Shown here: positions 1 to 64,000 of the stretch, piece after piece
Numbering within the stretch: position 1 is the stretch's first letter
Layout of the letters: each line of letters opens with the position of its first letter
Source of the DNA: Chitinispirillum alkaliphilum
GTDB taxonomy: Bacteria; Fibrobacterota; Chitinivibrionia; Chitinivibrionales; Chitinispirillaceae
Assembly: GCA_001045525.1 (NCBI GenBank)
Contig: LDWW01000014.1
Span: 1-64,000 of the forward strand
Direction: 5' to 3'
Length of the DNA: 64,000 nucleotides
Position numbers and translations under genes: made by a program
Notes under the pieces: model-generated
Databases searched by the model: none
Told to the model about the DNA's origin: nothing
What the model saw: the letters and a program-made list of their open reading frames with translations, nothing else

Positions 1-757
1 TACAAGTTTTGAACAGTACCACTTTTGGCTCGAAGTCCTTCCTGTATGGACACTATAAGGACGTCCCTCGTACTGTTCACCATAGGCGATAGCGCGTCTA
101 CCCTGCGATGTGGTTGTATTTCTGACCCTTGCTATGGTATATTGGTTTGCATTTGCAAATCTGTCAACGGGTTCATAACCGACTTCTTTTTTTCCGCTTT
201 CAACTTGCCCCGATGCAGTCAGAACAGAATGGTGTTTGCCTAATTCAGCCCTTTCGGCACACCAGTATCCAACATGTTTGTACTTTCCCCTGACAAATAC
301 TGTTGCAAGAAATTTTCCGGAGCCGGAAGATGAGTTTTCCTGACTGGCAAAGATATCGCCTGATCTCCATCCTCCTTCTAAAAGTTCCTCTGCAGTAATG
401 CTTTTGCTTGCAGGCCGGGAGCTGAGAACCTTTGCATGGTATTCTATGTTATATCTTTGGTAGATATCCTGAAAGTTGTCATACAGGTCATGTTCTTTCA
501 AAAACCTAATCAATTCAGTATCATCTCCGCTATCCTGGGCTTCGAATGCAAGTGCTTCAATTTGCTCTCTTAACCCCCACTCTCCAACAGAAATTTCCTC
601 TACAGTGCAATCAACAGTGTCGATCTCCATCAACTCCCACATTATACTGTCCGGATCTATGTCATCGGAGAGATTGGCATCTGTTCATTCCAGCAACCAG
701 TGATAAGAAAAACAGAAAATAGTAAACAGGCCGTTTTTATGATCTTTTACCCTTCAA
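1..757 (-). pseudogene. YiiX-like permuted papain (NlpC/P60 superfamily) lipoprotein, frameshifted, cut by window edge
   Basis: The reverse strand is open from 681 to the left edge (about 226 codons) and ends in the motif WYCSKLV, which fits the catalytic Cys of circularly permuted papain-like hydrolases such as YiiX/YaeF. The fitting His (KHVGYW) precedes it, as expected in the permuted fold, and a GGWRSGDIF segment comes earlier. Such enzymes are cell-wall or lipid amidases, usually in the envelope. A lipoprotein signal with lipobox ITGC (Cys codon 693-695) lies directly upstream but in another frame. It in turn has no start of its own; a TTG at 757 behind a GGGAG site is in the third frame. 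Two separate one-base shifts would rebuild one protein. So this is either a pseudogene or a stretch with two sequence errors. An internal ATG at 642 could still start the enzyme domain without a signal. The 3' end lies outside the window. Confidence 0.6.
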
Positions 758-1398
758 AATAATTACTCCCTTCAGGGTTGTGTTATGTGTTATTTTGATA
801 AATGCAAAAAAGACTACTTGCGTGAACAAGAATTACTATTCAAAAACTAATTTGAATGAATGTTATTGCGAAAGACATGTCTGGACAAAAGCCAATATTG
901 ACAATTCGCAATCAAAATAACTGGGGAGGGGGAATTTGTCAACATATTTATTTCAAAGCTTTTAATAACAGGTATATGTAATTTGAGTCAGTATGGTAAT
1001 ACCAGGTCTTATATAAAAAATGTTTGATCTTAAGCAGAAAAAATGTTCGGAACGTCAACGTTTGCAAACTGTTAATATTTGGTCATGAAAGCTTCTGATA
1101 ATATATGGATCGGTTTTTGCTCCATGATATATGCAGTGGTTTCAGCTAACTTAGTCTGCGACCATCTTCTCTGCCGCTAATAACCAATTAGTCTGAATAT
1201 CTGAATTGCCAATTAGTAATGGAGCTGACAACGAGAGCCTATTGTCATTTTACTCTTGGTGAGTTGTAGGGTCATGTAAAGTTAAATCGCTTAAGTTAAT
1301 TTATAAAACAAAAAAGTTCTTAGGGGTTTTATACCTGAGTTGTTAGGAACAGCAAATAAACCAGTTTAAAATCAATCAGAGGTGGGTGGCACTTCAAA
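758..1398. other. AT-rich intergenic region, no gene seen
   Basis: About 640 bases between the divergent hydrolase remnant and the glycosyltransferase pair. I see no coding frame with a plausible start and length, no tRNA and no strong hairpin. There is a 10-base palindrome AGACATGTCT at 873-882 and a short direct repeat CCAATTAGT near 1190-1220. The right end carries the GAGGTGGG ribosome site (1379-1386) of the next gene. Promoters for both flanking genes are expected here but none stands out. Confidence 0.5.
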
Positions 1399-3000
1399 AT
1401 GAGTCTAAGGGGTATGACAAGGTTTGAGCAGATTATAATTTGTTGCGTTTTAATTATATCTGGCGCTTTTTTGGTTTGGATGAATAAATCAGATGTTGTG
1501 CCTTCTGGTGTTTTGACATATGATGAAGCTGATTATGCTTATGCAGTAAACCAGGGATTTGTTGCAAATTATTTAGACATCCCTAATGTCAGCTTTATTC
1601 AATTTGTATCAATGGGTGTAAATAAGGGGATGGACAGAAGTAAATGGAGCAGTTTGTCTGAAGAAATACGATCAAGTGGGGATATTAATTTTTACAGACA
1701 TTTTCATGCTCCATTGTATTATTACTATTTAATTATTGTAAATTATATTGCAAATGGAAACGAACATTTGTTACGATATTCCACATCCCTTTTTACATTA
1801 ATTACTGCTATCATTTTAATAATGGTTATTTGGTTTCTTATGAAACCAATATCGAATCCAAGTATCTTGTTATTGCCTTTTGTCGGGTTGTTGACAAGTC
1901 CTGCATTTGTAAAAACAAATGTATTCATAACACCTCATGGTATGTATGCGGCCATTTCACTATTGACACTGATGATGATTGCAATGCTTATCAAGACAAA
2001 AGACAGAATTTATTTCACATCCTCATGTATCTGTCTGGGAATCAGCTTATTAACATTTGAATATACACCGTTTTTATTTGCCGTATTTATTATAGCATTA
2101 TACATGAACAGAAATGCTTTTGTGAATGAATGGGGGAGAAAACAATTTATTTCCTATACATTCAGGGGCGTTTTAATCATCGGGTTGGTAGTACTTATAC
2201 TATGGCCTGCCGGGATAATAAAATTATCATTACTGAAAAATTACATGTTTTTTACATATTTTGCAATTTTTCGTGGCGGGGAGTATGGTTCAATATCACT
2301 ATTTCAGGTATGGGTCAACAGGATTTCAGAATCACCCATAGAATATCTCTTTTTTTTGATTTCAATCATATATATAGCCCGCAATTACAAATCATTCAAA
2401 TGGCTGCAACCCTTTTTATTGTACGCCCTTCTTGTGTTTTCTGTGACATTGAGGAATAGATCTCATATGCCACAATATGTCAGTTCAATGATACCATCGC
2501 TATATGTGATTTTTGGAGTTGCATTGGCTCACTTTTTAAGCACAAGGCCGGATAAAAAGTGGAAAAAAAGTTTTGCAAGCCTAGTCGTGATTGTATTCAG
2601 TATCAGTGTTTATAGTTCGATAGAAAACATAACTGAAACCATAGATGATCTAAAGTGTGAGCTCATACAGTGTATTGATGGGATCAGAAGGGCAGAAGCC
2701 TCATTGGGGTGTTATACTTTTACTCCCAGGGAATTTATGCCAACATTAAATTATTATTTGTATCGTCAGAATCTCATTCCTTATTGCTCCAACCGGGATC
2801 CTGTTGAAACTTTGGTTGAAAACATTGAAGAGAGGTATGATGAATCTGTCATAACGGTTATTATTCACCCCTTTGATTATGGCAGTAAATTGAAATCAGA
2901 ATTGGTCGAAAAACTTAACCTGCTGAATACTAAAAAAATATATGTTTCTGAAACTTTAGATTCACTGGAAGTATACTATGTTAAACCAATATCAATGTAA
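1399..3000 (+). CDS. GT-C family integral membrane glycosyltransferase
   Basis: A 533-residue polytopic membrane protein with about ten or more hydrophobic segments. After the first segment it has an acidic loop motif (YDEADYAYA, about residues 41-49) and then HAPLYYYYL (about residues 103-111). This is the arrangement of GT-C enzymes of the PMT/ArnT type, where an acidic residue in the first periplasmic loop acts on a polyprenyl-phosphate sugar. It would move a sugar to a lipid, glycan or protein on the outer face of the inner membrane. The start is chosen for GAGGTGGG at 1379-1386. The next gene, a GT-A polyprenyl-phosphate sugar synthase type, overlaps its 3' end by 23 bases, so the two are probably co-translated as donor maker and user. 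Substrate is unknown. The gene is visibly more AT-rich than the housekeeping genes further right. Confidence 0.7.
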   Translation: MSLRGMTRFEQIIICCVLIISGAFLVWMNKSDVVPSGVLTYDEADYAYAVNQGFVANYLDIPNVSFIQFVSMGVNKGMDRSKWSSLSEEIRSSGDINFYRHFHAPLYYYYLIIVNYIANGNEHLLRYSTSLFTLITAIILIMVIWFLMKPISNPSILLLPFVGLLTSPAFVKTNVFITPHGMYAAISLLTLMMIAMLIKTKDRIYFTSSCICLGISLLTFEYTPFLFAVFIIALYMNRNAFVNEWGRKQFISYTFRGVLIIGLVVLILWPAGIIKLSLLKNYMFFTYFAIFRGGEYGSISLFQVWVNRISESPIEYLFFLISIIYIARNYKSFKWLQPFLLYALLVFSVTLRNRSHMPQYVSSMIPSLYVIFGVALAHFLSTRPDKKWKKSFASLVVIVFSISVYSSIENITETIDDLKCELIQCIDGIRRAEASLGCYTFTPREFMPTLNYYLYRQNLIPYCSNRDPVETLVENIEERYDESVITVIIHPFDYGSKLKSELVEKLNLLNTKKIYVSETLDSLEVYYVKPISM

Positions 3001-3811
3001 ATATTACCGCAATAATGAAACGACACCATTTGTTCTGAGTGTGATAATTCCATGCTTTAACGAAGAAGCCACTTTGAAGACCTGTGTTAAGAGGTTAATA
3101 GAAATCGAATCAGATGATACATTTAAACTGGAAATTGTTATTGTAGACGATGGCTCTTCTGATAAAAGTAGATCTATTATTTCTGAATTGGATAATGATT
3201 ATCCTCAGGTTACAAGTATTTTCCATGTTAAAAATCAGGGTAAAGGGGCTGCCATATCCAGTGGAATCGGACATGTTACCGGAGATTTTGTATGTATTCA
3301 GGATGCTGACCTTGAATATGATCCAAGGGATTTAAAATGTTTACTCGGTCCACTTGTTGAGAACAAAGCTGATGTGGTTTTTGGATCGCGATTTACATCA
3401 AATGGTCCTCACAGGGTCCTCTACTTTTGGCATTACATGGGCAACAAATTTCTCACTTTTCTGTCAAACATGTTCACAGATCTTAATCTGACTGATATGG
3501 AAACCTGTTATAAGGTATTTAGAAGATCAATAATTCAGAAGATAACGATCAGGGAAAAGCGGTTTGGATTTGAACCTGAGATAGTAGCCAAAATAGCGCA
3601 TCAGGATGTACGAGTATATGAAATGGGAATATCTTATCATGGCCGGACATATAAGGAAGGAAAAAAGATAGGTATGAAAGACGGATTCAAGGCATTATAC
3701 TGTATTTTTCGCTACAATGTTGCGTACACGCCTTTTCCTGTCAGGTTGATAACTGCGATGATAATCCTCTTCCCATTGTTTGTATTCGTAATCTTAAACT
3801 TTATGAAATAA
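2978..3811 (+). CDS. GT2 family glycosyltransferase, polyprenyl-phosphate sugar synthase-like
   Basis: A 277-residue GT-A fold enzyme. The N-terminal nucleotide-sugar motif VIIPCFNEEATL (about residues 22-33) is followed by VDDGSSDKS, the DAD metal-binding motif in QDADLEYDP, and VVFGSRF. These match the DPM1/DolP-mannose or undecaprenyl-phosphate sugar transferase group. One C-terminal hydrophobic segment (LITAMIILFPLFVFVIL) may anchor it. The ATG at 2978 is preceded by GGAAG at proper spacing and lies inside the end of the GT-C gene, which argues for translational coupling. The likely role is to load a polyprenyl-phosphate with a sugar that the GT-C partner transfers. Confidence 0.85.
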   Translation: MLNQYQCKYYRNNETTPFVLSVIIPCFNEEATLKTCVKRLIEIESDDTFKLEIVIVDDGSSDKSRSIISELDNDYPQVTSIFHVKNQGKGAAISSGIGHVTGDFVCIQDADLEYDPRDLKCLLGPLVENKADVVFGSRFTSNGPHRVLYFWHYMGNKFLTFLSNMFTDLNLTDMETCYKVFRRSIIQKITIREKRFGFEPEIVAKIAHQDVRVYEMGISYHGRTYKEGKKIGMKDGFKALYCIFRYNVAYTPFPVRLITAMIILFPLFVFVILNFMK

Positions 3812-3870
3812 CAATGGTTTTAATCCAATTTTCAACTAAATTAAAAAAGAGTTTTTTACCACTAAATTAC

Positions 3871-3892
3871 GCATCCCTCCCGGGAGGGATGC
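3871..3892. terminator. 22-bp perfect palindrome between convergent genes
   Basis: GCATCCCTCC at 3871-3880 is followed directly by its exact reverse complement up to 3892, giving a 9-bp stem with a CCGG loop if folded. It sits between the end of the GT2 gene and the end of the minus-strand gene at 3987. Neither side has a clear T-run, so a bidirectional transcription end is likely but not proven; a protein-binding palindrome is the alternative. Confidence 0.45.
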
Positions 3893-3986
3893 TCCGAATA
3901 CCGGTTGTGAGATTTGATTAAATCTACTGTTTTAAGAAAACCACAGTGCTCTTTAGTATAATCTTATTTTTCTGAATTTTTAAATG

Positions 3987-4526
3987 TCATACTTGCACAA
4001 TGTTTTGCGCCTTTCCTTTCTCAAATATAGAAATGGCACGCTCTACATATTTTTGATCGGTACGTATCCAAAGAAGCACAGCTCCATGTTTTAGTTTCTC
4101 AGCATAGGTCGCAGCATCAGAGTGCCCGAGACCGGTTTTACTCAGTACTATTGACAGATCAGTGTGTTGTTGAGAGACAGTTTCCTCAAAATAAGCAGTA
4201 ATGACTTCCCCGGCTATATGAACTGTTCCAGCATCACTGAAATGAACTGATTTTGTCCCAGCTACGAAGTGATCAAACCATGAAAGTGCATCTGCAGGTT
4301 GAGGACCTTTGATATCGGGGGCTTTACCTGCAGCGGCTTTGGCTTTAGTATCTCCTGTAATCTCCCGAAAATCAGCTCCCCGCCCCACAGGTGTAGTGCT
4401 GTCCAGTGCTTTTTGAGAAAGGATAACATTAACGCTTCCTCTGGGTGTCGTTTCTTCCTTCAACAGAAGTCCGGCTCCTTTTCTGGCAGAAATGTAATCG
4501 GGGTAAATTCCAAAGATCCATCTCAT
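3987..4526 (-). CDS. hypothetical protein, possibly general-stress (17M/YflT)-like
   Basis: A 179-residue soluble protein without signal peptide. It starts MRWIFGIYPDYISARKGAGL, reminiscent of proteins in which a short loop residue pattern precedes stress-protein-17M-like alpha/beta domains. The second half has alternating hydrophobic and polar segments and a Gly-His rich turn (KTGLGHSDAATYAEKL) ending in a beta-strand AVLLWIRT. The AGAGAGG ribosome site lies about nine bases before the start. The gene follows the 147-residue hypothetical at 4570 with a 43-base gap and is probably in the same transcript. I cannot assign a function; the stress-protein link is a weak impression. Confidence 0.5.
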   Translation of the reverse strand: MRWIFGIYPDYISARKGAGLLLKEETTPRGSVNVILSQKALDSTTPVGRGADFREITGDTKAKAAAGKAPDIKGPQPADALSWFDHFVAGTKSVHFSDAGTVHIAGEVITAYFEETVSQQHTDLSIVLSKTGLGHSDAATYAEKLKHGAVLLWIRTDQKYVERAISIFEKGKAQNIVQV

Positions 4527-4569
4527 ATAACTGACCTCTCTTTCAATTATTTCACAAACTCAATAGATT

Positions 4570-5013
4570 TCACTTGCCCAGAATCTCTTCAATGGGTATT
4601 CGATAACTTTCACAGAATCTGTTAATGAAAATCCTGGAAGGCATAAGTTTGTGCTCTCTGACAAGATTAAAAAACTCCTTGGTTACAAAAAGAAGTTTCG
4701 CGCTGCTTGAAGGGTCTAAGCGGTTGTGTTGCATAGATTGGATTAACCTTTCACAAACCCCCTCATCAATTAAACCGGTGCGAAGCCATCCGCTGTCAAA
4801 TGAATCACAGGCCCTAATCAATCCGTCTAATTGATCACCAGTCGGTTCCTGTTCATATCTGCGAATAGAGGGCAAGTCCTCTTTTTTGAGATCTGGAAGT
4901 AGTTTGGAAGCTGCATTTTCTTTGAATTTCCCTGTTTCATCGGAAAAGCACCCTGTGAGTGCTGCTAAGAAGCGGTCACAGAGGTTTTTATCTACAGATC
5001 TGTTTTCAGACAT
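4570..5013 (-). CDS. hypothetical protein, all-alpha
   Basis: A 147-residue acidic, predicted mostly helical cytosolic protein with no recognised motif. A GTG at 5028 would add five residues, but GGAG at 5024-5027 is spaced nine bases before the ATG at 5013, so the latter is preferred. It contains helices such as DGLIRACDSFDSGWL and CERLIQSMQHNRLDP. It lies upstream of the 179-residue hypothetical and downstream of a hairpin (5102-5130). Function unknown. Confidence 0.5.
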   Translation of the reverse strand: MSENRSVDKNLCDRFLAALTGCFSDETGKFKENAASKLLPDLKKEDLPSIRRYEQEPTGDQLDGLIRACDSFDSGWLRTGLIDEGVCERLIQSMQHNRLDPSSSAKLLFVTKEFFNLVREHKLMPSRIFINRFCESYRIPIEEILGK

Positions 5014-5101
5014 GGGATAGGTCTCCACTTCTCAGGATTAAAATTTATTTTCTCATAATTCTGCAGCTACTGATTTAATGAGAGCAAAATTTAGGCCTCA
5101 C

Positions 5102-5130
5102 AAGTGTAGATTGGAAAAAAAGCTACACTT
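5102..5130. repeat. 8-bp inverted repeat with 13-base loop
   Basis: AAGTGTAG (5102-5109) and CTACACTT (5123-5130) are exact reverse complements. The site lies between the stop of the esterase-family gene (5209) and the start of the next minus-strand gene (5013). The T-run on the minus strand is in the loop, not after the stem, so this is not a standard terminator. It could be an operator for the 4570-5013 gene. Confidence 0.35.
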
Positions 5131-5208
5131 ATGAATTTTATTCAACGGATTAAAGAAGCCAAAATACAGACCAATTTAATTGGTGACATTCTGAGATGAT
5201 CTTCGGGA

Positions 5209-6540
5209 TTATAAGCCGCTGCTGTAAGTTGGAGGAAGCGGCTCTCCTTCCTCCCACCCACTTTCATACTCAAGCGGAACAACAGCACTGGTATGATCTA
5301 TATGTATAACAGAGTCAAACTGTTGAGGTAAAGACGCCCTGAAATAGTGACTCACTTTCTCAGACTGAGGAAGGTAAATCACTCCGATGGCCCTTTCGAG
5401 ATGCTGGCGCTTTAGAAAGTCAAGTTCAGGGTTGTTCTGGAGATTAAGATAGAAGGAAGGAATACCGGTCTGATGGAATAAATACTCATAGCTTTCAGGC
5501 AGAGAGGGGTTGATATTTTTCCGCTCCACTTCACCCCCCCAGGATGATGCTGCTGAAACTGTCCCTGTGTGAGTGGTGAATCCCACTGAGAATACACCAT
5601 TTCCGTACCGTTCCCTGAGAAGCTGCCCCAGATTGATTTCCCCATAACGGTGTACCTCTGTGGCCCTTGCATCCCCAAGGTGGGAATTGTGCTCCCACAC
5701 AACAACTTTTGGACTGCTGAACTTGCTCAGATGCAAAATCAGCTCATTTAGAGTATTGGCCATGTGCTTGTCACGCAAATTCCAGCTTGAAACACGCCCT
5801 GAGAACATCGCCCGGTAATACTCTTCGGCATCCTGAGCAACCCTTGCATTTTGTTCCGCAAAAAACTGTTCCTCCTGTGAGACAAATCCGTTGCGCCTCA
5901 TGTATTCCACGCTTTTATTTCTGAGCTCCTGAAGCTGAGCTATAGCCTGTTGGCGGCAATCGCTGTGAACATAGCGCATAGCCAGACCATAGGACTGCGA
6001 TTCCGGGCCATACTGTTCAAAGCAGCTGTAACGCTTGCGGGCCTGTTCTGCGGCCTGGGGGTCGACTTTCTCAAGATAGCTTATTACGGCATCTATGGAG
6101 GAGTACAAACTGTACAGATCAAGCCCGTAAAAACCAACCCCGGATTCCGGGGCAAGCTCCTCATTGTGTTCCCGCAGGTATTGCACAAACTGAAGCATAT
6201 CTGCATTGCGCCACATCCATTTCGGAAACCTCTTAAACTCTTCAAGTGATTCGATAGCCTGTTTCATATCACCAAACGACCGTACAAATTTATTCACCCG
6301 GTAAGCATCGGGCCAGTCTGCCTCTACTGCAACGGCATTGAATTTCTTCTCTTCTATAAGCCTGGCTGTGATCATGGCACGAGTCTGGTAAAATTCATGG
6401 CTTCCATGGGTCGCTTCTCCTAAAAGTACTATCCTGGCTTCACCAATATCTTCCATGAGCTTATCAAAATCGCTTGCTGACCCTTTTATGGGAATGGCGG
6501 CTTTTTGAACAGAGGTGAGTGAAGCGGATAGGTTTTGCAT
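5209..6540 (-). CDS. erythromycin esterase family protein
   Basis: A 443-residue protein of the EreA/EreB superfamily. The signature LLGEATHGSHEFY (about residues 35-47) holds the conserved Glu and His, followed by AVEADWPDAYRVN (about residues 70-82) and a later WEHNSHLGDA that carries the second active-site His. The middle is the usual helical insertion and the C-terminus returns to beta-strand elements (HLERAIGVIYLP). Family members hydrolyse macrolide lactones in a few resistance cases, but most chromosomal homologues have no known substrate, so a resistance role should not be assumed. The start is preceded by AGGGAG about eleven bases upstream. It is divergent from the YbhB-like gene. 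Confidence 0.85.
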   Translation of the reverse strand: MQNLSASLTSVQKAAIPIKGSASDFDKLMEDIGEARIVLLGEATHGSHEFYQTRAMITARLIEEKKFNAVAVEADWPDAYRVNKFVRSFGDMKQAIESLEEFKRFPKWMWRNADMLQFVQYLREHNEELAPESGVGFYGLDLYSLYSSIDAVISYLEKVDPQAAEQARKRYSCFEQYGPESQSYGLAMRYVHSDCRQQAIAQLQELRNKSVEYMRRNGFVSQEEQFFAEQNARVAQDAEEYYRAMFSGRVSSWNLRDKHMANTLNELILHLSKFSSPKVVVWEHNSHLGDARATEVHRYGEINLGQLLRERYGNGVFSVGFTTHTGTVSAASSWGGEVERKNINPSLPESYEYLFHQTGIPSFYLNLQNNPELDFLKRQHLERAIGVIYLPQSEKVSHYFRASLPQQFDSVIHIDHTSAVVPLEYESGWEEGEPLPPTYSSGL

Positions 6541-6688
6541 AACTTTTTACTCCCTGAAGATCTGAAGAATAAACTGTTTTTCCCCTATTACCTGCAGAAT
6601 CTGTGCCTTAATGGAAACAAAATGTGCACCTGTTTTGCTACAAGTCTTCTATATCCGCATCCGCTCAAAAAATTAGAGGAGTATGAAG

Positions 6689-7117
6689 ATGAACCTTTTT
6701 AGCCCATCTTTTAACTATGGTGAGATTATCCCTGCAAAATTTACCTGTGATGGGGAAAATGTTAACCCTCATCTTAACATTCAGGATCTACCCGGCAACA
6801 CACAGTCACTTGTGCTGATAATGGATGATCCCGATTCTCCATCAGGCCTGTTTACCCATTGGGTTCTCTATGATATACCAATTACTTCAGAAATAATGGA
6901 AAACAGTGCACCGGGAAAACAGGGCATTAACGACTTTGGTAAACTAGGCTACGGTGGACCATGCCCGGGAAGTGGAAAGCACCGGTACTTTTTCAACCTT
7001 TTTGCACTTGATTGCTCCTTGAATCTCGATCCGGAAATGCCAAGGGAAAAAGTAGAATCAGCTATGAAGAATCATATTCTTCTAAAGACACAACTTATGG
7101 GGAAATACCAACGTTAG
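6689..7117 (+). CDS. YbhB/YbcL family Raf kinase inhibitor-like (PEBP) protein
   Basis: A 142-residue cytosolic PEBP-fold protein. It shows the family anion-pocket motifs: DDPDSPSGLFTHWVLYDIP (about residues 49-67) and GGPCPGSGKHRYFF (about residues 88-101). Its length is typical. Of two in-frame ATGs, 6683 is one base from GAGGAG (6676-6681), while 6689 is seven bases away and fits better. The bacterial role of the family is poorly defined (ligand or phospholipid binding by homology). Confidence 0.9.
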   Translation: MNLFSPSFNYGEIIPAKFTCDGENVNPHLNIQDLPGNTQSLVLIMDDPDSPSGLFTHWVLYDIPITSEIMENSAPGKQGINDFGKLGYGGPCPGSGKHRYFFNLFALDCSLNLDPEMPREKVESAMKNHILLKTQLMGKYQR

Positions 7118-7368
7118 TAAATGGGTGGAGAGATTTATGTATTGAAAAAAACGATGACCTGAACCTGTTTTGAGCTATTGAATCTATAATTGTCCTGTAA
7201 TGTTTTGCTATATTAATATGATAGGGAAGGGAATAGCGCTTCTGGAAGGCGTGTAACGGGGCTGTTGTATAGAACCCTATTTGGCATAAGTTACAACAAA
7301 CACTCTCCTGATCTGTCTTTTTCCTGTTGGGACTTTCTAAGAAGCCTGGGACAGAGTTTAAAGAATGG

Positions 7369-7539
7369 TTATGGGGAGATAGGGGAAGCACCTAAAATCA
7401 CTCTAAAATTAAATATAAGTTCTGCTCCTGTGAAAATCACCAGAGAAAGCGCAATCCCAAATGACGCCCCAATGACTAATCTCAATACTGAGGCCCAGAT
7501 TTCTTTCGCAGAGCCAAGTATAAGAATTGAAAAACTCAC
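7369..7539 (-). pseudogene. short fragment resembling a formate/nitrite transporter (FNT)
   Basis: A GTG at 7539 overlaps the stop of the polymer-forming membrane gene and opens a 56-residue frame. It contains GASFGIALSLVIFTGAELIF, which recalls the second helix and TGAELFTGN motif of FNT channels, here diverging after GAEL and stopping soon after. A working FNT needs about 250 residues and six helices, so this would be a remnant or a new small membrane protein coupled to the upstream gene. The following bases down to 7118 contain no supported gene. Confidence 0.3.
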
Positions 7540-8390
7540 TATTTATTGCTGTTTTGTTCCTGCTCTGATAATTTTATTTTTCCTGCCCGTGATTTGATCA
7601 GAGTATCGATAACTGCGCCAGTTCCCAAAATGAAAATTATGGTTCCTATCAGTCCACCCAGTATGGGAATGAAACTGATTACACCCAAGACAATTACCCC
7701 TACAAAAGTTTTCCAGATAGGTGCAGTTTGGGGTTTGTGTGATGCATGGAAAATTGCATCTCCTGCCTGAAGGGCAACTGCTATGTATCCGGTTATTATT
7801 GCCAGTATTAGGACTATGATCAAAAGGGGTATAAGCGCAATACCGATAATTGAGATTGTGAGAACAAATATAAGTGGAATTATGGCCACTGCAGCTATTA
7901 CCCCCCAGAGAAGAGCGTGTAGGGTTCTTCTTCTGAGATTCTCGGAAACGCGAAGCAGCTGTTGCGGGAAGAGCGCTACAATTAATAAAGAGAGTGCCAA
8001 AAATCCGATGAAGGTCAGTATGCGCATTCCAATAAATATTCTATACCAGGTCTCCCCTGGTGTAATATGCCAAGGTGCGCTTATCTCAACTATATCCCCC
8101 CGGACTATTGAGTTGTCATGCTGAAGGATTTCTCCCCCGATCGATACTGCATTACCTCCGATTACTGAACCTGAGGTGAGAAGAACAGAACCCCCAATTG
8201 CAACGGCATCGTTTGTGACTTCCCCCTCAACGGTTATATCTCCTCCAAGGGCAACAGCGTCCTTAATCTGCTCATTTGAGGCTACAAGAATATCGCTGCC
8301 AAAACGTATGACGGAGCGTTCCTGACCATGGAGCAGAGCAGCGGTACAATAGATAAATAATTGCAGCAAAACTGTTAGTGCACGGTACAT
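7539..8390 (-). CDS. polymer-forming (bactofilin-like) beta-helix domain membrane protein
   Basis: A 283-residue protein with a signal peptide (about residues 1-22), then roughly six short beta-helix turns with repeating GG and VAIGGSV-like steps (about residues 45-105). Four or more transmembrane helices follow, beginning near MRILTFIGFLALSLLIVALF, with a charged tail. This is the arrangement of the polymer-forming cytoskeletal family fused to a membrane domain, where the beta-helix lies outside the cytosol. Its role is probably structural in the envelope; no enzyme motif is seen. It is transcribed away from the lipoprotein gene at 8830-9702 in the same direction, with a 440-base gap. Confidence 0.75.
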   Translation of the reverse strand: MYRALTVLLQLFIYCTAALLHGQERSVIRFGSDILVASNEQIKDAVALGGDITVEGEVTNDAVAIGGSVLLTSGSVIGGNAVSIGGEILQHDNSIVRGDIVEISAPWHITPGETWYRIFIGMRILTFIGFLALSLLIVALFPQQLLRVSENLRRRTLHALLWGVIAAVAIIPLIFVLTISIIGIALIPLLIIVLILAIITGYIAVALQAGDAIFHASHKPQTAPIWKTFVGVIVLGVISFIPILGGLIGTIIFILGTGAVIDTLIKSRAGKIKLSEQEQNSNK

Positions 8391-8829
8391 ACGGAGTTCC
8401 TTTGTAGTGATTTTTCGTCACTCTAATTTAATTAAAGAGAAAGTTACTAATTCGCCTGTTACATTCAGTGAAATTGTAAAGTGTTTCTTTTCTGGTCGGT
8501 TTATGTTAACTGGCTAATTTTTTACATAAAATTTGCTCATTTTCACTCAAGTACCCTGAGTTTTTGCCGTTTTTTGTATAGGTTTAGCCTCTGTCAAAAA
8601 ACAGCTGTGGAGTTAACGGGAAACGGCATGTCCACATCATTATCTATATGTTTAGACAAACTGAAAATAGTCGGTTGCAACTATTGTGCCTCTGTTTTAC
8701 AAAGATGTGAAGTCGGTGTGTTCTGTACCGGATAATATTATTTACGAGGGATGAAAGAAGAAGCGTAAGGTTCATTGCCTTTGAGCTGACAATGAACCTT
8801 CTGTAAATTTACAAAAAGAAAACAAATCC
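8391..8829. other. intergenic region, upstream of the polymer-forming gene
   Basis: About 440 bases. Apart from the hairpin at 8767-8800 I see nothing firm. A 35-codon Cys-rich frame (8628-8735, plus strand, ending VGVFCTG) lacks a ribosome site and is not called. Confidence 0.4.
8767..8800 (-). terminator. hairpin after the 8830-9702 lipoprotein gene
   Basis: AAGGTTCATTG (8767-8777) pairs exactly with CAATGAACCTT (8790-8800): an 11-bp stem with a 12-base loop, 30 bases past the stop of the minus-strand lipoprotein gene. No long T-run follows on either strand, so it may be a weak terminator or a 3' end stabiliser. Confidence 0.5.
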
Positions 8830-9702
8830 TTATCTAAGAGGAAATCTTTTATAATCTCTTGCAAGTGTTTCATAGGTAATGAATTCATCCATTGAACCAT
8901 CGGTGATTGTGGAATCATATGGTGGCTGTGTCTCCGTAATCCAACGGTTTGTTTCCTGGTCAAGGTAGCGGAAGTTATAGCGCACCCTTTTATCTCTTTC
9001 AATAAACTTAAAGGCCATGTCCCCTCTGAGTTTCCAGGTACCTTCGGACTGAAATTCCCAGTCTTCTCTTGTAGTTTCGCTTGTTCTGCCTCTGCTTCTT
9101 TTCATAATATAAAGGGATCCGTCCGGGCGGAAGTGAATTTCCTGCCTTTTTACCACATCAAATCTTGGGTCAGGGCTTTCCTGTTCCATAACCCATGCAC
9201 CCACCACATGTCTGCGAAGGGAATCGGCCAGGTTTTGCATCTCTAAGAGTGTATCAAGTTGCTGTTTGAACTGTGTGAGGCGGCTTCTGGCGGCCAGAGG
9301 CATGGGGATTTCTATCAGAGAGTCAATGTCCCCGAGAAGCTCTTTTGCTTTTTCGAGATGCATCTCCTTAAGGGGTTTTTTCTTTTCGGCTACAGCCACT
9401 CTTAATGAGTCGATGACAAGGGCACTTTCTTCCAGTAATATCTCCATTCTGTCTTCAAATTCGTTAAGGGCATTGTAGAGAGAGTCCTGATATTGTCTGT
9501 GTTCCCTTGAGTTGCCAATTGATTGGGCGGTTTTCATGTGGTTGAGATACATGCTGATCTTTGTCATCTCACTTCTGGGAACACCTCTTTCTCTGAGTTG
9601 GGCAATTCTCGCCTCTGCTTCTTCTGTGGTAATTTTTTGCCCGCATCCGGCAAAAAGAGAGGTCACAATCAGAATAACCCCTGAAAGAAAAATCCGTTTC
9701 AT
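8830..9702 (-). CDS. coiled-coil lipoprotein of unknown function
   Basis: A 290-residue lipoprotein: a signal peptide with lipobox LFAGC (Cys20), then a long charged helical part (about residues 25-165) with heptad-like Leu/Ile spacing. A C-terminal beta-rich part (about residues 165-285) starts GAWVMEQ and includes IHFRPDGSLYIM and EGTWKLRGDMAFKFIERD. The latter pattern resembles lipocalin-like lipoprotein domains that begin with G-x-W and alternate strands. It is probably attached to the outer membrane. It stands alone with a hairpin downstream. No family can be named with certainty. Confidence 0.6.
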   Translation of the reverse strand: MKRIFLSGVILIVTSLFAGCGQKITTEEAEARIAQLRERGVPRSEMTKISMYLNHMKTAQSIGNSREHRQYQDSLYNALNEFEDRMEILLEESALVIDSLRVAVAEKKKPLKEMHLEKAKELLGDIDSLIEIPMPLAARSRLTQFKQQLDTLLEMQNLADSLRRHVVGAWVMEQESPDPRFDVVKRQEIHFRPDGSLYIMKRSRGRTSETTREDWEFQSEGTWKLRGDMAFKFIERDKRVRYNFRYLDQETNRWITETQPPYDSTITDGSMDEFITYETLARDYKRFPLR

Positions 9703-9976
9703 AATCCGCTCTTCTGAAAAAAGTGATATAGAGAACTGTTATACCTATAATTTAGCTAAATATTGACATATTGCAAAGGTTTTTTTTTCTTTTTCACAAA
9801 AGCCGGCTCCTTTGTTGTTCATTGTCGCATGATTTAATGCTGTTTAACAACAATGAAATAATTTATCTTTCCTTTTTCCTCAATAATGGATAAAATAGAG
9901 CAGATACTCATATTTTTAACAGGATCTATTAGCAGAGCTTTAGGCCTAAAAAGAAAAAAGTACAAAGGGTTTTCTG

Positions 9977-10351
9977 GTGATTGAGAACAAACTTGAAGTG
10001 GTGATTGTGGATGATGAGATTCAGATAACTGAATTACTGAAATCTTTTATAATGATTTCAGTTGAGAATGTATATGTGCATACTTTTAACAATCCGCTCA
10101 ATGCTAAACTGTTTCTCAAAAATAATAAACCCGATATCCTAATTACGGATTACAAAATGCCTGATATCGATGGTGTTCAATTATTAAAATGCGCCGATCC
10201 GTCCGTAAAAAAGGTAATGATATCAGGGTATATATCTGAAATCGCAGCAGAAAAAATACAGGAATTGAATGTTACCTGTTTTGAAAAACCGGTCCCGCTG
10301 AAAAAACTCGCCGATATAATTCAAGAGTTGGAGACTAAGATTAACGCTTAA
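9977..10351 (+). CDS. single-domain response regulator (CheY-like receiver)
   Basis: A 124-residue stand-alone receiver with all key residues: VDDE acidic pair (Asp12, Asp13), phospho-acceptor Asp58 in LITDYKMPDIDG, the conserved Ser in MISGY, and the Lys in CFEKPVP. It has no output domain, so it should act by protein binding or phosphotransfer. The start is GTG with AAAGGGT nine bases upstream. No histidine kinase is nearby. Its stop overlaps the stop of the convergent beta-helix gene by four bases. Confidence 0.9.
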   Translation: MIENKLEVVIVDDEIQITELLKSFIMISVENVYVHTFNNPLNAKLFLKNNKPDILITDYKMPDIDGVQLLKCADPSVKKVMISGYISEIAAEKIQELNVTCFEKPVPLKKLADIIQELETKINA

Positions 10352-11421
10352 TCAGACCAAAATTCCGGGCCACCCTCGGTCCCTATGCTGTTTCTTGTCC
10401 CGTCATCATTTCTGAAATTTCTCCCCGGGTTACCAGCATTGATACATGGAGAATATCCGGAGAGTGAATACCGGTGAGAGGAGCGTCTGTGTCGCAGGGA
10501 ATTGACAGAGTCATCTATTGATGAATGTATAAGCTGTGCAAGCGAGGTGTCGATAATCTGTGAATGCTTGGTGGGAAGGTTTGTATCAAGCTCCATTGCT
10601 CTGGTTTCAGCCAATGAACCTGAAAAAACCGGGTCCTGTATGAGATTCCAGTGCCTATCAGTACTGTCCTGGTTGTGATTTATCCTCACCAGCATACCCA
10701 GCTCCGGGTCACAGTCAAGGAAATTACCATCAGAATTGCCGTAAATGCAATTGTAGGCAAACTTTACTTTGGATATGCCGTCACACCACAATCCCAAATT
10801 CCTGTTAAAAGCGATAATATTGTTCTGAATTTGGGGGTTTGAAGCTTCGACTTTGATTCCTGCGGTGAAATTTCGAGCAATCACGTTGTTGTATATCCTG
10901 AGAGATCCTCCCTGAAGGCAATGTATTCCTACATTGTTGTTTTCTAGAATGCTGTTTCTGACAACAGGGCTGCAGTTTTTGGCTGTAATCGCTGTCGTGG
11001 CACAGGAAACTTCAGTATAAGCTATCTCGGTAAACTGATCTGCAGCCCCATCGAGGATAATTCCACGCCATTTATATTCCTGAAACCGGGAGTTTTCCGC
11101 TCTGAAGATAATAGGGTTATCTTTCCTGCCTACACTGCTAAGCGCACCCTGTACCCTGATAGAAATCAGTGTGGAGTCAAGTTTGTCAAAAGGGGACGAT
11201 GAGGGAGTCGTGTTTCCGGGGGAGATTATTACCTGGGTACCAGGTGAAATCAGCAGACGTGCACGGGGCAGAATAACTATATCACCTTCAACAATGTAAG
11301 GACTCTCATCCGGAACCCACCGGGTGTCCCTGTCGATTATTCCCGATACCCGGGTCTGGGCATGGAGTACAAAAAGGGCTGCCAGGAGAGTGAAGAATGC
11401 AAGTCGCAAAATTTTTTTCAT
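10348..11421 (-). CDS. secreted right-handed parallel beta-helix protein
   Basis: A 357-residue protein with a signal peptide (about residues 1-21, cut near VLHAQ). An N-terminal all-beta part is followed by a parallel beta-helix repeat region (about residues 110-225) with rungs such as NSILENNNVGIHC and NNVIARNFTAGIKVEA and Asn-rich turns. The C-terminus is SPCINAGNPGRNFRNDDGTR, common in right-handed beta-helix proteins of the pectate-lyase fold. No catalytic residues can be named. It starts four bases inside the end of the cNMP-binding regulator gene (ATGA overlap), so the two form an operon. It is extracellular or periplasmic. Confidence 0.7.
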   Translation of the reverse strand: MKKILRLAFFTLLAALFVLHAQTRVSGIIDRDTRWVPDESPYIVEGDIVILPRARLLISPGTQVIISPGNTTPSSSPFDKLDSTLISIRVQGALSSVGRKDNPIIFRAENSRFQEYKWRGIILDGAADQFTEIAYTEVSCATTAITAKNCSPVVRNSILENNNVGIHCLQGGSLRIYNNVIARNFTAGIKVEASNPQIQNNIIAFNRNLGLWCDGISKVKFAYNCIYGNSDGNFLDCDPELGMLVRINHNQDSTDRHWNLIQDPVFSGSLAETRAMELDTNLPTKHSQIIDTSLAQLIHSSIDDSVNSLRHRRSSHRYSLSGYSPCINAGNPGRNFRNDDGTRNSIGTEGGPEFWSD

Positions 11422-12365
11422 AGGGTAGAGTATTTGATAAGGTGTTTTTTTATAAGATACATATGAAGCCAGCCGGGATTCAAAAGTTTAACATGGTATT
11501 GTGCAGAATCTTTTTCCCACTGCAATGGATTTCTTTTGCAAAATAACATTTCGAAATTGCAAAGGGTATCTATATGTTCAGATAAGAGATATCGGGTATC
11601 TGGTTGGGAGAAGGTGTTTAGGAACTCCTCTTCCGGAATTTCTATATCGTGTGCGGGATCTTTCAGCTCTTTATATACCTGGACAAAATCAGCACATACC
11701 GAACGAAGCAGGGCTGAGCAATCCACTGTTTTTTGTGCCTGTTTGCGCACCATTATTCTCAGAAAATCACAATACTCCCTGAACTCCTCTTTGTTCCTCA
11801 GTGAAACGTAGTTCTCTTCAAATCGGATTAAAGAGAAAGTGTGCAGGTGCTCAAAAACACCCGATATCCTTTGGTGGGTGATACCAAGTAGTTGAATCAA
11901 CCAGTTTTTGATATCCGCTGTAACAAATGAATCTTGTGACTTACTCTCAAAGAGATAAAATAATGAAAGTATGGCCGAAATACTTTGGGACCTGGAATCT
12001 GTGTGACTGAGCCGCATGTTTGCGGTTCTGATTTTATGAGAAATCATCTTTATCAAAGATATGTACCAGAGTGGTACACCTTTAATTTTTTTTTGAAGAA
12101 TATCTGCATTGATAATTATGACACTGCTGTTTTCTACCGCTTTAGCCGAAGCACTTCTTGGTTTGCCGTCAATAAGAGACATCTCTCCCACTACAGCCCC
12201 CTTGCCCAGAACTGCCAGATTAATTTGTCGCAAACCCAGTTTTCTGTATACCTGTATGCTGCCGGTCTGAATTATGTAGAGCTCACGGGAGCGATCTTTT
12301 TCATAAAAAAGGTGCTGTCCCGGTTTGAATTTTTTGAGCAAAGGTTTCATTGAATTACTGGGCAT
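11418..12365 (-). CDS. Crp/Fnr-type cyclic-nucleotide-binding regulator with C-terminal extension
   Basis: A 315-residue protein. Residues about 8-115 are a cNMP-binding jelly roll with the phosphate-binding cassette GEMSLIDGKPRSASA. A helix then leads to a winged-helix part (about residues 145-205, LLGITHQRISGVFEHLH). About 100 more residues of helical sequence of unknown type follow, which classic Crp lacks. This suggests a DNA-binding regulator with an added interaction domain. It overlaps the beta-helix gene by four bases. The start has several ATGs nearby (MPSNSM); the first is kept. Confidence 0.75.
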   Translation of the reverse strand: MPSNSMKPLLKKFKPGQHLFYEKDRSRELYIIQTGSIQVYRKLGLRQINLAVLGKGAVVGEMSLIDGKPRSASAKAVENSSVIIINADILQKKIKGVPLWYISLIKMISHKIRTANMRLSHTDSRSQSISAILSLFYLFESKSQDSFVTADIKNWLIQLLGITHQRISGVFEHLHTFSLIRFEENYVSLRNKEEFREYCDFLRIMVRKQAQKTVDCSALLRSVCADFVQVYKELKDPAHDIEIPEEEFLNTFSQPDTRYLLSEHIDTLCNFEMLFCKRNPLQWEKDSAQYHVKLLNPGWLHMYLIKKHLIKYSTL

Positions 12366-12459
12366 AAATTATACTTTTCGGTGTTTGGGTTTGAAAAATA
12401 AACCCCTCATTCAAATTGTATTGCATCGGTTTCGGTTTTGCAAGGGGAAGTAAAGGCAA

Positions 12460-13260
12460 ATGGATCGTATCGGTAAAATATTTTATCACCTCTGTTTAGT
12501 GGCTGTTTTTATCACATCCTGCCAAAGAGGAGAAAAAGTGGAACTGAATATTGACTTCTCCCAATCTCATACGTGGCGTTATCTGCTTGGTGCCGATCTT
12601 CGGGGATCTCTCAGCTGTAATGATTCTTCCCACTCCTACTCCGGATCCATAAGAACCTATCTTCAGGGGGTAGATTCCCGGGAAAACGAATCATCAACAT
12701 TTGCAACAAATGACTTCCTGGTCAAAGCAGATTTCCTCAGCGATGAACAGATGTTTGAATTAAGAAACAGGTTAAGTGTATTTGAAATGTCTGTTTGTCC
12801 CAAAATCGGTGTCACTGTCTCCGATACTGCGGTATTCGGTGGGATGCCTCTGCGTAATTGGGATCTATTTAAGAGTATCTCCAGAGCGATACCTGTGATG
12901 CCTTCCGCCCCAATGAGTGTGGGTTCCTCCTGGGAGAGGGAATATCACATTCCGGTTAAAACCGCTCAGGGCCAGGAGACCGGAGAGCTGTATCAGGTTT
13001 TCAGGCTCGACAGTGTGGTTGTGGATAAGGGGGTACAAACCGAGGCTTATATAAGTTGGCTGTTTTCCTACAGGGTTTCGGCTGATCACTCAGACAATGC
13101 TCAGGCAAGCACTCCCATGAGCGGATCGGGAATCGGCACTGCAGTTATCGATATTCCAAAACAAAGAATTCTAATGTCAAATGCAAGCTTTGAAATAGAC
13201 CATTATGACAACTGCAAAACAGAATTGCAGGAAAATGTTCATATCGAGCTCATCAGATAA
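12460..13260 (+). CDS. lipoprotein of unknown function
   Basis: A 266-residue lipoprotein with lipobox FITSC (Cys21). The mature part is beta-rich, with a proline-rich stretch PVMPSAPMSVGSSWEREY near residues 146-163. This is like secreted proteins in which a Pro-rich turn precedes a G-x-x-W strand (for example DUF6263-like ones). It is divergent from the Crp-like gene and convergent with the C39-like protease gene. Function unknown. Confidence 0.6.
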   Translation: MDRIGKIFYHLCLVAVFITSCQRGEKVELNIDFSQSHTWRYLLGADLRGSLSCNDSSHSYSGSIRTYLQGVDSRENESSTFATNDFLVKADFLSDEQMFELRNRLSVFEMSVCPKIGVTVSDTAVFGGMPLRNWDLFKSISRAIPVMPSAPMSVGSSWEREYHIPVKTAQGQETGELYQVFRLDSVVVDKGVQTEAYISWLFSYRVSADHSDNAQASTPMSGSGIGTAVIDIPKQRILMSNASFEIDHYDNCKTELQENVHIELIR

Positions 13261-13368
13261 ACCATCTGTGTATCACCCACTGGGAAAACAGCAATGCATT
13301 GCGGCATGTTTCTGCAGCACCTCAGCAGAAGCTGGTACTGCAGTTGTTATGATCAGAGCATAGGGTGG

Positions 13369-14265
13369 TCAGTTTCGGGCCAAATGTTCTGTTTGATGAA
13401 GTTGGGGCATACTTATAACCATCGCTCCATCGATTATCCCCACTCTTCTTCTTGATTGTCTGAATTTATAGAAACCTTCTGCATTGACCGGAAGTCCCTG
13501 AGTGCGGCCGACCATTTCACCTTCTTCGATTTTTTCAATCAGTATGTAATCATTCAGGCGGTTTCTTGTGCCCGGATCTCTGAAAATCAAAGCGTTGGGA
13601 TTTTCCCCTTTCCCGTCATGTCCATACCCGATGAGTGTGACCCAGTGCCCGCCGGTTCTTCTGTATACATCATTTTGTTGATCATACCTGTACCAGCCGA
13701 AATTGAGCAGTACCGCCTTATCTTCCCGAAGAGCCTTTTTCAGGGATTGGATATCGGGTAGGGTTTTAGTGGGTTGGGTGAAATGAGGTGCTACACTTCG
13801 CCATCCCTGGTGAGATATTTCAAAACCGGAAATATCTCTGTTGTGAAAATAGCGCTCCAACCCTGAGCTTAGGGCACGTGCTCCGGTACCTCTGTTTCCG
13901 GTGTTAAAATATTGTGAAGATCCTAAGATTTTGGCCAGTTCAAAGTGATCTCGTGTCGAATCGCCTCTGCTGTCAATGAGGTTGTGGTGTCCCTTGTGGT
14001 AAAACCACATCAGGGCATTTGCAACAGCCACCGGACCACAGTAGACCCTGCCACCATGTTCAAAACCTCCAAAGGTTGTGTCCCTCTGAAAGTAGTTTGG
14101 AAATGTTTCGAGGTTATCCACAAACCCGGCGGGTATGGTGGGATTTATATCAGAAGAGGTTTGAAAAGATTCTTTTCCTATTTCAATTTTTTCAGTGTGG
14201 GAACTTGAATGGGAAAAACTGAAAAATGTCAGAACTGCAAAAAGAATAAGAGAATATAGGGGCAT
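13369..14265 (-). CDS. secreted C39-like cysteine peptidase
   Basis: A 298-residue protein with a signal peptide (about residues 1-21). It has a papain-like C39 arrangement: Cys76 in VYCGPVAVANALMWF, His207 in GGHWVTLIGYG and Asp230 in LIFRDPG. No ABC transporter domain is attached, so this is the stand-alone peptidase_C39_2 type found in secreted or periplasmic proteins, not a bacteriocin exporter. All three catalytic positions are present. The target is unknown; the gene has its own promoter region and no obvious partner. Confidence 0.8.
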   Translation of the reverse strand: MPLYSLILFAVLTFFSFSHSSSHTEKIEIGKESFQTSSDINPTIPAGFVDNLETFPNYFQRDTTFGGFEHGGRVYCGPVAVANALMWFYHKGHHNLIDSRGDSTRDHFELAKILGSSQYFNTGNRGTGARALSSGLERYFHNRDISGFEISHQGWRSVAPHFTQPTKTLPDIQSLKKALREDKAVLLNFGWYRYDQQNDVYRRTGGHWVTLIGYGHDGKGENPNALIFRDPGTRNRLNDYILIEKIEEGEMVGRTQGLPVNAEGFYKFRQSRRRVGIIDGAMVISMPQLHQTEHLARN

Positions 14266-14437
14266 TACTTTATATCTTTCTGTATGTTTAGGTTGATAAT
14301 ATGGAGATGTGTTTCAGGGGAAAAAATAACACCGGAAAAGTGGAAAACAAAAATTTCCCCGATTTAATTCAGCATCGATTCTCGGTCCCGGAAAAGCAGT
14401 GTCTGGGAATGAGGATAGGGATTGGGGCCCGGTAGAT

Positions 14438-14950
14438 TCAGTGCGGGAATTTTTTTCCTGGGAATTGTTGTGGCAGGCCCTTTCTGACATCTTTAATTCT
14501 GGGGAACTCATTGCCCTCTACGGCGAGTTTGAAGCGATAAAGGTCATCTTCTATTCTAAAGGCGATATCATCCCCAAGCATATGTGAGCGGCTGTCTTCC
14601 ATGAGTGGGAAATAGAATCGCAGAGCCAGATCGACTCTTGTGTAGTTGTCCCTTTGGTTTTCTGTGAATCTTACTCTTCCCTCATGCAGCACATACGGGC
14701 TGTCTTCTGAGTGCCAGGCGATAAGTTTACCGTAAGCTTCCTCGACTATCTCTGTTTCCCATTCCACCCGTTCGTTTTTTGCAATCAGCACGCTCCAGCG
14801 GCTTCTGTTTTCATCCAGGGCGGTCACATCTTCCAGGAAGTCAAGTATTTGAGGAAGATACTCGGGGTTTCTCCAAATTTTGAACAGATAAGAGCTGTCG
14901 CGGTTTATCTTTATGCTTTTGTTGATTGAAAGTTCTTCCTGAAGAGCCAT
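14438..14950 (-). CDS. SRPBCC (START/polyketide-cyclase-like) family protein
   Basis: A 170-residue protein with the N-terminal pattern INKSIKINRDSSYLFKIWRN (about residues 8-27) and then FLEDVTALDENRSRWSV. This matches cyclase/dehydrase-type SRPBCC proteins that begin with a strand, a Y-x-F-W helix and W near the ligand cavity. It probably binds a hydrophobic ligand. The longer frame from 15016 is rejected: GAGAGGAT lies just before the ATG at 14950. It is divergent from the NucS-like gene. Confidence 0.7.
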   Translation of the reverse strand: MALQEELSINKSIKINRDSSYLFKIWRNPEYLPQILDFLEDVTALDENRSRWSVLIAKNERVEWETEIVEEAYGKLIAWHSEDSPYVLHEGRVRFTENQRDNYTRVDLALRFYFPLMEDSRSHMLGDDIAFRIEDDLYRFKLAVEGNEFPRIKDVRKGLPQQFPGKKFPH

Positions 14951-15101
14951 AATATGTAATCCTCTCAGTGATGGTTTTAGGTTCAAGAGAATGGTAATGC
15001 AAAAATTTTTCCACATTTACCAACCGGGAGGTGGCATTGCTTTTGCACTCTTGAAAGGCTTAAAGAGGTCAATTAAGCGGCTTATTTACAGGAGGCTTTT
15101 T

Positions 15102-15938
15102 ATGGACTTACACCCAAAACCATTCGTATGGCAGATGATCAGAGAAGCTGTCGAAGCACATGGAAACAAATTGTCAAATGTGGAGGTAAAGGATTGGATT
15201 CTTAAACACTATCCCAATACCAACGTAAACACCATCCTCAATCAGATAATTATCTGCACTGTTAACCATGAGTCAAGAATTCACTACAAAGAAAACCAGC
15301 GTCCGCGAAGGTGTCAGGAGACGATTGATTTCCTCTACAGACCCGCTGCGGGAAAGCTTGAGCTTTACGATCCCAGGATTCACGGCATATGGGAAATATT
15401 CCAGGACGAGCACGGTATCCTTTCCGTAAAGGAGGTAAAGGAACACTGCAAGGAAACCAAAAAGCAGGATGTGGTTTCAAGCAGCTATATAGACAAGGAG
15501 CACTTAAGGCTCTATCTTGCAAAAAACCTCGACCTTGTGGAGGAGGGACTTGAGCTCTATGTTGATCTGTTCGGAAATGACGGGGTGCAGTATAATACAG
15601 AGTTTGGTCCAATCGATCTTCTGGCAGTGGACAAAAGCGGGGCGTTTGTCATAATAGAGATAAAACATGATGCTTACCCCGATGCTTCCAGCGGGCAGAT
15701 CCTTAAATTCAAAAACTGGGTTAAACGCCACCTGGCAATGGGAAAACCGGTTCGCTCCTATCTCATAGGGCCACAGATCCCGGAGAATGTCCGGTACTCC
15801 CTTGCAGACTGTCAGGATGTGTTTTTAAAAGAGTATGAGCTGAGTATAAAACTGAAGGATGTTCCCCAGATAAGTGATCTGGAGGAATTTGAAGAGCGTT
15901 CCGGTTCACCCCTTGCCTATAAAACGTCTATGCCGTAA
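15102..15938 (+). CDS. NucS-like PD-(D/E)XK nuclease with N-terminal winged-helix-like domain
   Basis: A 278-residue protein. The C-terminal half carries a NucS/EndoMS-type nuclease core: EFGPIDLLAVDKSGAFVIIE, then IKHDAYPDASSGQ and ILKFKNWVKRHLA. This gives the D...ExK catalytic pattern and the following Gln-x-x-x-Tyr/Phe helix of that group. The N-terminal part (about residues 1-70, WQMIREAVEAHGNKLSNVEV) looks like a winged-helix DNA-binding module, unlike the beta-sandwich dimerisation domain of true NucS. The start at 15102 is chosen for GGAGG at 15091-15095. It could serve DNA repair or act as an orphan restriction-like nuclease; no methyltransferase is adjacent. Confidence 0.7.
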   Translation: MDLHPKPFVWQMIREAVEAHGNKLSNVEVKDWILKHYPNTNVNTILNQIIICTVNHESRIHYKENQRPRRCQETIDFLYRPAAGKLELYDPRIHGIWEIFQDEHGILSVKEVKEHCKETKKQDVVSSSYIDKEHLRLYLAKNLDLVEEGLELYVDLFGNDGVQYNTEFGPIDLLAVDKSGAFVIIEIKHDAYPDASSGQILKFKNWVKRHLAMGKPVRSYLIGPQIPENVRYSLADCQDVFLKEYELSIKLKDVPQISDLEEFEERSGSPLAYKTSMP

Positions 15939-16023
15939 TGGGGATAAATTTCGTTTTATCCCTCTGGTCGTACGTAATCTTTAAGGGTGCGGGGAAAGAA
16001 AAATAAACCTTGGGAGGACAAAT

Positions 16024-16911
16024 ATGTCAGCACGTATTCTGGTTACCGGTGCAACGGGTTATTTGGGTAAAGAGGTGCTGAGGAGATATAGTCTGATGGG
16101 CGTTGAGGTGCGTGCTGCGGTTCACAGAACAGATCATGCCGTAAAGGAGCTGCGCTCAGAGATGATTGAGACAGTGCCACTTGATTTCACTGATAAGTCT
16201 TTGGTGGAAAATGCCCTGGAGGGGGTAGAGATTATTGTTTTAATCACTCCCGCGGTTTCGGAATTGTCTGAGTATGTGAGAATAATGCTGGATGTGGCAA
16301 AAAGTTCCAGTGTATCACATGTAATAAAGATCAGCCCTACGAGTGTAAAAAAGGTGCCTATGATCAAACTGTCAAAGTGGCACCGCGAGGCGGAGATGTT
16401 GCTTGAGGAATCAGGGATCGACTACACCATTGTTCGCCATAATTGTTTGATGCAGTATTTCTTCAGCTGCATGCAGCCCACCGGCGGCTTGATTTACCTT
16501 CCCCTGGGCAAGGAGAATGTGAGTTTTATCGATGCAAGGGATGTGGCAGTGGCGATTTCAGAGATCTCGATGAGTTTGGGAAATCACAGAAAAAGAGCGT
16601 ATAATCTAACCGGACCACAGGCCCTTTCAATGTTCAAAGCCACCTCGATTATTACAGAAGTAATCTCCCAGCATGTGGAGTATGCAGACATAAGTGAAGA
16701 GACAACAAAGCATGTGATGGATGGAATGGGGATACCATCATGGCTTAGTGATCTCTATCTTGAGCTCTATGCATTCTACAGAGCAGGGCTGGCTTGTGAT
16801 GTAAGTGAGGATTTCGAACTGATAACCGGTGGCTCATCGACGACATTTTTAGATTTTGCAAGGGATCATGCCGATTTATTCAGAAATATCGTTGAACACG
16901 AAGAAGAGTGA
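16024..16911 (+). CDS. NmrA-like NAD(P)-binding Rossmann protein (copy 1)
   Basis: A 295-residue atypical short-chain dehydrogenase. The N-terminal GATGYLGKEV dinucleotide loop (about residues 8-17) is followed by a HSCARG/NmrA-like core with SHVIKISPTSV and WHREAEMLLEESGIDYTIVR, including the choice-of-conformer segment near NCLMQYFF. This group includes NAD(P)H:quinone reductases and redox sensors. The catalytic Tyr-x-x-x-Lys of classic SDRs is not evident. GGGAGGA precedes the ATG. The next gene is a close paralogue 24 bases downstream. Confidence 0.8.
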   Translation: MSARILVTGATGYLGKEVLRRYSLMGVEVRAAVHRTDHAVKELRSEMIETVPLDFTDKSLVENALEGVEIIVLITPAVSELSEYVRIMLDVAKSSSVSHVIKISPTSVKKVPMIKLSKWHREAEMLLEESGIDYTIVRHNCLMQYFFSCMQPTGGLIYLPLGKENVSFIDARDVAVAISEISMSLGNHRKRAYNLTGPQALSMFKATSIITEVISQHVEYADISEETTKHVMDGMGIPSWLSDLYLELYAFYRAGLACDVSEDFELITGGSSTTFLDFARDHADLFRNIVEHEEE

Positions 16912-16935
16912 GGTGTTTATTATAGGAGGTTAGTT

Positions 16936-17832
16936 ATGGCTACAAAGATTTTGATTACAGGTGCAACTGGCCCACTGGGAAGAAAAATTGTGCAATACCT
17001 GACGCACATGGGACAAACGGTGCGTGCGGGTGTACATAATTCAAGCAAAACAGAGTATGTCAAGTCTCCAGATGTGCAAATCGCTCATCTCGATTATCGT
17101 AATTTCACCACCATAGACAGGGCTTTAGAGGGGATAAAAACTCTTTTCCTGCTTACTCCTATAGCAAGAGAGCAGGTTGAGTATACCCGCAGAATGGTAG
17201 ACAGGGCAAGATTATGGGGCGTTTCTCACATCGTGAAATTATCAATGATGGGAGTTGATGAGGTGCCCGGTATCCAGTTTACCCGCTTGCATAAACAATC
17301 AGAGCTCTACATCAGGGAAAGTGACATTCCCTATACTTTTATCCGTCCAAATGCGTTCATGCAGAATTTCCTGAGCTATTTTCAGCCTGCCGGAAGTTTC
17401 ATCTATCTGCCCATGAATGGTACCATGGTTAGTTATATCGATCTGCGGGATGTTGCCAGATTCTGTGCTGAAGTCCTTATGCATGTGGAGGAGTTTGAGG
17501 GGAATATCTTTGAATTGACTGGTCCGGAATCCCTTTCTGCTGAGCAGGTAACGGAGATCATGACCAAAATTGTCAACCATCATATCAATTATATAAATGT
17601 TTCCCAGGACACCGCTGAGCACATACTTGAAAGTACCGGAAAACCTCAGTGGCTGGCGGAGGGATTTGTCGAGTATTGTATGCTTCAGCGTACCGGACGG
17701 TTTTCTGAGGTGAATACTGTATATGAGGAGGTTTTATCTAAAAAACCCCATACATTCGAAAAATTCGCACATGATTACAGTACAATACTAAAGCTGTTAA
17801 TCCAGCAGGAGCATCATACATTCTTGAAATAA
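16936..17832 (+). CDS. NmrA-like NAD(P)-binding Rossmann protein (copy 2)
   Basis: A 298-residue paralogue of the preceding gene over its whole length (GATGPLGRKIVQY, SHIVKLSMMGV, FIRPNAFMQNFL, YLPMNGTMVSYIDLRDVARF). It looks like a tandem duplication that has diverged. The TRLHKQSELYIRESDIPYTF segment keeps the family pattern better than copy 1. GGAGG lies at about 16925. It was probably co-transcribed with copy 1; a heterodimer is possible. Related proteins act as quinone or azo reductases, but no substrate can be read from sequence. Confidence 0.8.
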   Translation: MATKILITGATGPLGRKIVQYLTHMGQTVRAGVHNSSKTEYVKSPDVQIAHLDYRNFTTIDRALEGIKTLFLLTPIAREQVEYTRRMVDRARLWGVSHIVKLSMMGVDEVPGIQFTRLHKQSELYIRESDIPYTFIRPNAFMQNFLSYFQPAGSFIYLPMNGTMVSYIDLRDVARFCAEVLMHVEEFEGNIFELTGPESLSAEQVTEIMTKIVNHHINYINVSQDTAEHILESTGKPQWLAEGFVEYCMLQRTGRFSEVNTVYEEVLSKKPHTFEKFAHDYSTILKLLIQQEHHTFLK

Positions 17833-18086
17833 ATATTAGTATTAACCTCCCCAAGGGGATTGAAATCTGTGCCTTTCAGCTCAAAAACTGGATATCCTGA
17901 CAGGATCCGGGACATCGGTTTCGATCCCTTTTCTTCTTTTCCAGTTTCTATATTAGTTCCAATTGTTTGCGCCGGGCTGCAGGCCATGGCACTGAACTGC
18001 ATTTAAGTGAATCCTGGCAGGGGAGGAGAGGGAGATTTGGTGGGATGAAGGTGTGAAAAACACTAAAAATTGGAGGATTGTACGTT

Positions 18087-18821
18087 ATGGGTTGTGAAAG
18101 GGTTTATTCCGCACGGGAAATAGCTGAAGGTGAAGGGGCCAGAGTTAAACGCCTTTTCCCGGGAAAAGAAATAAGGGATTTCGATCCGTTTGTATTGCTG
18201 GACGAATTTTTTGTGGATGCGGGCACAGGGTTCCCCGATCACCCTCACAGGGGTTTTGAAGCTCTGACCTATATGCTTGAGGGATCTTTTCGTCATAAAG
18301 ATAACATGGGCAATGACACTGAAGTGGCAACCGGTGGGGTACAGAAATTCTCTGCAGGCAGGGGGCTTGTTCACTCTGAAATGCCGGGTGAAAAAGCTTC
18401 GGTCGCACATGGAATTCAGCTGTGGGTGAATCTTCCCCGAAGACTAAAAAACTCAGCCCCCTCATATATGCAGGTCCAATCAGAACGCCTGCAGGTAAGA
18501 GAAATTGACGGGGGATATGAAAGGGTTATTGCCGGAGACGGTTCTGAAGTTAGGTTTAATACTGAAATAAAATACTTTGATGTGAAATTGAAGGCCAGTT
18601 CAGAGTACAGGTCACCCTCTGTTTCTGCTCTCAATGGCATAATCTATGTCTATGAGGGAAGTGTAATGATTGGGAGCAGGGAATGTGTACGGGGTGAAGG
18701 CTTTCTGTTTGATCAGGTATCCCATGTAACACTGCGCTCTTTATCTGACACAAAATTTATTTTGGTGGCCGGGATGCCCCATGGGGAGCCGATCATACAT
18801 AAAGGATCTTATGTGGATTAA
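18087..18821 (+). CDS. pirin family protein
   Basis: A 244-residue bicupin. The N-terminal cupin has the pirin metal ligands in HPHRGFEALTYMLEGSF and GRGLVHSEMP, where two His, one His and a Glu bind the metal. The second cupin is degenerate, as usual. Bacterial pirins include quercetinase-like dioxygenases and stress-linked proteins of unknown substrate. A TTG at 18078 is two bases from GGAGG (18072-18076), so the ATG at 18087 is chosen. It follows the NmrA-like pair at a 250-base distance. Confidence 0.88.
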   Translation: MGCERVYSAREIAEGEGARVKRLFPGKEIRDFDPFVLLDEFFVDAGTGFPDHPHRGFEALTYMLEGSFRHKDNMGNDTEVATGGVQKFSAGRGLVHSEMPGEKASVAHGIQLWVNLPRRLKNSAPSYMQVQSERLQVREIDGGYERVIAGDGSEVRFNTEIKYFDVKLKASSEYRSPSVSALNGIIYVYEGSVMIGSRECVRGEGFLFDQVSHVTLRSLSDTKFILVAGMPHGEPIIHKGSYVD

Positions 18822-18869
18822 AATTGTTTAATTCTAAGAATGCAAATACTATATTTATTTTTCTTTGCC

Positions 18870-18953
18870 GCGGAAGTGGTGGAATTGGTAGACGCGCTAG
18901 ATTCAGGTTCTAGTGGGCGCAAGCCTGTGGGGGTTCGAGTCCCCCCTTCCGCA
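18870..18953 (+). tRNA. tRNA-Leu, anticodon CAG
   Basis: The 84-base gene folds as a class II tRNA. The acceptor arm is GCGGAAG (18870-18876) with CTTCCGC (18946-18952). A D arm is followed by the anticodon stem CTAGA/TCTAG around loop position CAG, a long variable arm (TGGGCGCAAGCCTG region) and the T loop GGTTCGAGTCC. The discriminator is A and CCA is not encoded. A run of T follows at once, likely ending the transcript. It lies 43 bases before mutL. Confidence 0.95.
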
Positions 18954-18995
18954 ATTTTTTGAGTATCCCTCCTTTAGTATCCCTGAATCTTGAAA

Positions 18996-20828
18996 ATGGA
19001 AACAAATAATACAAAAATCAAACTCCTGCCGACTCATGTAATAGAAAAAATTGCAGCTGGAGAAGTTGTTGAGCGTCCGGCATCAGTTCTTAAGGAATTG
19101 ATTGAGAACTCAATCGATTCAGGCGCCACGAGAGTAGATATAGTGGTGGATGATGCGGGGTTTTCTCAGATGAAAATCACCGATAACGGCTCTGGTATGT
19201 CTGGCAATAATCTTTCCCGCTGTCTTCAGCGTCACGCCACAAGCAAAATCAGCTCTGCTGATGATCTGTTTTCCATAGCTACAATGGGATTCAGGGGTGA
19301 AGCTTTGGCCAGCATCGCAGCCGTAAGCAGGTTAACTATAGTCAGCAGTGATCAGACCGATGGTATTGGGTACACCATTACAAGTACCGGTGGTGAACAT
19401 GGGGACGTGCAGCCTTCTCAGCATCTCAGAGGGACTACAATAATTGTCAGAGATCTCTTTTTCAATGTTCCTGCCAGAATGAAATTTATGAAAAGCCACA
19501 GGGCAGAAAAACTTGCACTGGTTCGCATGATCGAGCAGATGGTGATCCCTTTTCCCGGCATTCATTTCAGTGTCACAATCGACGGAAAGAAAACCTTTGA
19601 ACTTCCTGTGGTACAGACTCCTTTGGACAGAATTGCTTCCGTAACAGGGACAGAATTTGCCAGGGGTCTTGTGGAGTGCAGCGGCGAAAACGATGGAGCC
19701 TCGGTTTGCCTTTATGTATCAAGCCCGGAGCATCTTCAAAGCAGACCTCGATTTCAGTCTCTGTATGTAAATCTGAGAAGAATAGATAACGATTCTGTTA
19801 CCTATGCCATAAGGGAGGCGTTTTCAAGTTATCTGGGGCATGGAAATAAACCTTCATTTTTCTGTTTTCTGGATATTGATCCCCAGCATATCGATGTCAA
19901 TGTTCACCCAACAAAACAGCAGGTTAAATTCGAAAATGACAGAAAAGTTGCAGGGTTTGTGTATAGAGCGGCAAAAAAGGGGATTGAAACCAGTCATGTA
20001 ACATCTCAGGATTTCACAGCTCCGAAAGATGAGAGTGAGGATTATTTGGGGGAAGATTTAAAAGGTGAAAAAACGATAAAGAACTCTTTTTCAGATTCAG
20101 AAAATCCGCAAAAAGACCAGGAATCAGATCAGAGCGGGGGCTGGGAATCTTCTCAGACGATTATTTCTTTCCCTTCCGGGGAGAAAATGGATGAAAAACA
20201 AGTTGAATCTCCGAAAGAAAACAGTATACAATTTAGAGACGAGAAAGAGGAGATGTGGAATCTGATACCTTGTTATCAGATTCATGGGGTTTTTATTCTT
20301 GCACAGATTAAAAAAGGGATACTGCTTATCGATCAACATGCCGCACATGAAAGGGTCCTTTTTGAACAGGCTCTCAATGATCTTCAGGCTGGGCGTTCAC
20401 CTTCACAGCAGTTGTTGTTTCCGGTTTTGCTTGAAGTATCACCAACAGAGAAGGCTGTGGTAGAGTCTGGAATGAAGTACTTTGAAGGTTTTGGCTTTGA
20501 AATGTCTGATTTTGGTGGTAACACTGTTTCAGTTTCAGCTATACCTGCTTTTCTTAAAGACGGTCTGATCGAGGAGACGGTCAGGAACATGATCCGGTAT
20601 CTTCTTGATGGTAAAAATCCTGAATCTTTTGATCAGCCTGCAAGGAGGTTCGCTGCAGCATTTGCGTGTGGGGCGGCTATAAAAGCCGGGCAGAAGCTAA
20701 GTCAGGAAGAGATGAATGCGCTGCTCAACAGCCTGTTCTCCACCGAAAACCCTTATACATGTCCTCACGGCAGACCTACTCTGGTAAGAATCTCTTTAGA
20801 GGAACTTACCAGAAGATTTTTAAGGTAA
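18996..20828 (+). CDS. mutL: DNA mismatch repair protein MutL, endonuclease-type
   Basis: A 610-residue MutL. The N-terminal GHKL ATPase shows ELIENSIDSGATRVDI, DNGSGM and MGFRGEALASIAAV, followed by the S5-like domain. A charged linker (about residues 340-410) precedes the C-terminal dimerisation domain. That domain holds the metal-binding endonuclease motif DQHAAHERVLFE (pattern DQHA-x2-E-x4-E) plus ACGAAIKAG and CPHGRP, so it should nick DNA like MutL of MutH-lacking bacteria. TTG at 18990 is possible; ATG 18996 is preferred. No mutS is in the window. It begins a tight same-strand run with the STAS gene, mtaB and HDOD genes. Confidence 0.95.
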   Translation: METNNTKIKLLPTHVIEKIAAGEVVERPASVLKELIENSIDSGATRVDIVVDDAGFSQMKITDNGSGMSGNNLSRCLQRHATSKISSADDLFSIATMGFRGEALASIAAVSRLTIVSSDQTDGIGYTITSTGGEHGDVQPSQHLRGTTIIVRDLFFNVPARMKFMKSHRAEKLALVRMIEQMVIPFPGIHFSVTIDGKKTFELPVVQTPLDRIASVTGTEFARGLVECSGENDGASVCLYVSSPEHLQSRPRFQSLYVNLRRIDNDSVTYAIREAFSSYLGHGNKPSFFCFLDIDPQHIDVNVHPTKQQVKFENDRKVAGFVYRAAKKGIETSHVTSQDFTAPKDESEDYLGEDLKGEKTIKNSFSDSENPQKDQESDQSGGWESSQTIISFPSGEKMDEKQVESPKENSIQFRDEKEEMWNLIPCYQIHGVFILAQIKKGILLIDQHAAHERVLFEQALNDLQAGRSPSQQLLFPVLLEVSPTEKAVVESGMKYFEGFGFEMSDFGGNTVSVSAIPAFLKDGLIEETVRNMIRYLLDGKNPESFDQPARRFAAAFACGAAIKAGQKLSQEEMNALLNSLFSTENPYTCPHGRPTLVRISLEELTRRFLR

Positions 20829-20841
20829 AGAGGTGAATCCT

Positions 20842-21537
20842 ATGAATACGCAGGGAAATGCTGATAACCGGCGTTATAAAATGCCCAAAAGTTTTGCTGG
20901 AACGCAAGTAGCCGGAACCGTCTGTGATTTAAAAAAAACGATCGCCAAAGGTGGTGGCTGCATAATACTTGATTTCTCCAATACTGAGTTTATCGACAGC
21001 TCCGGTATCGGCACTCTTGTATCTCTTGCTCAGGATCTTAGGGGAGAAAATAAAAGGCTCATTATAAGAGGGCTCCGTCAGGCACTTTTAAGAATTTTTA
21101 TTGAAACCGGAATTGATATTTTTTTTGATATAGAAAATCTGGGCAGAATAAAACCTGCCGATACAGATTTCAAAGACAATTCCGTACAGATCCGCCTTAA
21201 TATTTCAGATCAGACTGAGGGTGATGTGAAGGTGTTGTCTCTCAAGGGAATGATGAATCACCCGGAGGGGTCAAACCTGTTTAAAAAAAACATGCTCCTC
21301 GCCATGGCTTCTCATCAGAAAATTCTGATTGATCTCGAAAATCTTGCTTATTTTGACAGCTTGAGTATAGGGACCGTTCTTAAATTAAATAAGCTGTTAA
21401 AGGAAACTGGGGGGGGATTGAGAATGTGTGCTCCCAATTGTATTGTTCAGGATCTTTTTTCCACGCTGAATATCGACTCGATTATCCCGGTTTTTGACAA
21501 TTGTGATAAAGCGCTTCTTGATTGGAAAAATAGATGA
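20842..21537 (+). CDS. protein with two tandem STAS domains (anti-sigma-antagonist-like)
   Basis: A 231-residue cytosolic protein with two STAS folds. The first (about residues 15-105) has DFSNTEFIDSSGIGTLVSLA, with the Ser phosphorylated in SpoIIAA/RsbV proteins. The second (about residues 115-230) has DLENLAYFDSLSIGTVLKLN, where the second position differs but a Ser remains. Such proteins bind anti-sigma kinases in partner switching. The start at 20842 is chosen because AAGAGG sits nine bases before it. The 3' end overlaps mtaB by four bases (ATGA), so it is translated with tRNA and DNA-repair genes; no dedicated kinase is adjacent. Confidence 0.85.
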   Translation: MNTQGNADNRRYKMPKSFAGTQVAGTVCDLKKTIAKGGGCIILDFSNTEFIDSSGIGTLVSLAQDLRGENKRLIIRGLRQALLRIFIETGIDIFFDIENLGRIKPADTDFKDNSVQIRLNISDQTEGDVKVLSLKGMMNHPEGSNLFKKNMLLAMASHQKILIDLENLAYFDSLSIGTVLKLNKLLKETGGGLRMCAPNCIVQDLFSTLNIDSIIPVFDNCDKALLDWKNR

Positions 21538-22856
21538 CAGCTTTGACCAAAACTAAAACTGTCGCTCTCTGTACCATTGGCTGCAGAACAAATCAGGAAG
21601 AGATGGGCACACTGAAGCAGAACTTGCTCTCTGCCGGATACCTGGTAACCGATAAGCCTGATATTGCAGATGTTATAATCGTTAATACCTGTTCTGTTAC
21701 AGCACTTACAGAGTCAAAGACAGAGAAAATGATAGGATCATATTCCCGGGATTTCCCCCGGGCGGCATTACTTGTAACCGGCTGCCTTGCTCAGCAAAAA
21801 AAGAGTGATCTAACCAAATTTCCCGGTGTGAAGTGGGTGGTTGGCAACAGGGAAAAAGGTAAAATTATCCAGATCATCCAACAGTATGAAGAAGGGGTTT
21901 TCTGTCCGGAAATTTCTGATGGTGATGTTTTGGAAAGCAAAGATAACAGGCTGCACAGCGTTGACCCCAAGAAAACACGTTATTCCATAAAAATTCAGGA
22001 AGGGTGTTCTTTTCAGTGTGCCTATTGTATAGTCCCAAGTCTTCGGGGGCCTTCCAGGGCAACGGGTATGACAGAGCTCCTTGATTCTTTTAAGCAAGCT
22101 ATAGATATAGGATATAAGGAGATCGTTCTCACAGGTACTCATATCGGACAGTACAGAGATCCATCATCAGGAGCGGACCTTTTATCCCTGATAGAAGAGA
22201 TCTTAAAAACAAGTGGGAACTTCAGAGTCCGACTTAGCTCCATTGACCCAAGAGATCTTACAAATGAGCTAATTGAAATGATTGCCGGGGAGGAGAAGAT
22301 ATGCGATCATCTTCACCTGAGCATCCAGAGCTTTAGCCCGCGGGTGCTGGAAAGAATGAACCGTCCCTGGAGAGAGGTTGAGAGTATAGTCCATAAATTG
22401 ACAGATCTTCGTAAGCGCAATCCGCTTGTGGGTCTGGGAGGGGATTTTATTGTAGGGCATCCCGGGGAAACAGAAGAAGATTTTCTTTACAGTCTTAATA
22501 TAGTTGAGCAGCTTTTATTTTCCTATGGGCATGTTTTCAGATACTCCAGACGACCGGGAACAAGTGCAGACACATTCAGCGATCAGTTACCGGAAACGGT
22601 AAAAACTCACAGAAGTACCACGTTAAGAGAAGTACTTGACTCAACTAGGAAAAAATTCCTCTCGACATTACAGGGACAATCCTTTAATATTATTACAGAA
22701 TCGGAAATGCCTGTTAAAGGTATCACTTCGAATTATATTAAGGTTAGAGTGCCCGGTGTTACAGCTGTCCGCAATACATGGCTGAATGTAAAGGTTTTAG
22801 AATCGGTTCATAATGATTACTGTATTGCCGAACCAATCTCCAGAGGTGAGCTATGA
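21534..22856 (+). CDS. mtaB: tRNA t6A37 methylthiotransferase (MtaB type)
   Basis: A 440-residue radical SAM methylthiotransferase. The UPF0004 domain has its three Cys in CTIGCRTNQEE, NTCSV and GCLAQ. The radical SAM cluster motif is CSFQCAYC (about residue 158 on). A C-terminal beta part (about residues 380-438) resembles a TRAM domain. Length and the N-terminal GCRTNQ pattern fit MtaB/YqeV, which adds methylthio to t6A37 of tRNA-Lys, more than MiaB or RimO. It overlaps both neighbours by four bases. The t6A-forming enzyme gene tsaD lies 3 kb downstream on the other strand. Confidence 0.9.
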   Translation: MTALTKTKTVALCTIGCRTNQEEMGTLKQNLLSAGYLVTDKPDIADVIIVNTCSVTALTESKTEKMIGSYSRDFPRAALLVTGCLAQQKKSDLTKFPGVKWVVGNREKGKIIQIIQQYEEGVFCPEISDGDVLESKDNRLHSVDPKKTRYSIKIQEGCSFQCAYCIVPSLRGPSRATGMTELLDSFKQAIDIGYKEIVLTGTHIGQYRDPSSGADLLSLIEEILKTSGNFRVRLSSIDPRDLTNELIEMIAGEEKICDHLHLSIQSFSPRVLERMNRPWREVESIVHKLTDLRKRNPLVGLGGDFIVGHPGETEEDFLYSLNIVEQLLFSYGHVFRYSRRPGTSADTFSDQLPETVKTHRSTTLREVLDSTRKKFLSTLQGQSFNIITESEMPVKGITSNYIKVRVPGVTAVRNTWLNVKVLESVHNDYCIAEPISRGEL

Positions 22857-23743
22857 ATAAGGAACACTCAGCTGCTGTGCTAAAGGCTAAAGGCCGTTAT
22901 CAGCATGTGATTGACAATATCGACCAGTTGCCTTCACTGCCAGCAATTGTCTCAAGGTTGCTTCAGGTTGTAAACTGCCCGGACACATCGGCTGAAGATG
23001 CTGCAGAGTTAATTGAGAAAGATCCTGCGCTTACCAGCAGGATGTTGCGCCTGGCAAACAGTGCTTTCTATGGTATTCCAAGAAGTATATCTTCTGTTTC
23101 AAGTGCGGTGGTGATTCTTGGATTTAACACTATTCGCTCGCTTGTACTGAGTGCTTCAGTCGTAAAGATGTTTTCCGGCGCAAAACCTTTTTTTGACAAT
23201 GATAGATTCTGGAAACATTCTATTGTGACCGCAATTGCATCCAAGACCATAATCAGACATTTCATGAGTGTGCGTATGATGGATCCTGAGAGCGCCTTTT
23301 GCTCCGGAATTCTTCACGACATCGGTAAACTGATTTTCAGCTTTTATGTGCCTGAGGAGTATATGGAGGCGTGCGAATATGCCTGCAAACATTCAGTTTC
23401 GCTGATTGATGCTGAAAACCACATCCTTGGTATCAATCATGCAGAAATCGGGAAAATACTGGCCGATAAGTGGGCTCTTCCCCTGGATTTGAGTAATTGC
23501 CTTGTGTATCACCATTCACCGGAAAAATCAGACATCGCAAGTGACTTGGTATCCACTGTTCATCTTGGAGATATTATGGCTCATAAGCTTGGCTGTGACT
23601 TATGGGATGGAGAGATTCGGGTAGAGGAGTCCGCCAGCAGTCGCGAAATACTGAATATCTCACAGACAGAATATGATAAAATAATGGACAAACTGCAGGA
23701 CTCTGTCGAAAAGTCAACAGAGTTTCTGTCGATAATTAAATAA
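22853..23743 (+). CDS. HDOD domain protein (copy 1)
   Basis: A 296-residue protein with a full HDOD domain: LPSLPAIVSRLLQVVN (about residues 24-39), then IEKDPALTSRMLRLANSAFY, and an HD-type GILHDIGKLIFSFY (about residues 148-161). HDOD proteins are signalling scaffolds; although HD-like residues are retained here, enzyme activity is rarely shown. It starts inside the end of mtaB (ATGA overlap). A second HDOD gene follows after 135 bases. Confidence 0.9.
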   Translation: MNKEHSAAVLKAKGRYQHVIDNIDQLPSLPAIVSRLLQVVNCPDTSAEDAAELIEKDPALTSRMLRLANSAFYGIPRSISSVSSAVVILGFNTIRSLVLSASVVKMFSGAKPFFDNDRFWKHSIVTAIASKTIIRHFMSVRMMDPESAFCSGILHDIGKLIFSFYVPEEYMEACEYACKHSVSLIDAENHILGINHAEIGKILADKWALPLDLSNCLVYHHSPEKSDIASDLVSTVHLGDIMAHKLGCDLWDGEIRVEESASSREILNISQTEYDKIMDKLQDSVEKSTEFLSIIK

Positions 23744-23878
23744 TAAACCAAATTACCCATCGTGAATAAGCCCGCTTTGAGAATTCTTTTCTGGTAATTT
23801 ATTTTCTGACAGGGAAGTAACTTCCTGAATTGTTAGTCAATTGACATGCTGTGAATCTCCTACCTGGAGGGAAGAGTA

Positions 23879-24724
23879 TTGCAGGACCTGAAAAATTTTC
23901 TGGAGCATTCCCAATTTCTTCCTTCGCCTTTGCCTGTAGTAAATTATTTGACAGTGGTGACTACCGATCCGGGTATGACCCCTGACCAAATTGTGAATGT
24001 GATTAGGTTAGATCCCTGTTGCTGTGCGAGAATTCTAAAGTTCGCTAATTCGATCACTCCCCAACAGAATAATTCAGTCTCTTCTGTAACGAATGCAGTC
24101 GCCTTGATCGGGATAGAGAAGATCAGTTCGCTTTTATCGATATACCGAATGTTGTACCCTTCTTATCAGGGGATAAAACTTCCGTTTAAACTGGTACGTT
24201 TCTGGAAACACTCACTTGCCGTGGCAATGATTTCCGAGTCAATTGCAAAATGTATTCTAAGGTATGAGGATATCGATGTGGAGGCTGTTTATGCAGCCGG
24301 TTTGCTGCACGACATTGGTAAACTACATCTCTCCTCTTACAGGCCGGTTTCGGTAAGCCGATCTGTTAATGAATGTACAAACACTCCTTATTTTGCAACT
24401 GAAGATCCGGATTGCACACATTCTCTGGCTGGGGGGATGTTTGCTGAGTTGTGGCGATTACCAAAAGAGATTGTGTATGCAATCGAAAAGCATCACTCTC
24501 CCGATATCGCTCCCTTTGCCTCTCTTACTTCTTGCGTGATTCATGTGGCTGATGTATCAGTTCATCTACTGGGTTATGGAATAGTGGAGGAAGAAATACC
24601 ACCACGGCTCGACAGGGATGCATTTGCAAGGCTGGGGATCCAACCTGAAGCAATCCGGGTGATTACAGTCACGGTTCTAAACAAAATAAGGGAAATAGAA
24701 TCTCTGGTTGAACTAAACAGGTAA
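23879..24724 (+). CDS. HDOD domain protein (copy 2)
   Basis: A 281-residue HDOD protein, diverged from its neighbour (LPSPLPVVNYLTVVTTDPGM, VIRLDPCCCARILKFANS, GLLHDIGKLHLSSY). It starts on TTG behind GGAGGGAAGAG. The gap before it holds a 13-base palindrome-like GGAAGTAACTTCC (23813-23825), so it may have its own promoter. It precedes ftsY by 69 bases. The role is unknown; signal output to membrane insertion or motility cannot be judged from sequence. Confidence 0.88.
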   Translation: MQDLKNFLEHSQFLPSPLPVVNYLTVVTTDPGMTPDQIVNVIRLDPCCCARILKFANSITPQQNNSVSSVTNAVALIGIEKISSLLSIYRMLYPSYQGIKLPFKLVRFWKHSLAVAMISESIAKCILRYEDIDVEAVYAAGLLHDIGKLHLSSYRPVSVSRSVNECTNTPYFATEDPDCTHSLAGGMFAELWRLPKEIVYAIEKHHSPDIAPFASLTSCVIHVADVSVHLLGYGIVEEEIPPRLDRDAFARLGIQPEAIRVITVTVLNKIREIESLVELNR

Positions 24725-24793
24725 TCCAATTATTTTAGCAGTTGAGAAATCAGTTCACTTCCACCCATCTCTTTATTGAGAAGGATAAAAAAT

Positions 24794-25693
24794 ATGGATT
24801 TTTTTTCAAAACTGAAAAATGGGCTGAGCAAGACCCGCAATCAGATCGGTTCAATAATCAGTACCGGCGCCATTGATGAGAGTCTGTATGAGTCACTTGA
24901 GGAAGCGCTTATTGCAGCAGATGTGGGGTTGGACTTCTCTATGGAGACAATAGATGTGCTTAGGGAGAGGGTGAAAAAAAACAGGGTAACCGAGGTTCAG
25001 GAAGTTATCTCTCTTTTGAAGGAGATTTTGGTCTCTGATCTCAGTTTCGAAACCCTGCCCGATGAGTTTCCTCCTAAGCCCTGGATAGTTTTGGTTGTAG
25101 GGGTAAACGGGGTAGGCAAGACCACTACTATAGGTAAGATGGCCAATGAGTTGAAGGAGAGCGGAAAAAAAGTGATGCTCGGAGCCGCTGATACCTTTCG
25201 TGCCGGAGCAATTGAACAGCTTAAAATCTGGTCGGAGCGTACCGGGGCTGGTTTTGTGTCACAGCATGAGGGTGCGGATGCTGCATCGGTTGCTTTTGAC
25301 TCCATTGAAGCCGCAAAAAAAAGAGATGTCGATGTGTTGATGCTTGATACAGCCGGGCGGCTGCACAACAAGGTTAATCTGATGAATGAGCTGGAGAAGA
25401 TCGTACGTGTGATCAAAAGAAGCACCCCACATGCTCCAAATGAAGTATTGCTGGTGGTTGATGCCACTACTGGTCAAAATGCACTGAAGCAGGCGGAGGT
25501 TTTCAATTCAATAGTGGGGATAAGCGGGATTGTAATAACCAAGCTGGATGGAACCGCAAAGGGGGGAATTGCTCTGGCGCTGACCCATAAACTGAAAGTG
25601 CCTGTTAAGAAGGTGGGAGTAGGAGAGGGGATAGAGGACCTGCAGGATTTTGATCCAAAGGCTTACGTTGAAGCGATGATCGGGGATGTCTGA
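24794..25693 (+). CDS. ftsY: signal recognition particle receptor FtsY
   Basis: A 299-residue SRP GTPase receptor. The N domain is followed by the G domain with GVNGVGKTTTIGKMA (P-loop), DTFRAGAIEQLKIW, DTAGR and TKLDGTAKGG. It lacks the long acidic A domain of E. coli FtsY, as in many phyla, and would rely on the short N-terminal helix MDFFSKLKNGLSK for membrane contact. A TTG at 24776 is possible, but GAGAAGGA before the ATG at 24794 decides the start. A hairpin follows directly after the stop. Confidence 0.95.
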   Translation: MDFFSKLKNGLSKTRNQIGSIISTGAIDESLYESLEEALIAADVGLDFSMETIDVLRERVKKNRVTEVQEVISLLKEILVSDLSFETLPDEFPPKPWIVLVVGVNGVGKTTTIGKMANELKESGKKVMLGAADTFRAGAIEQLKIWSERTGAGFVSQHEGADAASVAFDSIEAAKKRDVDVLMLDTAGRLHNKVNLMNELEKIVRVIKRSTPHAPNEVLLVVDATTGQNALKQAEVFNSIVGISGIVITKLDGTAKGGIALALTHKLKVPVKKVGVGEGIEDLQDFDPKAYVEAMIGDV

Positions 25694-25694
25694 G

Positions 25695-25721
25695 AGCGGC
25701 TCTACTCACCGTAGAGTCGCT
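25695..25721 (+). terminator. hairpin after ftsY
   Basis: AGCGGCTCTAC (25695-25705) and GTAGAGTCGCT (25711-25721) form an 11-bp stem with one G-T pair and a 5-base loop, two bases after the ftsY stop, followed by TTTAC. The T-tract is short. The stem overlaps the end of the small convergent membrane-protein gene. Confidence 0.45.
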
Positions 25722-25845
25722 TTACGTGCCGCTCGCTTAATTCCGTAATGTTGAGTATAGTTTTTTCAATTCTTATAAGCTGGATGCTTATTATAAGTAA
25801 AAACGCTGCCATGAATGCTGCAATACAGATTGCAATAAAAAGCAT
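25702..25845 (-). CDS. 47-residue single-span membrane protein after tsaD
   Basis: A small gene starting at ATG 25845 with GAGGAG (reverse complement of 25853-25858) seven bases upstream. The product begins MLFIAICIAAFMAAFLLIIS, one clear membrane helix, followed by a charged tail (IQLIRIEKTILNITELSERH and VKRLYGE). It starts 15 bases after the tsaD stop on the same strand, so it is probably in the tsaD transcript. The good ribosome site, one clean membrane span and conserved reading to the end support a real gene. No family is recognised. Confidence 0.6.
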   Translation of the reverse strand: MLFIAICIAAFMAAFLLIISIQLIRIEKTILNITELSERHVKRLYGE

Positions 25846-25860
25846 GAAGGGGCTCCTCTG

Positions 25861-26844
25861 TTATAGTGCTGCGGATGGGTTCATCCTGGGGAATTGACAT
25901 CTGTTATGCTTTGCTCTCAGGTATCCGGCCATAGCGATCATATCACCATTGTCGGTACATAAGTTCGGTGGTGGAAAGTAGGTGTGTTCCCCGAATTTCT
26001 CCATGAACTCCTCACGTAATCTGCCGTTACAGGCTACACCGCCAACAACTCCGATTGTATGAATACCGGTGATTTCAGTGGCAGTCTGAATGTTTTTTGC
26101 CAGGGAATCTATGATCGCTTTCTGGAACGCTTTACAGAGGGCCGCTTTGTTTTCCTGAACGTATTCTTCGCTCTTGCTGTTTATGAAATATCTCAACGCA
26201 GTTTTCAAACCTGAAAAACTGAAATCAGGCCGTGTTCCGGATACTTTTGCAACCGGGAATTTAACCAGATCAGCTCCGCTTGCCTTTGCCGCCTCATTCT
26301 CTATGGCCCTGCCAGCAGGATACCGAAACCCAAGCAGTTTCCCTGCTTTGTCAAACGCCTCACCCGCCGCATCATCCACGGTTTGTCCGATACATCTGTA
26401 TTTGCCAAAATTCTCTACAAGGTAAATCGCTGTATGTCCCCCTGAAACCACCAGTGCCAAAAAAGGGACAGGTATTTGGGGGTTGCTGAGGAAGAGTGCG
26501 CTTATGTGGCCCTCCAGATGATTTACACCGGTAACAGGGGTGTTGTGAGCGGAGTGGATGCCCAGTGCATAGCTTATTCCCACAAGGAGTGCTCCTGCAA
26601 GACCTGGACTGTCACTCACTGCAAGTAAATCTATATCCTTGAGCTGAAGTTTCGATTCCCCAATAACATTTGATACAATAGTATCAATTTTCTCCATATG
26701 TGCACGGGATGCAATCTCCGGTACCACGCCCCCGTAAAGGGAGTGTTCTACCTGTGAATACAGCGCACTGGAGATTATTTTGCCGTCCCTGAGGATGGCT
26801 GCGGACGTCTCATCGCAAGATGTTTCAATACCTAAAACTATCAT
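25861..26844 (-). CDS. tsaD: tRNA N6-threonylcarbamoyladenosine synthase subunit TsaD
   Basis: A 327-residue ASKHA-fold protein. The family start MIVLGIETSCDETSAAIL, metal-binding HLEGH (in TGVNHLEGHISAL) and the C-terminal NLCTDNGDMIAMAG are all present, as is VVSGGHTAIY. It transfers threonylcarbamoyl to A37 of ANN-decoding tRNAs with TsaB and TsaE (not in the window). Its product is the substrate of MtaB, encoded 3 kb away. The start overlaps the stop of the upstream STAS-like gene (TAATG). Confidence 0.95.
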   Translation of the reverse strand: MIVLGIETSCDETSAAILRDGKIISSALYSQVEHSLYGGVVPEIASRAHMEKIDTIVSNVIGESKLQLKDIDLLAVSDSPGLAGALLVGISYALGIHSAHNTPVTGVNHLEGHISALFLSNPQIPVPFLALVVSGGHTAIYLVENFGKYRCIGQTVDDAAGEAFDKAGKLLGFRYPAGRAIENEAAKASGADLVKFPVAKVSGTRPDFSFSGLKTALRYFINSKSEEYVQENKAALCKAFQKAIIDSLAKNIQTATEITGIHTIGVVGGVACNGRLREEFMEKFGEHTYFPPPNLCTDNGDMIAMAGYLRAKHNRCQFPRMNPSAAL

Positions 26845-27896
26845 TAGCTAAATCCCAGTATCAGAGAGGAAAGCTCCGGGTGTGAGCAGATCTGAGTCTC
26901 AAGCTCTCTGTCACAGTTTATAAAAAGAAGCTGTATGTTGTATTTATGGTTCACTTTGCTGATTTTTTTGAGATACTCGATCTCTTTTGTATGCAAAAAA
27001 TAGATCTGGTCAAAATCCAAATGTATCTCGGTGTGTGATTCTGTCCTTATAACTTCCTTTAGCCTGTCAGTCAGAAATGCAAAATCAGCATCCTTTGATG
27101 CCGGAGAATACAGTGGGATGACAAGCGGGGCACTTTCCTCCGTTACTATATCCACTACATCTAAAATCCCCTCTTCGGACAGGGAATCCTCTGTGCTGGC
27201 TTCATGGATGAGTTCAGGTTCCTGTTTTGGTATCCTTTGTGGGAGTTGGTCGGAGGAGCTGATTTTGTCACTGTCGGTTATGTCTGCAGATTCCGGTGTT
27301 GTATTCTGGGGTGTTGGTTTATCGGCACTGAGATTGTGAAAACAAGTGTCGGTCTCATGGCTGCTTAAAAAAGATGGATTTTCTGAAATCTCATCACCAG
27401 ACAGCGGGCTTTTGTCTGGCTGCTGTTTTTCAAATAAGGCAGAATTAGGCTCACAGGGGATTTCAGAATCCGGGACGCAGGTCTTGTCTTCCCCTCTGTT
27501 TTTTTCTTCTGGGCTTATATCACCTCCCGGAGAGGTTGCACTGTAAGTGGGGTTTTGGGTGCAGGGATTTTCTGAAAACGGGTCCCGAACGTTTCTTACA
27601 ATTTGAATGGTATCACCGTTGTCAGCGTTTATCCCGGGTGCGCGGTCTTGCTGCTGATCCGGCTCAGGTGATATGTACTTCTCTGCAGTTTCATCCTGAT
27701 CAGAATTAAATCCGTGGAATTCGTGTGGTTCTGTTTTATTTTGATCCAGCTGTCGCATGTTTTTATGCAAAACTTTTTCCAGACAGGATATCTGGGAGGA
27801 GAGGTTGTTATGGGTGATCCAGTTAATTAAGCTGAAAATACAGGAGATCACTAACAAGAATATAACAGAACCGTAGATTATGTAAATATTGGGCAT
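26844..27896 (-). CDS. membrane-anchored protein with C-terminal STAS-like domain
   Basis: A 350-residue protein: one N-terminal membrane helix (about residues 5-27), a long low-complexity acidic Ser/Pro/Glu-rich linker (about residues 50-250), and a compact C-terminal domain (about residues 260-350). The domain has IHLDFDQIYFLHTKEIEYLK and YNIQLLFINC, which has the strand-helix order of a STAS domain. The usual phosphorylated Ser is replaced by His/Thr (FLHTKE). The linker has biased composition. It lies just upstream of tsaD and shares a one-base overlap. It may tether a STAS partner at the inner membrane; function is inferred only. Confidence 0.55.
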   Translation of the reverse strand: MPNIYIIYGSVIFLLVISCIFSLINWITHNNLSSQISCLEKVLHKNMRQLDQNKTEPHEFHGFNSDQDETAEKYISPEPDQQQDRAPGINADNGDTIQIVRNVRDPFSENPCTQNPTYSATSPGGDISPEEKNRGEDKTCVPDSEIPCEPNSALFEKQQPDKSPLSGDEISENPSFLSSHETDTCFHNLSADKPTPQNTTPESADITDSDKISSSDQLPQRIPKQEPELIHEASTEDSLSEEGILDVVDIVTEESAPLVIPLYSPASKDADFAFLTDRLKEVIRTESHTEIHLDFDQIYFLHTKEIEYLKKISKVNHKYNIQLLFINCDRELETQICSHPELSSLILGFS

Positions 27897-28055
27897 TAAA
27901 CAGTTTCCTTATCGGTAATAAAAATAATTGATGCCTGAGACCATAATCCAGAGAGCGACCAGGATAAAGGTGTAAAAAGTGACGATCGTTGCCGTTCTCG
28001 AACATTATATTATCATACTGTACATTACAAGTCAATGTGAACATTTGGGGTGTAA

Positions 28056-28958
28056 ATGGAGAGCTCAATCCTTGTAGTTGATACGCATAAGGATATTTTC
28101 GATCTTGTATCTGAAATATTCAGTGCCGAGGGTGTGGAGGTCAGGTATGCCAGAAGCGCAGATGAGGCTCTCAGAGCCGCTGAGCAGAATGTACCCCAGG
28201 TGATAATGTCAGGGGTTGATTTGCCGCAGAACGATGGTTTTGAGCTGCTAAGAAGTGTTAAGGAAAAACACCCCAGGATAAAACGGGTGTTGATGAGCAG
28301 CTATGATGTAGACAGTTACGTTACACAGATCAGGAAACACAATATCGGAAATATTCTTGTGAAGGGTTCAGGTTTCTGTTCCAAAGAGATAAGGACTTAT
28401 TTGAGGTCGCTTCTTAAGGGGGATATTTTCGGTTTAAACCGTTATTTTCCCGGGCGGAGAGTTCATGGGGAGAAGATCACCAGCTACTCCAGAGCCAGAG
28501 AAATCTGTTCAGAAATCGCAAGTTTATATCCCGGAGGTGCTTCTGTTTACCTTGACATTGCGGCCGATGAGCTAATTTCAAACGCGGTTTTCCATGGGGT
28601 TTTGCAGCTGACCGGCACGGATAGGGGAGAGTGGAGTGGGGACCAGCCCTTAAGTGAGAGCGATGCCATATCTGTAACCTGGGCCTGCGATGATGAGAAG
28701 GTTGGGGTTTCAGTTGTGGATACCAGGGGTAATTTGAAGAAGATGGATGTACTTCACTGGTTATATAACAGTGCAGAGGTTGAATGTGCATTTGGGGAGC
28801 AGGAGCATGGACGTGGATTGCTTCTTATCCGCAGGATTATCGACAGGTTTATCATAAATATCGATCCTGGGCACAGGACCGAATGTGTGATACTTCAATA
28901 TTTCGACAAAGAGCATGTTGCCCGCCAGAAGCCTCTTTTGATCCACGAGCTTGCCTGA
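28056..28958 (+). CDS. pseudo-receiver fused to RsbW-like ATPase domain
   Basis: A 300-residue protein. Residues 1-120 have a receiver fold (ILVVDTHKD, VLMSSYD, LVKGSG) but the phospho-acceptor position in QVIMSGVDLPQNDG is Gly53 and the acidic pair is reduced to VDT. Residues about 150-285 form a HATPase_c domain of the anti-sigma-kinase type: ADELISNAVFHGV (N box), VVDTRGN (G1-like) and GRGLLLIRRIID (G2). No histidine for autophosphorylation is seen, so serine-kinase-type activity toward a STAS protein is the natural guess. The start is ATG at 28056. It is divergent from the STAS-like membrane protein gene. Confidence 0.75.
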   Translation: MESSILVVDTHKDIFDLVSEIFSAEGVEVRYARSADEALRAAEQNVPQVIMSGVDLPQNDGFELLRSVKEKHPRIKRVLMSSYDVDSYVTQIRKHNIGNILVKGSGFCSKEIRTYLRSLLKGDIFGLNRYFPGRRVHGEKITSYSRAREICSEIASLYPGGASVYLDIAADELISNAVFHGVLQLTGTDRGEWSGDQPLSESDAISVTWACDDEKVGVSVVDTRGNLKKMDVLHWLYNSAEVECAFGEQEHGRGLLLIRRIIDRFIINIDPGHRTECVILQYFDKEHVARQKPLLIHELA

Positions 28959-29093
28959 GGGAGAAAGTCCCGACACAGGTAAAATTTACCGATTGGTAAC
29001 AAGTTTTCCCTGATGTATATATTCATGATTTCTGCTTTAAGATGCCTGAGAGGGTGTTTTTCTTTTGGCATGCGATTCGCTTGTTTCTGAGTT

Positions 29094-29459
29094 ATGTCAT
29101 CCTGCTTCCATGTTTTGATTATCGACGATGATACGGTCTCAACAGAGGTTTTGTCCAGCTCGCTTTCGAGGCTAGGGTGTAAAACGACTGTAAGGGAGAC
29201 CGCAGAAGAGGGAGTCGAGTGTTTAAAAGAGAACTCTTTCGATGCTGTGTTTGCCGCCTTGTGTGTAAGGAAAATGGGTGGAAGAGCAGTTGCAAGGGAA
29301 GTCAAAAAGGAATCAGAGAGCACAAAGTTCTTTCTCATAACCGGGTGGAAAGGTGAACTTGAAGCAAGTCTGCTTAACTACGACGGGATTCACGATATCA
29401 TAAGAAAACCTTTCAATTTCGGTGATATCAGAGATAAAGTGCTGGAACATTTAGGATAA
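29094..29459 (+). CDS. receiver-domain protein lacking the phospho-acceptor Asp
   Basis: A 121-residue receiver. It keeps the acidic triad IIDDD (residues 9-13), the Thr/Ser strand FLITGW and the Lys in IIRKPF. The phosphorylation loop reads AVFAALCVRKMGG: the expected Asp is Ala55 and the following Pro is Arg. It should not accept phosphate by the usual route and may act as a constitutive or ligand-switched binder. It follows the pseudo-receiver/ATPase gene with a 135-base gap. Confidence 0.8.
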   Translation: MSSCFHVLIIDDDTVSTEVLSSSLSRLGCKTTVRETAEEGVECLKENSFDAVFAALCVRKMGGRAVAREVKKESESTKFFLITGWKGELEASLLNYDGIHDIIRKPFNFGDIRDKVLEHLG

Positions 29460-29749
29460 AAACAGAAGATTCGGGGCCGTTGCTCCACGCTTATGCTTAC
29501 TGTGTTAGTGCCTCGAATCTTTCTCTTATCAAAAAAGTTGCTCCTTTATGACAGATCACTCCTGTTCAGAAACTGAACGCAAACACATCTTCTCCCGTAT
29601 CTAGAAACTATTCAAATTTGTTGCTCAGAAATATCGGTTTCAGGAAAAAAATCTCCGGTTATCTAAAAAAAATTGCATATTCACAAAAATTTCCATATAT
29701 TATACAAAAAGATCACACTTTCAACGTACTTAGAAACGGAATAAAGGAA

Positions 29750-29968
29750 ATGAACAAAAAAATATTTAGCCTTATTCTTATGCTTATGTTGAATGTTGCT
29801 GTTATGAGTCAGCAGCCAGATTCTACTGTCACAGACCAGAGTGACATCAAATCAGAAACCCAGACTGTGCTTCAGAGGGCTTCTTCACAGGAAAATTCAA
29901 GACAGGCCAGAGTTATAAAACCTGTCACAAATACCAACTGGTCAAAAATTAAAGACCTGTTTAAATAA
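29750..29968 (+). CDS. small secreted protein
   Basis: A 72-residue protein with a signal peptide MNKKIFSLILMLMLNVAV (cleavage near MSQQ). The mature chain is short and polar, with Gln, Ser and Thr (TVTDQSDIKSETQT) and a C-terminal NWSKIKDLFK. A longer frame from 29618 is rejected because AAAGGAA lies right before ATG 29750. It is a probable periplasmic or exported peptide; function unknown. Confidence 0.6.
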   Translation: MNKKIFSLILMLMLNVAVMSQQPDSTVTDQSDIKSETQTVLQRASSQENSRQARVIKPVTNTNWSKIKDLFK

Positions 29969-30141
29969 ATTCCGGGCGTTTTTACCCCTTCTTCTTCACC
30001 GCATCACAATCGTGACTGCTCCCTTTTTCTCCTTTTTTGCCTGTAATTACATGAACTGTTTGAAATCCTTTTGAAAACTGTATGTGTAAAAAGTATACTG
30101 TTATGTTTAATAATACCATAATAGGGGCGTAATCGAGTTTC

Positions 30142-31446
30142 ATGAGTATTTCTAAATTTCCTCAAATGTCTGGGTTGAAAATTAAAAAACTTCCGGAGGA
30201 CTCTTTTCTGTTTGAGTGTGGGCTCAGACCGGGAGATACAATCCTGAAAATAAACGGGCAGATAATCAATGATGAACTTGACCTGTTTTTTTATGGAGCG
30301 GATTCCTTTCTCGACATAGAAATCCAGAGAAAAAACAGTACAAGATTTCTGGAGATTCAACGTCCACCCCAGAGCAGTCTGGATGCTGAGTTTTTTGAAA
30401 AGCCAATCAACAGATGCAGAAACAAGTGTATTTTCTGCTTTATTGATCAGATGCCAAAGGGGTTTCGCTCCGGTCTCTATATAAAAGATGAGGATTTCAA
30501 ACACTCCTTTATAAATGGAAATTATGTCACTTTAAGCTCTGCGACCTCTGATGATCTGAGCCGTGTGGCGCAAATGGGGCTGTCACCTCTGTTTGTATCG
30601 GTCCATGCAACCGACATGAAGGTCAGAAATGTGATGTTGGGGAACAGGCGCGCTCCCGACATATCCGAACAGCTCACCTTTCTGGCTCAAAACAATATCG
30701 CTTTTCATACTCAGGTTGTCGTCTGTCCGGGTTTTAATGACGGCGATGTGCTTCGGAACACGATCGCTGACCTGCTTGCGTTTGATAAATATCTTCTCTC
30801 GATTGCCATCGTTCCGGTGGGGGTAACAAAGCACAGGAAAACCCCGCTTAGAGTTGTTGACAGTGACAAGGCTTTGCAGATTATCCAAACCGCTCACTCC
30901 TTCTCTCATGGTTCAGCCCGAAGGAAGCTGTTTTTGGCTGATGAGATTTTTATACGTGCCGGCAAACCATTACCAGGCAAAAGCTACTACCATAGTTTCC
31001 CTCAGATTGAAAATGGTGTAGGTCTGGTGCGTCAGTTTCTCGAGCTTTGGAAAGAGTTCAGGCAGCAGCTCAGAGATGGGGTATACAGGCATAAACCCGA
31101 AAAGAGACCTACACTTGTTCTTACATCAGTTCTTGCTCATCCATACATTAAGAGGTGTTTTGCGGAGCTTGGTCGTATAACTCAAAGAGAATATCAGGTC
31201 GAAGCAGTTGAGAATAGATTTTTAGGTGAAACCGTAACGGTTGCGGGGTTGCTTACAGCCAAAGATGTGATCCGCAAAATTAAAGAACTCAAAAAACACT
31301 CCGGTTTTACTGCAGTGCTGCTCCCCGGGGAGATGTTTAATCACAGGGGGTATACCCTCGATGGTTTTTCTGCTGATAGGATCACCTCGAGTTCTGGTGT
31401 CGGGGTGGTTGTTGTTGAAGATTTTGAAGATATCCCGTTGAAATAG
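30142..31446 (+). CDS. DUF512 family radical SAM protein with PDZ-like N-terminus
   Basis: A 434-residue protein. A PDZ-like domain (about residues 10-75, ECGLRPGDTILKINGQII) is followed by a radical SAM core with CRNKCIFC (the Cx3Cx2C cluster motif, about residues 91-98) and FIDQMPKGFRSGLYIKDEDF. The C-terminal DUF512 region includes VTVAGLLTAKDV and LLPGEMFNHRGYTLDG. This is a conserved bacterial family whose reaction is unknown. It precedes an RluB-like gene by 24 bases. Confidence 0.9.
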   Translation: MSISKFPQMSGLKIKKLPEDSFLFECGLRPGDTILKINGQIINDELDLFFYGADSFLDIEIQRKNSTRFLEIQRPPQSSLDAEFFEKPINRCRNKCIFCFIDQMPKGFRSGLYIKDEDFKHSFINGNYVTLSSATSDDLSRVAQMGLSPLFVSVHATDMKVRNVMLGNRRAPDISEQLTFLAQNNIAFHTQVVVCPGFNDGDVLRNTIADLLAFDKYLLSIAIVPVGVTKHRKTPLRVVDSDKALQIIQTAHSFSHGSARRKLFLADEIFIRAGKPLPGKSYYHSFPQIENGVGLVRQFLELWKEFRQQLRDGVYRHKPEKRPTLVLTSVLAHPYIKRCFAELGRITQREYQVEAVENRFLGETVTVAGLLTAKDVIRKIKELKKHSGFTAVLLPGEMFNHRGYTLDGFSADRITSSSGVGVVVVEDFEDIPLK

Positions 31447-31470
31447 AACCAAAGGAAGTGTTAGAACAAT

Positions 31471-32238
31471 ATGCAGGGTGAGAGAACCGAAGGGCAATCC
31501 GAAAAAGTGAGGTTGAATCGTTTTTTGGCGATGAGTGGGCTTGGTTCGCGAAGGAAGTGTGATGAGATTATTGCTTCGGGGCGAATTTTTGTCAATGGTG
31601 AAAAGGTAACGGAGCTGGGGGGTAAAGTAGATCCCTCTTCAGACAGGGTTGAATATATGGGAAAGGCTCTGTCTGTGATACGGAAAATGGAATATCTGGT
31701 GTATTACAAGCCTATTGGGGTAATTGTAACAAGAAATGATCCGGAGGGTAGGGTAACGGTTTACGAAGATATTGCAAAGAAGGGTATTGATCCCACCAAT
31801 CTCAAGTATGTTGGGCGCCTTGATTATAACTCCGAGGGGTTGCTTATCATGACCAATGACGGGGATTTGATCCATGCTCTTACCCACCCCCGTTTTGGAA
31901 TCAAGAAGGTTTATGAGGTAAAGACCAGGAAGTGTCTGACCAATGATCAGCAGAGGAGTTTGATTGAGGGTGTTGAATCCAAGGGGCAGCTCCTTCGTGC
32001 CGGAAATATTGTGGATATCAGCAGGGAAAAGCATGAAAGTTGCTGGTACAGAATTGATCTGTTCGAGGGGAAAAATCGCCAGATAAGAAGAATGCTTGAG
32101 GTGGTTGGGGATGAAGTGATGCGCTTGAAAAGGGTACAGTTCAGCTCCGTGAAATTAGGGAATATGAAACCGGGCGATATCAGGTCCGCTACAGAACGGG
32201 AAATAGGGGGGCTGAGGAATACAGGGTTTAAGAAATAG
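31471..32238 (+). CDS. 23S rRNA pseudouridine synthase, RluB/RsuA family
   Basis: A 255-residue enzyme with an N-terminal S4 RNA-binding domain (RLNRFLAMSGLGSRRKCDEI) and the pseudouridine synthase core with catalytic Asp in GRLDYNSEGLLIMTNDG. The KPIGVIVTRNDPEGR segment is of the RluB/RsuA group. It is likely specific for a single large-subunit uridine (about position 2605), but the target is inferred. It starts 24 bases after the DUF512 gene and is probably co-transcribed. Confidence 0.9.
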   Translation: MQGERTEGQSEKVRLNRFLAMSGLGSRRKCDEIIASGRIFVNGEKVTELGGKVDPSSDRVEYMGKALSVIRKMEYLVYYKPIGVIVTRNDPEGRVTVYEDIAKKGIDPTNLKYVGRLDYNSEGLLIMTNDGDLIHALTHPRFGIKKVYEVKTRKCLTNDQQRSLIEGVESKGQLLRAGNIVDISREKHESCWYRIDLFEGKNRQIRRMLEVVGDEVMRLKRVQFSSVKLGNMKPGDIRSATEREIGGLRNTGFKK

Positions 32239-32346
32239 GGCTGTCTGGTTTAAAATGCAGTTTAGCCCGTTCGCTTTGTGGTGCAGAGGGCAAAGTCCTG
32301 GCTTGATAGATACTATGATTATGAAACATCGGGGAGAAAAAAAGCT

Positions 32347-32994
32347 ATGTCTGTAAGGGCTGTAATATTCGATTTGGATGGAACTCTTGTCGACACACTG
32401 GAAGATATCGGTGAATCAATGAACAGTGTGCTTAAGAGCAGAAATATGCCGGTTCACTCAATCGATCAGTACAAATATTTTGTCGGTGAAGGAATGGAGG
32501 TACTGGCAAGGCGTTCTATGCCTGCAAACAGTAAGGATGAACTGGTGATGGATTGCCTTGAGGAGATGAAACATGAGTATAGAAGCAGATGGAACAAAAA
32601 GTCAAAACCGTATGCGGGAATTGATGAGTTGTTGAATCAATTGGAAGAGAAAAAAATCAGAATCGCTGTTCTTTCAAATAAACCTCATGAATTCACAGTA
32701 GAAATGGTACAGCACTTTTTTGGAAGACGTTTCTCACCGGTGCTTGGTGCTGGAATATTTCCCATTAAACCAAATCCCCACGCTGTTTTGCACATAAAAG
32801 ATATACTGGGGTTTTCTGCTGATCAGTTTGTATATCTTGGTGACAGTGGGGTAGATATGAAAACAGCCAAAGCGGCCGGAGTGTACGCTGTGGGGGTGTT
32901 GTGGGGTTTTAGAACTGCCGATGAGCTTAAGGAGTATGGTGCAGATTTGCTTATTGAAAAACCACTGGATTTACTCTCCTCTGTGGATATGTAA
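32347..32994 (+). CDS. HAD-family phosphatase, phosphoglycolate phosphatase-like
   Basis: A 215-residue HAD hydrolase: FDLDGTLVDTLEDI (motif I, two Asp), VLSNKPHEFTVEMV (motif II) and LGDSGVDMKTAKAAG (motif IV). It is most like Gph/PGP, which clears 2-phosphoglycolate. The listed GTG at 32278 adds 23 residues without homology; GGGGAG at 32331-32336 stands nine bases before ATG 32347, so the shorter form is chosen. Confidence 0.85.
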   Translation: MSVRAVIFDLDGTLVDTLEDIGESMNSVLKSRNMPVHSIDQYKYFVGEGMEVLARRSMPANSKDELVMDCLEEMKHEYRSRWNKKSKPYAGIDELLNQLEEKKIRIAVLSNKPHEFTVEMVQHFFGRRFSPVLGAGIFPIKPNPHAVLHIKDILGFSADQFVYLGDSGVDMKTAKAAGVYAVGVLWGFRTADELKEYGADLLIEKPLDLLSSVDM

Positions 32995-33049
32995 AGATTT
33001 GAACCGGGGTTGCTGAGAATTTCCATAATTGAATTTGGTAAACAAATAT

Positions 33050-33077
33050 TTGAATTTTCAGAGTCACATTCTATATT
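33050..33077 (+). promoter_or_regulatory. sigma-70-like promoter before the 150-residue secreted protein
   Basis: TTGAAT (33050-33055), a 16-base spacer, and TATATT (33072-33077) lie 50 bases before the ATG at 33127. The pair is only a consensus-like match by eye. Confidence 0.35.
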
Positions 33078-33126
33078 GGAATAACCGGGATTATTCGTTA
33101 TGTATTCTTTCAGCGGGAGTTTCAAT

Positions 33127-33579
33127 ATGAATTCGATAAAAATCTGGATGTTGTTCCTGATTGTATTATCATGTTTTCAGATTTCTCATGCGCAGCAGAC
33201 AATTAGGTTTCGGGGGAGTGATGGCTGGGGGGTAAACAGTCGATATGAGCAACTCTTCAATGTCAACTTGCCCCATTATCTCACCGGAACCGTAACCTCA
33301 ATCGATACGGTGACTCCCATGCCGGATATGAGCTACGGTATTAAGCTTGTGGTCAACTGTGGTTTTGAAGAGCATGATGTTCATCTTGGGCCGGCATGGT
33401 ACATACTTTTTCAGGATATGAATATTAACATAAAAGATGATGTAGAGGTCAGGGGTACGCGGGTTTCAACTGGTGGCAAAGTATTTATTATGACCAGTAC
33501 GTTAAGAAAGGACGACCGCATTCTTCTGCTTCGTGATGAGGACGGAATACCTTTTTGGTGTGCATGGAGAAGGCGCTAA
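33127..33579 (+). CDS. secreted hypothetical protein
   Basis: A 150-residue protein with signal peptide MNSIKIWMLFLIVLSCFQIS followed by HAQQ. The mature part is all-beta, with LTGTVTSIDTVTPMPDMSYG, LGPAWYILFQ and VEVRGTRVSTGGKVFIMTST, a pattern like small OB-fold periplasmic proteins (DUF1344/bOB type). Upstream in-frame ATG 33100 is rejected because GGGAG at 33115-33119 fits the later start. Its stop lies two bases from the stop of the convergent argA gene. Confidence 0.6.
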   Translation: MNSIKIWMLFLIVLSCFQISHAQQTIRFRGSDGWGVNSRYEQLFNVNLPHYLTGTVTSIDTVTPMPDMSYGIKLVVNCGFEEHDVHLGPAWYILFQDMNINIKDDVEVRGTRVSTGGKVFIMTSTLRKDDRILLLRDEDGIPFWCAWRRR

Positions 33580-33581
33580 CT

Positions 33582-34943
33582 TCAGTCAACTTTAAAATCA
33601 CTTCTCCTGGGTTGGTTTGGAATCTCATAGACCATCACAAGAGAATTTCTTTCGTTGCTGTAGCTGCGTTGTTTTTCTGCGGGAAGTGAGTTTACATCAG
33701 CTGATTTGAAGCCAAGCAGGGCAAAAAAGTCGGCGGTCTGGGTTGTAAGCACAAAAACAGACTTGAGGTTCATCTTTGTTGCCTGCTCTAAAAAATAGGA
33801 GATCATCTTTTTCCCTATACCCATTGAGGCGTATTGTTTATCCACAGCCACAGCTGCTATTTCACCCTGACGATTAGGGAAAATGTGCAGTGCTGCGCAT
33901 CCATGAATTGTTCCATCGACTTCGTAAACCGCATAGTCATCGATTTTTTTCTCAAGATCTGAGGCGCTTCTCTCTACAAGCGAGTTTTCCTGGAATTCGG
34001 GCTGCATAATCGATAGTACTTCCGGAATATCTGTTGGTACCATTTTCCGGATATTTTCATGCTGGTTTGCGTAGATCATGGTACCCATACCGCGGTTTGA
34101 GAAAATTTCCTGAAGAAGCATTCCTTCAATTTTACCATTAATAATATGAACACGCTTTACTCCCTGTCTGCAGGCGCGGTAGCCAAGGGATATAAGTTCG
34201 GTATGCTCTTCGTACTCTTTGTCAATGTTGATGTCAAGAAGTTTGCGGCTCTGTGCAATGGTGAGTTGTGAAATGATTTTGTCCTCAGAGATGTACACAT
34301 CATCGGGGATCTTCAGGCTTTCGGCTTTGATCCCACCCTCTTTGTTTACATAAAAAAGTTTGGCGGCATTCATGTTTACACTGAGACTGAACGCAAGGTG
34401 GTTTGAAGAGAGATTATATGGTTTTCCCTTCGCACTCCAGCCAATGTTGGGAAATATTGGAATCAGATCATCCTGCAGAACTTTTCGCAGAATATCGGTT
34501 TGGAGTTTCTCTACCATTCCGGAGTTTTGGAAATCAATCCCGTCCCGCACCCCTATCCCCTTTGCCTTAACCCAGTTGCCGATAATTGCGTTTGCACCGT
34601 TTTCAGCAAGCATGGTCATAAGCTTGTTGGACACATCAAAAGCTGCCATTTTTATAAAGGGAATTGCTTCGGGAGAAGATACTCTTATCCCGTTAACCGT
34701 TGGACAGTTTATATTGAATTTGGATAATACTTCATTGATGCGGGATCGGGCACCTGGAACAAGAATTATTTTTATCCCCATGCGGTGAAGCAGGACCAGA
34801 TCTTTTATAAGCACAGGAAAGAGTTCATGAGTGATCAGGGTGCTGTCGATTTTTATTATAAAGGTCTCGTTTTGAAATCTGTTGATATAGCTGAAAGCCT
34901 GGCGGATGATTTCGACCTGTTCTTTTAATCTTATCTTATCCAT
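33582..34943 (-). CDS. argA: N-acetylglutamate synthase (amino-acid kinase plus GNAT)
   Basis: A 453-residue ArgA-type fusion. The first 290 residues are an amino-acid-kinase-like fold (FIIKIDSTLI, ILVPGARSRINEVL, NIGWSAKGKPYNLSSNHLAF). The last 150 are a GNAT acetyltransferase with AVDKQYASMGIGKKMISYFL, whose G-x-G/A loop binds acetyl-CoA. This is the E. coli ArgA arrangement; it makes N-acetylglutamate, the first step of arginine synthesis, and is often arginine-inhibited. No other arg gene is in the window, so it stands alone. Confidence 0.88.
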   Translation of the reverse strand: MDKIRLKEQVEIIRQAFSYINRFQNETFIIKIDSTLITHELFPVLIKDLVLLHRMGIKIILVPGARSRINEVLSKFNINCPTVNGIRVSSPEAIPFIKMAAFDVSNKLMTMLAENGANAIIGNWVKAKGIGVRDGIDFQNSGMVEKLQTDILRKVLQDDLIPIFPNIGWSAKGKPYNLSSNHLAFSLSVNMNAAKLFYVNKEGGIKAESLKIPDDVYISEDKIISQLTIAQSRKLLDINIDKEYEEHTELISLGYRACRQGVKRVHIINGKIEGMLLQEIFSNRGMGTMIYANQHENIRKMVPTDIPEVLSIMQPEFQENSLVERSASDLEKKIDDYAVYEVDGTIHGCAALHIFPNRQGEIAAVAVDKQYASMGIGKKMISYFLEQATKMNLKSVFVLTTQTADFFALLGFKSADVNSLPAEKQRSYSNERNSLVMVYEIPNQPRRSDFKVD

Positions 34944-35181
34944 TGCAATCTGAAATTGTTAGAGATGTAATCCAAGTCAGAGAATTCTGTTCTTAATTTT
35001 TGCAAAAAACAATTGCAACCAGAGCTGTTTCTATCTCCTAAGGCATTGTTTTTACTGGTAAAATATAGTATGCTTTTTTCATATTACAATAGTATTATTA
35101 TAAATGCAGCAATAATATATTTATAATGGCTGGATTTTTCCTTTATGATTTTCCGGGATAAGCACGGGGTGATAATCTGAG

Positions 35182-36570
35182 ATGAAAAATGTTGTGGTGC
35201 ATGTGTGCTGTAGTTGTGTAATGTTTGTTGTCCTGATGTCTGGTTGTGTCAGGAAAAATATTACACTCCTGTCTCAGATTAGTCCGGAACACAAAAATTA
35301 CCTTCAATATGAAATAGTCCCTGAATTTAGAAGTGTGCAAAGAGCGGGGGTGAACATTATTTCTGCTAAAGATGACGCTGAATTTGCCCGTTCTTTGGCT
35401 TATAATGATGTAGATTTGATAATGGTACCCTTTGAAAAGAGCCGTTATTATGTAGAGGGCGGATACTTAAAGAGTATGGGAAATTCTGCGGATTCTCAAA
35501 GGCTCAGGTATCTGGAAAAAGAGCTGCTGCTCTCTGCTCTGGGAAACATTGGGGGAGAGCAGTTTTATCTGCCAAGAAATTTCAAAACCAGGGTAATGGT
35601 GTACCGCCGAAGCAAGGTTCAGGATGCTCTTAGAGTGTGGAGAAGTCTTAGACATGAAATCAATGATGATCTGAGGCATATAAACGGTTACGGATTACCA
35701 TCGAACTACATTCTGGAAGAAAATCCCGAGGAGTGGGATTTTTTCGATCTCTTTGTTCTTGGATGGATATGGTCACGGCAGGAGTACGGGGGGGAGAAGA
35801 AGCCCCGTATCGCTCATCCGGTAGTTTCATCCAGGGGACTGGCTTTGCGGCTGATAGATCATGTGAAACAGTTCAGCTCCGATCAGGAGGTGGCTGTTGA
35901 AGACATGTTTCACTGGGAAGCTCTGTTTTCTTTTTCCGGGGTGCATAATCCTGCGATGTGGAATGAGAACTGGACGGATCAGGATCTGTGGGAGGCTTTT
36001 GGAAACAGTGACATATTTTTGTCTTTTCTCACACAGAAGGATATATTTCATATCCATGGGACCGGAAAAGATAACCTCATGGGGTATGTTGAAAATGGAA
36101 ATGATCTGGCATTTGCAACGATTCCAAGGGCCGTCTCCCTTGAGCTGGATCATTATGGTTCGCCACTTAGAACGGGTGGTAAATCGATTGTTACCGGAGG
36201 TTTCTGGTGGGCTGTTCCGCTCAGTGCTCAGGATCCCGGTCTTTCGCTAAAATTCATTGAACATGTTTCGGGCAGTGTTAATCAGGTTGAGGAGAGTTCC
36301 AGGTTCGGAATCATTCCGGTGCGCAGGGAGGTGCTAAGTCACATACCCATTATTGCAGGAGATCATTGGGTGACACAGCTGTACACCATCTCTTTTCTGC
36401 AGCTCAAATATAACGGGAAAAACTTCCTTAATGATGATATTTACAACGAAATGATATCTGACAAATTTATCAGCTTCTGGAGTGATTTGGTTGCAGAGAA
36501 GAATTGGGCAGATGGTCAAATTCCTGACAGAAAGTTTATACAGGAAAAATTAACAAATATAGAATTTTAG
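35182..36570 (+). CDS. extracellular solute-binding-protein-like lipoprotein
   Basis: A 462-residue lipoprotein with lipobox LMSGC (Cys22) and an unusually Cys-rich signal (CCSC). The mature part resembles family 1 (sugar-type) solute-binding proteins: DVDLIMVPFEKSRYYVEGGY near residues 76-95, and FATIPRAVSLELDHYGSPL and KSIVTGGFWWAVPLSAQD in the C-terminal lobe. No permease or ATPase gene is next to it, which is odd for an ABC receptor. It starts a same-strand cluster with a TPR protein, a coiled-coil protein and a membrane AraC-HTH protein, so a sensory role is possible but unproven. Confidence 0.65.
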   Translation: MKNVVVHVCCSCVMFVVLMSGCVRKNITLLSQISPEHKNYLQYEIVPEFRSVQRAGVNIISAKDDAEFARSLAYNDVDLIMVPFEKSRYYVEGGYLKSMGNSADSQRLRYLEKELLLSALGNIGGEQFYLPRNFKTRVMVYRRSKVQDALRVWRSLRHEINDDLRHINGYGLPSNYILEENPEEWDFFDLFVLGWIWSRQEYGGEKKPRIAHPVVSSRGLALRLIDHVKQFSSDQEVAVEDMFHWEALFSFSGVHNPAMWNENWTDQDLWEAFGNSDIFLSFLTQKDIFHIHGTGKDNLMGYVENGNDLAFATIPRAVSLELDHYGSPLRTGGKSIVTGGFWWAVPLSAQDPGLSLKFIEHVSGSVNQVEESSRFGIIPVRREVLSHIPIIAGDHWVTQLYTISFLQLKYNGKNFLNDDIYNEMISDKFISFWSDLVAEKNWADGQIPDRKFIQEKLTNIEF

Positions 36571-36608
36571 TTTACAGAAACAGTTTTAAATCTATTGCAG
36601 AGTATCCA

Positions 36609-38069
36609 ATGAGCAGTGATAACAACACAACCGTATCTCTGAGAGAGCAGTATCAGAAGAATCCTGAGGATTTCAATATTGCCCAAAAATATGCCAGGAA
36701 CTGTACTGACAATGGATGGTATAATGAGGCGCTGGATATATACAATAAATTTATAGGCTCTCGTGAAAATGATTTTTCCCTGCTTCTTGAATATGGTAAC
36801 CTCTTATGTAAGATGGGTGAAGAGAAAAAGGCACAAACCTGTTTTCAGAAGATTATCGCTCTGAAGCCTGAGAGGATCGAGGGGTACAATAACCTGGGTA
36901 TTCTGAAACTTAAAAGCGGAGAGATTGAGGAGGCGGGGGAGGCATTTGGAAAAGTTGTTGAGCTTGAGCCGGGCAATGTGGGAGCGCTTCTTAATTTGGG
37001 TAATTATCACTCACAGAAAGGTGAGTTGAGAGAGGCTGCGGATCTCTTCAGGCGTGCGGTGGATCTGTGTCCTGATTTTCCCGATGCCTGGTACAATCTT
37101 GGCAATGTATATCTTTCGATGGAGGATTATGACGGTGCGGTGAAATCATATCAAAAAGCACTCAGTTATAGGAGAGATTTTTCTTCTGCGCTTAAAAATA
37201 TGGGGTATGCATACGAAAAAAGTGAAGACTTTGACAACGCTTTAAAGTGTTACTGCAAGGCGCTTGAATTTAACAAGGCAGACTGGGGTATACAGGTCAA
37301 TCTTGGCAATATCCATCTTCGCAATGAGCGTCTGGAGGATGCAAAAAGATGTTTCCTAAAAGCTGTCAGGCTCGCTCCCAAGGAAACATCGGGCTGGCTT
37401 GGATTGAGGCACATTGCTTTAATGAGTGGGGATATCACCACATACATCAGGTCCACTCTGGCGATCTTCTCCAGGCTAAGCACCGAAGTGATTGCATCCA
37501 GCATTGAAATCCTCAAAAATCTTGGTCATCATAATGAGGCTGAGGATCTTCTTGTGCAGGCGGATAAGCTCAACAGAAACGGAGATGAACTGGATGCTTT
37601 GCGCCTTGTATTTTATCAGAGAAAAGGATCTAATCAGGGACGGATAATTGCAATCTACAAAAATCTCACCTCACTGAGAAATCCCAAACCTCTGATTCTA
37701 AGTTGTCTGGTGGAGTATGCTTTCATGGTGGGCTCCTATGAAAGGGTGGTAAGGTTTTTTAATCGTATCAAAGAGCCATCTTCCGATTCTCAGGTAATAT
37801 ACTGGAAATCGCTGGTGAAATTGGGGGAAAAGGAAAAGGCTCAAAGGCTTGCGGGGGAATACTCCAAGAGATATCCGGAGGCATTTGAAGGATGGATGTT
37901 TCTTGCAGAAATGAAAGCTTCAGAGGGAGATGAAAATGAGTCTGAAAAACTTTTGATCAGAGCTTTGAGTGCCGGGTTTACTGATTTAGATTGTATAAAG
38001 AGAAATCCGGTTCTTTCAAAGATCATCAGAACCATGGAAAATAGCACAGTGCCGGTCAGTACTAATTGA
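36609..38069 (+). CDS. tetratricopeptide-repeat protein
   Basis: A 486-residue cytosolic protein without signal peptide. About eight TPRs occupy residues 20-290, with clear units such as YNNLGILKLKSGEIEEAGEA, AWYNLGNVYLSMEDYDGAVK and IQVNLGNIHLRNERLEDAKR. The second half is helical and TPR-like but diverged (VEYAFMVGSYERVVRFF). It would be a protein-binding scaffold. It lies 38 bases after the binding-protein-like gene. Confidence 0.85.
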   Translation: MSSDNNTTVSLREQYQKNPEDFNIAQKYARNCTDNGWYNEALDIYNKFIGSRENDFSLLLEYGNLLCKMGEEKKAQTCFQKIIALKPERIEGYNNLGILKLKSGEIEEAGEAFGKVVELEPGNVGALLNLGNYHSQKGELREAADLFRRAVDLCPDFPDAWYNLGNVYLSMEDYDGAVKSYQKALSYRRDFSSALKNMGYAYEKSEDFDNALKCYCKALEFNKADWGIQVNLGNIHLRNERLEDAKRCFLKAVRLAPKETSGWLGLRHIALMSGDITTYIRSTLAIFSRLSTEVIASSIEILKNLGHHNEAEDLLVQADKLNRNGDELDALRLVFYQRKGSNQGRIIAIYKNLTSLRNPKPLILSCLVEYAFMVGSYERVVRFFNRIKEPSSDSQVIYWKSLVKLGEKEKAQRLAGEYSKRYPEAFEGWMFLAEMKASEGDENESEKLLIRALSAGFTDLDCIKRNPVLSKIIRTMENSTVPVSTN

Positions 38070-38178
38070 CAAATCCGGCTTTTTCCTCTATAATAAATGT
38101 AAGGATTCTGTTTTACTGAACACTGTTTTCACAATGACGCAAAGGGGTCCGGCGGGGACAGTTGGAAAGGTTATGGAT

Positions 38179-39339
38179 ATGAGACGTGTGGAACGGATAA
38201 ATGAGTCACTTTTAGGTTTAAACAGCAGCTCTGTTGACTCAAACAAGTTTTATTCAATATTGCTGGATGCACGGGCTGCAGATATAGCAGAAAACATGTA
38301 TGACATTGCAGAGAAACTGCTGCGGAGTGAAAAAGAAAACGCTAAACTGGCATTGGATCAGTTATGGACCCTGAAGAAAAATGTTCTAAATGATGATGCC
38401 GGAGGTACAGTCGATATGCTTATAGAGCATTACCAGGAGAAAATGGATGTTCTGCGGTATAAAGAGGAGCATCTCAAAGGAGTCAGTAAGGATTCCCGCT
38501 CTCTTCTGGAACAGAAGCAGAAAAGTGATGAAGAGATTGCGACAGTTAAACAGCAAATTGACGATTGCACCAAAAGCATTAAGGAGCTTAACGATAAGCT
38601 CTCTGGTTTGAAAACCAGAGAGCAGGAACTTCTGCTTATAGAGCAGCAGTTGAAAAAAGAGCTCTGCGGGAATGAAAGTGAAATTGTAAATGGTTTATAC
38701 GAGATAATTCTGCCTCAAACCAGTCCCGATGAACAGCTCAACCTCAAACTTAAAGAAAATCCTGCAGTAAAAGATGTTGAACATTCTGCTTCACAAACCC
38801 CCACCCCCCCACACCAGGAATGTTTTGTGCCCGATAGTTCAGAGCAAAACGACCAGCTGGTTCAGAGCAACAGTGCAGAGGAAAAGGATGAATTCCCTGA
38901 GTATGTCAGGTTTCCCAAATCAGTGGTGAAAACGGTAGGGGGGAGTGTGATCGGTGAGTACTATTACGACTCCGGGGTGTATAAGAATGAGAGGCACTAC
39001 ATTTTCAACAGCACCTTTTTCTCAGAGCAGTTGAATAGTTATATTAAATGTCTAAACAGAAAATTTGATCAGACCATGTACTCTGAAATGCAGCAGATGA
39101 TTCAGGATGCCTGGAAAAGGGTAACAGAAAACAACAACATTCATTTTGAGATTTCTACAAACGAAATTCTTAATGAAAAGTCACTTAAACAGCTCTGGGC
39201 CGATATTAAAGTAAAGTCATTTGAGAAAGCTGAATGGTTTGGGTCAAAATTAAAGGCCAAGCTTGAAACACTTGGTGTAAATTACAACTGTATGCTTCAG
39301 GAACAGATGTCACGGTGTGTAGAAAAAAAACAAGATTAA
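38179..39339 (+). CDS. coiled-coil protein of unknown function
   Basis: A 386-residue soluble protein. Residues about 75-190 form a long coiled coil (KSDEEIATVKQQIDDCTKSI, KELNDKLSGLKTREQELLLI), followed by a polar linker and a C-terminal domain (about 245-380) beginning EYVRFPKSVVKTVGGSVIGE. No known domain can be named. The first ATG (38134) has no ribosome site, ATG 38173 is two bases from GGAAAGG and ATG 38179 eight bases, so the last is chosen. The end overlaps the next gene by 25 bases. Confidence 0.6.
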   Translation: MRRVERINESLLGLNSSSVDSNKFYSILLDARAADIAENMYDIAEKLLRSEKENAKLALDQLWTLKKNVLNDDAGGTVDMLIEHYQEKMDVLRYKEEHLKGVSKDSRSLLEQKQKSDEEIATVKQQIDDCTKSIKELNDKLSGLKTREQELLLIEQQLKKELCGNESEIVNGLYEIILPQTSPDEQLNLKLKENPAVKDVEHSASQTPTPPHQECFVPDSSEQNDQLVQSNSAEEKDEFPEYVRFPKSVVKTVGGSVIGEYYYDSGVYKNERHYIFNSTFFSEQLNSYIKCLNRKFDQTMYSEMQQMIQDAWKRVTENNNIHFEISTNEILNEKSLKQLWADIKVKSFEKAEWFGSKLKAKLETLGVNYNCMLQEQMSRCVEKKQD

Positions 39340-39974
39340 TCGCATATGTAGTTTTCCTGCTATCTTTGTTGTGTTCTCTCTCTGTTGCTTTGGATTATGA
39401 GGGGAGTGTATCTGCAGGTTCGGAATCGCAATTGCACAACAGAGCTCACTTTGCAGAGTCACCCGATGAAACTCAGGCTTCACTGCGAATAAGAGACGTA
39501 TTGAGAACAGTCAGATCATATCTTCTGCACTTCATTATTCTCTGTCTTTCTGTTGCGGTTATTGTAGTTACCTGGATTCACTTCAGCAATCGCATGGAAA
39601 AAAGGCGTTTTCTCACCACTACCCGTTTGTCTATACTTCACAGACAGGTGCAGCGTGCCTGTCGTTATGTGGAGAAAAACTATGGTGACAAGGAGCTCTC
39701 GGGAGAGAAAATCTGTGAAGAGCTGGTAACGGGGGAGGCTTTTCTTGAGGCACTCTTTCATAAGGATCTGGGCATCGGTGTTGCTGATTTTATCAATCAG
39801 GTCAGAGTGAATAATACAAAAATTTTGCTCTCTGCAGAACCAGAAATATCTGAGGAAAAGATTTGTGAGAAATGCGGTTTTGCGGACAGAGCAGAGTTGG
39901 AGAGAGCCTTTAGGAAAATCACCGGGGTTTCAGTTAAAGATTACATGAAAAATATGCAATCTCAGAATTTGTAA
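39315..39974 (+). CDS. membrane-anchored AraC-type HTH protein
   Basis: A 219-residue protein: N-terminal signal or first span (LIAYVVFLLSLLCSLSVALD), a short outside segment, a second span (about residues 68-90, LLHFIILCLSVAVIVVTWIH), then a cytosolic AraC-like pair of helix-turn-helices (about residues 105-215). The second HTH keeps the ISEEKICEKCGFADRAELER and AFRKITGVSVKDYM pattern. Such a layout is a transmembrane one-component regulator, with the periplasmic segment of only about 40 residues. Start is GTG 39315, inside the coiled-coil gene. Confidence 0.75.
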   Translation: MCRKKTRLIAYVVFLLSLLCSLSVALDYEGSVSAGSESQLHNRAHFAESPDETQASLRIRDVLRTVRSYLLHFIILCLSVAVIVVTWIHFSNRMEKRRFLTTTRLSILHRQVQRACRYVEKNYGDKELSGEKICEELVTGEAFLEALFHKDLGIGVADFINQVRVNNTKILLSAEPEISEEKICEKCGFADRAELERAFRKITGVSVKDYMKNMQSQNL

Positions 39975-39990
39975 TCCCTTCATATTCCAC

Positions 39991-40020
39991 TTGCAACAAT
40001 TATCAGATACAATCTATATT
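39991..40020 (+). promoter_or_regulatory. possible promoter of tRNA-Pro
   Basis: TTGCAA (39991-39996), an 18-base spacer and TATATT (40015-40020) lie 50 bases before the tRNA. A 7-base inverted repeat CAGATAC/GTATCTG (40004-40010 and 40032-40038) overlaps the site. A visual match only. Confidence 0.35.
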
Positions 40021-40069
40021 CGTTGCTGACAGTATCTGTCAAAGTTCCATCCTTATTCAATAATACGTT

Positions 40070-40143
40070 CGGAGTGTAGCGCAGTCTGGTAGCGCGCTTG
40101 GTTCGGGATCAAGAAGTCGGAGGTTCAAATCCTCTCACTCCGA
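40070..40143 (+). tRNA. tRNA-Pro, anticodon CGG
   Basis: A 74-base tRNA: acceptor CGGAGTG (40070-40076) pairs with CACTCCG (40136-40142). The anticodon stem CTTGG/TCAAG holds loop TTCGGGA, giving CGG. The T loop is GGTTCAAATCC. The discriminator is A and CCA is not encoded. A run of T follows at once. Confidence 0.95.
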
Positions 40144-40183
40144 TTTTTTTTTACTCCACTATTTTCCTAATTCGGAAGTCTAT

Positions 40184-40972
40184 ATGGATATTATTACTTC
40201 ATTTCAGGATACTAATTCTATAGAAAATTTAAGCTTTGGGGTTCTTGAGAAGCGAATTAAGGAAAATCCTGTACTGGTAGTTCCTCTTGGAGGTACAGAG
40301 CCATATGGTTCTTCTTCCATGGGTACGGCTAATCTGATCACCGGAGCAATCTCCACAGAAGTTTCAGAACGTCTCTCTCTTCTCAGGGCGCCTGTTATGC
40401 CCTATGGATGCTCTGGACCCTTTATGTCTTTCTGCGGCACATCAGCACTCAAACCTGCTACATTCAAAAATGTTCTGTTTGACCTGTTCAGAGGCTGGAT
40501 GTTTCAGGGGTTTACAAAATTTGTGGTCCTTAACGGTGTGGTTCACAACACTCCTGTGCTTGAGGGGGTTTTAAAGCAGCTCAACAAGAAAAGAGGAATT
40601 CACTCCAGGGTAATCGAGCTGCATAAAGATCAGGCAATAAGGGATTTTTACACAAAGCAATTTGGCCCTGCAGGGGATTTGGAAAGATTTGAAACTGCAT
40701 TTATGTCCATAGCTTCTTTTCTCTGGCCCGATATGGTTAAAAATATCGATTGTAATTATGGGGTGAAAAGGGTGGATGAGGTTTCGGCCAAAACTTATCA
40801 GACGTGGAAAAAAAGAGGTATGGATCCTCAGAAGTTAAGGAAAATGGCACCTGAAGGTTTAATCAATCCCAGATCAGGGTTTAATCATTCCCTGAAGGCG
40901 GGAGAACATTTGTTTAACTTCATTGTTGATTATAGTACAAAAGAGATTTCACGTTTTCTGGAGAAAGAATAA
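40184..40972 (+). CDS. creatininase-fold protein lacking metal-binding residues
   Basis: A 262-residue protein with the creatininase/MftE-like start VLVVPLGGTEPYGSSSMGTA (about residues 30-49). Active family members have G-S-x-E-Q-H-G and a later Asp, plus NGHGGN and a metal-binding His/Glu. Here the His is Tyr41, the Asp is missing, and the later motif reads LNGVVHNTPVL. Glu39 remains. So the fold is clear but a two-metal hydrolase is doubtful. It is seven bases before the M16 peptidase pair and probably in their operon. Confidence 0.75.
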   Translation: MDIITSFQDTNSIENLSFGVLEKRIKENPVLVVPLGGTEPYGSSSMGTANLITGAISTEVSERLSLLRAPVMPYGCSGPFMSFCGTSALKPATFKNVLFDLFRGWMFQGFTKFVVLNGVVHNTPVLEGVLKQLNKKRGIHSRVIELHKDQAIRDFYTKQFGPAGDLERFETAFMSIASFLWPDMVKNIDCNYGVKRVDEVSAKTYQTWKKRGMDPQKLRKMAPEGLINPRSGFNHSLKAGEHLFNFIVDYSTKEISRFLEKE

Positions 40973-40978
40973 GACTGT

Positions 40979-42286
40979 ATGTTGGAAAATGTAAAGGAGA
41001 TGGTTCTTCAGAACGGGCTCAAGGCAGTGTGTCTGAAAAAGTCAGACGCACCCATAGTTTCGGTTCAGGTGTGGTATAAGACCGGCAGTGTCTGTGAGCA
41101 GGACGGGGAGAGAGGGATAAGCCATATCCTTGAGCACATGATGTTCAGGGGATCGCAAAATATAGCTTCCGAGGAGCATGCAAGGCGGATTAATGATTGC
41201 GGGGGGCATTGCAATGCATTTACCGCTGAAGATGTCACTGCTTACTTGAATAGCGTTCCGGCTGAATACCTTGATACAGTTCTTGAGCTTGAAGCTGAAA
41301 GAATGAGCAATCTACGAATCGACAATGACCTGTTTGAAACAGAGCGGATGGTTATTGTTGAGGAGTACCACTCGTACATGAACAATCCTGTTGCGAAGGC
41401 ATTCCTGAAATTCAGGGAAGAGTTTTTCAGGGGTAATCCCTATGCTCTTAGTCCTTTAGGATTGCTTGATGATATTCAGAGAGTAACTGCGGAGAAGTGT
41501 GGTCAATATTACAGTCGTTGGTACAGGCCTGACAATGCAGTAATTGTGGTGGTGGGGGACGTATCTGATGAAAACCATGTATTTGACAGAATAGAACATC
41601 ATTTCGGAGCGAAAACCGCAGGGGAAAGCCCGGGGGGGTTGCTCTGCGACATACAGTTTCAGCATGCCCCCGGTGTTAAGTATACCAAAAGCAGGGTTGA
41701 CTTTAATGTTCCTATTCTGATTGCGGGGTATCCCGCACCGCCTTCCTCTCACTCTGATGCGCTGCCTCTTGAGATACTTCAGCTGGTTCTTTCCGGAGGG
41801 GAATCCGGGCGTTTGCACAGAGAGATGGTGAGGAAGCAATCCGTGGCGGTCATGTCTGCAGGGATGAATCACCTCATGAGGAAAAGTGGTATGTCAATGT
41901 TTTTCGCTGCTTTTACCCCCGATGTATCTGTCTCAAAAGTGGAAAAGGCACTGAAAGATCAGATCAGAAATATCGCCTCAGAAGGAATCACGGAAGATGA
42001 GTTTGAAAAAGTGAAAAATACCACTTTGACAAACCGAACATTTGAACTGTACTCTGCGGAGGGCATCTCCCAGAGAATAGGGTACAGTGAGGCGTTTGAG
42101 GGTGATTACCGGATCTGGATAGACAGATTGAATGAGTTGAAAAAACTGGACAGAAACAGCCTGGTTCAAATCGCAAGAAAGTACTGGAGCGACTCTGACT
42201 GCCATACTCTCTACCTTAAGCCACGCAGGATGAGTCCTGTTTTATACGTGGCGGGGCTGGCCAAAAGAATTTTCAAAAGGGATTAG
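40979..42286 (+). CDS. M16 zinc peptidase, active subunit
   Basis: A 435-residue insulinase-family protein with the inverted zinc motif HILEH (residues 49-53) and the downstream Glu in RMVIVEEYHSYM. N-terminal catalytic and C-terminal non-catalytic halves are both present. It has no signal peptide, so it is cytosolic or exported by another route. The next gene is a second M16 protein without HxxEH, matching the two-gene alpha/beta peptidase arrangement. The substrate is unknown. Confidence 0.9.
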   Translation: MLENVKEMVLQNGLKAVCLKKSDAPIVSVQVWYKTGSVCEQDGERGISHILEHMMFRGSQNIASEEHARRINDCGGHCNAFTAEDVTAYLNSVPAEYLDTVLELEAERMSNLRIDNDLFETERMVIVEEYHSYMNNPVAKAFLKFREEFFRGNPYALSPLGLLDDIQRVTAEKCGQYYSRWYRPDNAVIVVVGDVSDENHVFDRIEHHFGAKTAGESPGGLLCDIQFQHAPGVKYTKSRVDFNVPILIAGYPAPPSSHSDALPLEILQLVLSGGESGRLHREMVRKQSVAVMSAGMNHLMRKSGMSMFFAAFTPDVSVSKVEKALKDQIRNIASEGITEDEFEKVKNTTLTNRTFELYSAEGISQRIGYSEAFEGDYRIWIDRLNELKKLDRNSLVQIARKYWSDSDCHTLYLKPRRMSPVLYVAGLAKRIFKRD

Positions 42287-42296
42287 GATAGAAGTT

Positions 42297-43622
42297 ATGA
42301 ATTTTAAATTTACCTTTCCTCCGATGCAGGAGAAAGTCCTTGAAAACGGACTCAGGGTAATTTTTGTTCCGGACAGAACAAGAGATGGGGTTGTGGTGGC
42401 CTTTCAGACCCCTGTTGGTCGATATAGTGATCCTTTAGGTCTGGAGGGAGTTACCGATATTGCGGCTGGACTGATAATGAAGGGTTCAGCAGCTGTCTCC
42501 TCAGAGAAGTTTTCTGATGAATTTGAATACAGGGGAGCTTCTGTTGCGGCAAATGTAGGGGAGGAGCATACTGTGTTTGTCTGCCGTATGTTATCGAGGT
42601 TTCTCTACGATCTTTTTCCCCTGTTTTGGGATGCATTAAGTAACCCTGCTCTGAATGAAAAGGAATTCGGGAGATTGAAAAAGGAAGCTCTTACTGCCTT
42701 GCAGGCAGAAATGGTGGACCCCTCTTTTTTAGCTAACCGTCACTTCTACTCCCAGCTGGCAGGAAAAGAGCATCCTGCGGGACGTTTTCACGGGGAGAGC
42801 TCTATTAAGAACCTTTCAGTTCAGGATCTACGTAACTATTATAGTAATAACTTCTCACCCAACGGGGCACTTCTGGTGATTGGTGGTAATTTTGATCCGG
42901 AACAATTTGATCAGAAGTTCAGCTCTCTACTCAGTACCTGGAGTGCAGTGAGGAAGACTGAGCCGGTTACAGCACCGGCGGTCGAAACGGTAGAGCCGGC
43001 TTTGAGGTTTATAGATAAAAAGGATCTCTCACAGACTACTATCATGATGGGCCATGCTTTTCCGGGCGAAAACAGTCCTCATCGATCTGCTCTGGCTGTT
43101 GCAAATTACATACTTGGGGCCGGAAATTTCTCTTCACGTCTTATGACCCGTATCCGATCAAAACATGGCCAAACATACGGAATTGCTTCTCAGGTTAGCA
43201 GCGATCATGTTTTCGGGGCATTTTACATCACTACTTCAACCCAGAACAGCAGTGTTGAAGAGGTGGTGAAATCTGTAATGGAGGAGTATGGAGAGTTTTG
43301 TTCTTCCGGAGTAACTGCAGAAGAGCTGGAGAAAGCCAGGGCGTTTGCGACAGGTAACCTCTCCTTTCAGCTTGAGGGCATAAATAATATTGTAGATAAG
43401 CTGCTTTGGCTCAGGCTCTATGGATTGGAAAACAGTTACATCGAAAATTACCGCGAGAGAATTAACTCCTTAGAGCTTGATTATATCAATAAGGTAATAA
43501 AAGAATTTTTTAACCCCGGGCTTCCGGTGCTGGTGTGTGTGGGAAAAAAGGGTGAAGTGCTTGAGAAAGTTTCACGTTTGGGGTATACTGTTAAGCAGTA
43601 TAGCTACAGGGAGAAAATCTGA
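42297..43622 (+). CDS. M16 peptidase-like, non-catalytic partner subunit
   Basis: A 441-residue M16 fold protein. The place of HxxEH is VTDIAAGLIMKGSAA, so zinc cannot bind; it keeps the C-terminal QTYGIASQVSSDH segment typical of the partner subunit. In Sphingomonas-type M16B heterodimers the inactive subunit supplies an Arg/Tyr pair to substrate binding. It lies ten bases after the active subunit, so both are made together. Confidence 0.88.
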   Translation: MNFKFTFPPMQEKVLENGLRVIFVPDRTRDGVVVAFQTPVGRYSDPLGLEGVTDIAAGLIMKGSAAVSSEKFSDEFEYRGASVAANVGEEHTVFVCRMLSRFLYDLFPLFWDALSNPALNEKEFGRLKKEALTALQAEMVDPSFLANRHFYSQLAGKEHPAGRFHGESSIKNLSVQDLRNYYSNNFSPNGALLVIGGNFDPEQFDQKFSSLLSTWSAVRKTEPVTAPAVETVEPALRFIDKKDLSQTTIMMGHAFPGENSPHRSALAVANYILGAGNFSSRLMTRIRSKHGQTYGIASQVSSDHVFGAFYITTSTQNSSVEEVVKSVMEEYGEFCSSGVTAEELEKARAFATGNLSFQLEGINNIVDKLLWLRLYGLENSYIENYRERINSLELDYINKVIKEFFNPGLPVLVCVGKKGEVLEKVSRLGYTVKQYSYREKI

Positions 43623-43684
43623 TTTTAAATGATTTCTTTTAATGATTGCTCATAAATCACAACCTCTACTATATTAAAAAAAAG

Positions 43685-44215
43685 ATGACTAAAGTTGCTT
43701 TGAGTCTGGGGACAAATATCGGAAACAGGGCGGGCCATTTAAAGGCGATGCAGAGAGGTATTTCAAAGCTGCTGTGCTCTCCGGTTACATTTTCCTCGCC
43801 CATGGAGACATCCGCACTGGAGGTAGAGGAGTCACACCCTCCTTATCTTAATCAGATTGTTTGCGGTTTTTTCTCCGGCACAGCATTCGAGCTTCTTGAT
43901 ATGTGCAAAGCTCTGGAACATTCGCTTGGGCGCACACATAAGGGGATGAAAAAGCCAAGAACCGCTGATATTGATATTTTGCTCTTTGGTGAGGAGCAAA
44001 TTTGTTCTCAGGAGCTGACCATACCCCATCGTGCAATTCTTAAGCGTTTATTCTGTTTAAAGGGACTCAATCAGGTGTGTCCAGAATTGAGTATACCAGG
44101 AACTGGTAAAACTGTAAGAGAGAATCTAATAAAGACCGATTCGGAGATAAAGAAACAGAATGTTCTATTTTTAACAGATTCACAGTTGGGATTTGAGGCC
44201 ATTTATGAGTTTTGA
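43685..44215 (+). CDS. folK: 2-amino-4-hydroxy-6-hydroxymethyldihydropteridine diphosphokinase
   Basis: A 176-residue HPPK. It has the family start ALSLGTNIGNRAGHLKAM and the ATP/Mg motif RTADIDILLFG with the two metal-binding Asp. It makes 6-hydroxymethylpterin diphosphate for folate. TTG 43646 adds 13 non-homologous residues; ATG 43685 is chosen. The end overlaps the deoxynucleoside kinase by 11 bases. Confidence 0.9.
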   Translation: MTKVALSLGTNIGNRAGHLKAMQRGISKLLCSPVTFSSPMETSALEVEESHPPYLNQIVCGFFSGTAFELLDMCKALEHSLGRTHKGMKKPRTADIDILLFGEEQICSQELTIPHRAILKRLFCLKGLNQVCPELSIPGTGKTVRENLIKTDSEIKKQNVLFLTDSQLGFEAIYEF

Positions 44216-44927
44216 TGAGTTAAAGCTGCCTTCCTATTTGAACTATGTATGTATCGAGGGTGTTATTGGAGCAGGGAAAACATCCCTGTGCAAATTGCTA
44301 AGCGACCGTTTTGATGCAAGACTGGTAATGGAGGAAGTGGATGAAAACCCGTTTCTTTCAAAGTTCTATACAGACAGAGAATCTTTTGCCTTTCAGACTC
44401 AGCTCTGGTTTCTTCTCTCGAGATACAAACAGTTATCGGTCATGGTGGCGCAGCAGGATCTTTTCCATCAGGTAACTCTTAGTGATTACATGTTTGCAAA
44501 AGACAGGATTTTTGCTAATGTTAACCTCTGTGATGATGAACTGCTTTTGTATAACAACATTGCCGGAGTGCTTGAGAAATCAACCCCCAGACCCGATCTT
44601 ATTGTCTATCTTCAGGCTTCCACTGATGTATTGATGAAGAGAATCGCACTACGGGGACGGGAGTTCGAAAACGATATAGACACTGAGTATATCGACACCA
44701 TCAATCATGCCTATAATCATTATTTCTTTCATTATACATCGTCTCCTCTGTTAATAATAAACACCAATGATATCGATTTTGTCAATGATATACAGGATCT
44801 CAATGAGCTTATAAAACAGATCGTCTCAGTTAAAACCGGCACTCATTACTATCACCCGCTTGGATCAAAAGACCGGTTACTGGTAGAGGAGAAAATGGCA
44901 TCAAAGAATGCAGAAGTTGAAATCTGA
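44205..44927 (+). CDS. deoxynucleoside kinase (dGK/dAK type)
   Basis: A 240-residue kinase: P-loop VCIEGVIGAGKTSL (about residues 15-28), VDENPFLSKFY, the catalytic DR in AKDRIFANVN, and a lid RGREFENDI. It phosphorylates a deoxynucleoside (deoxyadenosine or deoxyguanosine by similarity) for salvage. TGAGG before ATG 44205 sets the start. It sits between folK and panC, an arrangement that recurs in several phyla. Confidence 0.85.
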   Translation: MSFDELKLPSYLNYVCIEGVIGAGKTSLCKLLSDRFDARLVMEEVDENPFLSKFYTDRESFAFQTQLWFLLSRYKQLSVMVAQQDLFHQVTLSDYMFAKDRIFANVNLCDDELLLYNNIAGVLEKSTPRPDLIVYLQASTDVLMKRIALRGREFENDIDTEYIDTINHAYNHYFFHYTSSPLLIINTNDIDFVNDIQDLNELIKQIVSVKTGTHYYHPLGSKDRLLVEEKMASKNAEVEI

Positions 44928-44955
44928 AAAATAATACCACAACGAAAGGAAGGGT

Positions 44956-45813
44956 GTGAAAACCGTATCTTCTCCTCAGGAAATGAAAAATCTCTCCTTC
45001 ACACTCCAGAAAAGCGGAAGCACCATAGGGCTTGTACCAACAATGGGCGCACTGCATAAGGGGCATCTCTCTCTGCTCAGTTTAGCTTCACAACAGACCG
45101 ATGTAAAGGTGATGAGCATATTTGTAAATCCCACACAATTTGCTCCCGGAGAGGATCTGGAAAAATACCCACGCACTCTGGAGGATGACATCCGCAGGGC
45201 TGAGAATGCCGGGTGTGATATACTGTTTGTACCCTCTGTCTCAGATATGTATCCTGTGAATTATAGCACTTTTGTGGATGTGGAGAATATAGGGCAGCGT
45301 CTCTGTGGTGCAAGCCGTCCCGGGCATTTTCGGGGGGTTGCGACTGTGGTGCTTAAATTTTTCAATATCGTGAATCCACAGGTGGCAGTTTTTGGCCAGA
45401 AAGATGCCCAGCAGGTTATAGTGTTAAAACGTATGGTGCACGATCTCAACCTTTCTGTTCATATTGAGACCGGCCCGATTATCAGGGAAAATGATGGGTT
45501 GGCGCTAAGTTCCAGAAATGTTTATCTGACCAACTCCGAACGCAGGGAAGCATCACTGATCTATAAAGGGCTTATAAAGGCGCAGGCTGCTTTCCATAGC
45601 GGTACAGTAGATACATCTCAACTTCGCTCCCTGATTCTTGAGCTCTACGAGGGAGCTCTTTATCTCACCCCCGAATACATAGAAATCGTAGACACTCTCA
45701 CACTCGAGCCCTTGGAGAGAATTCTGGATACTGCTTTGGTTGCAGTTGCATGCCGTACAAAACAGAGCGACACCCGCCTTATCGACAACATTATTCTGGG
45801 AGGTAAACTGTGA
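44956..45813 (+). CDS. panC: pantoate--beta-alanine ligase (pantothenate synthetase)
   Basis: A 285-residue enzyme. TMGALHKGHLSLL (HIGH-like), FGQKDAQQVIVLKRM and LSSRNVYL (KMSKS-like) are present. It joins pantoate and beta-alanine with ATP to form pantothenate for CoA. GTG start behind AAGGAAGGG. It overlaps the next gene by four bases. Confidence 0.95.
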   Translation: MKTVSSPQEMKNLSFTLQKSGSTIGLVPTMGALHKGHLSLLSLASQQTDVKVMSIFVNPTQFAPGEDLEKYPRTLEDDIRRAENAGCDILFVPSVSDMYPVNYSTFVDVENIGQRLCGASRPGHFRGVATVVLKFFNIVNPQVAVFGQKDAQQVIVLKRMVHDLNLSVHIETGPIIRENDGLALSSRNVYLTNSERREASLIYKGLIKAQAAFHSGTVDTSQLRSLILELYEGALYLTPEYIEIVDTLTLEPLERILDTALVAVACRTKQSDTRLIDNIILGGKL

Positions 45814-47093
45814 GTAATATCCAAGTTCCACTGATCTATAATCTCTTCCCCAGACATTTCGATACATTTGAGGAATGGAGCAGTGTGTTGCCTCAGGCAA
45901 AAAAGATGGGGTTCAATTCAATATTTATCAATCCTTTTCACCAAACCGGGTTCTCAGGAAGTCTGTATGCGGTTAAGGATTACTACAAACTTAACCCGCT
46001 GTTTTTAAAAGAGGGACAGAGTCCTTCTGATTTCACTCCGCTGAAAAAGTTCATTACCAGGTGTCAGGATATGGGTTTGATGCCTATAATGGATCTGGTA
46101 ATAAACCATACGGCATTCGATTCGGTGCTGACAGAGAGCAAGCCTCAGTGGTACAGAAGGGACGAGAAGGGGGAAATTATCTGTCCTTACGCGGTGGATC
46201 CGGCTGATCCTTCAAACGTGCAGGTATGGGGAGATCTTGCCATGATCGACAACCACTTCTCCACAGACAAGCAGGGTCTTTGGGATTACTGGGATAAGCT
46301 GGTCTCTTTTTACCAGGATCTGGGGATATTGGGCTATAGGTGTGATGCGGCATATCAGGTACCCGCATCGCTGTGGAAATTTCTTATCTCTGCGGCAAAG
46401 GAAAGGGATAAAAATACCCGGTTTTATGCTGAAACGCTGGGTTGTCAGGTAAGTGAGGTTGAAGCTTTGGGTGATGTTGGGTTTGATTATCTGTTTAACT
46501 CATCAAAATGGTGGAATTTTGATGCTCCCTGGGCTCTGGAGCAACATGATATATTCAAAAAGTTTGCTCCTTCAATCGCGTTCCCTGAGTCACACGATAC
46601 TCCACGTCTTGCTGCTGAGCCACCCGGTACAGAGGCGGTACAGAAGTGCAGATATGCTTTCGCTTCTGTTTTCTCTGAGGGATTGATGATGCCGATGGGG
46701 TTTGAGTATGGAGCAAAAACCAGAATGAATGTGGTCGAAGGTACTCCGGAGGATATGGATAAACCAATATGGGATCTTACTGGCTGGATCGGGAAAATAA
46801 ACAAACTGAAAACAAGTATGCCGGTTCTTGCCGAAGAGGGAACATGGAGAAATATTTCCGGTTATCGTTTTCCCTACATATTTCTCGAGAAATCTTCTCT
46901 CAAAAATGAAAAACCGGTCTATTTCTGCATTAACAAGAATTTTACCGCAGAGACACGGGTTGAAGACTGGGCGATTCCCGGAGAGATCAAAAACTGTTCT
47001 GCGGTGATTGATATGCTCTCCCCTGAACTGGAGGAGCAACCTCTACCCCCGGCGTTTCTGCTGGAACCTGCAGATATAATTATGTTTAAATAA
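45810..47093 (+). CDS. GH13 family glycoside hydrolase/transferase
   Basis: A 427-residue alpha-amylase superfamily protein that is shorter than most, with no signal peptide. It has DLVINHTAFDS (conserved Asn-His), nucleophile Asp in GYRCDAAYQVPA, acid Glu in FYAETLG, and the transition-state Asp in ESHDTPRLA. The GYRCDAAYQ and AETLGC pattern resembles maltosyltransferase GlgE (GH13_3) catalytic domains more than secreted amylases; GlgE itself is longer. A cytosolic role in alpha-glucan metabolism is likely. It overlaps panC by four bases. Confidence 0.8.
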   Translation: MSNIQVPLIYNLFPRHFDTFEEWSSVLPQAKKMGFNSIFINPFHQTGFSGSLYAVKDYYKLNPLFLKEGQSPSDFTPLKKFITRCQDMGLMPIMDLVINHTAFDSVLTESKPQWYRRDEKGEIICPYAVDPADPSNVQVWGDLAMIDNHFSTDKQGLWDYWDKLVSFYQDLGILGYRCDAAYQVPASLWKFLISAAKERDKNTRFYAETLGCQVSEVEALGDVGFDYLFNSSKWWNFDAPWALEQHDIFKKFAPSIAFPESHDTPRLAAEPPGTEAVQKCRYAFASVFSEGLMMPMGFEYGAKTRMNVVEGTPEDMDKPIWDLTGWIGKINKLKTSMPVLAEEGTWRNISGYRFPYIFLEKSSLKNEKPVYFCINKNFTAETRVEDWAIPGEIKNCSAVIDMLSPELEEQPLPPAFLLEPADIIMFK

Positions 47094-47106
47094 AAAAAAT
47101 CTGCAA

Positions 47107-47156
47107 GTTCACCGCAATTGCAAATGTGCTTTTACCAAAATGTGATTGCGGTGAAC
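47107..47156. repeat. 12-bp inverted repeat hairpin after the GH13 gene
   Basis: GTTCACCGCAAT (47107-47118) pairs exactly with ATTGCGGTGAAC (47145-47156) around a 26-base loop, 14 bases past the stop. No T-run follows. It may end the folK-panC-GH13 transcript or bind a protein. Confidence 0.5.
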
Positions 47157-47349
47157 CAATCATGCCCCTTTAGGAGCTGCTAAGTTGCCCTGGAAGTGAT
47201 GTTTATCTATATTTTACCTGATGCAGCGGCCGTTCATTGTTGAACAGTTCACAAATTCTGCAATATTACTCATACCTGAGCGCACTAGATAATTCAGAAG
47301 TATTGCAATTAAATAAGTAAAAGAAACAGTTCCTCTGATAACTTATTGA

Positions 47350-47384
47350 AGGCAGATGTCTGAATAAAGCATCTGCCTTTTTTA
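47350..47384 (+). terminator. rho-independent terminator
   Basis: AGGCAGATG (47350-47358), an 11-base loop, CATCTGCCT (47370-47378), then TTTTT: a textbook 9-bp stem and T-tract. It lies 257 bases past the GH13 stop, and so may end a separate short RNA. Confidence 0.85.
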
Positions 47385-47472
47385 TTAAGGCTCGGGGCTG
47401 AAATGTTGACTGTTGCAAAGTACACATTGATATGCTTTCTGCGGACTCGAAGGGGCTTAATTAGCACTGCTC

Positions 47473-47600
47473 CCGGCTTCGGCCCCCCCCCAAAAAAAAA
47501 TATATGTAATTTGTTAAACTGCGCAGAGGATATGCTGCAGACGTGCTAATAGTGCAATGCACAATTACCTAACCGCTATCTAATTTCAAACTAGAATGGC
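47473..47600 (+). repeat. left arm of long imperfect inverted repeat
   Basis: This 128-base stretch matches, in inverted orientation, 48253-48403. Shared blocks in order: CCGGC, a C-run then A-run, GCGCAG (47521-47526), GGATATGC (47528-47535), CAGACGT (47538-47544), AGTGCAAT (47551-47558), TAAC-x-GCTATC (47570-47580) and ATGGC at the end. It includes a C9-A9 homopolymer tract (47483-47500). Confidence 0.65.
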
Positions 47601-47787
47601 TTCATAAATCAGCACTTCTGTATAAACGAAAATGCATCTCTAATAATGGGGACTTGACATAAATATGCCCTTGGCTCTATTTTGTATGGTGATTAGCACC
47701 TCTACAATTTTCAAACCATTGACCTGGTTTCAGATGGAAAATTGAAATGAAAAAAAACTCTGATTTGTTTGGTCGATAATAGAAGAA

Positions 47788-48240
47788 ATGAAAAAGACAA
47801 TAACAATTCTTATTTCTATAATTCTATTTAGCCTTTTCGGTTTCAGATTCTTTCTTGTTGGATTAGTATCAATCACAGAAAATTCTATAATTGAAGAGGG
47901 CAGCCTTGAGTATTTGATTCTGATTCCAAGAACCTTACGGCAAATACCTGTTATACAACCGGTAAATGCTCCCGTTTACAAACATTATGGTAAATCTACA
48001 TTTCAAAACAAAAAGCAAAACCTTACTTATGTAACGAATGCTCGCCCAGAGATTGTAAAATGTAGTCTTTTTCGCTATTTAGAATCTAAGTGTTTTAAAT
48101 TGAAAGAATCACATATAGCTCGCGATTATGAAAACTATGTTTTTTATTACAAAAGATGCCCGCAAAAAAAAATAGAGATTTTTATCTTTACAAAAGATGA
48201 GATTTCCTTGGAGATTATAAACTATACGCATCTCCATTAA
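47788..48240 (+). CDS. hypothetical membrane-anchored protein in the repeat-bracketed unit
   Basis: A 150-residue protein with an N-terminal membrane helix or uncleaved signal (TILISIILFSLFGFRFFLVG) and a basic, Tyr-rich remainder with three Cys (KCSLFRYLESKCFKLKES, YYKRCPQKK). The gene is markedly AT-rich with frequent AAA, ATA and TTA codons, unlike its housekeeping neighbours, which suggests recent arrival. AGAAGAA precedes the ATG. No family is recognised. It is the only gene between the inverted repeat arms. Confidence 0.55.
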   Translation: MKKTITILISIILFSLFGFRFFLVGLVSITENSIIEEGSLEYLILIPRTLRQIPVIQPVNAPVYKHYGKSTFQNKKQNLTYVTNARPEIVKCSLFRYLESKCFKLKESHIARDYENYVFYYKRCPQKKIEIFIFTKDEISLEIINYTHLH

Positions 48241-48252
48241 CCAAAAATGTTG

Positions 48253-48403
48253 GCCATTTTGGTTTTAACTGTGGATAGCAGTTAGAAATTTTAGTATTGC
48301 ACTTTCAGTACGTCTGACGCATATCCATCACATCTGATGAAGTAACCGTAACTGCGCAATTTTATAATTCACACATTTTTTTTGGGGCTTCGCCCTATGC
48401 CGG
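48253..48403 (-). repeat. right arm of long imperfect inverted repeat
   Basis: Read on the minus strand it repeats the left arm: CCGGC, CCCC then A8, GCGCAG (reverse complement at 48352-48357), GGATATGC (48319-48326), CAGACGT (48310-48316), AGTGCAAT (48296-48303), TAAC-x-GCTATC (48274-48284), ATGGC. It is longer by a roughly 25-base insertion after GCGCAG. Confidence 0.65.
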
Positions 48404-48840
48404 TTATTGAGTTTATTGAAATATCGTAGTATCAGCCCGCTTTCTACTGCGGTTCGGTTGACTCAGCAATTGATCTGTTGAAGTGAGAGAAGGAGAGTTT
48501 GAAACAGATAAGGCAGTTGGTCTGGGCGCATGCAGAGTAGCTGTTCTCAAAAAATCTTGGGATTTGAAACCCCGTAAGGTAAACATCTGTATGATTACGG
48601 TAAACGTTTTGACCAGTTAACTAATAGAACTCTTTTGCAATGCTGCCCGTGAACTGACCTGACCCGGCTACTCTTATCAATATTCCCTTAAATCACCCCC
48701 TCCCATTTTTTCCCAGAGACAAATCATATACCGGAAGCTGAATACGTTCCAGGGAAGGGATTACTCCCCAGTCGATAAGATGTGGAAGGAAATCGCAGTG
48801 GCAATTTACGCATTCTGCAAGACAACATTCTAACCTCGTT
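48404..48840. other. region without a supportable gene
   Basis: About 440 bases with short broken frames only, for example a 46-codon plus-strand frame beginning near 48483 without a ribosome site. It looks like old accessory DNA next to the repeat-bracketed unit. Confidence 0.4.
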
Positions 48841-49176
48841 TTACCTGTAGAAGATAGTCTTGCGGCCTTCATCCTGTTTGCCCCAATCATCTGGTATGTA
48901 TAGTTCTGTAGGAATTATCCCAAAAGCCATACCCCGCGCGTCCCAGCGATGGTCGTGGGCCAATATGAAACTGTATCATTTTCCCCATATACCTGCGGGA
49001 TCTTATCTTATATCCTGAATAGACACAAACTCTCCATCCACAAACCCCATACACTTCCGGCCCGCAGTCTGTGGATAGGAATAGAAGAGTAAATAATAGG
49101 GAACTTTTGTGTTTTCATTTTGATGGTACTCATTCCATCTTGAGACAGTTTCGATCTTCATCCGAGTCTCTGCCAT
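48841..49176 (-). pseudogene. remnant of a decayed gene
   Basis: Starting at ATG 49176 one frame runs 112 codons to 48841 and is interrupted only by a TAA and a TGA near its middle. The three pieces read like protein (VPYYLLFYSYPQTAGRKCMG, then FILAHDHRWDARGMAFGIIP and TELYIPDDWGKQDEGRKTIF). Such protein-like composition in one frame on both sides of the stops suggests point-mutation decay. No family is recognised. Chance is not excluded. Confidence 0.3.
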
Positions 49177-49234
49177 TCACTTGAAATTAGTAACATTTTG
49201 GTTCCGATCTGATTTACATAAAGATTTTCAGGTA

Positions 49235-49254
49235 GCAATTATTATATTAATTGC
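49235..49254. promoter_or_regulatory. inverted repeat upstream of the CsgG-like gene
   Basis: GCAATTA (49235-49241) and TAATTGC (49248-49254) form an exact 7-base inverted repeat with a 6-base AT spacer, 67 bases before the start. Operator-like by shape only. Confidence 0.3.
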
Positions 49255-49321
49255 CAAATCCAAATATGTGAAAAATGGGTGTGTTTTGATATGCACTTAC
49301 TTTCGATTGGGGTAAAAATCT

Positions 49322-49936
49322 ATGTGTCGATTTCCAATTTTTCTGATCGCCGTTTTCTCTGCATTATCTGTATTACTTGCTCAGGATCGGGTTCCTGCTG
49401 CGCTCAATCAGCTCACAGGTAGTGGTATGGAGCAAGGCGAAGCAGTTGCTCTGACCAATGCTTTGCGTGGCGAGCTTACACGTACCGGTGTTTTTGACAT
49501 GATGGAGCGGTCTCAGGTAAATGAGATTCTTGCAGAACAGGGGTTTCAGCTATCCGGAGCCTGCAGTGATGATTCTTGTCTGATAGAAGTGGGACAGCTG
49601 CTCGCAGTGAAATACATGTTTATGGGCCATGTCGGCAGAGTGGGCGCAACCTATTCTGTAAGTGTGCGCCAAATTGATGTAGAGAGTGGCAGAGTTGTAC
49701 AGGATATTACCCAAAATCACAGGGGTGATATTGATGATTTACTTACTGATGTGGTGCCTTCTGTAGCGCAGAAAATTGCCGGACTTGATAACCCGGTAGT
49801 ACAGAGAAGAAGATTATGGCCATGGTTTGCCGGTGGGGTGGTGGCAACAGCGATACCAGTTATTTTGTTTCTAAACAGCAGTAAAGACAGTGAAATAAAT
49901 ATGGAATCATCTGAACTCATCATAGAATGGCAATGA
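49322..49936 (+). CDS. CsgG/LpoB-like envelope protein with C-terminal membrane segment
   Basis: A 204-residue protein with signal peptide (about residues 1-20). A CsgG-like domain follows (about residues 25-150): LTNALRGELTRTGVFDMMER, QVNEILAEQGFQLSG, then VGQLLAVKYMFMGHVGRVG and SVSVRQIDVESGRVV. A hydrophobic segment near residues 166-183 (PWFAGGVVATAIPVILFL) may be a membrane span. Such proteins help export or assembly of envelope proteins. Its last ten bases overlap the start of the B-repeat/FISUMP lipoprotein gene, so the two are produced together. Confidence 0.75.
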   Translation: MCRFPIFLIAVFSALSVLLAQDRVPAALNQLTGSGMEQGEAVALTNALRGELTRTGVFDMMERSQVNEILAEQGFQLSGACSDDSCLIEVGQLLAVKYMFMGHVGRVGATYSVSVRQIDVESGRVVQDITQNHRGDIDDLLTDVVPSVAQKIAGLDNPVVQRRRLWPWFAGGVVATAIPVILFLNSSKDSEINMESSELIIEWQ

Positions 49937-52740
49937 TCATGAAACGACCGATTCTCAAAAGTTTAGTATTTACAGCTATGGTGCTCATTTTGTCCTGTTC
50001 CGATGATTCCCCAGTTGCAAACAACAACAGTCGTGTCGTCACAGATATCAGCTGGATAAGGAATGGTGAGACTGTTTCTGCACCGGATGGTGTTGTTACG
50101 ATGAGAATCACTGTTGAAGAGGGTAGTGATATCAGGATCCGAAATATACCCTATGAGGCTGGTACTGCACGGATTGGCCCTTATCCCATCGGAACTGTAT
50201 TGAATGTGTTATGGGAAGCTTTGGATTCTGATGATCAGGTTATTTTCTCAGGTCAAAACAATGATATTCATCTTGGAGATGTGGAAGTACGTATCTCGGT
50301 GGAACTTGAGGCTGTGCGGCATAAGGTGAAATTCATTTCCGTGGATGAATTGATTTTAGGGTATCAATTGGTATCACATGGGGATGTGGCTTCTGAACCG
50401 ACTCCACCAACACGTCCAGGCTTCAGGTTTGATGCTTGGTCTCTTGATCAGAATCGCAAAGAGGTATGGAACTTCAAAACAGATGTCGTAAACAGCAGTA
50501 TGATACTCTATGCTTTATGGAGTGAAACAGATGTTGAACAGTTCACGGTGACATATCATGGTAACCAGAATAGTGGTGGAGTTATCCCAGTGGACCCAAA
50601 TTCCTATGAAGAGGGGGATGAGGTCAGGGTACTTGAACCAGGTAATCTCGTGAAGAGTGGTTTTTCGTTTAGTGCTTGGAATACAAGTCCTGACGGAAAA
50701 GGTAAAGATAAAATCCCAAAAGAATCTTTTAATATTGGCTCATCGAATGTAATTCTATATGCAAAATGGCTCAGGGATGAACATGTCGACACCTTTACAG
50801 TTACATTTCAAACCAACGGCGGCAGCAGTATTGATCCACGCCGGGTGGTTAGTGGCGATACCGTGACTGCACCTTTAGCTCCGGAAAAAGAGGGAGCAGA
50901 GTTTCAATTCGCAGGTTGGTTTCTTGATCAGAATTTTGATGTACTGTGGAGCTTTTCGACTCCTGTAACTGAGGATATCACCCTTTATGCAAAGTGGGTA
51001 GAATTATTTTCATTGCACTACAGTGCCGGTGCGAACGGAGCTCTTACAGGTGATACAATTCAAACAGTACGAAATGGTGAAAATGGCAGGCCGGTTTACG
51101 CCGAAGCTGTTGATGGGTATGTATTTTCACAGTGGAGTGACGGAGTTACAGAAAATCCGCGCACAGATACAAATGTAAAGGAAAATATTAGTGTTGCGGC
51201 TCAATTTAAAACAGTTGCAAATGACATATTTACAGTCACATTCAAATCTGATGGAAAGTTTGAATTTGATCCTGTTCAGGTACCCGAAGGTAGGACTGTG
51301 CCCCTGCCTCTTAATCTGTCAAGAATTGGTTATGAATTTGATCGGTGGTATGCTGATTCGGCTAAATCTATACCATGGGATACATCAACTATTATAAATG
51401 AAAATATTACTCTTTATGCAAATTGGACACCGAATGAGTACACCATAACTTTTGATGCGCAGGAGGGATCAACTCCGATCCCTGAGACCATAGTTGTTAC
51501 CTATGATAATGCATACGGCTCTCTGGCTGAAACGTCACGGCTATGGTATGATTTCGATGGCTGGTTTACGGAAGATTCGATTGAAATTATACCAGAGCTA
51601 ACCGTAAATATTACAGAGCACCTCACTCTTTACGCCCGATGGAGTCCAACTGAGTACAATATCGTATATCGGTTAAATGGTGGAGAAGAAAATCCTAAAA
51701 ACCCCAAAGTTTATACTGTTGAAGAGAGTGTTGAGCTTAAAAACCCTTCAAGAACTGGTCATAGGTTTGTCGGATGGTATGTCGGTCCTGAATTCAATGT
51801 AAAAATTACAGAGATACCGGTTGGTTCTTATGGTGACCGGACGATTTATGCAAAGTGGAGACCTGAAAACTATGAAGTAACTTTTAATGTACCAGGGGCA
51901 AGTGCTGTCCCACCTCAAACAGTTTCCTACAGAAATAAGATTGCTGAACCAGACCCTCCTGTAAAGCCACACTTTCTTTTTGCCGGTTGGTATAAGGATG
52001 GGCTACTGAAAGAAAGGTGGGATTTCGATAATGATGTTGTTACTTCGAACATGACGCTTTACGCTAAATGGGGACGGGTGGCTGATGGTGATGGAAATGT
52101 CTACACTACTGTGATCATTGGCAATCAGGAGTGGACTGTTGAAAACCTTCGGGCAACAAAGTATAGCTGCGGTACACCTATACATCACATTACAAACGCC
52201 AGCACCTGGAGTGGATTATCAATACCTGCATACTCTTACTTCAACAATACAGATAATCAGGATTCCATAATCAAATTTGGTGCCCTGTATAACTGGTGGG
52301 TACTGGATCCAAATAATCAATATAAAATTGCACCTGATGGATGGAAAGTACCTGAACGCACAGACTGGATTACTCTCAGAGATTACCTCGTTACAAATGG
52401 TTTCAATTGGGATGGGTCAAAAGAAGACAATAAAATCGGTAAAGCACTTGCTTCAAATGGTGGTGAATGGTCCTTTAGTACTACTGAAGGAAATGTCGGG
52501 AATGACCAAAGTAGTAATAATCGAACTGGCTTTACGGCATTACCAGGTGGTTTTCGAAATTCAGATGGTCCTTTTTCGACTGCCAGAAATACCGCATACT
52601 GGTGGAGCAGTACGGGGCATGGTGATGGGCGATATGCCTCTGCGGTTTATCTGAAATCTGGTAACGAAAACCTGATAGACAATTACGTGCACACAAAGAA
52701 CAGTGGGTATTCTGTGCGGTTTGTACGATATGTAGATTGA
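49927..52740 (+). CDS. lipoprotein with about eight InlB-type B-repeats and a C-terminal FISUMP domain
   Basis: A 937-residue protein. A lipobox VLILSC is followed by a unique beta domain (about residues 35-135). About eight repeats of roughly 70 residues follow (about residues 135-715), each of the Listeria-Bacteroides type with F-x-V-T-F, GYEFDRWYADS-like and ITLYAKW ends; the fourth is a diverged copy. The last 220 residues are a FISUMP domain (VIIGNQEWTVENLRAT, FGALYNWW, GFTALPGGFRN, AYWWSST, YSVRFVRY), a lineage marker for Fibrobacterota and relatives. It should stand out from the cell as a rod with a terminal binding head. It may use the upstream CsgG-like protein for export. Confidence 0.9.
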   Translation: MAMIMKRPILKSLVFTAMVLILSCSDDSPVANNNSRVVTDISWIRNGETVSAPDGVVTMRITVEEGSDIRIRNIPYEAGTARIGPYPIGTVLNVLWEALDSDDQVIFSGQNNDIHLGDVEVRISVELEAVRHKVKFISVDELILGYQLVSHGDVASEPTPPTRPGFRFDAWSLDQNRKEVWNFKTDVVNSSMILYALWSETDVEQFTVTYHGNQNSGGVIPVDPNSYEEGDEVRVLEPGNLVKSGFSFSAWNTSPDGKGKDKIPKESFNIGSSNVILYAKWLRDEHVDTFTVTFQTNGGSSIDPRRVVSGDTVTAPLAPEKEGAEFQFAGWFLDQNFDVLWSFSTPVTEDITLYAKWVELFSLHYSAGANGALTGDTIQTVRNGENGRPVYAEAVDGYVFSQWSDGVTENPRTDTNVKENISVAAQFKTVANDIFTVTFKSDGKFEFDPVQVPEGRTVPLPLNLSRIGYEFDRWYADSAKSIPWDTSTIINENITLYANWTPNEYTITFDAQEGSTPIPETIVVTYDNAYGSLAETSRLWYDFDGWFTEDSIEIIPELTVNITEHLTLYARWSPTEYNIVYRLNGGEENPKNPKVYTVEESVELKNPSRTGHRFVGWYVGPEFNVKITEIPVGSYGDRTIYAKWRPENYEVTFNVPGASAVPPQTVSYRNKIAEPDPPVKPHFLFAGWYKDGLLKERWDFDNDVVTSNMTLYAKWGRVADGDGNVYTTVIIGNQEWTVENLRATKYSCGTPIHHITNASTWSGLSIPAYSYFNNTDNQDSIIKFGALYNWWVLDPNNQYKIAPDGWKVPERTDWITLRDYLVTNGFNWDGSKEDNKIGKALASNGGEWSFSTTEGNVGNDQSSNNRTGFTALPGGFRNSDGPFSTARNTAYWWSSTGHGDGRYASAVYLKSGNENLIDNYVHTKNSGYSVRFVRYVD

Positions 52741-53169
52741 TTTTGCAAAACCGCTAATTATAGTAAGTAACGGGAGGGCTTATTTGCATTGCCCTCCTAA
52801 AAAGGCAGCTTTTTGCCTCTAAATATACCACACACTGTATGTTTTCTGCTAAAGTTAAGAATAAACAGCATAATATAAGTGTAAAGCCATCCGGAAAAAA
52901 TTCTCTACCGGCATCATTCAGGCGCACAGATACCTGGAAAAAAAGTGCGAATAGTTTGTTTTGGCAATTGGATTCAGATTGGATCATTAATGTTTTAACC
53001 ATTTCAGACAAAGACGTGGGGGGATTGCAACCCGAAATTTGGTTCAGGGCCGCAATGATAAAAGTGCTACGGATAAGACGAGTGACTCCGGCGCTCCGTT
53101 TCGTTTCTGCTATGTATCGTGATGTAGACCTAAGAGAGGAAAGTCCTTGTAGTGGAATGAGGTTATAGA
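52741..53169. other. intergenic region, two overlapping unsupported frames
   Basis: 430 bases. A hairpin GGAGGGC/GCCCTCC (52773-52797) follows the FISUMP gene. A 109-codon plus frame (52839-53168) and a 143-codon minus frame cover the same bases; neither has a ribosome site or recognisable protein, so I call no gene. Confidence 0.4.
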
Positions 53170-53214
53170 AACTCCAACAGCCCAAGGGGTTTACCAGGGC
53201 TGTTGGAGTTTTGT
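53170..53214. terminator. bidirectional hairpin terminator after ppsA
   Basis: AACTCCAACAGCCC (53170-53183) pairs exactly with GGGCTGTTGGAGTT (53197-53210), a 14-bp stem, with TTTT continuing on the plus side and TTCT on the minus side. It lies 23 bases after the ppsA stop and would end the gapA-to-ppsA transcript. Confidence 0.75.
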
Positions 53215-53232
53215 GAGAAAGATTTTCTATCC

Positions 53233-55614
53233 TTATTTCTTCATTTTGGCTGTGTGCTCAATTATTCCCATAACGCTGTCAGGATTCAATGATATGGTAT
53301 CTATGCCTTCTTGTACCAGAAATTCTGCAAAATCAGGATAGTTACTTGGAGCTTCGCCGCAAATACCAACCTTTCTGTTAGCTTTGTGTGCTTTGTGAAT
53401 GACCATTTTGATCATCTCCTTAACAGCATCATCCCTCTCGTCGAAAAGAGCTTTCAATTCCGCAGAATCTCTGTCTATACCCAGGGCAAGCTGGGTGAGA
53501 TCATTTGAACCAATGGAAAACCCATCAAACCTTTCGGCGAACTGTTCTGCTATCAGGGCATTGGATGGAATCTCACACATCACATACACCTCGAGTCCAT
53601 CTTTTCCTCTTTCCAGACCGTTGCCCGCCAACACTTCCAATACCTTATCGGCTTCCTTAATTGTGCGGCAGAATGGAATCATCATTTTAACATTTTTCAA
53701 ACCGATCTCATCCCTTACTTTTTTCAGTGCTTTACATTCCAGACTGAATCCATCCCTGTATCGATCATCATAATAGCGGGATGCTCCTCTGAAACCAAGC
53801 ATCGGATTTGCCTCTGAGGGTTCAAATTGCTTCCCTCCGATAAGATTCGCATACTCATTGGTTTTAAAATCACTCATTCTGACAATTACAGGTTCAGGCC
53901 ACTGAGATGACGCTATACGTGCTATACCATAGGCAAGATTATCGATAAAGTACTGTTTTTTGTCATTGTATCTGTAAGTGAGCTCTTCAATGAGATTTTT
54001 TTCTCCCTGATCTTCGAGCTTGTCGTAATGTGCAAGTGCCATAGGGTGAATCTTTATTGCACTGTTAATAATAAATTCCATTCGGGCAAGACCAATACCC
54101 TTTACAGGCAAACGCCACCATCTGTACGCCGAATCAGGACTTGCAATATTAATCATGATGTCCACAGGGGGCTGAGGCAGAGATTCTATGTCAATTTGAC
54201 TTTCCTCAAATTCAAGCTCTCCTTCATAAGCGTATCCCTGTTTACCTTCTGCACAGGAAAGAGTGATTTTGGCACCATTTGGAATATCCCTGGTTCCGGT
54301 TTCGGTACCTACAATTGCCGGAATGCCAAGCTCTCTGCTGACAATTGCAGCATGGGATGTCCTGCCACCATGATCGGTAATAATTCCTGCAGCTTTTTTC
54401 ATGATTGGAACCCAGTCCGGATCGGTCATTCCTGTAATAAGTATAGATCCCTCTTTGAATTCATCTCTTTGTTCGGGTGATTTGATAATCTGAGCTGTTC
54501 CGGTGGCAATACTTTCACCGATCGCAGACCCATCGGCCAAAACTTCTCCACGTTGTTTAAGTCTGAAAGATTTAAGTTTTTCTGCTTTTTTCTGTGAATG
54601 CACCGTTTCAGGTCGTGCCTGTACAATAAACATCTCATTTGTTTCCCCATCCTTGGCCCATTCCATATCCATATGCTTACCATAATGCTTTTCGATAGCT
54701 GCAGCCCATCTGGCAAGTGTGACAATCTCTTCATTTTCAAGAACATAGGAAGAGCGCTCATCATGAGAGGTGTCAATAGTTTTTGTTTTCGTGGAGCCCC
54801 CACTGCTGTAAACCATTTTCTTTGCCTTATCTCCCATTGAAATACCTACGATGGGACTCTTTGTTCTGTCTTCCAGCATAGGTTTAAAGACGAGGTATTC
54901 ATCAGGAGTTATTGCCCCCTGTACAACTGTTTCCCCAAGTCCCCAGCCTGCATTGATCATAACTACATGAGGAAAACCAGAGTCTGTATCTAAAGTAAAC
55001 ATGACACCGGATCCCGCAAGATCGCTTCTTACCATTTTCTGGACACCAACAGAGAGGGCCACTTTCATGTGATCAAAGCCTTTTTCCGTTCTGTAACTGA
55101 TTGCTCTGTCGGTAAATAAAGAAGCGTAACACCTTTTGCATGAATAGAGCAATTCCTCCTCTCCGGAGATGTTTAGAAAAGTCTCCTGTTGCCCGGCAAA
55201 ACTTGCTCCAGGCAGATCCTCGGCTGTTGCACTGCTACGCACTGCAACATCAACTTCCTGCTTATCATACTTTCCTGACAATTCACGGTAGAAAGTTCGG
55301 ATTTCCTGTTCTATATCATCGGGAAACTGAGCTTCCAGAAACATTTTTCTGATCGCGCTGCCAGTTTGTTCGACAGATTTATCTTCTGAAATCAGGGAAT
55401 TGACTAAATTACCTATCTGCTCCTGCATATCATTTGCATATAAAAATCTCCAGTAGGCTTCTGCTGTCGTGGCAAACCCATCTGGTACCTGAATATTTTC
55501 CTGTTTTAAAGTACCGATCATTTCACCAAGAGACGCGTTTTTTCCCCCTACCTCCTGGGAATTATCCATACTCAGTTGATCGAACCACAGAATGTATCTG
55601 GATGTATTTGACAT
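53233..55614 (-). CDS. ppsA: phosphoenolpyruvate synthase
   Basis: A 793-residue PEP synthase with the three expected parts. The N-terminal ATP-grasp domain has GGKNASLGEMI and VRSSATAEDLPGASFAGQQE. The phosphohistidine swivel domain has GGRTSHAAIVSRELGIPAIV with the catalytic His. The C-terminal PEP/pyruvate TIM barrel has MISNEANPMLGFRG-like and GSNDLTQLALGIDRD motifs. It converts pyruvate and ATP to PEP, AMP and phosphate in gluconeogenesis. It follows the OYE-like reductase gene by 39 bases. Confidence 0.95.
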   Translation of the reverse strand: MSNTSRYILWFDQLSMDNSQEVGGKNASLGEMIGTLKQENIQVPDGFATTAEAYWRFLYANDMQEQIGNLVNSLISEDKSVEQTGSAIRKMFLEAQFPDDIEQEIRTFYRELSGKYDKQEVDVAVRSSATAEDLPGASFAGQQETFLNISGEEELLYSCKRCYASLFTDRAISYRTEKGFDHMKVALSVGVQKMVRSDLAGSGVMFTLDTDSGFPHVVMINAGWGLGETVVQGAITPDEYLVFKPMLEDRTKSPIVGISMGDKAKKMVYSSGGSTKTKTIDTSHDERSSYVLENEEIVTLARWAAAIEKHYGKHMDMEWAKDGETNEMFIVQARPETVHSQKKAEKLKSFRLKQRGEVLADGSAIGESIATGTAQIIKSPEQRDEFKEGSILITGMTDPDWVPIMKKAAGIITDHGGRTSHAAIVSRELGIPAIVGTETGTRDIPNGAKITLSCAEGKQGYAYEGELEFEESQIDIESLPQPPVDIMINIASPDSAYRWWRLPVKGIGLARMEFIINSAIKIHPMALAHYDKLEDQGEKNLIEELTYRYNDKKQYFIDNLAYGIARIASSQWPEPVIVRMSDFKTNEYANLIGGKQFEPSEANPMLGFRGASRYYDDRYRDGFSLECKALKKVRDEIGLKNVKMMIPFCRTIKEADKVLEVLAGNGLERGKDGLEVYVMCEIPSNALIAEQFAERFDGFSIGSNDLTQLALGIDRDSAELKALFDERDDAVKEMIKMVIHKAHKANRKVGICGEAPSNYPDFAEFLVQEGIDTISLNPDSVMGIIEHTAKMKK

Positions 55615-55652
55615 ATCTACTACCCCTTTTGAAGAATTCTAAATTTCTGTGT

Positions 55653-57605
55653 TTACCGTAATGTATACGCAGTGTCAAATGCTGTTCTTACAGCAAAAGC
55701 CACATTTGAAGGTCTCAGTGCATCTCCAACAACAGTCACTCTTTCGAATGAATTTTTCCAAATTTCTGTTTCCTCCTGATTTGCAGAAAGACCAATTGCA
55801 ATAATTATCTTATCTGCAGGCAATTTTTTGCTGCCTTGCTCTGTAGTATGGGTAAGTTCAATCTGGCCATCATGAACTGCAACCAGTTTGTGATTGGTTA
55901 AAATGTCAATCTTTGGATTGTTAATTAGTCTGTCAATCATGACTGCTTTTGAAAGATTGTTCTCACCGGTAAATATCTCCGGCTGCATCTCTACAAGTGT
56001 TACATGTGTGCCTCTGTATTCAAGCAGTTCTGCTGTTTCGCAACCCGTAGACCCACCCCCAATAACAATTGTTGAATCTTCAGGATGGATAAGATCTGGA
56101 TTGTTAAGTATGTCTATTGCAGTAAATATTCTCTTGTTATCGGGATCGGGGGTGTTGGGTGGTATCTTTGATTTACCACCGGTAGCCAATATGACAGCAT
56201 AAGGCTTATCCTCTTTGACAAGATCGACAGTGGCCTCTGTATCCATTTTTATAACTGTTTCTGTGTTTTTGAGATTTTCAATAAGAGAATCTTTATACCA
56301 CTTTATAGGCTCCTTATCCGGTGGTGTGCACCCGGGAATAAGTTCTCCGCCCAATTGTGACTGTTTCTCATAAAGTACTGGTCTAAAACCTCTCATTGAG
56401 AGTACTCTGGCGGCCTCCATTCCAGCTGGTCCACCACCAACGATTGAAACCGTTCTGTTTTGCCCATTTTTGGGGAAACCGGGAAATTCAAGTTCCCTCC
56501 CTGTGCGGGCATTGACCGCGCATAAAATTCGCTTGCCTGAAAAAATTGTATCAGTGCAGTACATACACCCTATACATGTGAAAATCTCATTGGATCTTCC
56601 CTGTGCTGCCTTGTTCACCCATTCCGCATCTGAGAGCAGTCCTCTTCCTATTGCGATAAAATCCGCTCTGCCCTGCTGAAGAATCTCCTCAGCTTTTGCA
56701 GGGCGCTTAATTGCTCCGACTGCAATTACAGGAATATTAACAAAGCTCTTTATCTCCTCTGCAAGATACACTTTCCACCCTTCCTGAAATGTTATGGGCT
56801 CAATGGCGGTCTGCAGGCTTTCGTAAGTTCCGGCACTGACATCAAGAGCATCTGCTCCGGCATTTTCCAAAGCCTGGGCTATTAGTTTGCTTTCATCCTG
56901 ACTTATGCCTTTACCTGTAAATTCATCTGCACTGAATCTGACTATTACAGGAAATTCCTTCCCACACCGGCTCTTTATTCCCTTGATGATCTGGGTAACA
57001 AATCTCGTTCTGTTTTCGAAATTACCCCCATATTCATCACTTCTGCGGTTTGTATGAATACTGAGGAATTCACCGATCAAATATCCATGAGCCCCATGCA
57101 GCTCAACTCCGTCAAAACCTGCAGTTTGAGCTCTGAGCGCTCCTTGAATGAACTTTTCTACCAGGTCTTTAACTTCGCTTGTCGAAAGCTCTCTTGGCTC
57201 TTCTCCTACCGCAGCATTGGTTACAGCGCTTGGGGCAACGATCTGTTTGCCTCCGGTTAATTTTGAGTTGGACTGATTTCCTGCGTGGTGGAGCTGCGCG
57301 AAGATTCGGGTGTCATATTTCTGAACTGCAGCAGCTATTCTGCTAAGGCCGGATATGAATTTGTCATCATCTATTCTTAATTGATTTGGTATTGCCTTTC
57401 CCAGTTCACCTTCAATACACACCACCTCCATTATGATCAGGCCTGTCCCCCCGGCAGCACGCTCCTCGTAATATTGAATCATATGGTCGGAGATTTCTCC
57501 ATTTACAGAAGCAAGTTGGGTTCCCATGGGGGGCATTACAACTCTGTTTTTGGTAGTAATCGGGCCGATTTTTCCGTTTGATAAAAGATTGAGATACTTA
57601 TCCAT
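55653..57605 (-). CDS. 2,4-dienoyl-CoA reductase-type NADH:flavin oxidoreductase
   Basis: A 650-residue two-part flavoenzyme. The N-terminal half is an old-yellow-enzyme TIM barrel (FDGVELHGAHGYLIGEFLS with the active His/Tyr region). A 4Fe-4S cluster motif CIGCMYC with a further Cys in KRILCAV follows near residues 340-360. The C-terminal half binds FAD/NAD (VSIVGGGPAGMEAARVLSMR, TIVIGGGSTGCETAELL). This matches the FadH/trimethylamine-dehydrogenase group; the substrate, a 2-enoate or similar, is not readable. The TTG at 57617 is skipped because GGAGG sits five bases before ATG 57605. Confidence 0.88.
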   Translation of the reverse strand: MDKYLNLLSNGKIGPITTKNRVVMPPMGTQLASVNGEISDHMIQYYEERAAGGTGLIIMEVVCIEGELGKAIPNQLRIDDDKFISGLSRIAAAVQKYDTRIFAQLHHAGNQSNSKLTGGKQIVAPSAVTNAAVGEEPRELSTSEVKDLVEKFIQGALRAQTAGFDGVELHGAHGYLIGEFLSIHTNRRSDEYGGNFENRTRFVTQIIKGIKSRCGKEFPVIVRFSADEFTGKGISQDESKLIAQALENAGADALDVSAGTYESLQTAIEPITFQEGWKVYLAEEIKSFVNIPVIAVGAIKRPAKAEEILQQGRADFIAIGRGLLSDAEWVNKAAQGRSNEIFTCIGCMYCTDTIFSGKRILCAVNARTGRELEFPGFPKNGQNRTVSIVGGGPAGMEAARVLSMRGFRPVLYEKQSQLGGELIPGCTPPDKEPIKWYKDSLIENLKNTETVIKMDTEATVDLVKEDKPYAVILATGGKSKIPPNTPDPDNKRIFTAIDILNNPDLIHPEDSTIVIGGGSTGCETAELLEYRGTHVTLVEMQPEIFTGENNLSKAVMIDRLINNPKIDILTNHKLVAVHDGQIELTHTTEQGSKKLPADKIIIAIGLSANQEETEIWKNSFERVTVVGDALRPSNVAFAVRTAFDTAYTLR

Positions 57606-57666
57606 GGAGACCTCCAAAAGTTTTGAGTAGACCTAAGTGAAAATTTAATTTTGCTTGTTGCAGAAT

Positions 57667-58425
57667 TCAGAACTCCTCAATATGATCCGATAACTCATTG
57701 AAATCAGATATGACTATATCTGCTCCATTTTCCCGTAGCAACTCCAAACTTTCCCCATCTCTTGATATCCCAATAACCAAAGCAAAGCCGCCTCTCTTTC
57801 CGGCTGAAACACCTGCGGGTGCATCCTCTACAATGGCAGAATGCTGAGGTTCCACACCAAGTTGTTTTGCAGCTGCAAGGAAAACATCGGGTTCAGGTTT
57901 TCCCCTTAGATTCATCTCTATGGCATCGTAGCCATCTATTATAACCGGGAAATATTTTTGGAGATCTGCAGCACGGAGGACTTTGCGGCAATTTTTACTT
58001 GCAGATATGACCGCCAGTTTATACCCTTTTGTTGACCATTGAATGATCTTTTGTTCTGCATCTGGAAAACTTTTCACCCCATCGGTTTCCAGAAGTGATT
58101 GATAGTGTCCATTTTTTCTGTTCGCCAATGCACATACACTCTCCTCACCAGGGGGATCTCCAGGGCTTCCCTGAGGAAGGTTTATTCCTCTTGAAGAGAG
58201 AAATGCAGAAGCCCCTTCATATCTGGGGCGTCCGTCGAGATATTTCAAATAATCCCCAACTGGGTCGAACTCTATAAATGGAGAATTCTCTTCATTAGAT
58301 TTCTTTTTCAGAAAAGAATCAAACATCTGCTTCCATGCCTTTATATGTAAATTCGCGGTGTCGGTAATTACTCCATCCAGGTCAAGTATCAGGCCTTTGA
58401 TTTGTATCTGTTTGTGTTTAAACAT
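57667..58425 (-). CDS. beta-phosphoglucomutase-like HAD protein
   Basis: A 252-residue HAD enzyme. LDLDGVITDTANLHI (motif I, both Asp) and the cap motif DPVGDYLKYLDGRPRYEGAS with later RKNGHYQSLL fit the subgroup seen beside disaccharide phosphorylases or trehalose/maltose hydrolases. VEDAPAGVSAGKRGGF is motif IV. It probably interconverts beta-glucose 1- and 6-phosphate or hydrolyses a related sugar phosphate. It is 61 bases before the reductase gene and downstream of gapA. Confidence 0.85.
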   Translation of the reverse strand: MFKHKQIQIKGLILDLDGVITDTANLHIKAWKQMFDSFLKKKSNEENSPFIEFDPVGDYLKYLDGRPRYEGASAFLSSRGINLPQGSPGDPPGEESVCALANRKNGHYQSLLETDGVKSFPDAEQKIIQWSTKGYKLAVISASKNCRKVLRAADLQKYFPVIIDGYDAIEMNLRGKPEPDVFLAAAKQLGVEPQHSAIVEDAPAGVSAGKRGGFALVIGISRDGESLELLRENGADIVISDFNELSDHIEEF

Positions 58426-58485
58426 CCTGTTAAACCCTTAAATTTATTTTTCTTTTCTTTTTGATGTGTTTTTCTCCATACTTTA

Positions 58486-58518
58486 CCCCCTCCCTTGCGA
58501 TCAAAAGAAGAGAGGGGG
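58486..58518 (-). repeat. 11-bp hairpin between gapA and the HAD gene
   Basis: CCCCCTCCCTT (58486-58496) and AAGAGAGGGGG (58508-58518) pair with one mismatch-like G-T on the RNA. There is no T-run after it on the minus strand, so it may attenuate or stabilise the message between gapA and the next gene. Confidence 0.4.
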
Positions 58519-58538
58519 ATTTAATAGCCGAACAAAAA

Positions 58539-59540
58539 CTATTCCATCATTTTTGCAAGATGGCTGGCCTCTCTTACCATTTGTGCTGCGTATCCCCATT
58601 CATTATCGTACCAGCTCATCACCTTTACCAGATTCCCGCCTACGACTTTAGTCATAGTAAGGTCGACAAGTGAACCATGCGGATCTTTGATAATATCAGT
58701 AGAGACAATCTCTTCCTCTGACGCGCCCATAATACCTCTGTAACGATTGGAGTTACACTCTTCCCTGAAAATGTTATTCACCTCTTCGACAGTTGTAGAG
58801 CGACTTGCAATAAAGGTTATGTCTGAAATTGAGCCCACCGGCACCGGGGCCCTGATAGCAACTCCATCGAACATACCTTCAAGTTCTTTGATTATTTTTG
58901 TGGTGGCTTTTGCTGCACCGGTGGAAGTCGGGACCAGGTTAATTGCTCCGGCTCTTCCGCGTCGTAACTTTTTGGATGGTCCATCTACAATATTCTGGGA
59001 TGAGGTATAGGCGTGGATCGTGGACATCATAGCTTTTTCTACACCGATTCTTCTCCTCATTACTTCCATCACAGGAACAATGCAATTTGTAGTGCAGCTT
59101 GCAGTCGAGAATACTTTATCATCCTTCTCTGAGTGGTTTACACCTGGAACAATCATTTTCACATCATCGCTTTTGGCTGGTGCGGAGAGAATCGCATGTT
59201 GAGCACCTGCCTGGATATGCATCTGCAGATCTTCTTTTTTGGTAAAAAGGCCGGTACATTCAAGCACCACATCAACCCCCATCTCCTTCCAGGGGAGTTC
59301 AGAGGGGTTTTTTACATTCAGAACTTTAACCTTTTGTCCGTTTATAACAATTGAGTCACCTTCTGAATTGACCGATTTTTCATAGCGGCCGTAAGCGGAG
59401 TCGAATTTAAGCAAGTAGGCAAGATTCTCAGGTGGAAGGAGATCATTAACCGCAACCAGCTCAAGATCAGGTGTGTCTGTTATTATTTTGAGAGATGCTC
59501 TTCCGATTCTGCCAAGGCCGTTTATGGCTATTTTCGCCAT
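58539..59540 (-). CDS. gapA: glyceraldehyde-3-phosphate dehydrogenase, type I
   Basis: A 333-residue GAPDH: NAD-binding start IAINGLGRIGRASLKI, catalytic Cys in SCTTNCIVPVMEV, and the type I C-terminal KVMSWYDNEWGYAAQMVREA. The Asp in AVNDLL indicates NAD preference over NADP. Upstream in-frame codons to 59597 are rejected; AAGGAGT stands before ATG 59540. It heads the minus-strand run through ppsA, so glycolysis/gluconeogenesis genes are grouped. Confidence 0.96.
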   Translation of the reverse strand: MAKIAINGLGRIGRASLKIITDTPDLELVAVNDLLPPENLAYLLKFDSAYGRYEKSVNSEGDSIVINGQKVKVLNVKNPSELPWKEMGVDVVLECTGLFTKKEDLQMHIQAGAQHAILSAPAKSDDVKMIVPGVNHSEKDDKVFSTASCTTNCIVPVMEVMRRRIGVEKAMMSTIHAYTSSQNIVDGPSKKLRRGRAGAINLVPTSTGAAKATTKIIKELEGMFDGVAIRAPVPVGSISDITFIASRSTTVEEVNNIFREECNSNRYRGIMGASEEEIVSTDIIKDPHGSLVDLTMTKVVGGNLVKVMSWYDNEWGYAAQMVREASHLAKMME

Positions 59541-59615
59541 ATAAGGACTCCTTTCTAAAGGTTTTTGTTTTTGATGGGAAAAATTTGAGGAATTCATTTG
59601 AAGAGGTGCAAATAT

Positions 59616-59636
59616 TAAACCAACCTTACTGGTTTA
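59616..59636. promoter_or_regulatory. operator-like inverted repeat upstream of gapA
   Basis: TAAACCA (59616-59622) and TGGTTTA (59630-59636) form an exact 7-base inverted repeat with a 7-base spacer, 75 bases before gapA and in the space shared with the divergent glycosyltransferase gene. The spacing would suit a dimeric regulator. Confidence 0.35.
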
Positions 59637-59764
59637 TCCAACTGTGATCATAGTATATTTGCCCTAAGTGCGTAGTATATATCTGAATGGAAGAAACATC
59701 TGTTCTGAGCTTAAGAAATTGAATCGTATCCAAACATGGATTACAATACTGGCTTAAAACTAAA

Positions 59765-60958
59765 ATGAAAATCTGTATTCTTACCACTTCTTTTCCCGCA
59801 CACAACGGGCATCATCAAAGTCCCTTTGTTTTTAACTTCGCAAAAACCTTATCAGAAAAAGTTAATGTAGATATAATTTGCCCATTTTACGCTGAAAGCA
59901 GCGACAAAGAAGAAAGGTGGGGAAATCTCAAAATACACAGATTCCGGTATTTGCCGTCAAAAATGCAGACACTGATTTCTGGGGGCGGTATCCCTTCAAA
60001 CTTCAAAAGGAGCCTTTTGGCCAAACTTCAGCTCCCGCTGCTTTACCTATCCATGCTTTTCAAATCAGTCAAATATGTAAAAGAATGCGATATCATACAC
60101 GTTCAATGGTCCCTGACAGGCCTGATCGGCATGGTGCTTAAGAATATGTATAAAAAGCCGCTCATTCTTACAGAAAGAGGCTCTTCTCTTAATGAGGCAA
60201 TGAAGTTCTCTGTCACAAGAAAAGTTTTAACATGGATTTTAAAAAGTTGCGACTACATTACTACAAACAATTTTGAACAGTTAAGGGTGATTAACACTCT
60301 GGGATTTACAAAAAACATTGAAACGATACCCAATGGGATTGATGTGGAAAAATTTTCTCCCCAAGATCAGATCGAGATAAGACAAAAGCTCGGACTTCCA
60401 TTAAACAGGAAAATTGTGCTGTATGTTGGCTGGTTAATTGAGAACAAAGGGATTTCTTCTCTGCTCGAATGCTGTAAAATGATTACAGAAATCATCCCCG
60501 AATTACTTTTCTTGCTGGTTGGTGAGGGGATAGATAAAAAAAACTATATGCAATATGTGGTTGATAACGGTCTTGAGGGAAATGTGAAATTTACGGGTGC
60601 TCAAAAACCGGCATCTATACCTCATTACATGAATGCTGCAGATGTTTTGATTCTTCCAAGCTTCTCAGAGGGCAGGCCCAATGTAGTACCTGAAGCCATG
60701 GCCTGCGGACTGCCTGTGATTGCAACAAATGTAAATGGTACTCCGGAATTTATAAAAAGCGGCATTGATGGGGTTTTGGTTGAACCGGGCAAACCAGAAT
60801 GCATGAAAGATGAGCTGTTAAAGTTGATTTGCGATGAAAAATTTTATGCGAGTATTAAAGAGAAGTGCAGAAGTGCGGTAATCACAAATAATCTGACATG
60901 GGAAAATACCGCAGATAGGTATATACGTATATACGGGAAAATGCTTGAGAATGTGTAG
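59765..60958 (+). CDS. GT4 family glycosyltransferase
   Basis: A 397-residue GT-B enzyme. The N-terminal part starts ICILTTSFPAHNGHHQSPFV. The C-terminal sugar-nucleotide part has GWLIENKGISSLLECCKM, FTGAQKPASIPHYMNAADV and the EX7E motif in EGRPNVVPEAMACGLPVIAT. It is a retaining transferase, probably for a surface polysaccharide or lipid-linked glycan. The gene is AT-rich. It overlaps the methyltransferase gene. Confidence 0.9.
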   Translation: MKICILTTSFPAHNGHHQSPFVFNFAKTLSEKVNVDIICPFYAESSDKEERWGNLKIHRFRYLPSKMQTLISGGGIPSNFKRSLLAKLQLPLLYLSMLFKSVKYVKECDIIHVQWSLTGLIGMVLKNMYKKPLILTERGSSLNEAMKFSVTRKVLTWILKSCDYITTNNFEQLRVINTLGFTKNIETIPNGIDVEKFSPQDQIEIRQKLGLPLNRKIVLYVGWLIENKGISSLLECCKMITEIIPELLFLLVGEGIDKKNYMQYVVDNGLEGNVKFTGAQKPASIPHYMNAADVLILPSFSEGRPNVVPEAMACGLPVIATNVNGTPEFIKSGIDGVLVEPGKPECMKDELLKLICDEKFYASIKEKCRSAVITNNLTWENTADRYIRIYGKMLENV

Positions 60959-61724
60959 TAAATCAAACATGAATAATATTGATAAGTGGCAGGGGTCAAG
61001 AGGGTTTCTTCAATCTATCAGTAATCCTACCTTTTTTATCCGAAACAGCATAATGGAAAAAAAACTGCCTCTGACAGGTGACAATGCTCTGGACATTGGT
61101 TGTGGGCTTGGTTTATACACTGTAGAACTGATTAAAAGAGGTTTTCTTGTCGATGCTATTGATGTTTCAAAGCATGCTGTTGAAGTGACTCGTGCGAAAA
61201 TTCCTGTTCATCTGAAAAATAATGCAAACATTTCAGTATGTCCGGTTGAAAATTTCGAAGAGAAAAAACGGTACGATTTTATAATCTGTTCTGAAGTGCT
61301 TGAACATATTGAGAATGATGAAACGGCAATTGCAAAAATTTCAACCCTGTTGAACCCAGGTAAAAATTTACTCATTTCTGTACCTTTTGATCCAAAATTG
61401 TGGTCTAATGTTGACGTGTATTCAAATCATTACAGAAGATATTCAAAAGAGTCTCTGCGTTCTATGCTTGAAAACAATGGGTTGGAAATAAAAGAGGAGT
61501 TCTGTTACGGATTTCCGTTGTTAAGATTATGGTGGTCGTTAAAAGCACGAAAATTTCAAAAGCGTAAATACAGCAGTAAAGGATATACAAAAAATAAAAG
61601 GGGTATAACTAAGTTGCTGGTGAGTATAGGTAATCACTTTTTGAGGCTTACTGATATGTTTTGCTTTACGACAAATTTTGGAGTAGGGCTTATAGTTCTT
61701 GCCCAAAAGAAGGAAAATATTTGA
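60951..61724 (+). CDS. class I SAM-dependent methyltransferase
   Basis: A 257-residue methyltransferase of the UbiG/type-11 kind: ALDIGCGLGLYTVELIKRG (motif I, about residues 48-66), VDAIDVSKHAVEV (acidic motif II) and IICSEVLEHIENDE (motif IV). It probably methylates a sugar, lipid or quinone; given its place after a GT4 gene, glycan methylation is likely. The start is uncertain: TTG 60945, ATG 60951 and ATG 60969 all lack a strong ribosome site. It overlaps the GT4 stop. Confidence 0.8.
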   Translation: MCSKSNMNNIDKWQGSRGFLQSISNPTFFIRNSIMEKKLPLTGDNALDIGCGLGLYTVELIKRGFLVDAIDVSKHAVEVTRAKIPVHLKNNANISVCPVENFEEKKRYDFIICSEVLEHIENDETAIAKISTLLNPGKNLLISVPFDPKLWSNVDVYSNHYRRYSKESLRSMLENNGLEIKEEFCYGFPLLRLWWSLKARKFQKRKYSSKGYTKNKRGITKLLVSIGNHFLRLTDMFCFTTNFGVGLIVLAQKKENI

Positions 61725-61740
61725 ATTGTCTCACGCTGAT

Positions 61741-62703
61741 TTACCTGTTTGTGGGTAAGTGTTCTTCTGGTAGTTTTATATCAACTTTTACAAATGACAT
61801 AATAGGAATCATAGCCGCAAAACTCAGTGTCAGCATTATTAGTAAAGACCCCAGGACAATTTCCGGACTATAACCCAGTCCAGAGAAAAGGTAAACCGCA
61901 ACACCCTCCCTGACTCCAAGGCCTGATAAAGTAATTGGGATCAGGGATAGAATTTTAGATGTTGACAGTACGAACACAAGGTGGTGTAACGGTATAAGAT
62001 AATCAAAACCTATGATTATCAAATACAAGCCAGTCCAGGTAATAATCCATTTTAGAAGCGTAATAGAAAAAACTATCAACAGTAGTTTTCTTTTTTTATC
62101 TGTATATAATCTGATTTGATCACTTAACTTCCTGTATTGGTTTAGAATTTTTTCCGGAATAAAATAAATCCATTTTTTTCTATACCCCAGAAACAGAAAA
62201 AATATACCTGCCGCAGGTAATGCAAAAAGGAAGCTGTGGGAGGGGATATTGGGTTGTATATATTTCAGGATAAAAGGAGTACCGCTTAAGGAGAATATTA
62301 ACAGCGCAAAAACTGTCAATAGTTTGTTTATTATAGGAATAATCAGAGCTGCATCTGTAGTAAGATTGTGCTTTTTAAGAAAGAAAACAATAGAAAACTC
62401 ACCAAGTTTTCCAGGGCTTATGAGACCGATTGCCCAGGCAAAGAGATAATATCTGAAGAGTTTTAGCAGAGGGATTGAGACTTTTTGTGGTTTTAACAGG
62501 AGGAAAATATTTATTGTGCTTAAGAATAATGAAAAGATCAGTATTAAGATAACTGGAAAAATGAAGTACCAGTTAAAAGTTGAAAATAAAATACCCATTT
62601 CATGAGCATTCGTTGTGTAAATCAGAATTAAGACAACAAGAATGCTGATCATTAATTTAACTAAAAAGAAATTTTTCCTGATAATACCGGGAACTCTCTT
62701 CAT
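61741..62703 (-). CDS. UPF0104 / lysylphosphatidylglycerol synthase TM-region family protein
   Basis: A 320-residue polytopic membrane protein with about eight spans. The signature FAWAIGLISPGKLGEFSIVF is that of the UPF0104/AglD-like family, whose members act in lipid or glycan translocation or synthesis. No soluble aminoacyl-transferase domain is present. GAGG six bases before ATG 62703 favours this start over 62739. It is convergent with the methyltransferase gene and lies among glycosyltransferases. Confidence 0.75.
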   Translation of the reverse strand: MKRVPGIIRKNFFLVKLMISILVVLILIYTTNAHEMGILFSTFNWYFIFPVILILIFSLFLSTINIFLLLKPQKVSIPLLKLFRYYLFAWAIGLISPGKLGEFSIVFFLKKHNLTTDAALIIPIINKLLTVFALLIFSLSGTPFILKYIQPNIPSHSFLFALPAAGIFFLFLGYRKKWIYFIPEKILNQYRKLSDQIRLYTDKKRKLLLIVFSITLLKWIITWTGLYLIIIGFDYLIPLHHLVFVLSTSKILSLIPITLSGLGVREGVAVYLFSGLGYSPEIVLGSLLIMLTLSFAAMIPIMSFVKVDIKLPEEHLPTNR

Positions 62704-62829
62704 GTCCCGCCTCTTCTGGTTAAAAGCATTATAAAACAATTAGTCAAAGGGAAATTCGCATATACAGACATTCAATATCAGATTAATTAGGATATTGCAA
62801 ATATACATACTATACGTACTTCGGTTGTG

Positions 62830-64000
62830 TTATTTGAGTTTGCTCGGATGAAATCTGAACAGGTAAAACCCTTTAGAGTTGTAAATTGGTTTTATATACT
62901 CATTTATCTCACTGAAAGAGCTTTGGTTCTCGAGGGTATCAAATTTGTTGTTTGCGAATATATATCCAACATTATTACTTTTCAGATCGAAAACCATTTC
63001 TTCTGAATCGTTATATTTTTTGTAAGCTACGATATATGGTAGGTCAATTAGGTATTCAGAAAAATTATATGCTAACAGAACTTTTTTATTTGTAGTCAGG
63101 CTGTTGATTTTCTGAATCACATCATACTCTGGTAGCTGTAAAGAGTAATATTCATTCCTGGATTTTATTGTGAGCAGAGCAATCCAGTCTTTATTGTACC
63201 TTTTGAAAAATATTCCACCCCCAAGGAGTATTGATACTATCACACAAAAGTTAAGAACGTTTTTTACATAAATATATCTAATGTTTTTAAGTGTATATGG
63301 AACCAGCGGGACCAAGACAGCCAGAATAAATATCACATATCTTCCACTTGTTCCCCTCGATGTGTTAAGAACAAAAGTATCCATGAAAATTATCTGGAGC
63401 AGATAAACTGCTGCTGCCAATAAATATATATTGACTTTCTTATCCCTTTTCAGAAACACTATAAAAGGCAAAACCATCAGCATAATGGGGCCGAAAGTGT
63501 CTCCACGGTGAAAAGAGGGAAAAATGGTGTATGTCCATGGGGCTGTAATGAATCTTCCTATAAAAGAGGTCATTGTAAATACAGCAGATCTTCCCTGCAT
63601 ATCTGCCGAAAGGGGCATGCTTGAAAGCACCGTTTGATTGAAGAGGTGACTTTTAAAAAACCAGACAGCTCCCATAATAGAGGGAATAATGATTATTGCA
63701 GACATCTCCCAAACATCACTTTTCTGTACTGTTTTTCCCCTTTTTTGATACAGTATAATTGAAATGAGAATCGGTACAATAAAGATACCAATAATTTTGG
63801 TCTGTACTGCCATACCTGCACAAAACGCGGCTATAAGCAAAATATTATAATTCTTATTCTCATAGAATTTAAGAAGCACAGAAACCGAAAGCAGACTCCA
63901 CAGGGACTGATGAATGTCGACATAACAGCTGGATGCGTTTGCCACTATTGTGGGAAGAGTTGCAAAGATCAGCACTGAGAAAAATGCACTTTTACGGTTT
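62830..64000 (-). CDS. GT-C-like integral membrane protein, 5' end outside window
   Basis: The frame is open from the right edge to a stop at 62830 (about 389 codons in the window). It has about seven or more membrane spans and the GT-C loop region SSCYVDIHQSLWSLLSVSVL near the visible start, then a soluble C-terminal tail (about 100 residues). It looks like a PMT/ArnT or oligosaccharyltransferase-like glycosyltransferase. A GTG at 63975 is inside the protein, not its start. The upstream part with the first acidic motif lies beyond 64000. Confidence 0.7.
   Translation of the reverse strand, partial: NRKSAFFSVLIFATLPTIVANASSCYVDIHQSLWSLLSVSVLLKFYENKNYNILLIAAFCAGMAVQTKIIGIFIVPILISIILYQKRGKTVQKSDVWEMSAIIIIPSIMGAVWFFKSHLFNQTVLSSMPLSADMQGRSAVFTMTSFIGRFITAPWTYTIFPSFHRGDTFGPIMLMVLPFIVFLKRDKKVNIYLLAAAVYLLQIIFMDTFVLNTSRGTSGRYVIFILAVLVPLVPYTLKNIRYIYVKNVLNFCVIVSILLGGGIFFKRYNKDWIALLTIKSRNEYYSLQLPEYDVIQKINSLTTNKKVLLAYNFSEYLIDLPYIVAYKKYNDSEEMVFDLKSNNVGYIFANNKFDTLENQSSFSEINEYIKPIYNSKGFYLFRFHPSKLK

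Follow-up and report, generated by a model that had tools for sequence, protein, structure and literature searches.

The described systems closest to the locus reported here fall into four kinds. Mobile insertion cassettes (MIC231, mic-qnrD; PMC3913671) hold a gene between IS-like inverted repeats in the absence of a transposase; the inverted repeats bound the cassette, and target duplication is usual. In the TIME-COMPs of Pseudomonas, which belong to the Tn3 family, a pair of miniature elements (oppositely oriented in one instance) encloses genes unrelated to them, again with the transposase absent; their transposition has been demonstrated, with 5-bp duplications (PMC4133298). MITEs and ISL3 miniatures (e.g., a 293-bp copy in contig C4 of the genome studied here, G000) are short, non-coding and have IS-derived ends, which in MITEs point outward at both termini. 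Finally, there are the ISL3-family IS themselves (PF01610, DDE_Tnp_ISL3).

The one-gene unit at positions 47473 to 48403 of the window (the whole analysed stretch of 64,000 nt of Chitinispirillum alkaliphilum DNA) resembles each of these in part. It carries a gene without a transposase, as a mobile insertion cassette does, yet its IS termini face the gene, and no target duplication was found at its borders. As in TIME-COMP, two short IS-derived sequences surround an unrelated gene, but they are ISL3-type, their outer ends are unrecognisable and evidence of movement is lacking. Each of these two arms is short and non-coding like a MITE, but has an IRR only, the other end being beyond recognition. 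In both arms, the inner 75 bp are the IRR, with the end of the transposase coding sequence, of an ISL3-family IS found in the genome of a same-genus Chitinispirillum MAG (G001), whereas the arms lack a transposase and an IRL, and have a non-IS tail fused on the internal side.

Two inverted arms around an orphan gene

The left arm (47473–47602) and the right arm (48252–48403) are inverted and collinear. Aligned in opposite orientation, they reach a local alignment score of 85, against a mean of 20.6 (SD 3.5) and a maximum of 43 in 2000 dinucleotide-preserving shuffles, none of which attained 85. A preliminary description, which had reported long imperfect inverted repeats with blocks in the same order on both sides, is borne out by this result, and its own refuting test, that the arms might align no better than shuffled sequence, has been run and survived; the location it gave for the arms stands as well, with the inner end of the right arm corrected to 48252. 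The arms are approximately 75% identical, the chief difference being a 25-nt segment (about 48327–48351) present in the right arm only. The inner 75 bp aligned alone score 73 (shuffle maximum 33; n = 5000) and the outer tails alone 42 (shuffle maximum 32; n = 5000); the score of the segment from the poly-T onward (homopolymer to CCGG) was reached in 177 of 5000 shuffles, and the C-run/A-run/CCGG portion is the weakest stretch of the match. Outward, the homology ends at CCGGC: the flanks beyond score 21 versus a shuffled mean of 19.7.

The outer tail of the left arm (47473–47527, minus strand; 55 bp) reads CTGCGCAG ... A9, C9, CCGGC, and no IS homology was found in it. That of the right arm (48327–48403, plus strand; 77 bp) includes the 25-nt insert and terminates in TTTTTTTTGGGGCTTCGCCCTATGCCGG. 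The pattern GCGCAG...T8G4...CCGG is common to these two arms only.

Between the arms lies an intact open reading frame (ORF) of 150 codons (47788–48240, plus strand), specifying an N-terminal hydrophobic helix and about 115 further residues. It is longer than the longest ORF (124 aa) in 3000 shuffles of the inner segment, and its GC content is 31%, versus 42% for the window; the AT-rich gene for a 150-residue protein described earlier is thus confirmed, as is the absence of a transposase, no transposase ORF being present within the unit. The product had no match in Pfam, NCBIfam, PADLOC, PDB, plasmids, phages, genome_contigs and viral_contigs, only weak matches in PHROG (E 0.025 and 0.052) and chance-level matches in the genomes of relatives. 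An AlphaFold model computed without an alignment (mean pLDDT 45.8) is uninformative past the N-terminal helix. Upstream, a promoter-like TTGACA-N18-TATTTT (47654–47683, plus strand) is a candidate by its consensus match only (10 of 12 positions), and such sites are no more numerous in the region than in shuffles.

Inner arms and the direction of the IS termini

When the own genome was searched with the unit, the short matches obtained formed a cluster that sets in at the right arm's inner border, and the right arm also matches copies in G001 (blastn, 85% over 59 bp, E 2.9e-10). At one G001 locus (L046), a frame matching PF01610 reads straight into TAACGGCTATCCACAGTTAAACCAGAATAGCC, i.e., the C-terminus and then the IRR; the ISL3 transposase of G001 is a 100% match to one in SKJJ01000103.1, from a Chitinispirillum sp. 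MAG. We built a model of the ISL3 end (R1) from 12 ends, both arms among them, which has 22 matches in the own genome and 20 in G001 at E ≤ 1 (18 and 14, respectively, at E < 0.01); apart from the two arms, 16 IS ends at E < 0.01 are scattered over the own genome. The arms, themselves in the model, match it with E 3.9e-9 (left; G000:C14:47539-47600, minus strand) and E 5.4e-12 (right). Independently of R1, the left arm aligns with the G001 IRR at a score of 56 (shuffle maximum 30; 0 of 1000 shuffles reach 56) and the right arm at 77 (shuffle maximum 33). Compared with the G001 IRL, the left arm falls short of the shuffled mean and the right arm exceeds it only weakly; given the similarity between IRL and IRR, this slight excess is expected. 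By their flanks, the R1 matches split into two types of end, IRL (GGCTATTCTGACTTAAGTATGGAAAGTTAGAAAAAAGAG..., then the transposase N-terminus) and IRR (GGCCATTCTGGTTTAACTGTGGATAGCAGTTAG...), and several of those in G001 adjoin contig ends, as expected for a multi-copy IS.

These comparisons identify the inner ~75 bp of both arms as the IRR of an ISL3-family IS, comprising transposase C-terminal codons and the IRR: a degenerate IRR (3′ end) at 47528–47602 (minus strand) in the left arm, recognised by the R1 model and the alignment with the G001 IRR, and an IRR (3′ end) at 48252–48326 (plus strand) in the right arm, recognised by blastn in addition. Judged from this sequence similarity, the arms have the homology expected of an ISL3-derived relic, namely, to the end of an IS that encodes an ISL3-type transposase. 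They had been considered too long for IS ends; their length is explained by what they hold, namely, internal IS sequence (the C-terminal coding part of the transposase and the IRR) and a tail in addition, and single-strand folding is not needed to explain them.

The GGCC/GGCT terminus is the outermost stretch of the IS. Its outermost base lies at about 47600–47602 in the left arm and at 48252 in the right arm, both facing the gene. The arms are therefore inside out, and the gene lies outside the IS ends. Were the arms to bound a MITE, the unit would have IS termini as its outermost sequence; here they point inward, and such ends could not mobilise the gene as a MITE or a mobile insertion cassette. 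Normal, terminus-outward pairs occur elsewhere, e.g., the 293-bp IRL/IRR miniature at G000:C4:163831-164123, which makes the inverted pair at 47473–48403 the odd one. The flanks of that miniature, AAATCGCC and AAATTGCC, are identical at seven of eight positions, in accord with the 8-bp target duplication listed for the ISL3-family ISPpu12a (PMC4133298). Inside-out IS ends can make up a convincing inverted-repeat frame for a gene, so the direction of the termini has to be checked before a cassette is called. The ISL3-type ends and miniature elements recorded here make up a small family in Chitinispirillum (Fibrobacterota), in which relics carried by one genome could still be acted upon by the multi-copy IS of a relative.

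Copy number, target duplications and origin

A third copy of the tail or of the full arm was found neither in the own genome, G001 and G006 nor in 40 genomes of the order, and there was no second whole unit or arm pair among these 40. The IRR part alone is multi-copy, as a MITE would be; the full arm is not. The arm search suggested in the preliminary description thus yielded many copies of the IRR part, but no arms bracketing other small genes. The tails score 14–18 against IRL and IRR, near the shuffled mean; a tail as IRL was rejected, the match being no better than shuffles. Since the tail is shared, both arms appear to descend from one derivative. A near full-length R2 match in genome G008 (E 4.7e-4; local score 47 against the right arm), situated in a region encoding a small zinc-ribbon-like ORF, was judged within chance for 40 genomes from the extrapolated shuffle distribution.

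Target-site duplications around the unit, the search for which had also been proposed, were not found: comparison of its two outer borders yields the CCGG ends alone, there is nothing beyond chance at the inner borders or around the right arm, and no exact 8-bp duplication adjoins either arm. By the outer end of the left arm, the imperfect direct repeat AATTAGCACTGCTC (47459–47472, plus strand) has a partner, AATCAGCACTTCTG, past the inner end (47607–47620), with 11 of 14 positions identical, a level reached in 2 of 3000 shuffles for what is the best of several comparisons. Relative to the IS terminus it is shifted by a few bases, and its length is 14 bp, not the 8 bp expected of ISL3. Possibly, the pair is a decayed target duplication of the left arm alone, a weak hint of a separate insertion. 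A relic need not keep its duplication, so the absent 8 bp makes an intact insertion less probable, but not derivation from ISL3.

The best explanation, to which we give a probability of roughly 0.7, is that two inverted copies of one truncated ISL3 derivative lie by the AT-rich orphan gene, in intergenic DNA rich in repeats, that is, ordinary mobile-DNA debris. Each arm would be a decayed copy in which ~75 bp of the IS right end are fused to a tail of 55–77 bp, and the two would stand opposite each other, their IS termini facing across ~650 bp of AT-rich DNA with an unrelated orphan gene. As to the mode of copying, we infer either two separate insertions, or one insertion and then an inverted duplication. 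The gene would have arrived horizontally and not as their cargo. In the past, the IS transposase would have acted in trans on the ancestral element and moved it; today the unit is most likely immobile. Among the options of the preliminary description, two copies of a dispersed repeat are thereby favoured, as the inner arms are an IRR that is multi-copy in the own and the same-genus genome. Against this explanation, both arms share the non-IS tail and the CCGG outer stop point, and no third copy was found in the genomes searched. That a derivative not seen elsewhere should have inserted twice independently, 650 bp apart, is a priori unlikely, and this favours a duplication or some kind of unit; given arms ~75% identical and a differing 25-nt block, any duplication would be old.

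The main rival, which we consider unlikely, is a dead composite element: two miniature ISL3 derivatives would once have co-mobilised the gene, their active outer ends being the tails, now decayed past recognition. The symmetry of the arms, the foreign-looking AT-rich gene and the absent transposase are consistent with it, and TIME-COMP shows that paired miniature elements can move intervening DNA (PMC4133298); yet in a TIME-COMP-like element each arm would be a complete miniature with both ends, whereas the tails match IRL and IRR no better than shuffles, the outer borders are without a duplication and the unit is single-copy. Should the unit have moved, it would represent an unusual composite of the inside-out type. 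The earlier proposal of a non-autonomous mobile element, here one delimited by the arms, is disfavoured by the inward termini, the missing flanking duplication and the lack of another copy.

It is also very doubtful that the CCGGC/hairpin tails are the true ends of a one-gene mobile unit served by some recombinase, with the IRR homology as a captured internal piece. Both arms do share CCGG as their outer limit, small hairpins rich in GC and accompanied by A/T runs can be read from the sequence at both borders, and GC falls inside; but there is one copy, with no arm pair elsewhere in the 40 genomes of the order and no flanking duplication, and the poly-T-to-CCGG match alone is weak. Very improbable, too, is a novel type of one-gene mobile cassette comprising the whole 931 bp, with the CCGG-bordered tails as ends and the IS end as an internal recognition segment. 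An integron gene cassette with attC-like sites, which the single small orphan gene and the palindromic flanks might call to mind, is scarcely credible: the arms are inverted, where attC sites would be directly repeated, the GTT-/AAC-type core motifs of the left arm stand, by eye, in the reverse of the attC order, and ISL3 homology accounts for the inner arms. No second cassette was found either, and the unusual gene cassette of the preliminary description, taken as one of the integron kind, is not supported.

Surroundings of the unit and other ISL3-type elements

Left of the unit, G001, G006 and G004 retain the gene order as far as an amylase-like gene; the right side differs, and there is consequently no clean empty site among these relatives. 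The proposed check for an arm-free locus thus recovered the left-hand gene order only. The intergenic DNA after the amylase gene in G001 has no homology to that of the window. Several G001 genes are related to the right-hand CsgG-like gene, all those listed being off the amylase contig. Just outside the right arm (48426–48486, plus strand) lies a dispersed repeat, GTAGTATCAGCC...CTTTCTACTG..GGTTGACTC, common to two intergenic loci of G001 (L146 and L147; 90% and 82% over 39 bp at G001:C114 and C117), and itself within longer mosaic repeats; its presence adds to the case for mobile-DNA debris. A search for structured RNA in Rfam (47000–49400) gave no match up to E 1. Directly after the amylase-like gene, the window contains a perfect 12-bp inverted repeat, GTTCACCGCAAT/ATTGCGGTGAAC (47107–47156), and at 49927–52740 it encodes a protein of 937 aa in which seven Listeria-Bacteroides repeats are combined with a Fibrobacter succinogenes major domain at the C-terminus.

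Other ISL3-type ends show further arrangements. One end in G001 (L125; G001:C233:86-145) has an IRL-like start and an IRR continuation, as though both ends had recombined. Four IRR-type ends in G001 (L116, L117, L122 and L126) are followed by a similar GC-rich segment (AATCGA...GAGGCCGACCGCGACGCCGATGG) and are apparently single-ended miniature elements. In the own genome and G006, five IRL-type ends at unrelated loci (L011, L012, L024, L027 and L135) lead into a mosaic that recurs from one to the next (CTGGGCGGCTGCCGCGGACGTCACCGGTTC and GAGGAGGCACGACGAGCC or variants). A second ISL3-family IS, the ends of which differ from those of the IS represented in the arms, occurs at G000:C48:15580-16299 (L082), with an intact frame of 428 aa, and in G001:C69 (L080).
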